In this document: positions 1 to 37,396 of the stretch, piece by piece
Numbering within the stretch: the first letter of the stretch is position 1
Layout: each line of letters begins with the position of its first letter
Source: Vicinamibacteria bacterium
GTDB taxonomy: Bacteria; Acidobacteriota; Vicinamibacteria; Marinacidobacterales; SMYC01
Direction of reading: 5' to 3'
Assembly (NCBI GenBank): GCA_035620555.1
Contig: DASPGQ010000389.1
Location: 1 to 37,396 of the forward strand
Length of the DNA stretch: 37,396 nucleotides
Position numbers and translations under genes: made by a program
Notes under the pieces: generated by a model
What the model was told of the DNA's origin: nothing
The model's input: the letters and a program-made list of their open reading frames with translations, nothing else
Databases searched by the model: none

Positions 1-2114
1 CGAGGCATCTGCGGCTCTTCAGGCGGCAAACCCGCCTGTTCCCGCAAGACCGCCTTTCTCGACAGCTTGACCTTGCCTTGGGGGTCGATATTGATGACCT
101 TCACCAGGATCTGATCTCCCTCCGACATCTCGCTCCGCACGTCTTTCACGCGATAATCCGCGACTTCGGAAATGTGCAAGAGGCCGTCGGTTCCCGGAAG
201 GATCTCGACGAAGGCTCCAAAGTCCACGATCCGCTGAACTTTTCCTAAGTAAGTCTTCCCGATCTCCGGGACCGCGGTCAGTTCCTCGATGATTTGGATT
301 GCCTTTCGGGCGGATGCCTCGTCCACGGAGGCGATGGCCACGCTCCCATCGTCCTCGACATCGATCTTGACGCCCGTCCTCTCGATGATGCTCCGAATCA
401 TCTTACCCCCGGGTCCGATGACGTCTCGGATCTTGTCCGTGGGAATCCTCATCGTGAAGATCCTGGGAGCGTAGGCGGAGATCTCCGCACGAGGGGCTTT
501 AAGGGCGCCCGCCATTTTCTCGAGAATGAACATGCGCGCACGCCGCGCTTGTTCTAGCGCCTCCGCCATGATCTCCCGGGTCAACCCTTTGATCTTGATG
601 TCCATCTGAAGCGCTGTAATCCCGTTCGCCGTGCCGGCGACTTTGAAGTCCATGTCGCCATAGTGATCTTCGGCACCGGCGATGTCGGTGAGAATGGCAT
701 ACTTCTCGCTTTCCTTGATCAGCCCCATAGCGATCCCGGCAATGGGCGCTTTCAAGGGAACGCCAGCATCCATCAGGGCAAGACATCCGCCGGTGACGCT
801 CGCCATGGAGGATGAGCCATTCGATTCGAGGATGTCCGAGACGATCCGGATGGTGTAGGGAAACTCGTTCTCACCCGGAATGACGGGCAGGAGCGCGCGT
901 TCCGCCAGCGCTCCGTGGCCGATCTCCCTGCGCCCCGGTCCGCGAAGAAACCGCGCCTCCCCCACCGAGAAGGGAGGAAAGTTGTAGTGGAGCATGAAGC
1001 GTTTCTCCGACTCTCCTTCCAGCCAGTCGAGTATCTGGACGTCATCCGAAGTTCCGAGCGTTACCGTGACGAGAGCCTGTGTCTCCCCCCGGGTGAACAG
1101 CGACGAGCCGTGAGTGCGGGGAAGCACCCCGACCTCGCAAGTGACTTCTCGAACCTCATCGAATTCACGCCCGTCGAGTCGGCGCCCCTTCTCCAGAACC
1201 TCGTCGCGGAGCACTTTCTCCGAGAGCCGTTTCAGAGCAGCCTCGGCTTCCGCCGCTTGTTCGGGCTCACGCTCCGCCATTTGCTCCCTGAGGCTCTTGT
1301 GCACGCGATCCACCGCGCGCTGCGAGTCGAGCTTGCCCTTGGTTCGCATGGCTTCGCCGAGATGTTCCAGAAAACTCTGCTCGACCTCGTTTTCGAGCGC
1401 TTCGTTCCGAGCGCGGGGCACTACCTCGAGCTTCGTCGGTGACAGGGCCTGGAACAGCTCTTCCTGAATGGCGGTCAGCTTCTTGATCTCCTCGTGAGCG
1501 AGGGCAAGAGCATCGACCATTTGAGCCTCGGGCACTTCATTGGCGCCGGCCTCCACCATCACGATGGCTTCTCCAGAGCCCGCCACCGTAAGATTCAAAT
1601 CACTGATCTTCAGCTGCTCGAACGTCGGATTGATCACGAATGCGCCGTCGACGAAACCGACTCTCACCGCACCGACTGGTGTGGGAAACGGGATGTCGGA
1701 GCAATAGAGGGCGGCCGAGGCCCCGGTGACCGCTAGAACATCCGAGTCGTTCGCCTTGTCGGTCGACAGTACGAGACCGATTACTTGCGTCTCATGATGC
1801 CAGCCATCGGGAAACAGCGGGCGAATCGGCCGATCGATGAGACGACTGGTGAGGATCTCTTTTTCGTTCGGTCGGCCTTCCCGTTTGAAGAAGCCTCCGG
1901 GTATCTTGCCCGAGGCGTAGAAATTTTCTCGGTAGTCGACCGTCAGGGGAAGAAAGTCGATTCCTTCCCGAACATCCTTGGACGCACATGCGGTCATCAG
2001 AACGACAGTGTCACCCATTCGTACTAGTGCCGCGCCGTTAGCCTGCTTGGCCAACTTCCCCATCTCGATGGTGAGGACACGCTCGCCGATTTGAACTTCC
2101 TTGCGATGCATCAT
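1..2114 (-). CDS. pnp: Polyribonucleotide nucleotidyltransferase (PNPase), C-terminus cut by window edge
   Basis: Phosphorolytic 3'-5' exoribonuclease of mRNA decay, a trimer in the cytoplasm. Reading from an ATG-ATG pair at 2114 gives 704 codons without a stop up to the window edge. Two RNase PH-like domains (about residues 12-145 and 320-550) are visible, the second with the GSSSM active-site loop. A KH domain with the IGPGGK loop follows near residue 565, then an S1 domain (GKV..VDFGAFVEI) around 622-690. The protein is nearly full length, since family members are about 700-750 residues. AAGGAG at 2124-2129 lies 9 nt before the first ATG. It is the last visible gene of the rimP-nusA-infB operon and follows rpsO, the classical rpsO-pnp arrangement. 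The long structured rpsO-pnp gap suggests post-transcriptional control. Identification is very secure; only the C-terminal tail is missing. Confidence 0.97.
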   Translation of the reverse strand, partial: MMHRKEVQIGERVLTIEMGKLAKQANGAALVRMGDTVVLMTACASKDVREGIDFLPLTVDYRENFYASGKIPGGFFKREGRPNEKEILTSRLIDRPIRPLFPDGWHHETQVIGLVLSTDKANDSDVLAVTGASAALYCSDIPFPTPVGAVRVGFVDGAFVINPTFEQLKISDLNLTVAGSGEAIVMVEAGANEVPEAQMVDALALAHEEIKKLTAIQEELFQALSPTKLEVVPRARNEALENEVEQSFLEHLGEAMRTKGKLDSQRAVDRVHKSLREQMAEREPEQAAEAEAALKRLSEKVLRDEVLEKGRRLDGREFDEVREVTCEVGVLPRTHGSSLFTRGETQALVTVTLGTSDDVQILDWLEGESEKRFMLHYNFPPFSVGEARFLRGPGRREIGHGALAERALLPVIPGENEFPYTIRIVSDILESNGSSSMASVTGGCLALMDAGVPLKAPIAGIAMGLIKESEKYAILTDIAGAEDHYGDMDFKVAGTANGITALQMDIKIKGLTREIMAEALEQARRARMFILEKMAGALKAPRAEISAYAPRIFTMRIPTDKIRDVIGPGGKMIRSIIERTGVKIDVEDDGSVAIASVDEASARKAIQIIEELTAVPEIGKTYLGKVQRIVDFGAFVEILPGTDGLLHISEVADYRVKDVRSEMSEGDQILVKVINIDPQGKVKLSRKAVLREQAGLPPEEPQMP

Positions 2115-2203
2115 TCCCTCTTACTCCTTCTCGTCCGGAGCTCCTGCAAGTCACGCCGATCCGGTGTCGTAATAGTGGTCTCGATCTAGATCAGCTGGTA
2201 ATC

Positions 2204-2222
2204 AGCACCGCCGTGACGGCGG
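2204..2222 (-). promoter_or_regulatory. Small GC hairpin in the pnp leader
   Basis: CCGCCG-TGA-CGGCGG (arms 2208-2213 and 2217-2222) forms a tight 6-bp hairpin in the rpsO-pnp intergenic RNA. A further small inverted repeat, GCTG/CAGC, sits just on its pnp side. No T-tract follows, so it is more likely an mRNA stability or processing element than a terminator. Function is inferred from position. Confidence 0.4.
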
Positions 2223-2271
2223 CCCCACCAAGGAAGGAAGGGACTCGGTCTAAAGTCGATCGATTCCGAGC

Positions 2272-2310
2272 GGCTGCGGTACCTTACGTACCGTAGGGTC
2301 GAACGCAGCC
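2272..2310 (-). terminator. Long imperfect stem-loop directly after rpsO (terminator or processing site)
   Basis: Outer arms GGCTGCG (2272-2278) and CGCAGCC (2304-2310) pair over 7 bp. After an internal loop, inner arms CCTTACG (2282-2288) and CGTAGGG (2292-2298) pair around a 3-nt loop, with one G-T wobble. The structure starts 14 nt after the rpsO stop on the minus strand. A short T-rich run is absent, so it may act as a 3' stabiliser, a weak terminator or an RNase III-type processing hairpin upstream of pnp rather than a strong intrinsic terminator. Confidence 0.5.
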
Positions 2311-2324
2311 AGAACCGACATATT

Positions 2325-2594
2325 TTACTTGCGAATACCGAGTCTCTGGATGACTCCGCGATAGCGGCCGATGTCTTTCTTCTTCAGATAGTCCAGGAGC
2401 CGGCGCCGCCGACCGACCATCTTCAACAGTCCCCGGCGCGAGTGATGGTCCTTGGCGTGGGTCTTGAAGTGCTCGGTGAGGTAACCAATACGCTCACTGA
2501 GGATCGCAATCTGGACCTCGGGTGAGCCCGTGTCGTTCGTGTGGAGTCGGTAATCTCCGATCAGGCCGGTCTTCTTGTCCTTGGTGAGCGTCAA
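2325..2594 (-). CDS. rpsO: 30S ribosomal protein S15
   Basis: Primary 16S rRNA-binding protein of the small-subunit platform. The sequence contains the family core [18 protein letters not shown] and [10 protein letters not shown], and ends in RLGIRK. The frame is open far upstream, but TTG at 2594 gives exactly 89 residues, the usual S15 length. GGAGG at 2603-2607 lies 8 nt before this TTG, so a non-ATG start is well supported. The longer reading would add 68 residues foreign to S15. The gene follows truB and precedes pnp. A promoter in the truB-rpsO gap suggests it can be transcribed independently of the upstream operon. Confidence 0.96.
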
Positions 2595-2644
2595 TAACAG
2601 GTCCTCCGTCTTGGATCTCTTTTCCTTTCTTTTTTGCTTGCGGA

Positions 2645-2673
2645 ATGGTAGCACAGGGCAAGATCGGTGTAAA
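2645..2673 (-). promoter_or_regulatory. Sigma70-type promoter for rpsO
   Basis: On the minus strand a TTTACA -35 (2668-2673) is followed by a 17-bp spacer and a TACCAT -10 (2645-2650), preceded by TG plus one base (extended -10). It lies just after the truB stop and about 50 bp upstream of the rpsO start. It is the best-formed promoter seen in the window. An A-rich leader follows. Confidence 0.65.
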
Positions 2674-2676
2674 GGA

Positions 2677-3582
2677 TTAGACTCTATGGGCTTTTTCGCT
2701 AGCCCAAACCATGAGCGGCCGAAGTGAGCTTCCGCAACCCCCGAGACCAGCCACGGCGACGAGCTCGCCGTCGGGATCGAGAACTCGTACCGAGCCATCG
2801 AGACGGCTCCCGGCCCAGGGAAGGTCCTGCCCGAGCGCTATCGACGACGCCGCGTCGTGACCGACGGTGACCGCCGCGAGATCACGCAGGGCGGTACTGG
2901 GTGCGAGAATCCGTTCCTGCAGCCGCCGATTGGCCGCCAGCTCCTCGACGTCTTTCAGAGGCAGGGCTTCATCTAGTTTGAACGAGCCGATGGCGGTTCT
3001 CCGGAGCGCCTCGAGATGGGCGCCCATCCCGAGCCTCCGACCGAGATCATGGGCGAGAGAGCGAACGTAAGTTCCACCGGACGCCGACACGAACAAGCGG
3101 GCAAGGGGCGGAGCGAGCTCGAGCAACTCGATTCCGCGCACGTGCACCCGTACGGCCTCGTGAGTGACCGCCTTGCCTGCCCGTGCGAGACGGTAGGAAC
3201 GCGTACCGCCGACTCTCTTTGCCGAGAAGGGGGGCGGTATCTGATCCTGGACGCCTAGAAACGTGGACAACGCGTCCCGAATCTCGTCCTCTGGGGGACA
3301 CCTGTCGATCGGCTCCCCGACGATCTTGCCAGTGCGATCGTAAGTATCCGTGGCGAAGCCGAATCGCACCGTGGCAACGTAGTCCTTCGGCAAAGGGCTC
3401 AAGAATCGGGCGAGTCGGGTGGAACGACCGATGCACAGGATGAGGAGACCGGTGGCGAAGGGATCGAGCGTGCCGGTGTGCCCGACCCGCCGGATACCCG
3501 TGGCGCGACGAAGGCGATGCACGACGTCGTGCGAGGTGAGGCCTTCTGGTTTGTCGACGAGGAGAGTCCCCGTCAGGCTCAC
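2677..3582 (-). CDS. truB: tRNA pseudouridine(55) synthase TruB
   Basis: Converts uridine 55 of the tRNA T-loop to pseudouridine in the cytoplasm. The 301-residue protein starts with [15 protein letters not shown] and carries the catalytic motif GHTGTLDP with Asp40. The family motifs [17 protein letters not shown] and [14 protein letters not shown] are also present. The C-terminal region has a PUA-like tail. The start is GTG at 3582 with AAGGAG 7 nt upstream, and it overlaps the rbfA stop codon as GTGA, implying translational coupling. Length matches the family, and identification is secure. Confidence 0.96.
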
Positions 3583-3956
3583 GTGTCGTCTCCTTCGTTC
3601 TCGCGTGTCTCGCGAATCAGCTCCTCGAGACGAATGCCGTATTCGACCGATGGGTCGTAAACGAACTCAATGTCGGGTGCCGCCCGAAGCCCCAGCCGTT
3701 CCGACAGCCGTCGCCGAACGAACCCCGTCGCCCCTTCGAGGGCGTCCATCGCCTTCTTCCGTGTGTTCTCGTCGCCCAGCACGCTCACGTATAGCTTGGC
3801 ATGTTTGAGGTCAGAGCTCACCTGGACACGGGTGCAGGTGACGAGTCGTACTCGAGGATCCTTGATCTCGTTTTGCAGAATCTCCGCCGTGTCCATTCGA
3901 AGCTGTTCGGCCACGCGCTCGGGTCGTATCCCGCGCTCGCCGCGGCGTCGAGTCAT
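3579..3956 (-). CDS. rbfA: Ribosome-binding factor A
   Basis: Small KH-like protein that binds the 30S subunit and helps 16S rRNA 5'-end maturation and cold adaptation. The 125-residue product begins with arginine-rich sequence, then RPERVAEQLRMDTAEILQNEIKDPR, followed by VQVSSDLKHAKLYVSVLGDE. This is the typical RbfA pattern and length. The ATG at 3956 lies 3 nt after the DUF503 gene stop. Its stop overlaps the truB start. Position between infB/DUF503 and truB is the standard bacterial order. Confidence 0.95.
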   Translation of the reverse strand: MTRRRGERGIRPERVAEQLRMDTAEILQNEIKDPRVRLVTCTRVQVSSDLKHAKLYVSVLGDENTRKKAMDALEGATGFVRRRLSERLGLRAAPDIEFVYDPSVEYGIRLEELIRETRENEGDDT

Positions 3957-3959
3957 CGG

Positions 3960-4343
3960 TTACTCGTAGAGCTCGAGACGTATCCCAACGAGCTCGGAGG
4001 GAAAATGCCGCTCGAGCTCGCGGCTGACCGCCTCGAGCTCGGATTCCAGCACCGAGCGAGTCCCGCTCACCGAAACGGCACAGAGCTCCGCCCGTTGCCA
4101 CAGTTCGAGATAGCCCGTTTCGGCAATGGCGACGTTGAAACGTCGCTTGAGCCGGTCTTTGATCGACTTCACCGTGATTCGCTTGGCTTTCAACGAGCGC
4201 GCCTCGGGAAAATGTAGCTCGATGACGATGAGGCCTACGATCGGTGCACCGGATTCTCGATCCGCTCTGGCTCGACTCGACACGACTTGAGTTATCGGCA
4301 AAAGATCGGATTCACCGATTGGGGTGGCACCGGCGCAAGTCAT
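3960..4343 (-). CDS. ylxP: DUF503 (YlxP-like) protein
   Basis: Small conserved protein of the infB-rbfA neighbourhood, implicated in ribosome biogenesis. The core VGLIVIELHFPEARSLKAKR and FNVAIAETGYLELWQRAEL matches DUF503 over its usual ~95 residues. The drawn ATG at 4343 gives 127 residues, about 30 more than the family needs. Alternative starts TTG 4301 or GTG 4283 would shorten it, but none has a good Shine-Dalgarno, so the start is uncertain. It lies between infB and rbfA with a 3-nt gap to rbfA. Confidence 0.85.
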   Translation of the reverse strand: MTCAGATPIGESDLLPITQVVSSRARADRESGAPIVGLIVIELHFPEARSLKAKRITVKSIKDRLKRRFNVAIAETGYLELWQRAELCAVSVSGTRSVLESELEAVSRELERHFPSELVGIRLELYE

Positions 4344-4427
4344 GAGCGTCGTCGCCTATCCGCGCTCGTCTCCCGTTGCCGGCGCCCCTCGCACGATGGA
4401 AGCTCCGCGTTCGTATCCGAGCCGATT

Positions 4428-7130
4428 CTATGCCTTTTCCATCGCGAAGGCTTCGATGACGTCGCCGACTTTCACGTCGTTGTAACCCGCCAGGCCGATA
4501 CCGCATTCGAAACCCTCTTTGACCTCGGAGACGTCGTCCTTGAAGCGGCGAAGACTCCCGAGCTTGCCCTCGAAGACGACGACGTTGTCCCTCAGCAGTC
4601 GGGCATCGGCGCTTCTGGCGATCCTCCCCTCGATGACGTAGCATCCCGACACCGTACCCACGCGAGGGACCTTGAACAGCTCACGGACCTCGGCCCGCCC
4701 CAGCACGACCTCCTTGAACGTAGGCTCGAGGAGACCTTCGATGGCCTTGTTGAGTTCGTCGGTCACGTTGTAAATCACCGTGTGGAGGCGGATGTCGATC
4801 GCTTCCTTTTCCGCGAGCTCACTCGCCGTCCTCTCGGGGCGCACGTTGAATCCGATGATCACCGCGTTGGACGCCGAGGCCAGAATGACGTCGGTGTCGG
4901 TGATGGCGCCAGCGCCGGCGCGGATGATCCGAACTTTGACTTGGTCGGTGGACAGCTTGGTCAGAGTATCTTCGAGCACTTCGACCGAACCCTGGACGTC
5001 CGCTTTGAGCACGATGGGAAGCTCCTTGACCGAGCCCTCCTTCACCTTCTGGTGGAGCGCGTCGAGTGTGAGTCGCGCCGACGAGGCCAGCTCACGCTCT
5101 CTCAGCTTCTGCTGACGGAACTCGGATATCTGTCGTGCTTTCGCGGTGTCGGCAAAGACCTGGAATTGCTCGCCCGCCTGGGGAAGCGACGTCAGGCCCA
5201 GGATCTCGACGGGAGCGGCCGGGCCGACACTCTTCACCTTGTGTCCCCGGTCGTCGAACATCGCTCGCACCTTACCGTAAGCCGCCCCGGCGACGAACGG
5301 GTCTCCCACGGTGATGGTCCCATTCTGAACCAGCACATGAGCCACGGGGCCTTTGCCCTTGTCGAGCTTGGCTTCGAGCACCGTTCCCATTCCTGCGCGA
5401 GAGGGATTCGCTTTCAGCTCGAGCAAGTCGGACACCAAAAGGATCATTTCGAGCAGCAAGTCGAGACCCTGTCTCTTCTTCGCCGAGACTTCGCAGTAGA
5501 CGGTGGAGCCGCCCCAATCCTCGGGAGACAGATCGAGCTCGGCGAGCTGCTGCTTCACGCGATCGGGGTTGGCGTTGGCCTTGTCCACTTTGTTGATGGC
5601 GACGAGAATGGGAACGTTGGCCGCGCGCGCGTGGTCGATGGCTTCCCTCGTCTGCGGCATGACTCCGTCGTCGGCCGCCACCACGAGCACTACGAGGTCG
5701 GTGACCCCGGCACCTCGGGCTCGCATCAGCGTAAACGCTTCGTGACCCGGTGTGTCGAGAAACACAATCCCCCGGCCGTTGACATCGACCGAGTAGGCGC
5801 CCACGTGCTGCGTGATACCCCCCGCTTCCTTCTCCACGACCTTGGTTTGACGGATGGCATCGAGCAGGCTGGTCTTCCCGTGGTCGACATGGCCCATGAC
5901 CGTGACGACCGGTGCGCGAGACGCCAGGTCCTCGGGCTTTTCTTCGACGCTCTCTTCACGAAGCACGTCCTCTTCGAAACTCAGGATCTCGGCTTCGGCG
6001 CCAAAGGACTTGGCCACTTCGGTCGCCGTTTCGGCGTCGAGAGTCTGATTGATTGTCGCGAGCACTCCGCGGCCGAGCAAAACTTTGATCACGTCTTTGT
6101 GCTTGACTTCGAGCTTCTCGGCGAGCTCCTTGACCGTGACTCCTTCGGTCAGAGTCACGCTGCGGTGAATCTCGGGGACCTCGATGCGGCGCTCCTCGAT
6201 GCGCGGCGCGGGCTCGGGCAAGGCGTGCTCGGCGACTTCGACCGCCGCGGACCGCTGGGGCCCGCGTTTCTGCTTGCGTTTCGGCTTCGCTTCCGCGCCA
6301 CGAGCGCGTACGGTCTTGATCGGAGCCGCCGGTCTCGGTGGGGCGGGAACCGGCTTCATCTCCTCTCGCCGCGATCTGGGCGGAGGCGCCGGCCGCGGCC
6401 GGATGTACTGAGACGTGGGCCCGGGGACGAAGGCCTTCGGCGATGGTGGTGTCGACGGAGGCGCCGCGGCCGGGGGCTCCTCTCGAGCGGGTGGGCGCGG
6501 CTCTGGTGGAGCCGTTGGGGGGCTCACCGACTCGGCTCGAACCTCCTTCTCCTCCACTTCGACCGCAGCCGGAGCGTTGGCGGCCGCGCCAAGCTCGTTG
6601 GTTTCGACGACGACGGGCTGTGGCGGCGGAGCCTCCACTTCGGCGACAGCCTCAACCGTCTCTGGCTCGGCTTCGGCTTCGCGGGCGAGCTCGGCTGCGA
6701 CACGATCCGCTTCCTCGGCGGCAATCCTCTCCTTCTCGGCCTGGGCGGCCCGAGCGGCTTCCTCTTCCCTCTCCTTCTCCCTGCGCTTGAGCTCTTCCTG
6801 CTCTTTCTTTGCCTGTTGCCTCGCCCGTTCTTCGGCCTCCATCTCGGCGAGAAGAGCCTGGCGCGCTTTCTCGGCTCGCCGGTGGCGAGCCGCCTTCGCC
6901 CGAGCTTGGGTGTCGTCCTCGGCGGCGAGGGTGGCGGGAAGCTTCTCTCGGCGACGCGCTCCGCTTTTTTCGAGACGAAGCATTCGCTTGAGCTTGGTGG
7001 CAGTATCCTCTTCGATCGTACTCGAGGCCGACTTGACACGGATCTTCAGCTTGGATTTGAGCAGCTCGATGGTCTCGGGGCTCGTCATTTCCAGCTCCCG
7101 GGCCAACTCGTAGACTCTGACCTTGTCCAT
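4428..7130 (-). CDS. infB: Translation initiation factor IF-2
   Basis: GTPase that brings initiator fMet-tRNA to the 30S subunit and promotes subunit joining. The ATG at 7130 has GGAGGTGA about 8 nt upstream and lies 1 nt after the nusA stop. The reading frame is open further upstream, but that part overlaps nusA and is not IF-2-like. The 900-residue product has an IF2_N module at 1-50, a long charged then Pro/Ala/Glu-rich linker (about 60-320), and a second IF2_N at 324-375. The G domain shows G1 GHVDHGKT (413-420), G2 [11 protein letters not shown]3 DTPGH (459-463), G4 NKVD (513-516) and G5 SAKK. Domains II-IV follow. The linker is low-complexity, as in many GC-rich bacteria. Secure. Confidence 0.97.
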
Positions 7131-7131
7131 C

Positions 7132-8496
7132 CTACAGCTCACCTCCCGATGCGTCCTCGAGACCACCTTCGGCGACTTCCGGGGCCGCGGATGCGGACTC
7201 CGGCTCCTCGGATACCCGAGCGTTCTCCGCCCCCGGGCGCATCTCGTCGAAGTAGGCTCGAGCCGCGACCACCAGCTTCTCGGCCGTTTTGTCGCCGACT
7301 CCGGGAACGTTTCGGACGGTGTCCGGGGCGGCGAGAAGCTTCTCGAGCGAAGTGATTCCATGGGCGACGAGCTTCTTTAGAGTCTTTTCTCCAATTCCCT
7401 CGAGGACGCGGATGTCGGTCTCGGCCGAAGCCATGGCCGCATCCATCTGGCTCTGGACCTCACGTTTCTTCTCCTCCTCGCTCTTGATGTCGATCTTCCA
7501 GCCGAGAAGGCGTGCGGCCAGCCGGACGTTCTGTCCCCGCTTGCCGATAGCAAGCGAGAGTTGCTTGTCCTCGACGATCACCTCCATGATCTTCTCTTTC
7601 TCGTCGACGATTGCGACCCGGCTCACTTTCGCAGGGTTGAGGGCGTTCAATGCGAACGTCCGCGGATCATCGTCCCACTCGACGATATCGATCTTCTCCC
7701 CCCGCAGCTCCCGAATGATGTTCTGTACCCTGGCTCCCTTGATCCCCACGCAGGCTCCCACCGGGTCGACATCCTTGTCCTTCGAGAACACGGCGACCTT
7801 GGCGCGATCACCGGGCTCTCGAACGGCATTCTTTACGATCACCGTTCCCTCGTAGATTTCCGGGACTTCCATCTCGAACAACCGGGCGAGAAGCGACGGG
7901 TCGGTTCGGGACACGATGACCTGAGGTCCCCGGTGCGTTCGGGAGACTCTCACGATGACCACCCGTATGCGTTCACCCGGATTGAAGACCTCCGCCCGCG
8001 ACTGTTCCCTCCGGGGCAGGAGAGCTTCGGTTTTGCCCAGATCCACGACGAGGTCGCCCGTCTCGGCACGCTTCACGATACCGGTGACGAGCTGTCCGAC
8101 CCGGTCCCCGTACTCGCTGAAAATATGGTCTCGTTCCGCTTCGCGAACTTTCTGAAATATGACCTGCTTGGCGGTCTGAGCAGCGATGCGACCCAATGCC
8201 GCGGTCGGCTTGTGGAGCTCCACCTCTCCTCCGAGCTCGGCCTTCGGGTCGAGGCGTCTCGCTTCGTCCAGTGATATCTCTTCGGAAGGATCCCCGACGT
8301 GGGAGACGACCCGTTTGACGAGGAACACGTCGACGTGTCCGGTCTCGCGGTTCAAGCGGGCCTTGTAATCCTCCTCGGTCCGGTAGTATTTCTTGGCCGC
8401 CGTAAGAATGGCGTCCTCCACTGCGGATATGATCACCTGGGCGTCGACGCCCTTTTCACGGCCGATCTGCTCGATGAGCTGATAGAGCGAGCTCAT
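7132..8496 (-). CDS. nusA: Transcription termination/antitermination protein NusA
   Basis: Binds RNA polymerase and nascent RNA to modulate pausing, termination and antitermination. The 454-residue protein has the N-terminal polymerase-binding domain (about 1-125) and an S1 domain (GQLVTGIVKRAETGDLVVDLG). KH1/KH2 follow with the motifs DPVGACVGIKGARVQNI and LSLAIGKRGQNVRLAARL. A C-terminal helix-hairpin-helix region (about 365-425) and an acidic tail end the protein. The ATG overlaps the rimP stop as ATGA. No ylxR or L7Ae-like gene lies between nusA and infB, unlike in many Firmicutes. Confidence 0.97.
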   Translation of the reverse strand: MSSLYQLIEQIGREKGVDAQVIISAVEDAILTAAKKYYRTEEDYKARLNRETGHVDVFLVKRVVSHVGDPSEEISLDEARRLDPKAELGGEVELHKPTAALGRIAAQTAKQVIFQKVREAERDHIFSEYGDRVGQLVTGIVKRAETGDLVVDLGKTEALLPRREQSRAEVFNPGERIRVVIVRVSRTHRGPQVIVSRTDPSLLARLFEMEVPEIYEGTVIVKNAVREPGDRAKVAVFSKDKDVDPVGACVGIKGARVQNIIRELRGEKIDIVEWDDDPRTFALNALNPAKVSRVAIVDEKEKIMEVIVEDKQLSLAIGKRGQNVRLAARLLGWKIDIKSEEEKKREVQSQMDAAMASAETDIRVLEGIGEKTLKKLVAHGITSLEKLLAAPDTVRNVPGVGDKTAEKLVVAARAYFDEMRPGAENARVSEEPESASAAPEVAEGGLEDASGGEL

Positions 8497-9038
8497 GGCC
8501 GCCTTCCCTCTTCGCGGCGCGGAAGCTCCACTTCGAGACGCGCTTTTTCGATCGCTCTCAGGGGGATACGAAGAGTCTTCCCTTCGACGGTTGTGAGCTC
8601 GACTCCGCCCTCGACAATGCCCCCCAGGCGGCCGAGAAAACGGCGCCGACCGTCGAGGGCCTCCTTGGTCTGGATCCTCGCCAGTTTCCCGGCAAATCGC
8701 TGATAGTCGCTCTCGCCATGCAGGGGCCGGTCGAGTCCGGGCGTCGAGACCTCGAGGGTGTAGGAGCTATCGATGGGGTCCTCGACGTCCAATAGCACGC
8801 CCAGACGCTCGGAGACCCTTTCGCAGTCGAGAAGCCCTACGCCGCGATCTTCACGGTCGATGTCGATAAAGACGCGGAGGACCCATGAGCTCCCCTGGCG
8901 CTTGAGCTCCACCCAGCCGAGCGAAACCCCTTCGGCCTCGGCGGCGCGGCGTGCCAGCGTCTCGAGAGTCGGTAGCAATGCGTCGGCGTACATCATCGGA
9001 TCGAGAGACGGGGCCAGGGTTGCAACCACCTCGTCCAA
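8493..9038 (-). CDS. rimP: Ribosome maturation factor RimP
   Basis: Assists early 30S assembly in the cytoplasm. The 181-residue product has the N-terminal alpha/beta domain (GVSLGWVELKR..WVLRVFIDID), the linker motif LDCERVSERLGVLLDVEDPI, and STPGLDRPLHGESDYQRFAGKLARI leading into an SH3-like C-terminal domain. It is first in the nusA-infB operon, its usual place. The frame can begin at TTG 9038. GTG 9029 or ATG 8996 are alternatives, and GAGGTGA at 9039-9045 fits the first two with non-ideal spacing, so the exact start is uncertain. Confidence 0.93.
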   Translation of the reverse strand: MDEVVATLAPSLDPMMYADALLPTLETLARRAAEAEGVSLGWVELKRQGSSWVLRVFIDIDREDRGVGLLDCERVSERLGVLLDVEDPIDSSYTLEVSTPGLDRPLHGESDYQRFAGKLARIQTKEALDGRRRFLGRLGGIVEGGVELTTVEGKTLRIPLRAIEKARLEVELPRREEGRRP

Positions 9039-9091
9039 TCACCTCGTCTTTGCTATGGAGTCGCGCGAAAGAAGCTTCGAGCGTTCAAACC

Positions 9092-9118
9092 AATAAAAAA
9101 AGTGGGCACGGTGCCCAC
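9092..9118 (-). terminator. Intrinsic terminator downstream of rimO
   Basis: Arms GTGGGCA (9102-9108) and TGCCCAC (9112-9118) form a perfect 7-bp stem with a 3-nt loop. On the minus strand the stem is followed by seven T residues (9095-9101). It lies about 50 nt after the rimO stop and before rimP, so it should separate the rimO unit from the rimP-nusA-infB operon. This is the only textbook rho-independent terminator in the window. Confidence 0.85.
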
Positions 9119-9169
9119 TCCGTGTCTCCCGTCAACTCGGTCCAATATAGTCTAAGCCCCCTACCGAAT

Positions 9170-10537
9170 TCAAGCGCTCGCCGAGATGGGTGCGGCTTCG
9201 GTGACGATCCGCCCGATCAGGTCGTAGGAGTGGGCCTCGGTAATTTGCACCTCCACGAAGCTTCCGGCGAGAGCAACGCCGTCGTTGATGAGAACGCACC
9301 CATCCACGCCCGGTGCCTGTCGTTCGGTTCGCCCCGACAGCAACAAATCGCTTTCCTCCGAGGGTCCATCGACGAGAACCTTCGTCCTTCGTCCCACCCA
9401 CCAGCGGTTCTTTCGGGCTGAGATCTCCCTTTGCTGAGCCATAAGCCGGTTCCGCCGACGCTCCTTCTCTGCGGAGCGGATCGCCTCTTTCTCGACCCAA
9501 GCCTCGGTGTCTTCTTCGTTCGAGTAGGTGAAAACGCCCACGTGATCGAGCTCCATCTCGGAGCAAAAGCTCATGAGCTCCGCGAAGTCGTCTTCGGTCT
9601 CACCAGGGAACCCCACGATGAACGAGCTGCGTAGCGCGAGACCGGGTACCGCTTTCCGCACTCGCTCGATAAGGGCCTCGTTGCTGCGCCTCGAGCCCGG
9701 GCGCTTCATCCGTTTCAGCACGCGGTTACTGGCGTGCTGGAGTGGCATGTCTAGATAGCGACAAACGCCCGGCACCTCCACCATGGCGCGAAGGACCTCG
9801 TCATCGACCGTCGTCGGGTAGGCGTAGAGAAATCTCACCCATTCGATCCCCGTCACCCGAGCGAGCTGTCGCACCAGCTCAGCCAGACCGTGGCGCAACC
9901 CGAGCTCGACTCCGTAGCGAGTCGTGTCTTGCGCCACGAGCACAAGCTCGCGAACTCCCTGAGAAGCCAGGGCTTCGGCCTCGGCAAGGATGGATTCAGG
10001 AGTGCGGCTGCGGTAAGCCCCGCGAATCTTGGGGATGATGCAAAACGTGCAGGGATAGTCACACCCTTCGGAGATCTTTACGAACGCATAGTGGGCCGGT
10101 GTCGTCGTGATTCGGGGTGCCAGATGATCGTAGAGATAGGCCGCACTGCCATCGGCCGCGAGCGAGGCGATTCGCCGCTCCCCATCACGACAGGCCTCGA
10201 CGATTCCGTCGAGATGATCGAGGCCGATGACGGCATCGACTTCGGGCAGCTCGGTGGCGATTTCCCCGGCGTAACGTTGGGCAAGGCAGCCGGCGACAAC
10301 GAGACGACGACAGTTGCCGCCTTTCTTGTGACGCGCCATCTCCAGAATGGCGTCGATGCTCTCTTGTTTGGCGGCCTCGATGAAACCACAGGTGTTGACC
10401 ACCAAAACCTGTGCTTCCTCGGGACGGGGCGTGATCTCGTAACCCGCCACCTTCAGGTGCCCGAGCATCACTTCGGTATCGAGCAGATTTTTCGGGCAGC
10501 CCAGGCTGACGAATCCGACTTTGGTTCCCTTTTTCAT
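9170..10537 (-). CDS. rimO: Ribosomal protein S12 methylthiotransferase RimO
   Basis: Radical-SAM iron-sulfur enzyme that adds a methylthio group to an aspartate of ribosomal protein S12. The N-terminal UPF0004 domain starts VGFVSLGCPKNLLDTE and supplies cluster cysteines in CPKN, NTCGF and AGCLAQR. The radical-SAM motif CDYPCTFC follows at about residues 159-166, and a TRAM domain forms the C-terminus. CIIPKIRGAYRSR and YAYPTTVDDEVL distinguish RimO from MiaB. The ATG at 10537 gives 455 residues; an adjacent TTG at 10540 is in frame. It is a single-gene unit ending at the terminator at 9092-9118, divergent from the ankyrin gene. Confidence 0.95.
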   Translation of the reverse strand: MKKGTKVGFVSLGCPKNLLDTEVMLGHLKVAGYEITPRPEEAQVLVVNTCGFIEAAKQESIDAILEMARHKKGGNCRRLVVAGCLAQRYAGEIATELPEVDAVIGLDHLDGIVEACRDGERRIASLAADGSAAYLYDHLAPRITTTPAHYAFVKISEGCDYPCTFCIIPKIRGAYRSRTPESILAEAEALASQGVRELVLVAQDTTRYGVELGLRHGLAELVRQLARVTGIEWVRFLYAYPTTVDDEVLRAMVEVPGVCRYLDMPLQHASNRVLKRMKRPGSRRSNEALIERVRKAVPGLALRSSFIVGFPGETEDDFAELMSFCSEMELDHVGVFTYSNEEDTEAWVEKEAIRSAEKERRRNRLMAQQREISARKNRWWVGRRTKVLVDGPSEESDLLLSGRTERQAPGVDGCVLINDGVALAGSFVEVQITEAHSYDLIGRIVTEAAPISASA

Positions 10538-10589
10538 CAACCTGCTAGGTTAACTCACCCGGCGAGAAGCATCCAGTACGTCAACGCGA

Positions 10590-10598
10590 TGCTATGAT
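10590..10598 (+). promoter_or_regulatory. Possible extended -10 element for the ankyrin gene
   Basis: TGC-TATGAT (hexamer 10593-10598) matches an extended -10 consensus. It overlaps the ATG pair at 10594/10597, which would place the transcription start near 10605, next to an in-frame GTG at 10606. No convincing -35 is seen. If it is real, the gene may be leaderless and start at 10606. Confidence 0.35.
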
Positions 10599-11532
10599 GG
10601 GTCCCGTGCTCGAAACGTTGGTGATCCTCCTGGCGTTCGGCACCGGTCAGCAGGCCGAGCCAGAAAAGCGGGACGATGCGGGGCGAACGCCCCTCATGCT
10701 CGCCGTCATGGAGGACGATGTCGAGACGGCGGAACGTCTCATCGCCGCGGGGGCTGACGTCGACGCGGCAGACGCCTACGGGCGGACCGCCCTCATCCTC
10801 GCGGCACAGAGCTCTCTCGAGTCGGTCCGGCGGCTGATCGCTGCGGGAGCGGACATCTCACGCCGAGATGATCTCGGGACCAGTGCTCTCAGCGTCGCCC
10901 TCGAAGCCGGCCGCACGGACATCGCTTCAGAGCTCCGGGCCGCGGGGGCGATCGAGAGCCTCGAAGAGCGACTCGATGAGGCCGTCCGTGCGGGGAATCG
11001 AGCCGAAGTCTCGAGACTCATCGAAGCGGGTGCAGACGTCGACGCACTCGACACCTCTTCTTATCAGACACCGCTCATGACGGCGATCGAAAGGCGCGAC
11101 ATCGAGATGGTATTGGTCCTCCTCGACGCCGGTGCCGATCCCACCCGCGAGGGTACGGGGATCGAAACGACGGGCGAGAACGCACTTACGTTCGCTGCCC
11201 GGCAGGGAAGCACCTGGGTCTTTCTGAGGCTTCTCCAGGCCGGGGCACAACGTGACGTCATCGAGCGCGCCGCCATCGCCGGGTGCCAGCATCGCGACGT
11301 TCTTCGGGCAGCGCTCGGCGCTGGAGTCAACGTGAACTTGAGAGGACCGAGGGGGTTCACGCTGCTCACCTGTGCCGCGTCCGCGGGTGCCACGGAGACG
11401 GTATCATTTCTCATCGACTCCGGTGCCGATGTCAGTGTGCGGTCGAACGACGGCCGGACGGCACTCGATTGGGCCGAGCTCGGAGGCCATTCCGAGGCGG
11501 CGGCACGACTCCGTCAAGCCCTCGCGCGCTGA
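10594..11532 (+). CDS. Exported ankyrin-repeat protein
   Basis: A 312-residue protein made of tandem ankyrin repeats with typical GRTPLMLAV..ERLIAAGADVDAAD and GRTALILAAQ..LIAAGAD units. About seven repeats are visible, some degenerate, from residue 28 to the end. The first ~20 residues (ETLVILLAFGTG) are hydrophobic and resemble a short signal peptide, suggesting a periplasmic protein. Ankyrin repeats bind proteins; the partner cannot be deduced. It stands alone between divergent rimO and convergent asnS. No Shine-Dalgarno precedes the ATG pair at 10594/10597; an in-frame GTG at 10606 is an alternative start. Confidence 0.88.
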   Translation: MMGPVLETLVILLAFGTGQQAEPEKRDDAGRTPLMLAVMEDDVETAERLIAAGADVDAADAYGRTALILAAQSSLESVRRLIAAGADISRRDDLGTSALSVALEAGRTDIASELRAAGAIESLEERLDEAVRAGNRAEVSRLIEAGADVDALDTSSYQTPLMTAIERRDIEMVLVLLDAGADPTREGTGIETTGENALTFAARQGSTWVFLRLLQAGAQRDVIERAAIAGCQHRDVLRAALGAGVNVNLRGPRGFTLLTCAASAGATETVSFLIDSGADVSVRSNDGRTALDWAELGGHSEAAARLRQALAR

Positions 11533-11612
11533 ACCATCTTTTTAGTGCAGGCCTCCCGAGCGGCGCCGGTCGCATCTGCCGCGAGATCGGCGCGCAGCGC
11601 CGCAGAGGCCGA

Positions 11613-11649
11613 GCCGTGGCGGACGATCAGCTAGAGGTCCCGCCACGGC
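11613..11649. terminator. Inverted repeat between convergent ankyrin gene and asnS
   Basis: Perfect 10-bp arms GCCGTGGCGG (11613-11622) and CCGCCACGGC (11640-11649) flank a 17-nt loop in the 120-bp convergent gap, adjacent to the asnS stop at 11653. There is no T-tract on either strand. It may be a bidirectional or rho-assisted terminator. One arm is part of a 14-mer that recurs after smc. Confidence 0.5.
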
Positions 11650-11652
11650 ATT

Positions 11653-12951
11653 TCACGGAGATAAACGATACAGCATGCGAGGAAAGGGTATCGCTTCGCG
11701 GAGATGATCGAGCTTGCAGATCCAGGAGACCAGACGTTCGATGCCCATGCCGAAGCCCGAGTGCGGCACGCTGCCGAACCGCCGCAAGTCCAAGTACCAC
11801 TGGAAGTCCTTTTCGGGTAGGCCATGCTCCTTCAAGCGGGCGCGGAGAAGCTCCAGGTCGTGGATCCGCTGTCCGCCGCCCACGATCTCGCCGTAACCCT
11901 CGGGCGCGAGAATATCCACGCACAGCACCCGGTCGGGACGATCGGCATCCGGCTGCATGTAGAACGCTTTCACCGACGTGGGGTAGTGGGTCACCGCCAG
12001 CGGCCGGTCGAGCTCTTCCACGAGCGCGGTCTCGTCCTGCGCCCCGAAATCGTTTCCCGGCTCGAAGCCGGTTTTGTCGGCGAGCTTCTTCGCCGCTTCA
12101 TCGTAAGTCATGCGGTAGAAAGGCTTGCCGACGGCCTCGAGTGGCGAGACGTCGCGTTCGAGCACGTCCAGCTCCGCCTTCCTTCTTCCCAGCACCGACT
12201 CGACGATGGCGCAGATGAGATCCTCGGCAAGCTCCACGGTGTCCTGAAGCTCCGCATAGGCCACCTCGGGCTCGATCATCCAGAACTCGATGAGATGACG
12301 CCGTGTCTTGGACTTCTCCGCACGGAAGGTCGGGCCGAAACAGTAAGTCTTGCCCACCGCCATGGCGATGGCCTCGTTATAGAGCTGCCCGCTCTGCGAG
12401 AGAAAGGCCGACTGGTCGAAGTACCGGGTCTCGAATAGCGTGGTGGTGCCTTCGCACGCGTTGGGCGTGAAGATCGGAGTGTCGGAGCACAGAAAGCCGC
12501 GACCGTCGAGAAATCGCCGCGCGGCCACGATGACTTCGTTGCGGATCCGGAGGATGGCGTGCTGACGTTTCGAGCGCAGCCAAAGGTGACGGTGGTCCAG
12601 AAGAAAGCTCGTCCCATGTTCCTTGGGCGTGATCGGATAATCCTCCGCCAGGTGATGCAACACGAGCTCCTCGACCGTGAGCTCGTAGCCCCCAGGAGCA
12701 CGAGGTTCCTCTCGAACCAGGCCGCGGAGCTCGATGGCACTTTCCTGCGTCAGGGTCTTCGAACGCTCCCATACCTCCTCGGACACGTCGCTCTTGGACA
12801 AGACGGCCTGCATGAAACCGGTTCCGTCGCGGAATATCAGAAACGCCAGCTTTCCGCTGGAGCGCCGGTTGTGAAGCCAGCCGCGGAGTGTCACCGAATC
12901 ACCCACGTGTGCGCTCAGCTCTTCGATGTATACCTGGCCTCGATTGCTCAT
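11653..12951 (-). CDS. asnS: Asparaginyl-tRNA synthetase
   Basis: Class IIb synthetase charging tRNA-Asn. The 432-residue protein has an N-terminal OB-fold anticodon-binding domain ([24 protein letters not shown]). The class II catalytic domain shows motif 2 [21 protein letters not shown] and motif 3 [24 protein letters not shown] and [12 protein letters not shown] favour AsnRS over AspRS; AspRS is also usually longer, with a GAD insertion. The ATG at 12951 has GGAGAG upstream, 18 nt after the stop of the kinase gene, so it appears last in the smc-led operon. Presence of AsnRS implies direct Asn-tRNA formation rather than only transamidation. Confidence 0.94.
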
Positions 12952-12968
12952 CGCGACGTGCTCTCCAT

Positions 12969-13955
12969 TTACTGTAACTCCGGGAGCTGCCTGGCCAAGA
13001 CCCGCCTCAGCGTAGCAAAGCGCGAGTTTCGCACCAAGTTGTCCCGAACCAGCCCCAGGGTCGGTGCGAGGTAGGGACGATAGACCTCGTTTGCCCGGTG
13101 CACGATTTGATAGCCAAACGTTCCCAACGCCTTCAAATTTCGCTGGAGAGCCGCAAGATCGTACTCGTTCGCGACGTCGACGCCGAGGGCGCGGGAAAAT
13201 CGCTCGGTCATTTCCTTTACGAGCTCGACCGTATGCACCACGTATGAGTCGTTCATGAGTGAGACCAGGTCGTAGACGCGCGGTCCAAGGCGTGCATCCT
13301 GAAAGTCGATTACCGCAAGTTCATCATCGCTGCATCGAATGAGGTTCCGCGAGTGGTAATCCCGGTGGCACAGGGCGTAGGTTTGCGAAGCAAGCTCCCG
13401 GGCGATGTTCTCGAAGCTCGCTTCGAGGGCCAACCCGTCCTCGACGTCGAGCCTCGCACCCCTCAAACCCTCGAGAAAATGGGTCCGAAAGAAGGACAGC
13501 TCCTCACGAAACTTCCGGTCGTCGAACGCGATTCGTAACGCCAGGTGGCTTCGCGGCGAGAGGTCGCGGGCTCCGATTTGTAACTTCGTGAGAAGATCGA
13601 TCGCTTCCGCATAGAGCTGTCGTTTGTCGGCGCGACGATGGGTTACTTCGTTCTGGAGGAGACGATCTCCTAGATCTTCCAGAACAAGGATGCCGTCCGG
13701 GCCCATCGATTCGTAGACCCGGGGAACTCGAATGGTGAGGGTCTGGAGCAGGGCAAGGGTGTCGAGAAACGGGAGCTGATCGGGCTCGAATGGCTCGGGA
13801 AGAACCGCGATGATTCGAGTCTGGTCGTCGTCGAGACGGACCCGGTAGTACAAGCGAGTGGAGGCATCTCCCGCGAGCTGACGAACCTCCGACGCCGCCA
13901 GGCGTTCGACGAGCGCTTTCAAGCGCTCGGTTGCGGTCGCTGCGAATTCGTGCAC
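12969..13955 (-). CDS. Aminoglycoside phosphotransferase-fold sugar kinase (AmgK-like)
   Basis: A 328-residue APH-fold kinase. The N-terminal motif [12 protein letters not shown], the Brenner motif HRDYHSRN (His197, Asp199, Asn204) and the metal-binding stretch [19 protein letters not shown] match the AmgK group. AmgK phosphorylates the anomeric carbon of MurNAc or GlcNAc in cell-wall recycling. The gene starts with GTG at 13955, 3 nt after the stop of a sugar nucleotidyltransferase gene. That is the AmgK-MurU pairing that makes UDP-MurNAc from recycled MurNAc in pseudomonads. The substrate is inferred from family and context; a related hexose kinase role is possible. Confidence 0.85.
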
Positions 13956-13958
13956 GAT

Positions 13959-15020
13959 TCAACTTCTCAAGCCCAGCGACCGCCCGATCTCGAGGGAGGC
14001 GATTACGAGCCCACCCCGCACTTCACGCTTTCGGATCTCGGTCCGATCGGGAGGTACCCGCATCAACAACTTTCCGGAAAAGTCTTCCCCTTCGGGTATG
14101 CGAACGCCGTCGGAGATGACCGCGTTCGAAAGCACCGCCCCGGCCGGAATCTGCACGTCGTCCCAGCATACGACGTTCTTGAGGCAGGCACCCGCCCCAA
14201 CCCGGCATCGCGCCCCGAGGACGACCGAACCCTCGAGGTACATGCCATCGCCCAGGGTCGTGTCTTCGCCCCGAAAAAGGCGGGCGCAGTGGCGTCGCAC
14301 ACCCCAGTCCTCTTCGAAAAGCCCCTCGCGGGCCATCGTCAACGAAGCCGCCCAGTACCGTCCGGGAGTGTCCACTGTTATGAACGACCGTTCCTGGACG
14401 CAGGCAAAGACGGTCTTCTCCTCGATCAGCGCCGGCAGGAGCTCGACATCCAGGCCGCCCGGTCGACCCGAAAGGAGCTCCAGCACTGATGGCTCGAGCA
14501 GCCAGACGCCCGCGAACATCAGTCCCGGACCTCTGTCCCGCTTGTCGATCCGGACAACCCGGCCGTCGTCATCGATCGTTACGCTGGAGAATCGCGTACC
14601 CCCGCGTTTGGAACGCAGAACCAGGGTGGCCTTGGCCCGCGAGCTTCGATGGCGTTGCACGAGCTCGGAGAGATCGAAATCGAAAACGGTGTCACCATTG
14701 AGTAGCAGGAAGGTCTTCCCCGACAATCGTTCTCCCACTTTCTTGACGCCTCCGGCGGTACCGAGTAGCTCGGCCTCGCGCGACTCATGCACCTCCAACT
14801 GCGCCCGAGCCCGGTCGAGAACGGGTTCCAGGCTTTCCGCGTGATGATGCAGATTGACCACAACCTCGCGTACGCCGGCACGCACCAAGCGTCGAAACGT
14901 GTACTCGATCAGAGGTCGTCCAAGAAGCGGCAGCGCGGGCTTGGCGAGGCTCGCCGTTAACGGGCGCAGCCGCTTGCCTTGCCCCGCCGCAAGGATCATC
15001 GCGCGCGGAGCCGATCTCAT
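13959..15020 (-). CDS. Sugar-1-phosphate nucleotidyltransferase with beta-helix tail (MurU/GMPP-like)
   Basis: A 353-residue NTP transferase. The ATG at 15020 overlaps the CYTH gene stop as ATGA. The open frame extends upstream into the CYTH gene, but that part is unrelated. The signature AAGQGKRLRPLT (11-22), then KPALPLLGRPLIEY and the metal-binding LLLNGD (105-110), define the Rossmann-like nucleotidyltransferase. From about residue 255 a left-handed beta-helix of hexapeptide-like repeats follows (GDGMYLEGSVVLGARCRVGAG). Classical MurU lacks this tail, which is common in GDP-mannose pyrophosphorylases and GlmU-like enzymes. Coupling to the AmgK-like kinase suggests it activates the sugar-1-phosphate that kinase makes. 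Nucleotide and sugar are not determinable from sequence alone. Confidence 0.87.
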   Translation of the reverse strand: MRSAPRAMILAAGQGKRLRPLTASLAKPALPLLGRPLIEYTFRRLVRAGVREVVVNLHHHAESLEPVLDRARAQLEVHESREAELLGTAGGVKKVGERLSGKTFLLLNGDTVFDFDLSELVQRHRSSRAKATLVLRSKRGGTRFSSVTIDDDGRVVRIDKRDRGPGLMFAGVWLLEPSVLELLSGRPGGLDVELLPALIEEKTVFACVQERSFITVDTPGRYWAASLTMAREGLFEEDWGVRRHCARLFRGEDTTLGDGMYLEGSVVLGARCRVGAGACLKNVVCWDDVQIPAGAVLSNAVISDGVRIPEGEDFSGKLLMRVPPDRTEIRKREVRGGLVIASLEIGRSLGLRS

Positions 15021-15622
15021 GCCGTGGAAGAGGAGTCCTCCGGGAAGACCATGAACAGGGGAGCGTCGGGCGACTCCTGTCTGTACAACTCGTAGAGTCG
15101 AGGATAAGTGGAAACGAGTGCGTTCTGCATGTCGAGCTCGAGACCAGCGGCCGCTTCGGCTATCTCTTCGGGCGACGCCTCGATCTCGATGAAGTCCCCA
15201 ATCGGCGTCTCGTCGAGGCACAAACCGACGTTCTTCCATCGATAGCCGGTTCGGTATTTCTCGTAGCGGAAGCGTTCCTGGAAACCGAGGGCTTCCAGGA
15301 TCGCCTCGATCGCGTTCGCGTCTCCGACAGACGTCTCGATCTCGCGGCGCCCTTTGATCTTACCGCTTCCGTGGTGAGGCCCCTTGAATGTCAGCCATGC
15401 GGTGTCCCCAACCCGGCGCAGCCGCAGCGCCGCTCCGCGTTGTCGAACTCTGAAGGTCTCGGAATCGAAGAGCTGGTTCGACTCGAAGTGGCGAGGCGCC
15501 GTCAGTCGAGCGCCGAGCTTCGCGAGCCGTGACTCACCATCCTCTCGCACGGCAAGACGAAACTTGACTTCTTTTTCGATGGTGATGCTCAAGGCGAAAC
15601 ACTCGTGCGAGCAGTCTATCAC
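15017..15622 (-). CDS. CYTH-domain protein (triphosphatase / CyaB-like)
   Basis: The 201-residue product carries the hallmark ExExK motif as EKEVK (Glu16, Glu18, Lys20). Further tunnel residues appear in KGRREIE, YEKYRTGYRW and LCLDETPIGDFIEIE. CYTH proteins hydrolyse inorganic or thiamine triphosphate, or (class IV) act as adenylate cyclases; this one cannot be assigned among them. The drawn start is GTG 15622. TTG 15592 would start just before the motif (191 residues), and neither has a good Shine-Dalgarno. It lies 55 nt after smc and overlaps the downstream nucleotidyltransferase gene, so it is probably co-transcribed and translationally coupled. Confidence 0.85.
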   Translation of the reverse strand: MIDCSHECFALSITIEKEVKFRLAVREDGESRLAKLGARLTAPRHFESNQLFDSETFRVRQRGAALRLRRVGDTAWLTFKGPHHGSGKIKGRREIETSVGDANAIEAILEALGFQERFRYEKYRTGYRWKNVGLCLDETPIGDFIEIEASPEEIAEAAAGLELDMQNALVSTYPRLYELYRQESPDAPLFMVFPEDSSSTA

Positions 15623-15677
15623 TTTTCTGACGAACCACAGGTCCCGCCACGGAATTAGACAGGAGGCTGACGTCGGA

Positions 15678-18600
15678 TTAAGTCGCCACCGGTTCCGCTT
15701 GTTCTCGCTCCACCATACTCACCGACACGAGCCTCGACACCCCTGGCTCCTCCATCGTGACACCATAGAGCTGGTCGGCCATCTCCATGGTTTTCCTATT
15801 GTGGGTAATGATGATGAACTGGGTCGTCTCGCGCAGCTCCCGCAGCATGGACAGGAAACGGCCGACGTTTGCGTCGTCGAGCGGCGCGTCTACTTCGTCC
15901 AAGAGGCAAAACGGCGACGGGCGGTAGCGAAAGATGGCAAAGAGGAGCGCGATGGCCGTCATCGCCTTCTCGCCTCCGGAGAGCAGCAGAACGTTCTGAA
16001 GTCTCTTACCCGGAGGCTGGGCGATGATGTCGACCCCGCTCTCGAGTACGTCGTCCTCGTCCACCAGCCGAATGCCGGCGCCGCCGCCGCCAAAGAGCTG
16101 CTTGAACGTTTCGCCGAAACCCTCGTTGATCGCATCGAAGGCTTCCCTGAATCTCTGCTTCGAGGTCCGATCGATGCGGTCGATTGCCGTCTCCGTGCTC
16201 TCGATGGCGTCGATGAGATCCTGCCGTTGTTTGGTCACGAACTCGTGGCGCGTCTCGAGCTCCCGGTACTCGTCGTCCGCCATGGGGTTGACCGGTCCGA
16301 TGGCATCGAGCTTGCGTTTCAACTCCGACAGCTCCAGCTGCATCTCTCCGTCATCCCGGGCAAGCTCGGCAGGAGTAACGATCGCCGCCGCTTGCATGAG
16401 TGTGAGCTTGAACGAGTCCTCGAAGTGCTCCCGCAGGTGCCGCTCGTCCGATTCCTCGCGGGCCAGGACGACCTCCTCGGCGGCTTTTTGTTCACGGACG
16501 GCCTCGAGCTCCCGGCGTCGGGTCTTGAGTGCCTCCTCGGTCGCCTTCACCCGGGAGTTTTCCTCGGCGAGGAGGGATTCGAGTCGCTGGCCACGACCGA
16601 TTTTCTCCCCCCGGGCTCGCGATACATCGAAGAGCTCCCCCTCTGCCCTGGCGATTCCCTGCTCCAACGCCGATTTTCGCGCGACGAGACCCTCCCTCTC
16701 TTTGCGACGGGCTTCGATCCGCGCGTCGAGCTCCGAGGCCCCTTCGAGCATACGATCGAGATCGAGGCGCACGGCGTCGCGCCGTTCTCTCAGAGCGGCA
16801 AGACGGGACCTCTCCTCCGCTGCCTCTGCCTGGAGCTCGTCCACGCCCGTTCGTCGGGCGCTCAGTTGCGACCGGAGCTCGTCGATCGCCCGTTCCCTCG
16901 CTCGTTTGGCCTCTTCTTCCTCGGCCAACGAAGCTTCCATGTCGATCCTCTTGCCTTGAAGAGCCGAACGTTCCGACTCCGCGCGCGAGCGCTCATTGGC
17001 GAGCACACCTCGCTTTCGCTCGGCGCGCCGACGTTCGTCGGTCAGCCGGGCGGTCTCGTGCTCGAGTCCAACCAGAGTTTTCTCCAGCGCGTGTCCTTGC
17101 TCGTGGAGCTCGCTGAGTCTCCCTCGTTTCGATTCGAGCTCTCTCACGGCCCGCTCGCGTCTGCCGCCGAGCTCCTCGACCCGCACTCGCGCGCCGGTTA
17201 CCGACTCCTCCATCTCACGGATTTGTCGACGCGTCGAGAGGAGACCTTCCCCGCCTGCTCCCGCCCCGAGTATCACGACACCCGGCGGCGCGAGGATCTC
17301 CCCATCGAGGCTCACGTATGGTGCGGCCACTTCCTTGAAACATCGGAGAGCGTCTTCGAAGGTCTCGACCACTATGGCGTCGGGGAGAAAACGTATCAGC
17401 TCCTGCGGGCTGGACCGGACGCCGTCACTCAATAGACCGATTACGCCCGGCAGGGAACGGGCTTTGAGTGCGTCGAGAGTGGCGCTCAGCCCCCTGTCGG
17501 AATCCCTCGTCAACGTGCCTACGAGGAGCTCCGAACGTCCCGCTTCCGGCGAAGTACGGAAGAGGGAGCGCGCGAGATCCACATCGTTCTCGTTCTCGAC
17601 CCGCACTCGCTGTAGGGCAACGTCGAACAAGGCTTCCGCGGCTCGCTCGAGCCGCCGGTCGACCTCGAGTGCGTCCGAGACCGAACCGAGGACGCGAATG
17701 CCTCGCTCTTGCCCGGTGGTAAGGAGCAGCCGCGCACCGCTGCCGAATTGCGCTCGTGCCTGAACGACTTCACGAAGCGACGCGAGTCGACCGAGAAGCT
17801 CGGAGAGCGTCTCCTTTTCCCGGGTCACTTCGTTGTCGAGACTATCGAGCTCGTCTCGTGCTTTCGCCAGGTCGGACTGAAGCGTCGTCTGCTCCCACTT
17901 GAGCGCGGCCCGTCTCTCTTGCTGCGCTCGGAGCACGTTCGCGAGCTCGACCGCCGCCGCTCCGAGCCGCTTCTCTTCGTCCTCGAGCTCCCGCTGCTCA
18001 CCATCGATCTTGAGAAGCTCGGCAGCGACCTTCTCCAAGTTTGCCAGCACGCCCTGCAGAAAGTTGTTGAAGGCGGCGATCTTGCTGACGCGGTGCAAGA
18101 TCTCGGCACGGGCATCCTCGATGCCCGCCTCGAGCTCGGCGAGAGAAAGCGACGCCTCCTTGAGCCGGCGTTCGCAAAGCTCCGTTTGTGCCTCGCGTCC
18201 TTCGAGCTCTCGCAGGAGAAGCTCTTCCTCACGGCGCCTCTGGTCGAGACGCTCCAGAAGCGGTCCGCGACGGGAAACGAGCTCCTCTTCCTCGACACCG
18301 ATCTGCTCGCCGCGCTCCTCGAGCTCGACGATTTGGCGCTGGTCCCGTTTTATCGACTGGTCGAGCCGCTCCGTCGCAAGCTCGAGCCGATGTAGTTGCT
18401 CCCGCGTGTCGTCGAGCTCTCGCTCGTTCTCCATCCGCCTCAAGCGGCACAGCTCGAGAAAGACTTCCGCGGTCGCGAGACTCGTCGAGCGGCGCAGCTC
18501 TTCCTCGACGACGGTACTCAGCCGCGCTCGAGTGCCGGCCAGCTTGGCTTGGAGCACGGCGAACTTCTTGACCGCCACGCATCGCTCGAGTCGCTCCATC

Positions 18601-19283
18601 GCGCCGCGGAGCCGATGATAGCGGCGAGCCTTTCCCGCCTGCCGCTTGAGGGAGTTCATCTGGCGAGTGATCTCGTAGACGATGTCGTTGATGCGAAGCA
18701 GGTTCTGCTGCGCTGCCTGTAGCTTCAGCTCGGCCGAGCGCCTCTTGGATTTGTATTTCGTGATGCCCGCGGCTTCTTCGATCAGGACTCTCCGATCGGT
18801 GGGCTTGCTGGACAGGATGAGGCCGATCTTTCCCTGCTCGATGATCGCGTAGGCCTTGGACCCGACGCCCGTCCCCATGAAGAGCTCCTGCACGTCTCGC
18901 AGACGGGTGGGCGCGCCATCGATGAGATATTCGCTGGTGCCGCTGCGGTCGAGCCGCCTGGTGACCAGGACCTCGCTCTTTCCCGAATGAGCCCTGGCTT
19001 CGTCGTCATCGCGAGACAGGTCGATCCGGGAAACCCGGAGATTGACCTCGGACAGGGCGAGCGGCGGACGGGACTGGCTTCCGTTGAAGATGACGTCCTC
19101 CATCTTCTGCCCTCGGAGGCTCTTGGCGCTCTGCTCCCCGAGTACCCACCCGATGGCGTCGGCGATGTTGCTCTTGCCGCACCCGTTCGGCCCCACGATT
19201 GCGGTGACGCCTTCGTGGAAGGTGAGCTCGACCTTTTCTCCGAAGCTCTTGAATCCGAAGATGTCGACGCGTTCCAGCTTCAT
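15678..19283 (-). CDS. smc: Chromosome segregation protein SMC
   Basis: A 1201-residue condensin ATPase that organises the nucleoid with ScpA/ScpB. The start ATG 19283 gives MKLERVDIFGFKSFGEKVEL, the usual SMC N-terminus; a GTG at 19304 would add seven residues. Walker A GPNGCGKSN is at 31-39. Two long coiled-coil arms flank a hinge around residues 500-650. The C-terminal ATPase half carries the signature LLSGGEKAMTAIALLFAI and Walker B FCLLDEVDAPLDDANV. Length fits bacterial SMC. No scpA or scpB gene is in the window. It is the first gene of a probable smc-CYTH-nucleotidyltransferase-kinase-asnS operon. Confidence 0.97.
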   Translation of the reverse strand: MKLERVDIFGFKSFGEKVELTFHEGVTAIVGPNGCGKSNIADAIGWVLGEQSAKSLRGQKMEDVIFNGSQSRPPLALSEVNLRVSRIDLSRDDDEARAHSGKSEVLVTRRLDRSGTSEYLIDGAPTRLRDVQELFMGTGVGSKAYAIIEQGKIGLILSSKPTDRRVLIEEAAGITKYKSKRRSAELKLQAAQQNLLRINDIVYEITRQMNSLKRQAGKARRYHRLRGAMERLERCVAVKKFAVLQAKLAGTRARLSTVVEEELRRSTSLATAEVFLELCRLRRMENERELDDTREQLHRLELATERLDQSIKRDQRQIVELEERGEQIGVEEEELVSRRGPLLERLDQRRREEELLLRELEGREAQTELCERRLKEASLSLAELEAGIEDARAEILHRVSKIAAFNNFLQGVLANLEKVAAELLKIDGEQRELEDEEKRLGAAAVELANVLRAQQERRAALKWEQTTLQSDLAKARDELDSLDNEVTREKETLSELLGRLASLREVVQARAQFGSGARLLLTTGQERGIRVLGSVSDALEVDRRLERAAEALFDVALQRVRVENENDVDLARSLFRTSPEAGRSELLVGTLTRDSDRGLSATLDALKARSLPGVIGLLSDGVRSSPQELIRFLPDAIVVETFEDALRCFKEVAAPYVSLDGEILAPPGVVILGAGAGGEGLLSTRRQIREMEESVTGARVRVEELGGRRERAVRELESKRGRLSELHEQGHALEKTLVGLEHETARLTDERRRAERKRGVLANERSRAESERSALQGKRIDMEASLAEEEEAKRARERAIDELRSQLSARRTGVDELQAEAAEERSRLAALRERRDAVRLDLDRMLEGASELDARIEARRKEREGLVARKSALEQGIARAEGELFDVSRARGEKIGRGQRLESLLAEENSRVKATEEALKTRRRELEAVREQKAAEEVVLAREESDERHLREHFEDSFKLTLMQAAAIVTPAELARDDGEMQLELSELKRKLDAIGPVNPMADDEYRELETRHEFVTKQRQDLIDAIESTETAIDRIDRTSKQRFREAFDAINEGFGETFKQLFGGGGAGIRLVDEDDVLESGVDIIAQPPGKRLQNVLLLSGGEKAMTAIALLFAIFRYRPSPFCLLDEVDAPLDDANVGRFLSMLRELRETTQFIIITHNRKTMEMADQLYGVTMEEPGVSRLVSVSMVEREQAEPVAT

Positions 19284-19294
19284 CCGGAGAGGGG

Positions 19295-19323
19295 AGTCTA
19301 GCACATGCCCTGTGCCTGGCCAA
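19295..19323 (-). promoter_or_regulatory. Candidate smc promoter
   Basis: On the minus strand, TTGGCC (19318-19323), a 17-bp spacer and TAGACT (19295-19300) preceded by TGTGC form an extended -10 promoter. The predicted start site lies within a few bases of the smc ATG at 19283, implying a very short or absent leader. This agrees with the lack of a Shine-Dalgarno there. Confidence 0.45.
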
Positions 19324-19536
19324 GAGGCCGGATACCAGATATTGTAGTCGAGAGGTCGTTATACCCCTAAGTTTAGCGTCGGACGTCGTGAAGACGGTGC
19401 CCTCACTCATTGGAAAAGGGCTCGATCCATCGAGCCTTCGTGGGTGTTCGCGCAGATGGAACTCTCCCCCGCGGTGCCGATCCATCGCGCCTTTCGTTCG
19501 GGCCCATGGACTCAGGTAGTGTCCCGGTCACGCCTG
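19324..19536. other. Divergent smc / lptFG intergenic region with CGATCCATCG repeats
   Basis: This is most of the 268-bp gap between two divergent genes. No coding sequence or structured RNA family is recognised. The 10-bp palindromic sequence CGATCCATCG occurs twice in direct orientation (19423-19432 and 19478-19487), 55 bp apart. The first copy sits inside a longer inverted repeat, GGCTCGAT-CC-ATCGAGCC (19419-19436). These could be operator sites; no regulator can be named. Confidence 0.4.
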
Positions 19537-19545
19537 TGCTAACTT
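19535..19545 (+). promoter_or_regulatory. Possible extended -10 for lptFG
   Basis: TGTGC-TAACTT (hexamer 19540-19545) shares the TGTGCTA core with the promoters proposed for rpsO and smc. It would start transcription about 20 nt before the lptFG ATG. No good -35 box is visible. Confidence 0.35.
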
Positions 19546-19572
19546 GCCGCGGTAAGCCTACCGCCGAGCACG

Positions 19573-21879
19573 ATGCGTATTCTCGATCGTTACGTCCTGC
19601 GAGAAGTCACCCCGAGCTTCCTCCTGGGAATTGGAGTCTTCACCTTCGTCCTCATGCTGAACGAGATCTTGCGTTTCGCTCAGAGCCTCGTCACGCAGTC
19701 GGCGACTTTCGGCGAGACCCTGGGCATATTCCTGAACCTGCTGCCCAGCGTTCTCTGCCTCACCATTCCGATGGGATTTCTGCTCGGCGTGCTGATCGCC
19801 CTCGGACGACTCGCGGCCGACAGCGAGATCGTCGCCATGCGCGCGAGCGGCGTGAGTCTCTACCGACTTCTCGTCCCCATCACTCTCGCCGCCGCCTCGG
19901 CATGGCTCTTGACTTCTCATCTCATCATCGCGGTTCTTCCCGACTCCAACCAGCGAGTGCGCCAACTCATTTTTCAGGTGATGACGTCTCAGGCGGGAAC
20001 GGAGATTCGCCCCCGGGTCTTCTACGACAGGTTGTTTCCCAACTACATGTTTCTCGCCCTCGATACACCGACCAGTTCGGACGCCTGGGAGAACGTGATC
20101 GTGGCCGACCTCTCTCGGCCCGAGACTCCTCGGGTCACCTTCGCCGAACGCGGACGGCTCCTCGTCGACTCGGTGAAGAGAACGGTGACATTCTATCTGG
20201 AGGACTCCGAGGTCCATCAGGTCTCGCAGAATCAACCCGATGACTACCAGCGCCAGGTTTCGCGCGAGATCTGGCTGCCGCTTCCAACCCAGACTTTCTT
20301 CCCCCCCGAGGACATCGACGTTCCTCGCGGTGCGCGCGAGCTCGGCCTGGCCGAGCTCCGGGCCTCTTACGCGGAAACGAAGCTTCCCATCTACCTGACG
20401 GAGATCCACAAGAAGTTCTCCATTCCGTTCGCATGTTTCGTCTTCGGCGTGATGGGACTCGCGCTGGGAATCCGAAATCGTAGGGATGGACGCTCTTGGG
20501 GGTTCGTCGTAAGTCTGGCGATTATCTTCTTCTACTACGTCCTCATCGACATCGGCGAGAGTATGGCCAGACATGGGCGTCTCTCTCCCCTTCTCGGTAT
20601 GTGGACCGCCAACTTCGTGATGGGCCTGGGTGCGGTGTTCCTTCTGGTACGCGCGGCACGCGAGACCGGAGGATCCCACGGGCGCCTGGCCGCCGCGGCT
20701 TCGCTCGTCCGCCGCCTCGCTCGCCGGCGGCCGAGGTCCGAGCGGCCGCCCTCACCGCCGGTGGTCGTCGTCCGAATACCCCGGATCGACATTCGTTTCC
20801 CCAACACACTCGACCGTTACGTCGCGCGCGAGTTCGCGCGCTATTTCGCCTTGATTCTGGCGGCACTCGTCGTCGTTTACGTACTCGGCCTCCTCATCGA
20901 CGTCATCGCCGATGCGTTCGAGAACAACGTCATGGGCAAGCTCGTATTCCAGTATCTCTTCTTCGCCCAGCCCCAGATACTGTTTCACATGCTGCCGCTG
21001 GCGACACTCATGGCCACTCTCGTGTGCTTCGCGATCCTGACCAAGACCAGCGAGTTGACCGCGGCGAAAGCCGGCGGCGTCAGTCTGTACCGACTCGCCA
21101 TTCCCGTTGTTCTGTCCGGCGCCCTCGTCAGCGGTGCATGTTTCGCCATACAGGAGTACGTGCTCCCCTTCGCCAACCGCCGCGTTTCCGAGATCTTGGA
21201 CGAGATCAAACGGCGCCCGGTCGGCTCGCACAACGTCCTCGATCGCCGGTGGATGATGGGTCGAGCCCAGCACATCTACAATTACGCCTACTACGACGCA
21301 TCGCGGCAGATTTTCAACGGACTGGCCATCTATCGATTCGCCAACGAGCCGTTCGGTATTCGCGAGCGATACTATGCGCACCAGGCAATCTGGGAATCGG
21401 AGGCCGGCGGATGGAGCCTACAACGCGGCTGGCGGCGCGACTTCACCGCCGGAGGTAGAATCGAACGCTTCGACGAGCTCCTCGTTCGCAACATGGAGCC
21501 TCCCTCGTACTTCGTAAAGGAGGAGAAGCGGTCGGATCAGATGACCTACGTCGAGCTGACGCGTTACATCGAGGATCTGAAACGAGCTGGATTCGACGTC
21601 GTGCCCCTCGAAGTCGCCCGGCAGGCGAAATTCTCGTTCCCACTCGCGGCCATGGTAACGGTTCTGATCGGCATACCGTTCTCGTTCACACCGGGCAAGA
21701 AGGGAGCACTCTACGGAATTGGCATCGCCATCACGATCGGGCTGTCGTACTACGTGACGACTCGGGTCTTCGCCTTCATGGGCGATACCGCCATGCTCCC
21801 GTCGACGATTGCCGCCTGGTCACCCAACTTGCTGTTCGGCGTGGCCGCGCTCTACGGATTGTTCAACGTGAGGACTTGA
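19573..21879 (+). CDS. Fused LptF-LptG lipopolysaccharide export permease
   Basis: In most diderms LptF and LptG are two ~360-residue inner-membrane subunits that, with the LptB2 ATPase, extract LPS and feed the LptC-A-D bridge. This 768-residue protein holds two full permease domains. The first (1 to about 365) starts RILDRYVLREVTPSFLLGIGVFTFVLMLNE; the second begins near 411 with NTLDRYVAREFARYF. Each has the conserved IPMGFLLGVLIALGRLAADSEIVAMRASGVSLYR-type block, a periplasmic jellyroll stretch, and C-terminal helices (KKFSIPFACFVFGVMGLALG; QAKFSFPLAAMVTVLIGIPF). An Arg/Pro-rich linker (about 366-410) joins them. There is no stop or frameshift, so it is a genuine single ORF here. Which half is F and which G is not determined. 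Confidence 0.92.
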   Translation: MRILDRYVLREVTPSFLLGIGVFTFVLMLNEILRFAQSLVTQSATFGETLGIFLNLLPSVLCLTIPMGFLLGVLIALGRLAADSEIVAMRASGVSLYRLLVPITLAAASAWLLTSHLIIAVLPDSNQRVRQLIFQVMTSQAGTEIRPRVFYDRLFPNYMFLALDTPTSSDAWENVIVADLSRPETPRVTFAERGRLLVDSVKRTVTFYLEDSEVHQVSQNQPDDYQRQVSREIWLPLPTQTFFPPEDIDVPRGARELGLAELRASYAETKLPIYLTEIHKKFSIPFACFVFGVMGLALGIRNRRDGRSWGFVVSLAIIFFYYVLIDIGESMARHGRLSPLLGMWTANFVMGLGAVFLLVRAARETGGSHGRLAAAASLVRRLARRRPRSERPPSPPVVVVRIPRIDIRFPNTLDRYVAREFARYFALILAALVVVYVLGLLIDVIADAFENNVMGKLVFQYLFFAQPQILFHMLPLATLMATLVCFAILTKTSELTAAKAGGVSLYRLAIPVVLSGALVSGACFAIQEYVLPFANRRVSEILDEIKRRPVGSHNVLDRRWMMGRAQHIYNYAYYDASRQIFNGLAIYRFANEPFGIRERYYAHQAIWESEAGGWSLQRGWRRDFTAGGRIERFDELLVRNMEPPSYFVKEEKRSDQMTYVELTRYIEDLKRAGFDVVPLEVARQAKFSFPLAAMVTVLIGIPFSFTPGKKGALYGIGIAITIGLSYYVTTRVFAFMGDTAMLPSTIAAWSPNLLFGVAALYGLFNVRT

Positions 21880-21883
21880 GCCT

Positions 21884-21903
21884 GGCGCCGACTCATCGGC
21901 GCC
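21884..21903. terminator. Hairpin between convergent lptFG and metK
   Basis: GGCGCCGA (21884-21891) and TCGGCGCC (21896-21903) form a perfect 8-bp stem with a 4-nt loop, 5 nt after the lptFG stop. A second, weaker inverted repeat (CCCCGC 21924-21929 / GCGGGG 21944-21949) lies before the metK stop. Neither has a T-tract. Both probably mark transcript ends of the convergent genes. Confidence 0.55.
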
Positions 21904-21956
21904 GCGAGGCCCGGTGGGACGTTCCCCGCCGAAGTGCTTGATCGCGGGGCGGAGTC

Positions 21957-23105
21957 TCAGATCGCCGCTTTTCGCAGCTCTTCCGCCTTGTCGGTTCTCT
22001 CCCAGGTGAAGTCGGGCTCGTTGCGCCCAAAATGACCGTAGGCGGCCGTCTGTTTGAAGATGGGTCTCTTGAGCTGGAGATGATCGATGATGTCCTTCGG
22101 CCGGAGAGGAAACATCTCGCGAACGAGCCGAGAGAGCTTGCGCTCACCGACCTGGCCAGTGCCGAAAGTATCGATCATGACCGAGACGGGCTCGGCGACA
22201 CCGATCGCGTAGGCGAGCTGCACCTCGACCTTCTTCGCCACCTTCGAGGCCACGATGTTCTTGGCGATGTACCGCGACATGTACGACGCCGACCGATCGA
22301 CTTTCGTCGGGTCCTTGCCGGAAAACGCTCCGCCCCCGTGGCTTCCCACCCCGCCGTAAGTGTCCACGATGATCTTGCGTCCGGTGAGGCCGCAATCACC
22401 CTGGGGTCCGCCCACCACGAAGCGCCCCGTGGGGTTGATGAAATACTTCGTAGCCGCGTCGAGAAACTCGGCGGGGACGACGGCGCGGATGACATGTTGC
22501 TCGATTTCCTCGCGGAGGGTCTCGATCTTCACGAGATTGCTGTGCTGGCAGGAAACAACGACGGTGTCGACCCTGACGGGCCGGCCGTTATCGTACTCGA
22601 CGGTCACCTGGCTCTTGCCGTCGGGACGCAGATAATCGAGGATCTCGCTCTTGCGGACTTCACTCAATCGTCGAACGAGCTTGTGGGCAAGCATGATGGG
22701 CATGGGCATCAGCTCGTCCGTTTCGTCGCAGGCGTATCCGAACATCAGCCCTTGGTCGCCGGCTCCCCCGGGGTCGACACCCATGGCGATGTCGGGCGAT
22801 TGTTCGTTGATGGTAGAAAGCACCGCGCAAGTCTCGTAATCGAAACCGAACTTGGCTCGGGTGTAGCCAACGTCCCGAATGGTGTCACGGACGATCTTGG
22901 GCAAATCCGCGTAAGACTTGCTGGTAATCTCACCGGCAATGATGGCGATACCCGTGGTCACGAGCGTCTCGCAGGCCACTCGTGAATCGGGATCTTGAGC
23001 GATCAGGGTATCCAGAATGGCGTCGGAGATCTGGTCGGCGATCTTGTCGGGGTGCCCCTCGGTCACCGACTCTGACGTGAAGAGATGTCTACCCTCCTGG
23101 CTCAT
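21957..23105 (-). CDS. metK: S-adenosylmethionine synthetase
   Basis: Makes S-adenosylmethionine from methionine and ATP. The 382-residue enzyme starts at ATG 23105 with GAGGAGG 5 nt upstream; an upstream in-frame start at 23129 lacks such support. Conserved motifs are [40 protein letters not shown], the P-loop-like [17 protein letters not shown], and [13 protein letters not shown]. Length and motif order match bacterial MetK. It is a single-gene unit with a structured 5' leader (see the hairpin at 23118-23160), so its translation may be regulated. Confidence 0.97.
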
Positions 23106-23117
23106 CCGGTCCTCCTC

Positions 23118-23160
23118 GTGCCGTTCCAACTATTTCCGAGGAAACTCTTGGAACGAGCAC
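23118..23160 (-). promoter_or_regulatory. Strong leader hairpin abutting the metK ribosome binding site
   Basis: In the metK mRNA, GTGC-(bulge)-CGTTCCAA pairs with TTGGAACG-GCAC (outer and middle stems, 12 bp). A 3x3 internal loop and a terminal TTTCC/GGAAA stem complete it. The 3' arm ends exactly where the Shine-Dalgarno GAGGAGG (23111-23117) begins. It does not match the SAM riboswitch classes I can recall. It could be an attenuating or stabilising leader element. Confidence 0.55.
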
Positions 23161-23221
23161 CGTCTTGGCTGAATATGCGGTCGTCAATAGGCGAATCAAG
23201 TCGGAACGGAGCTCGTCCAGA

Positions 23222-23239
23222 TGTCACGAGCTGGTGACA
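23222..23239. promoter_or_regulatory. 18-bp palindrome, candidate operator
   Basis: TGTCAC-(6 nt)-GTGACA is a perfect dyad in the divergent gap between metK and the membrane-protein gene. Size and spacing are typical of a dimeric transcription factor site (Crp/FNR- or GntR-like geometry). No regulator gene is nearby. Assignment is by shape only. Confidence 0.4.
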
Positions 23240-23375
23240 AAACGCATACTTCTATCACAACGCCACGGGGAGATCAACGCTACTTGAATCACCGGACGGT
23301 ATACGATTGAATCCAAAGGTGCCCAGGACGAACGGACCCGGAGGGCTCGCGATTTCCCCCAGAGCCTCTCGGGGA

Positions 23376-25475
23376 ATGGGAGCCCGCGTCCCGCGGCACG
23401 ATTCCGATCCCATCGCGCCACCGGTCACCAAGACCCGGCTGCGGATGCAGTTGGAAGCCGCAGTGCTCTTTGCCGTCGCGACGCTCATCCTTACCTATCC
23501 ACTGGCGACGCAGCCGAGCAGCCTTTCCCGCTTCGACAACGGAGACGCGCGGTTGAACGCCTGGGCCATATCGTGGGTATCTCACCAGCTCACACACGAT
23601 CCCCTCCGGCTGTTCGAAGCGAATACGTTCTACCCCCTTCCTCATTCGCTGGCCTTTTCCGAGCACTTGACGCTGCATGGCCTGCTCGCCTTTCCGCTCC
23701 TCACGCTCAGCGACGACCTGACGCTGACCACCAACCTCCTGCTCCTCGGCTACATCTGGTTCTCCGCCTTTGCCATGTACTGGCTCGCGAAAACGCTCAC
23801 TGGGAGTCATGCCGCAGCGCTGCTCGCGGGATTATTCTTCTCGTTCGCACCTTTTCGCTTCAACCGACTTCCTCATATCCAGATGCAGCTCTACGCCTTC
23901 CTTCCTCTGTTGCTCTTGAGCCTTCATCGATTTCTTCTCACGAGACGACGGATATTTCTTGTCGGGCTGAGCGCTTTTTTCGTGCTCCAAGCTCTGGCAG
24001 GAACCTATCTGGGTGCCATCGCCGCCGTCGCACTCTCGGTCGGGCTCGTGACTCTCACTCCTTTCGCCCGCCTCGAAGGACGCGATGTCCTCGCAATTGT
24101 GCTCTCCCTCGGAGCCGCCGCCGTCCTGCTCGTTCCGTTCGCGGTCCCTTACCTATGGGTCAATCGGGAACTGGGCGTCGAGTGGGATCTCGAGGGGATG
24201 GCGTCGCTTTCCGCCACCGCCTGGTCCTACGCAGCGTCCGGGGCTCGTCTCTACCGTCCGGCATTGGAGGTCCTCCTCCGGGGGCGCGAAGTCACCGACT
24301 ATCTCTTTCCCGGATTTACTGTTCTCGGTCTCGGCGTCGTTGGCGCCTGGGATCTCGCCCGGCGCCCGGGACGGCGCTCGATCTTGCTGTGCTACACCAC
24401 AATCCTTGTGGTCGGCGTTGCCGTGTCGCTGGGTCCTCGTCTTCCGCTCTATCCCTTCCTCTACGAGCATGTGGTTTTCTTCCGGGGTCTCCGAGCACTC
24501 ACTCGATTCGGGCTCCTGCCTCTTTTCACGCTCACCGTCCTGTCGGGCTACGCCATCTCATGGCTGTTCGAGACAATGCATCGCCAACGCACCCGAAGGC
24601 TCGTGGCCGGGGGGATTGCTCTCTTCTTCGTCGCCGAGTCGGTGACGCTCCCCTATGACTTTCAGCCCCACGCCGACGAGCCTCCCGAGGTCTACCGTTG
24701 GCTCGCCGAAGCGGGACCCGGCCCGATCGCCGAGCTTCCCTTCAAGGTCATCGACACCAGGTACATGTTCTGGGCCCGACACCACGGTTTCCGATCCACC
24801 CTCAACGGCGACAGCGGCTTCATCCCGGTGTCCCACCAATGGATGAAGATCGCGCTGCAACGATTCCCTTCCTCGGATGCGATCGCCTTGCTGAGATCAC
24901 TCGATGTGAAGTACGTCGTACTCCACCTGCCCGCTTTCAGAAGACCCACTCTCCTCCGGATCCTGCGAACGCTGCCGGACCATCGAGATGCTCTCCTGCC
25001 GGTGCGTGATTTTGGAAAAGAGCTGGTGTTCGAGGTCGTTTCCGATGGAGAGACAACCTCGGTGCAGGCGACGACGGATTGGCAGACGCTCGTCGTCATC
25101 GAGCCTCATCGAGGGCGTGGAGAAGAAGGTCTGCTCAGCTTTGACATCGAGCTTCCCCGAACGTCCCGGCTACGAGCGATTCGCCTGCACTATGGCTCGG
25201 CGCCACGAGTGCCGGTCGAGCGCGTCGAAGTTCTCGGAGATTCCGGTGGAAACGAGGGGCCCGAGACACGATTCGCGACGCCCCCGGACTGGCCCGCAGT
25301 GAGCGAGCTCGTGCTCGGGCTTCTACGAACACCGCAGGACGGTACCCAGACGGTGGTCGTCGAAGACGTGTGGGAGCACCGCCTCAGACTCCGCCTTCAT
25401 GGGCTCGACGGAGAGCAACCCGAGCTCACGACCATCGAGCTTCTCGGGAGCTTTTCGAGCTCAGCGGGTCTTTGA
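23376..25475 (+). CDS. Multi-spanning membrane protein, GT-C glycosyltransferase-like
   Basis: A 699-residue protein with about ten or more hydrophobic helices between residues 25 and 420, then a soluble ~270-residue C-terminal domain rich in beta-like sequence. The first external loop holds SRFDNGDARLNAWAISW, an acidic motif where GT-C enzymes that use polyprenyl-linked sugars keep their catalytic Asp. GT-C activity is therefore inferred, not shown. The frame is open from a TTG at 23307; ATG 23376 or ATG 23445 (just before the first helix) are the plausible starts, none with a clear Shine-Dalgarno. It stands alone, divergent from metK and convergent with the acetyltransferase gene. It could modify the cell envelope, or be a non-enzymatic relative. 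Confidence 0.78.
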   Translation: MGARVPRHDSDPIAPPVTKTRLRMQLEAAVLFAVATLILTYPLATQPSSLSRFDNGDARLNAWAISWVSHQLTHDPLRLFEANTFYPLPHSLAFSEHLTLHGLLAFPLLTLSDDLTLTTNLLLLGYIWFSAFAMYWLAKTLTGSHAAALLAGLFFSFAPFRFNRLPHIQMQLYAFLPLLLLSLHRFLLTRRRIFLVGLSAFFVLQALAGTYLGAIAAVALSVGLVTLTPFARLEGRDVLAIVLSLGAAAVLLVPFAVPYLWVNRELGVEWDLEGMASLSATAWSYAASGARLYRPALEVLLRGREVTDYLFPGFTVLGLGVVGAWDLARRPGRRSILLCYTTILVVGVAVSLGPRLPLYPFLYEHVVFFRGLRALTRFGLLPLFTLTVLSGYAISWLFETMHRQRTRRLVAGGIALFFVAESVTLPYDFQPHADEPPEVYRWLAEAGPGPIAELPFKVIDTRYMFWARHHGFRSTLNGDSGFIPVSHQWMKIALQRFPSSDAIALLRSLDVKYVVLHLPAFRRPTLLRILRTLPDHRDALLPVRDFGKELVFEVVSDGETTSVQATTDWQTLVVIEPHRGRGEEGLLSFDIELPRTSRLRAIRLHYGSAPRVPVERVEVLGDSGGNEGPETRFATPPDWPAVSELVLGLLRTPQDGTQTVVVEDVWEHRLRLRLHGLDGEQPELTTIELLGSFSSSAGL

Positions 25476-25492
25476 AGTGTCATGCAGCCTGG

Positions 25493-26482
25493 CTAGGCGC
25501 GCTCCCAGCTGAAAACCGGGAATCGAAAGGCGGGTTCGAACCCGACGGAGCGATAGAGCTCCGCCGCGGCGGCGTTGCCGCTCGAAACCATGAGTGAAAG
25601 CGTTTCGTAACCCAGGCTCGAGAGCCGGGCGGCGGCGTGGCCGATCAGGGCGCGGCCAACTCCCCGACGCTGGAAGTCGGGCGCGACGGCGAGCTGGGCA
25701 AGATGGGCTTTGTGCCGCGCCGTTTCGGTCACGAGGCAGAACCCCATGGCCCGGTCGCTGACGCGGTGTCGCGCCATCGCCGACGCTTCCACAATCGCCG
25801 CTCCGCAGCCCCGCTGGCGTAGAATATTGTTCAACAGTTTTCGGCAACCGCAGTTCGTGCGGTACAGCTCGTTCATCTCGGCGTCGACGCCACCCCGGTG
25901 AGCCCCCTGCATGAGATCCGATGCCTCGGAGAGGTTCCAGGCTCGAAAGAGTTGCAAGCACGGCGCGCCGTCACCCTGGGCCGCGACCACGCGAAAACGC
26001 TCGAGCGGGAGTCGATGGAAATCGCGCCAATGGAGTCTGAATCCCTCGCGCTGGAAAGAGGAGACGAGCCAGGAAGCATCGGGCGTGATCAGCTGGCTCT
26101 CGATCCGGCGGATACGGCGTGCCCGCAGCTCGCCCAGGAGTGAGCTCAACAGCATATGTGCCAGGTCACCTCGACTCCACCCATCCATTGGCCGTTCGTC
26201 GGGTACGACGCCGAGACCCGAGACGACGGCGCGATCGCCTTCCACGAGATAGTACCCGAAGGCCGACGTCCTGGCGCCGATGCGCACCGCTTTGCCTCGC
26301 AGGCTTCCCCGCTCGAACGCCTGACGAAGCGATGCCACCGCCGCGCTCACATCCCATTCGAGTTGCTCACGCCAGATGGCGATCTCCAGTTTCCAGAAGC
26401 GTTCGAGCTCAGTCGAAGGGAGCGAACGGAGGTCGGCGACCTGGAGGCTTGCGACCGATGGACGAGGGGCGACGGTGCTCAT
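25493..26482 (-). CDS. Tandem GNAT-family acetyltransferase
   Basis: A 329-residue protein. The C-terminal half is a clear GNAT domain: AHLAQLAVAPDFQRRGVGRALIGHAA carries the acetyl-CoA-binding QRRGVGRA loop, followed by AAAELYRSVGFEPAF. The N-terminal half has weaker GNAT-like order (GYYLVEGDRAVVSGLGVVPDERP..LLSSLLGELRARRIRRIESQ) and lacks a clean acetyl-CoA loop. It is therefore probably a degenerate tandem copy. Substrate is unknown. Start ATG 26482 is chosen because a TACAAT -10-like box overlaps the alternative ATG 26497. It diverges from the nucleotidyltransferase gene with almost no gap. Confidence 0.83.
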   Translation of the reverse strand: MSTVAPRPSVASLQVADLRSLPSTELERFWKLEIAIWREQLEWDVSAAVASLRQAFERGSLRGKAVRIGARTSAFGYYLVEGDRAVVSGLGVVPDERPMDGWSRGDLAHMLLSSLLGELRARRIRRIESQLITPDASWLVSSFQREGFRLHWRDFHRLPLERFRVVAAQGDGAPCLQLFRAWNLSEASDLMQGAHRGGVDAEMNELYRTNCGCRKLLNNILRQRGCGAAIVEASAMARHRVSDRAMGFCLVTETARHKAHLAQLAVAPDFQRRGVGRALIGHAAARLSSLGYETLSLMVSSGNAAAAELYRSVGFEPAFRFPVFSWERA

Positions 26483-26511
26483 GGAAAACGTCTTCATTGT
26501 ATCCTGAAAGC

Positions 26512-27642
26512 ATGTCGAGCGTTTCCCGCAGAGACTCGTCTTCGATGCAGGCCGTGATCCTGGCGGCCGGTCGCTCCACGCGAACTTACCCACTGACACT
26601 CAATCGGCCGAAACCCCTGATTCCGATTTGGGGACGGCCTCTTCTCGAGCACCAGCTCCGGCAGCTTCCAGAGAACGTCGGGGAGGTGCTGCTCGTCGTG
26701 GGCTACCGCCGGCATCAAATCGAGAGGCATTTTGGATCCAGTTACGAAGGGCGGCGACTCCTCTACGTCGAGCAGACCGAGCAGCGAGGCACGGCCCACG
26801 CACTGATCGCGGCCAAGCCCTTTCTCACCGGTCCCACGGTCGTGCTGAACGGCGACGACTTCTACCACCGAGACGATCTCGAAACGCTCACTGTCGGCGG
26901 CAGAGGTCTTCTGGTCACGCGAGCGAAGGACCCTCAGAACCGAGCCGTCGTCACCATCGAGGACGATCGAATCGTCGACATCGTGGAAAAGCCACGAAAC
27001 CCTCCGCCAGATGCCTGGTGCAGCGTAGGCGCCTACTGCGTCGAGCACGACGATTTGGCGTTGCTGGAAGAGGTCGCGCCGAGCGTTCGGGGCGAGCTCG
27101 AGCTGCCCGACTGGGTCCTCCTCCTCGCTTCTCGCGAGCGGGTTCACCCATGCCCCATCCGGAATCTGTGGATGCCCCTCACCTATGCCTGGGATGTCCT
27201 GCAGACCATGAACCAGCTCTGGAACGATCCGTTGGGGGTCGAGCGAATCGGTATCGAGCGCCAGGAACGTACTCTCGCCGACGTCGAGATCGAGGGGCCG
27301 GTGTTCATCGGTGACGGCGTGGCCGTGGGACGCGGGGTTCGATTGATTGGTCCCTCCGCGATCGGCGAGGGCACGAGCATCGGTGAAGGCGCGATACTGG
27401 ACAACGTCGTGACTTTCGAGGGGGTGCGGATTGGCGCCGGATCGACGATTACGAGCTCGGTCCTCGGTGCTCGAGTACGTGTCGGCGAAGGGACGAAGCT
27501 GCCGGCGCGGCCGGGAACGGAGCTCTCCATCGACGTCAACGGCAAGACGGTGGTGCCCGAAATCGCTCGACTCGGCTCGATCGTCGGCGACGATCGCGTA
27601 ATCGAACCCGGGCGCGTAGTCCCCGCAGGCAGACTAATCTAG
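26512..27642 (+). CDS. Sugar-1-phosphate nucleotidyltransferase with left-handed beta-helix domain (GlmU-like)
   Basis: A 376-residue protein. The nucleotidyltransferase signature is LAAGRSTRTYPLT (18-29; the usual second Gly is Ser), followed by RPKPLIPIWGRPLLEH and the metal-binding VVLNGDDFYHRDD. From about residue 260, hexapeptide repeats (GPVFIGDGVAVGRGVRLIGPSAIGEGTSIGEGAILDN) form a beta-helix, as in GlmU and archaeal bifunctional sugar-1-phosphate enzymes. Activity on a sugar-1-phosphate is likely; acetyltransferase activity is unproven. The frame is open upstream of the window's GNAT gene, but ATG 26512 (or 26545) is the real start. TATCCT lies 6 nt before 26512, hinting at a leaderless mRNA. 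Confidence 0.86.
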   Translation: MSSVSRRDSSSMQAVILAAGRSTRTYPLTLNRPKPLIPIWGRPLLEHQLRQLPENVGEVLLVVGYRRHQIERHFGSSYEGRRLLYVEQTEQRGTAHALIAAKPFLTGPTVVLNGDDFYHRDDLETLTVGGRGLLVTRAKDPQNRAVVTIEDDRIVDIVEKPRNPPPDAWCSVGAYCVEHDDLALLEEVAPSVRGELELPDWVLLLASRERVHPCPIRNLWMPLTYAWDVLQTMNQLWNDPLGVERIGIERQERTLADVEIEGPVFIGDGVAVGRGVRLIGPSAIGEGTSIGEGAILDNVVTFEGVRIGAGSTITSSVLGARVRVGEGTKLPARPGTELSIDVNGKTVVPEIARLGSIVGDDRVIEPGRVVPAGRLI

Positions 27643-27667
27643 CCGGCGTTACGAGACGCGTTCGTCC

Positions 27668-30600
27668 TCAGTTCCGGTCCCGCGACAGCGAGCGAAAGTA
27701 CTCCTCGACGAGCTTCTTGTACTCCGCGGGCACCTGCTCCGAGCCCGCGAGGAAGAGCTCCTCATCGCCGATGCCTTCGAGCTCCCGTCTGAGCCAATAC
27801 TCGAATTGCTTGAGCTCGGTGAGGACTTCCTCTTCCAGCTGCTCGAGCCCGAGAGGATTGAGATAGATCTGTTTCCGGTCGAACTCCTCCATCCTCCGGA
27901 TGATCTCCCCGAGATCGGGAACCTCCAGGTTCTGGCGCGCGAGCTCACGTCTCAGAGACTCCGCGTCGGTCACGCGCTCCCGGAACTCGCGGCGGAGCTG
28001 CCGGATCTCCTCGGTTGAGAACGTTCCCGGCTGGTAGCTCGGCCCGCCGCGCGCACCCGGTCCAATCATGCCCGGCCCATTCGGGCCGTCGGCCGGGCTG
28101 CTGGCGCCTTCACCGGATTGCGCGCCCTGTCCCGGTGAATCTGACTCCTGCCCCGTCTGCTGCCCATCGCCGGGGCTGCCGGAGGGCTCTCCCTGATTGG
28201 CATCGCGGGAAGTTTCTCCTTCGGCTCCCGGCTCGTTGAGCCGTCGTTCTCCCGGACGATCTTCCGCGGAACCGGTATCACCCGTTCGGTCGCGAATGCG
28301 CTCGGACAGCGATTCCAGGTTGCGCACCAGATCTCTCGTCTGATCGATGGCTTCGGTGACTTTGGTCTCATCCGACTTGCCAATCGATGACGCGGCTTCA
28401 CCGAGCTCGTTCGCGAGAGACTCGATGTCCTCTCCAATCAGCTGTTCGAAGTTCTGGGCATACTCCGGGGAGCGACCTTGAACGACGCCCTTCGAGTAAC
28501 GAATCTTCTCCTTCAGTTTCGTATCCCGGATCGAATTGGCCGCCTCCTGGATCTTGCGCGAGGCCTCTTTCTCGTCGCCGCGGGACTCGCGCGCCATTCG
28601 ATCGAGTTGCGATTCCAGGCTCTCGACCTGGTCGGCGAGCTCGTCCTTTCTTTCGAAGATCCGCTGCAAGCGCTCGCCCCGGTCGGCCCCGTCGGCCGGA
28701 AGTTTCTCGACGTCGGAGCGGACGTGCTCCTGCTGGGTCCGGATCCTTTGAAGCTGGTCGGCGGCTTCCTGCATGTCGCGCTCGAGTCTCACCGATCGAT
28801 TCTTGTCCAATAGCCGCCGCGCATCCTTGAGCTTGTCCAGGGCCGCAAGGCCCTCTGCGAGGGCGCCGTCGTCTCCCCGGGCTCCGGTACGGCGCATCGA
28901 ATCGGCGGCCTGCTGAAGCCTGCGTGCCGTGTCCATGAGGTCGGGGAGAGAGTGCTCCCGGGCGAGCTTCTCGAGGCGCCTCGCCAGCTCCTCGGTCTCG
29001 TCGGCGAGCTCGCCCTGCGAGCCGCCACCTCCACCGCCCATTTGATTGCGAAGACGATTGGCTTGACGTCTCAGCCTCTCGTTCTCCTGCTGTTGGCGCC
29101 GGGCGAGCTCCTGCAGTCTCTGTAAGGCTTCGTCCACTTCATTGTCGACGGACTGCTGCTGACCCCGCTGGACGGTCTCGTACTGGTTTCGAAGCTTGTC
29201 GAGCTCGAGCTCGAAGAGATCGGCAAGATCTTCGGCGGAAGCCGCTTGGCCACCACCTCCGCCGCCACCGCCGTCGAAACTGACCTGGACGTCTCGGAAA
29301 ACGGCATCGGCACGCTGCAGGTGCTGGAGCGCACGCTGCTCGGGAGGAAGAGCCGCATCGGGGTCCTTGGCCGTAAGCTTCTCCTCTGCAGGCCCCATCT
29401 CCTCGATGGCCTTTCGCAGCGACTCGCTGATCGTGGCAAAGTCGCCGTCCATCTGGGTTATGCCTCGATTGTTCATCCGCCTGAGGAGGTTCTCGACCTG
29501 CTCCCGGAGCCGCCCCTGCATCAGCGCCACGGTGGTAACGTTCTCCTCCCAGTCGCGCTTCTCGTACTCTTTCCGGTCGCGGATGAGCTTGAACGTGGCG
29601 GCAACGATCTGTCGCTGACGAATGGACAGCGTTCCCTCCATTCCCGCGCCGCCACCGCCACCCGGCATGCCACCCTGAGCCTGGCTGTAACGCCGGTCGA
29701 AAGGCCGAGCCTCGATGAAATAGATATCGGTCGTCGCCGTCTGCGGCCCGCCTACGTAGTCGCTGTCGGTCGCCCGAGCATAATAGGACACGAAATCACC
29801 CGGGGTGAGCCCGAACTCCTCCAAGAAGAACGTGTGCCCCGCGGAGAACTCCCTCTTTCCCGCCCCGTCGTGGAGGGTGACGATCCGTTCGTCGCCTCCG
29901 TTGACCGAATAGACGATTTCGAGCTTCGCCAGGCCGTAGTCGTCTTCGCCCTTCACCTCGGTGAAGACCTCTTCGATGGGGTTGACTTTCGTGTCTCGCC
30001 CCGGTCTGAGGATCGTCACCGATGGGGGTTGATCCTTGAGGACCTCGACGGCGTAGTCAGGTGATGCCGCCTGCAACGTCCCGTCGAACGCCTCGAGCTC
30101 GATGTGATAGAAGGTGTCGTTTCGAACTTCGAAGCTCGCCGTCAAGATTCCGTCGTCGCGGATCTCGAGGGGAACCGGCTCTTGTTCCTCGAGCTGGAGG
30201 ATGCCTCCCGCGACCCTGACGGTGCTCTGGATCTCGAGTCGCACCTCGGTCCCTCGAAGCGCGGCGACGTCACCGCCGTCTTCCACCCGGTGGGGTGAAA
30301 GGCCGGTATAGTCGGGAAAGTGGTACTCGATGTCGATCTGCCGCACGTAAGGAAGGTCGGAAACCTCGATGCGGAACATGTCGGAGCGAACCCCGTTCGA
30401 CTCGACGAAGTATTCGGTCGCGGAATCGAGGTCGAACAACATGAAGTGGTACAGTCCCGTTTCCTCGTCCCGGGTCATCGGCCAGCGCTTCCAGTCGTTC
30501 TCCCCATCCGACTTCAAGCCGATTTCCGTTTCGGCGGAATCGAATCCAGACAGCTCCGCGGTCACCAGCTGATCGGCGCCGCGAGCCAATCCGACGTCGC

Positions 30601-31219
30601 CGGGATCCACGAGGATCATGTAGGGGCTGGCCGCCTGCGCGCTCCGCATCGGGTTCAAAAGCAAGCCGGCACCGTACCTCATGAACGCGGGGCTGAGCAG
30701 AACGGCTATCATTCCCGCCACGGCGACGGCGGTCAGAACCGCGGAGCTCCTTCTCAACGCGTCCCGCTCGATGCTCTGCCCATCGTCGATCGCCTCGCAT
30801 CGATCGACGGTTTGCTCGATTAGCTTCTTGATGAAGGCGGGCGACAACGATTGGCGGGCGCGACCCTCTTCGCTGCTCCCCATCTCGACGGCGCTCGAGA
30901 CCGCCTCCTTGAGCGACGGATCGTGCTCCTCGATATAGAGGGCGACCTGATGGTTCGTGACTCGCTTGGCGAGGGGGCGCACGAGGAAGCGCAGGGCAAG
31001 CCCCAGCAACGCCATGTAGGTGAATATCCGAAACAACCGCACCGACCAGGCGCTGTAACGGAAATACTCCATTCCGTAAGCTGAGATCGCAAAGGCCGAA
31101 AGACCGAACACGATGAGAAAAGCGACTCCCTTGAGCGCATTCCTCAATCGCCATCGGTTGCGTACGCTCCGAATGACTCGGATGAGCTCGGTATACTCGT
31201 CGGCGAGGGTGCTGTTCAT
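27668..31219 (-). CDS. Very large DUF4175-type membrane coiled-coil protein
   Basis: A 1183-residue protein from ATG 31219 with GGAG 5 nt upstream. Two membrane helices near 28-80 and a third near 165-185 anchor it. A periplasmic-looking beta-rich region follows (about 220-530, with Ig-like strands such as YHIELEAFDGTLQAASPDYAVEVL). The rest is long heptad-like, Gln/Glu/Arg-rich coiled coil interrupted by glycine runs (GGGGGGGG near 660; GGGGGG near 740). A Gly/Ser/Pro/Gln linker near 1010-1070 precedes a final helical segment. This pattern matches the DUF4175 family, whose function is not established. It lies last in the MoxR-DUF58-vWA cluster, so it is probably a structural or scaffold part of that envelope system. 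Confidence 0.8.
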   Translation of the reverse strand: MNSTLADEYTELIRVIRSVRNRWRLRNALKGVAFLIVFGLSAFAISAYGMEYFRYSAWSVRLFRIFTYMALLGLALRFLVRPLAKRVTNHQVALYIEEHDPSLKEAVSSAVEMGSSEEGRARQSLSPAFIKKLIEQTVDRCEAIDDGQSIERDALRRSSAVLTAVAVAGMIAVLLSPAFMRYGAGLLLNPMRSAQAASPYMILVDPGDVGLARGADQLVTAELSGFDSAETEIGLKSDGENDWKRWPMTRDEETGLYHFMLFDLDSATEYFVESNGVRSDMFRIEVSDLPYVRQIDIEYHFPDYTGLSPHRVEDGGDVAALRGTEVRLEIQSTVRVAGGILQLEEQEPVPLEIRDDGILTASFEVRNDTFYHIELEAFDGTLQAASPDYAVEVLKDQPPSVTILRPGRDTKVNPIEEVFTEVKGEDDYGLAKLEIVYSVNGGDERIVTLHDGAGKREFSAGHTFFLEEFGLTPGDFVSYYARATDSDYVGGPQTATTDIYFIEARPFDRRYSQAQGGMPGGGGGAGMEGTLSIRQRQIVAATFKLIRDRKEYEKRDWEENVTTVALMQGRLREQVENLLRRMNNRGITQMDGDFATISESLRKAIEEMGPAEEKLTAKDPDAALPPEQRALQHLQRADAVFRDVQVSFDGGGGGGGGQAASAEDLADLFELELDKLRNQYETVQRGQQQSVDNEVDEALQRLQELARRQQQENERLRRQANRLRNQMGGGGGGSQGELADETEELARRLEKLAREHSLPDLMDTARRLQQAADSMRRTGARGDDGALAEGLAALDKLKDARRLLDKNRSVRLERDMQEAADQLQRIRTQQEHVRSDVEKLPADGADRGERLQRIFERKDELADQVESLESQLDRMARESRGDEKEASRKIQEAANSIRDTKLKEKIRYSKGVVQGRSPEYAQNFEQLIGEDIESLANELGEAASSIGKSDETKVTEAIDQTRDLVRNLESLSERIRDRTGDTGSAEDRPGERRLNEPGAEGETSRDANQGEPSGSPGDGQQTGQESDSPGQGAQSGEGASSPADGPNGPGMIGPGARGGPSYQPGTFSTEEIRQLRREFRERVTDAESLRRELARQNLEVPDLGEIIRRMEEFDRKQIYLNPLGLEQLEEEVLTELKQFEYWLRRELEGIGDEELFLAGSEQVPAEYKKLVEEYFRSLSRDRN

Positions 31220-31276
31220 GGATTCTCCACCAGTTGGTGCCTCCCTGGGCGCGCGACGCCACGCCCAACTCTCTCT

Positions 31277-31282
31277 AGTATA
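31277..31282 (-). promoter_or_regulatory. Possible -10 element before the DUF4175 gene
   Basis: In the 156-bp gap after the vWA gene, the minus strand has TATACT, a 5/6 match to the -10 consensus, about 60 bp upstream of the ATG. No convincing -35 is present. It could give the last gene of the cluster its own transcript. Confidence 0.3.
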
Positions 31283-31375
31283 ACCAGTTTGGGTGTTGCC
31301 GCGCTCCGGTTCCGCTCCGCGACCGTGAAGCGATGGAAGCGGGCACGGCACCTCCTCACGAGCCCGGTACCGGCC

Positions 31376-33454
31376 TCAGGCCGAACGCGACAATCGGTTC
31401 GACAGGATCGTTTCGCAGGCCAGGATCGCGAAGGCAACGACGAGGAGATACCACCAGTTGGACTGGCGATTCTCTTGCTCCGCGGGTGTTTGACTCACCG
31501 AACCCTCGGCCGGTCCCGAGGTGTCGTGAAAGGTTATCGCGGCGACGAGCTCTTGAGGATCCAGGGTGGCGAGATCCGATTCGGTTAAATCGAGATTGGA
31601 CGCCAAGCTCGTCGACGCGCTCGGTGACGTTCCCGCGAGACGTATCTCGTAGAAACCCTGCTCGTCGAGCGTCACCAGTGGACGGCCCTCGTCGGGGACG
31701 ATGGCTCGTGTCACCGACGACGGAGTCGTGACGAGAAGCTCCCCTTCCCCCGGCTTTTCTGCCATCATCTTCCAGTACCGCGTGAGGTCAGTCACTTCGC
31801 CCACCGAATGCCACGGATTGGCCTCGGTGTATCCCGCTGCGTACTTCACGAGTTGATGGGCGAAGGGAAGGAACACCGGTTGCCGCGCGAGATCGTTCCA
31901 GAACGTATCGAGGGTGGACGACCACACGAGGATGCGACCGTCGTCGAGCTTGCTCTCGAGCAAGGCGGGGGCGCCATCATCGAAGCGAGCGAGGACGCCG
32001 TGGCCGATGGTGGCGGCGTACGCGCGGTAGCGAAAGAACTTCGCCGAAGAGAAATCGCCGCTGTGGGGAGCGGAGAAGAGCTCGAAAACCGGGCTTCCGT
32101 AGTCGAGATAGGACAAGGTCCCCCCGAAATCACGCGCACGATCCACGACGCCGGCCAATGGAGCGGGAAGCAGCCTCGAGGCCGCTTTCGAGAACGCATC
32201 GGGTCCGCTCGCCTCTCCGAGGACGACGATCAGCCCCCCTCCCCCGCGGACGAAGCGATCGAGCAGAGTGGCGGCCTCATCGCTCACCGAGGAGACATCG
32301 TTGAGCAGCACGACGTCCTTGCCGGTTAGATCGGAAGCCCTCAGCTGACCCATCGGTCTCGCAACGACGCTGAAGGATGGCCGATCGCCGATCTCGAGCG
32401 CCCGCTCGATGTAGAGACGCTGCCGCTCGGCGCGTCCAGAGCTCCCTTCCGCCAGCAAGACGGAGAGCGCCTGGCCGGGCCATACGACGAAATGAAAGGT
32501 GTCGTCCGCGATCAGATCGTCGTCGTCGATTCGAATCGTGCCTCGGGCGACCCCGGCGGGGAGCGTCAACGGCTCGAAGCTCACGATCGAAGATGTGTTG
32601 GGATTCAGCTCGAAGGGCTTCGACTGGACAGAGCGGCCGTTCAGCTCCACGTGAGCGCGGCGGGAAGCGGGCACCGCATCGGCTGGCGCCGCGAAGGCAA
32701 CTCGCGCCGAAGCGGTGAGGCGCTCGCGCCCCGATTGACTGTCGCGTTCGAGGACGACTTCGGTGACGGAGAGATTCTCCGTCGCCTCGGTGCTCAGATT
32801 CACTGGAATGAGCGAGGTACCCGCGGGAAGCCAAACGTCTTCGTCACCTTCCCATCCGTTACGCTGGAAATCGGAGACGAGAACCACTTCCCGGTTGTTT
32901 CGGTCCGACTCGTCCACAATCTTCTTCGCCAGCTTGAACGCGGGCTCGTAACGCGTCGTGCGGTCCGAAAGCTCGATGGCATCCACCAGCGAGAGGACCG
33001 ACTCACGATCGGACGTGGGCTGATTCATGATCTCGGCACGGTTGGAGAACACGATCAGGGAGACGCGGTCGTTGGGATCGAGCGACTCGATCCGGGAGCG
33101 CGCCTCGGCTTTCGCTTCAGCCAGTCGATCCCGATAACCCATGCTGTAGGAATTATCGACGAGGAGCACGGTTTCCCGCGGTCCCAGAGGCGAGGCGGAC
33201 GCTCCTAGGGGTGACTCGAAAAACGGCCGGGCAAAAGCGAGCACCAGAAGAAGCAACGCCAGGCAGCGAAGAGCGAACAGGAGAAGGTGTCTGAGCTTCT
33301 GCCGGCGAACGGAACGATAGGGGATGCGGCGAAGGAACATGAGCGAGGGAAACTCGACGACGTCCTTCTTCTCGCGATGGGTGAGATGAATGATGACCGG
33401 CACTACCAGGGCCAGGGCACCGAGGAAAAACAATGGTGAAAGAAACGTCATCAT
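31376..33454 (-). CDS. BatA-like von Willebrand factor A membrane protein
   Basis: A 692-residue protein. It starts with the BatA N-terminal helix FLSPLFFLGALALVVPVIIHLTHREKK, has a second helix at 57-78 and a C-terminal helix near 672-690. The vWA domain MIDAS motif is VDNSYS (Asp100, Ser102, Ser104), which should bind a divalent metal. The middle region contains a DUF1194/glutamine-amidotransferase-like stretch (DVVLLNDVSSVSDEAATLLDRFVRGGGGLIVVLG). BatA-type proteins present the vWA domain to the periplasm next to MoxR and DUF58 partners. ATG 33451, one codon in, has better AAGGA spacing than 33454. Confidence 0.88.
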   Translation of the reverse strand: MMTFLSPLFFLGALALVVPVIIHLTHREKKDVVEFPSLMFLRRIPYRSVRRQKLRHLLLFALRCLALLLLVLAFARPFFESPLGASASPLGPRETVLLVDNSYSMGYRDRLAEAKAEARSRIESLDPNDRVSLIVFSNRAEIMNQPTSDRESVLSLVDAIELSDRTTRYEPAFKLAKKIVDESDRNNREVVLVSDFQRNGWEGDEDVWLPAGTSLIPVNLSTEATENLSVTEVVLERDSQSGRERLTASARVAFAAPADAVPASRRAHVELNGRSVQSKPFELNPNTSSIVSFEPLTLPAGVARGTIRIDDDDLIADDTFHFVVWPGQALSVLLAEGSSGRAERQRLYIERALEIGDRPSFSVVARPMGQLRASDLTGKDVVLLNDVSSVSDEAATLLDRFVRGGGGLIVVLGEASGPDAFSKAASRLLPAPLAGVVDRARDFGGTLSYLDYGSPVFELFSAPHSGDFSSAKFFRYRAYAATIGHGVLARFDDGAPALLESKLDDGRILVWSSTLDTFWNDLARQPVFLPFAHQLVKYAAGYTEANPWHSVGEVTDLTRYWKMMAEKPGEGELLVTTPSSVTRAIVPDEGRPLVTLDEQGFYEIRLAGTSPSASTSLASNLDLTESDLATLDPQELVAAITFHDTSGPAEGSVSQTPAEQENRQSNWWYLLVVAFAILACETILSNRLSRSA

Positions 33455-33503
33455 CGTCCTTAGTTCGTCGTCGAGACTCTTCCCGAGGCTCCAGCGTTCG
33501 TCA

Positions 33504-34424
33504 TCATCTCGTTCTCGTCAGCCGCTCGCGGGTCGCGAGGTAGTGGAACAGAGCATAGTCCAGAGGAACCGAGGTATCGAAGAGCGAGTAGTCGATTCGG
33601 TTGTCTCCCAGCGTTCTCGTCAGTCGCGAAACGTGGTCCTGGACGAGGCGACGGTACTCCTCGCGGAGATAATCTGGGATGATGGGAACGGCCTCACCCG
33701 ATTCGATGTCCCGGTAATTGGCGGCGTCGTCATAGGGGAAGCTAAGCTCCGCGGGGTCGAGCACGTGGAAGACGATGAGATCGTTGCCCTTGTAGCGCAG
33801 GCCCTTGACCGAGTCGAGGATCGATTCTGGCTCGTCGTAGAGGTCGGAAATGAGAACCACGATTCCGCGACGGTGGATGGCCTCGGCTACTTTGACCAGG
33901 GGCTTGGCGTAGTTGCTCGCGCCGACGGATTTCAACCGGTCGATAACGTGCAGCACGATCTCGAGATGCTTGGCCGAGGGGGGCACGAAATCGACGATGT
34001 CCTCGTCGAATGTGACGAGTCCGATCCGATCCCGCTGCTTCTGCGAGAACACGGCCAAAGACGCCGCGAGATAACGAGCGTAGTCCAGCTTGGTAATGCC
34101 TTCGCTTCCGAAATTCATCGACCGGGAAACATCCAGGAGCAGAGTCAAGCTGGTGTTCGTATCGGCCTCGAACTCCTTGACGTAGAAACGGTCGGTGCGG
34201 GCAAACAGACGCCAATCGATCTGTCGGATATCGTCGCCGGGCATATAGGCCCGGTGCTCGGCAAAATCCACCGACCGGCCGAGATAGGTCGAGCGATGCA
34301 GCCCGCTGATGAAGCCCTGCACGACACTTCTGGCCAGAAGATTGAGATTGGAGATTCTGGCGAGAACCTTGGGCTCGACGAAGCGACCCAGTCTCTCGTT
34401 CTCTATTGCCGACCTTTTGGCCAT
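33504..34424 (-). CDS. DUF58 domain (vWA-like) protein
   Basis: A 306-residue protein with the DUF58 signature GLHRSTYLGRSVDFAEHRAYMPGDDIRQIDWRLFARTDRFYVKEFE, followed by a vWA-like core with an intact MIDAS motif LDVSRS (Asp98, Ser100, Ser102). DUF58 proteins are nearly always encoded next to MoxR ATPases and are thought to be their adaptor or substrate. Here it follows moxR with a 4-nt gap. Cytoplasmic or membrane-peripheral location is likely since no transmembrane helix is seen. Confidence 0.92.
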   Translation of the reverse strand: MAKRSAIENERLGRFVEPKVLARISNLNLLARSVVQGFISGLHRSTYLGRSVDFAEHRAYMPGDDIRQIDWRLFARTDRFYVKEFEADTNTSLTLLLDVSRSMNFGSEGITKLDYARYLAASLAVFSQKQRDRIGLVTFDEDIVDFVPPSAKHLEIVLHVIDRLKSVGASNYAKPLVKVAEAIHRRGIVVLISDLYDEPESILDSVKGLRYKGNDLIVFHVLDPAELSFPYDDAANYRDIESGEAVPIIPDYLREEYRRLVQDHVSRLTRTLGDNRIDYSLFDTSVPLDYALFHYLATRERLTRTR

Positions 34425-34428
34425 CGAG

Positions 34429-35466
<1,038 letters not shown>

Positions 35467-35501
35467 GGGTCTTCCTTTCTCCGCCGCCTGGTATCGGCGA
35501 A

Positions 35502-36272
35502 TCAATGGGTCATGCCGTAGATGACATAGTTGACGCCGAGCTTGAAGGCCTCGTTCGATATGTCGATCGGAACCCAGCCCGTGCCCGACCACTCCCAGTA
35601 ATCCCCGACGTCGTGGTTGTAGTTGGCGATGACCATCAGGCGCTTGTCGGGATCGTTGTCTTCGAAGATACCGTAATACACCGGCTTGTAGCCGGGGAAG
35701 GTGGGATGCTCGAAGTCGAGTGTCTCGATGTAGAAGAACGAATCGAAGATCGGGTGGCTGACGTCCAGCTCGACGAGCTGGTAGTCGGGGAATACTTTCC
35801 GCATCTGCGTTTCGAAGTTGTACCACTGCCATTCGGTGATGAAGTCGTCGACGACGAGGAACCCGCCTTTCAAAAGATAGGTTCTCAGGCTTTCCGCCTC
35901 TTCGTCGGTCGGCATCCAGAAACCGACTTCGCACAGATAGGCCCAGGGATAGCTAAACAGCTCCGGGTCGTCGAGCCCGTAGATGTTGCCCTTGCCCATG
36001 TTCGGCTGGATCGTCGTGTGATGCTCGAGGATGGTCATCAGGTTCCGCTCGGCCTGGGGATAGTCGTGATTCCATTTCAGATCGAGTCCACATTGATAAG
36101 GACCCCGTCCCCATCGCGTCGGCACGAACTTGAACCGAACGAACGTGAAGAGTCCGATGTAGGGGAAGTTCTCGTAGGGGACGTCGATGCCTCGAAGCAG
36201 ACTCGCGGCGAGGGGCGTGGTCACCGAGGCCAGCACCAGGCCGATGATCGCGATCCCGATGCGGCTTCTCAC
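35502..36272 (-). CDS. DUF4159 exported protein
   Basis: A 256-residue protein with an N-terminal signal peptide or anchor (IGIAIIGLVLASVTTPLAASLL, about 5-26). It then has the DUF4159 core: FTFVRFKFVPTRWGRGPYQ, ERNLMTILEHHTTI, and LLKGGFLVVDDFITEWQW. That last segment resembles a glutamine-amidotransferase-like fold without catalytic residues. In other bacteria DUF4159 is a stand-alone gene or a BatA fusion in MoxR/DUF58 clusters. It starts with GTG at 36272, overlapping the upstream protease/TPR gene stop (GTGA), and precedes moxR. Confidence 0.88.
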   Translation of the reverse strand: MRSRIGIAIIGLVLASVTTPLAASLLRGIDVPYENFPYIGLFTFVRFKFVPTRWGRGPYQCGLDLKWNHDYPQAERNLMTILEHHTTIQPNMGKGNIYGLDDPELFSYPWAYLCEVGFWMPTDEEAESLRTYLLKGGFLVVDDFITEWQWYNFETQMRKVFPDYQLVELDVSHPIFDSFFYIETLDFEHPTFPGYKPVYYGIFEDNDPDKRLMVIANYNHDVGDYWEWSGTGWVPIDISNEAFKLGVNYVIYGMTH

Positions 36273-37396
36273 CGCTCGCTCCCCGACGACAGCTCGAGCA
36301 GGAGAGCCAGCCCCTCCTTGAAGCCCGGCGCGATTTCGAGCGAGCGCAACAATGCGCGTCGGGCGCTTTCCCGATCGCCCGCCTCCTCATAGGCCCGCGC
36401 GAGATCGTAGTAGCCCTGGGCGCGGTCCGTCGTGAGCGCGAGGAGCGCTCGGCGTTCGAGGACCACGTCGCTCTTGCGTCCGAGGTTCCGGTTGAGCTCG
36501 GCGAGCTTCCGGTGGGTAGAGGCCTCGAAAGGATAGATATAGACCGCGCTCTCGAGAACGGCGGCAGCCCGCTTCGCGTCGCCGAGCTTCTCGTAGAGCT
36601 CGGCGAGCTTCAGGTGCGCGTCATAGTGGTTTTCGTTGAGGCCCACGAAGGTCTGGAGCTCGCTCGCCGCGCGCTCCAGATCGCCGCGCTCTTCATGAAT
36701 CTCCGCAAGAAGCAGATAGGGGCTTCCCTCCTCGGCGAACTCGGGGAAGAGCGATTTGGCTCGCTCGAGGTACTTCTCCGCGGTCTCACGATCGCCGCCT
36801 CGAAACGCCACCCGCCCCGTTTCCAGCTGGGCAATGAAGTCGAACTCGTCCTCGGCCGCTCGCGCCCGGAGCTCCTCCACCGAGGGCGCCTGTGTCATCC
36901 CGCTCGAGTCGTCCGCCGGCAGCCGCAACGAGCTCGCCTGGGCGTCGAAACGCTCTTCGAGATAGGATTCGAACCTCTGATCGAAGGCCTCGAGCGAAAG
37001 CCCCAACACTTTGCCGAACACGTCTTTGGTGGCGAGCCCTTGCCGGTAGCCCTCGAGAATGTCGCGGATCGCCTGGAATCCGAAATCTCTCTCGATGAGC
37101 TCGGCGACGAGAGAGGCCTGATAGTAGGAGATTCCGATCTGCTGCGGGTAGGTTGGCCTCATGAAGCCGTTGTTCAGCTCGTCGATGGGAAGAAGCTTCT
37201 CGCGTTTGTAGGCGGCGAGAAACCCGAGGTTCACGTCGTCTCCCCAGCCCGGCCGAGCCCGGCGTTCCTCGAGCACCGAAAGCCCTTCCGATAGCCATCG
37301 GGGAACCCGGTGTTCCGTCATGCCGAGGGTCACACTATGCGCCAACTCGTGCCAGAGCGTCGAAGCCCAGTTGAACTGGCCCTTCGGTCGTGCCGA
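36269..37396 (-). CDS. Gluzincin metalloprotease-like domain plus TPR repeats, N-terminus cut by window edge
   Basis: The frame is open to the right edge, giving 375 visible residues without a start codon that must be used. The first part shows WHELAHSVT (HExxH, residues 16-20) and then WLSEGLSV with Glu37, the third zinc ligand spacing of gluzincin/peptidase MA-type proteases. From about residue 170, several TPR units follow (SPYLLLAEIHEERGDLERAASEL; AHLKLAELYEKLGDAKRAAAVLES), ending in a helical tail. It is probably secreted or periplasmic, but the N-terminus with any signal is outside the window. It is the first visible gene of the MoxR cluster, overlapping DUF4159. Confidence 0.87.
   Translation of the reverse strand, partial: SARPKGQFNWASTLWHELAHSVTLGMTEHRVPRWLSEGLSVLEERRARPGWGDDVNLGFLAAYKREKLLPIDELNNGFMRPTYPQQIGISYYQASLVAELIERDFGFQAIRDILEGYRQGLATKDVFGKVLGLSLEAFDQRFESYLEERFDAQASSLRLPADDSSGMTQAPSVEELRARAAEDEFDFIAQLETGRVAFRGGDRETAEKYLERAKSLFPEFAEEGSPYLLLAEIHEERGDLERAASELQTFVGLNENHYDAHLKLAELYEKLGDAKRAAAVLESAVYIYPFEASTHRKLAELNRNLGRKSDVVLERRALLALTTDRAQGYYDLARAYEEAGDRESARRALLRSLEIAPGFKEGLALLLELSSGSER

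Follow-up and report, generated by a model that had tools for sequence, protein, structure and literature searches.

A fused LptF-LptG permease as a phylum-level variant of the lipopolysaccharide transporter in Acidobacteriota

One reading frame for two permease halves

In E. coli, LptF and LptG are two separate polypeptides. In the window, by which we mean the whole 37,396-nucleotide stretch of a Vicinamibacteria contig analyzed here, both had been predicted to lie in a single gene at 19573-21879, and the question is whether this join is real, where it came from, and what it would mean for the transporter. One open frame runs from the ATG at 19573 to the stop at 21877-21879 with no internal stop in its 768 codons, and the window thus carries a fused variant instead of the two chains of E. 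coli (Table 1). The Pfam family PF03739 hits the protein in two stretches (whole-protein E 3.1e-148). The first half passes the NCBIfam equivalog model of LptF (321.6 bits against a cut-off of 230) and the second half passes that of LptG (336 bits against 240), which bears out the claim that both permease halves are complete. The second half has its own LDRYVAREF motif, as originally read, and LDRYVLREV in the first half matches it. No further PF03739 domain was found in the rest of the genome (7.0 Mb, 835 contigs, 97.85% complete).

The surroundings of lptFG are ordinary. It is flanked by smc upstream and metK downstream, both on the opposite strand, and the same stretch holds pnp, truB, infB, nusA, and rimP. 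Two other frames on the plus strand were observed: a 312-residue protein consisting almost wholly of ankyrin repeats among the housekeeping genes (10594-11532), and a 722-residue frame with a hydrophobic N-terminal half and no Pfam match (23307-25475).

Table 1. Features of the fused lptFG gene (positions in the window) and of LptC-LptA genes in relatives (positions in the named locus)
Feature	Position	Strand	Basis
lptFG fusion gene, 768 aa	19573..21879	+	single open frame; two PF03739 domains
LptF half, residues 3-359	19579..20649	+	TIGR04407 equivalog; solved LptF chains fit model residues 2-375
Linker, residues 360-411	20650..20805	+	composition; low pLDDT; translated, relaxed purifying selection
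LptG half, residues 412-768	20806..21876	+	TIGR04408 equivalog (412-763); solved LptG chains fit 409-767
LptF-half coupling helix, model residues 85-91, Glu85	19825..19845	+	model helix; Glu conservation
LptG-half coupling helix, model residues 494-500, Glu494	21052..21072	+	model helix; Glu conservation
GTG, residue 397	20761..20763	+	sole in-frame ATG/GTG/TTG between residues 356 and 425
LptC + LptA parts in one protein upstream of lptB	L168:4305-5723	-	
LptC + LptA parts in one protein upstream of lptB	L177:2440-4476	-	
LptC + LptA parts in one protein upstream of lptB	L172:1182-3479	+	
LptC + LptA parts in one protein upstream of lptB	L181:1903-3900	+	

The fold of the product was modeled with AlphaFold2 from an alignment of 124 rows (mean pLDDT 89.0, pTM 0.82). 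Each half is predicted to adopt the six-helix plus jellyroll fold, with six long helices, one jellyroll, and a short helix between the second and third long helices. Solved LptF chains superpose on the first half with Z up to 27.0 (8frn_F) and solved LptG chains on the second with Z up to 28.6 (6mjp_G), and unrelated proteins begin at Z 10.2 in the same comparison. The short helices hold the counterparts of two glutamates, LptF E84 and LptG E88, which are described in the E. coli work consulted in part (PMC5082905) as important for LptB binding and transport. The LptF position (Glu85) is Glu in 123 of the 124 aligned fusions and Gln in the remaining one, and the LptG position (Glu494) is Glu in 115 and Gln in nine. 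The nine glutamines contrast with the description of the LptG coupling-helix glutamate as strictly conserved in those parts of the E. coli work. Very probably, the complete permease of the lipopolysaccharide extractor LptB2FG is made from lptFG as a single chain.

Spread and origin of the fusion

A single reading frame in one genome could be produced by an assembly or sequencing error that hides a stop and a start between two genes, and the window does come from a fragmented draft of 835 contigs. The original prediction had itself named a hidden stop or frameshift, and absence of the fusion from close relatives, as grounds for doubt. The distribution was therefore read from match tables for 168 distinct Acidobacteriota genomes, obtained as two draws (60 and 119 genomes) sharing 11. 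Both halves are in one open frame in 161 of the 168, and in none are there two intact separate genes. The join recurs in 60-odd families and in single-contig assemblies (G138, G108, G032, and G160 among them), and the linker between the halves is in frame in three genomes of the same family, where it is translated (see below). Far from being absent in close relatives, the fusion is found throughout the phylum. The recurrence of the join refutes the error reading, to which we assign a negligible probability; the LptFG fusion is a phylum-level architectural variant of a well-known transporter.

The few genomes outside this count are accounted for individually. In the draw of relatives, 55 of the 60 genomes (the window's own included) have the LptF-to-LptG junction in one open frame; of the other five, G013 and G045 have no match, G039 has a weak match, G052 has a partial match, and G040 has pieces on two contigs. 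In the even draw over the phylum, limited to genomes at least 90% complete and again including the window's own, both domains are in one frame in 117 of 119. G086 has no match, and in G142 the frame is still open where the contig ends, shortly after the LptG half begins.

A search for similar loci gave at least 563 matches. The best 80 of these are nearly all from Acidobacteria (Vicinamibacteria, Terriglobia, Aminicenantes, Holophagales), in a sample biased to the same phylum. The closest among these 80, L080, is 73% identical over residues 1-768, and its genome (G168) matches at the same coordinates as the same-family genome G003. A few of the 80 are labeled Cyanobacteria, Acidimicrobiia, or Bifidobacterium, labels that look wrong; the genomes behind the Cyanobacteria- and Acidimicrobiia-labeled loci have match coordinates equal to those of the same-class genomes G042 and G046. 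Fusions beyond the phylum were also looked for in plasmid records, which were rejected as a source: 37 matched, and the two that covered at least 80% of the query both carry split genes, which are two annotated genes in Sphingomonas and two overlapping frames of 360 and 371 codons in Fusobacterium.

Additional copies were also observed. One acidobacterial contig carries two fused LptFG genes in tandem (L106:1683-3980 and L106:4001-6325), and extra LptFG copies or pieces are present in G073 (C134, C163) and G163 (C60, C53). In G108, which has a normal fusion elsewhere, a 330-residue frame with one weak LptF/LptG domain lies at C1:5110520-5111260.

The two halves are alike, with 89 of 316 aligned residues identical, as would be expected if they had arisen by a tandem duplication inside Acidobacteriota instead of by the joining of LptF to LptG. 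A maximum-likelihood tree was estimated from 25 fusions cut into halves, together with the split genes of E. coli, Acinetobacter, Sphingomonas, and Fusobacterium. A branch with 99/99 support separates every F-type sequence, fused or split, from every G-type sequence, so that F halves group with split LptF and G halves with split LptG. LptF and LptG had therefore already diverged when the two halves were joined, and a duplication within the phylum is exceedingly improbable. On the evidence of this tree the fusion is the joining of two old paralogues, in agreement with the original reading of a gene fusion as opposed to a duplication inside one domain. The fused F halves form one group (94/95), as do the fused G halves (100/99); the split sequences lie on long branches, and their finer placement is unsure. 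Because the fusion is nearly universal and each half forms one group, the data point to a single joining event before the Acidobacteriota radiated. The two genes of split operons share a short overlap (1 base in E. coli and in A. baumannii, 4 bases in Sphingomonas), so a small change at this point could have sufficed; the join probably came about when an lptF that overlapped lptG, or lay directly against it, lost its stop codon.

A survey relevant to how the outer membrane originated (PMC8871954) states, in its section 3.4, that Acidobacteria apparently have neither lptF nor lptG. That statement is contradicted by the fused genes found here. Hits were selected in the survey by E-value, length, and profile coverage, according to the parts of it consulted, and our guess is that a double-length LptFG was set aside at this step. 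A GAL08 paper names “LptF/LptG” in an acidobacterium and, in the parts consulted, makes no mention of a fusion. Among open-licence papers, no description of an LptF-LptG or LptC-LptA fusion was found, and the two-domain architecture may well be visible already in public databases.

The linker between the halves

The stretch between the two halves had been described as rich in Arg and Pro, and it does contain 13 Arg and 7 Pro, with 3 acidic residues, among 52 positions. Across the 124 aligned fusions, the linker is 30-90 residues long (median 56), and its net charge is positive in 123. Its predicted order is low, with AlphaFold2 pLDDT block means of 72, 77, 70, 54, and 49 over residues 361-410, or about 50 in the second half of the linker. 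To see how the linker evolves, the window was aligned in frame with three genomes of the same family (71.7-73.0% identical overall by local alignment). Insertions and deletions in the linker are of whole codons only, and changes at third positions are in excess. Among these four sequences, dN is 0.27-0.67 and dS is 0.80-1.91 in the linker, and dN is 0.10-0.20 and dS is 1.32-2.23 in the LptF and LptG halves. Given a dN below dS and gaps of whole codons, the linker is thus coding but loosely constrained; these rates indicate a translated segment under relaxed purifying selection, much like a tether.

One gene could still yield two proteins: LptG might be translated from its own start within the frame, or be released by proteolysis of the linker, and then pair with LptF as in the usual two-chain heterodimer. 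The linker is long and of low predicted order, hence open to cleavage, and a Met occurs somewhere in the stretch aligned to residues 395-416 in 25 of the 124 fusions; in the other 99, however, that stretch contains no Met, and the linker sequence varies too much to point to a common cleavage site. In this region the window has a single in-frame start codon, the GTG at residue 397, upstream of which no purine-rich ribosome-binding stretch was seen. A separate LptG start is not supported, as a lone GTG without an evident ribosome-binding site speaks against it, and we consider release of LptG from the chain quite unlikely.

At the end of the linker, VVVRIPRIDIRFPN (window 20755-20810, residues 395-413) was observed to be better conserved than the linker middle among the same-family genomes, and counterparts in several other genomes read VLRIPRV.. 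and VVRIPRL... This end may be a small structured element.

Taking LptFG as a single permease chain, we infer that the linker must be cytoplasmic, because the model has six helices per half and coupling helices facing LptB; its basic charge is in line with that location. The LptF half, with its six transmembrane helices and periplasmic beta-jellyroll, would end in the cytoplasm, and the flexible basic linker would run along the cytoplasmic face before entering the LptG half with its own six helices and jellyroll. The separate ATPase LptB would dock one copy per half, each through that half's coupling helix. Use of ATP would close the cavity between the halves, driving lipopolysaccharide upward into the jellyrolls and from there to LptC. 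Through the linker, F:G pairing would become obligatory, 1:1, and co-translational; the proposal that the fusion fixes the stoichiometry or alters the engagement of LptB and LptC may hold.

Partner genes and comparison with known systems

A functional extractor would need its partner genes. In the window's own genome, lptB (C618:3586-4296) scores 356.6 bits against an equivalog cut-off of 240, which no other of the 73 ABC ATPase hits exceeds; FR, read by eye in SIFRKLT, stands at the place of E. coli F90-R91. The gene order on this contig is an lptA-type gene, lptB, rpoN, hpf, rapZ, and EIIA, and lptB (C618) and lptFG (C389, the window) are thus apart. LptC (PF06835) was found at C409:224-673 (45.4 bits against a cut-off of 21). 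The classical LptD model, PF04453, has no match in this genome; a weak match to LptD_2 (PF19838) lies at C221, at 40.4 bits against a cut-off of 22.5 and over profile positions 6-187 of 464 only, from which the genome would appear to encode a divergent LptD-type barrel. With LptB, LptC/LptA, and LptD_2 all matched, the parts of an ordinary LptB2FG(C) extractor are present and are presumably active.

The divergent LptD might instead suggest that the fusion exports some other envelope glycolipid by the same mechanism, and Lpt-like systems have been proposed for bacteria without lipopolysaccharide, namely Borrelia, in the parts of PMC10353723 consulted. Against this, the two halves pass the LptF and LptG equivalog cut-offs, LptB passes its own, and LptC, LptA, and LptD_2 parts are in the genome; a different substrate is very unlikely, and lipopolysaccharide is retained here as the probable cargo.

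A second joint was found in the partner genes. The LptA-type gene beside lptB ends at the contig edge in the window's own genome; relatives have, upstream of lptB, a gene for a protein of 560-920 residues. In seven of nine such proteins, an LptC match lies on the N-terminal side and an LptA (LptD_N) match lies further on (four examples in Table 1); the exceptions are L174, which matches LptA alone, and L186, which matches LptA only and below the cut-off. On a profile built from eight such proteins, solved LptC chains align at positions 7-187 and LptA chains align at 182-246, 473-598, and 556-674. This profile matches 65 of 79 phylum genomes at least 95% complete and has no match in 14, as read from the table. 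The N- and C-terminal parts are in one open frame in 56 of the 79, five of which have one stop codon counted inside the matched stretch. Eight genomes show a partial match or differing frames, and the window's own genome has the parts on two contigs. The ends of these contigs, C409 and C618, overlap by 176 bases at 97% identity, which suggests one LptC-LptA gene broken by assembly. Pfam LptC was further searched for in 20 genomes, mainly those without a profile match: it is over the cut-off in five, in frames of 395 residues (the window's own genome, at a contig end) or 548-635 residues, and 14 of the 20 gave no hit. The LptC-LptA joint thus appears to be the usual, widespread arrangement in Acidobacteriota, though not shown everywhere.

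An LptA-LptB fusion was also considered in the Holophagaceae-like G138, which has an 863-residue frame, and was rejected since the sequence before LptB is not protein-like; this frame is not among the nine proteins counted above. The true gene upstream of lptB there is a separate 570-residue frame with an N-terminal hydrophobic helix (L185:1659-3371).

Taken together, the two joints could mean that an ancestral rebuilding in Acidobacteriota left the Lpt machine with fewer and larger chains. These would be LptB, a single LptFG permease, and a single LptC-LptA bridge protein, whose covalently linked jellyrolls would form the track on which lipopolysaccharide travels from the extractor in the direction of the outer membrane. 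We see the case for such a machine as evenly balanced. If it is correct, the bridge, unlike that of E. coli, could be neither extended nor taken apart through added LptA units; F:G homodimers would be impossible, and subunit-wise regulation of assembly would be lost. The fusion is accordingly of more interest together with the LptC-LptA joint than alone. The pairing of LptFG with an LptC-LptA chain is a natural experiment on whether exchangeable LptA units are needed in the periplasmic bridge, and the fused LptFG is a natural single-chain permease, handy for structural work and for assigning roles to the halves of LptB2FG. Soils harbor Acidobacteriota in large numbers, and little work has been done on how these bacteria build their envelope.

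Compared with the LptB2FG and LptB2FGC complexes of E. coli, Vibrio, Acinetobacter, and Pseudomonas, the fused system shares both complete subunits, six helices in each, the coupling-helix Glu, the periplasmic jellyroll, and a separate LptB, and the solved LptF and LptG chains superpose on its two halves. It differs in joining LptF to LptG through a basic linker of 30-90 residues, in having LptC and LptA usually on one chain, and in that lptFG and lptB are apart. The single-domain “LptF/LptG family permease” of Roseomonas and Bacteroides plasmid hits belongs to the same Pfam family (PF03739) but has one domain per chain and covers 37-42% of the query among the matches listed. Covalent joining of permease halves in one chain is a general principle of full-length or half-fused ABC exporters; the LptFG chain, in contrast, has no ATPase of its own, and LptB remains a separate protein.
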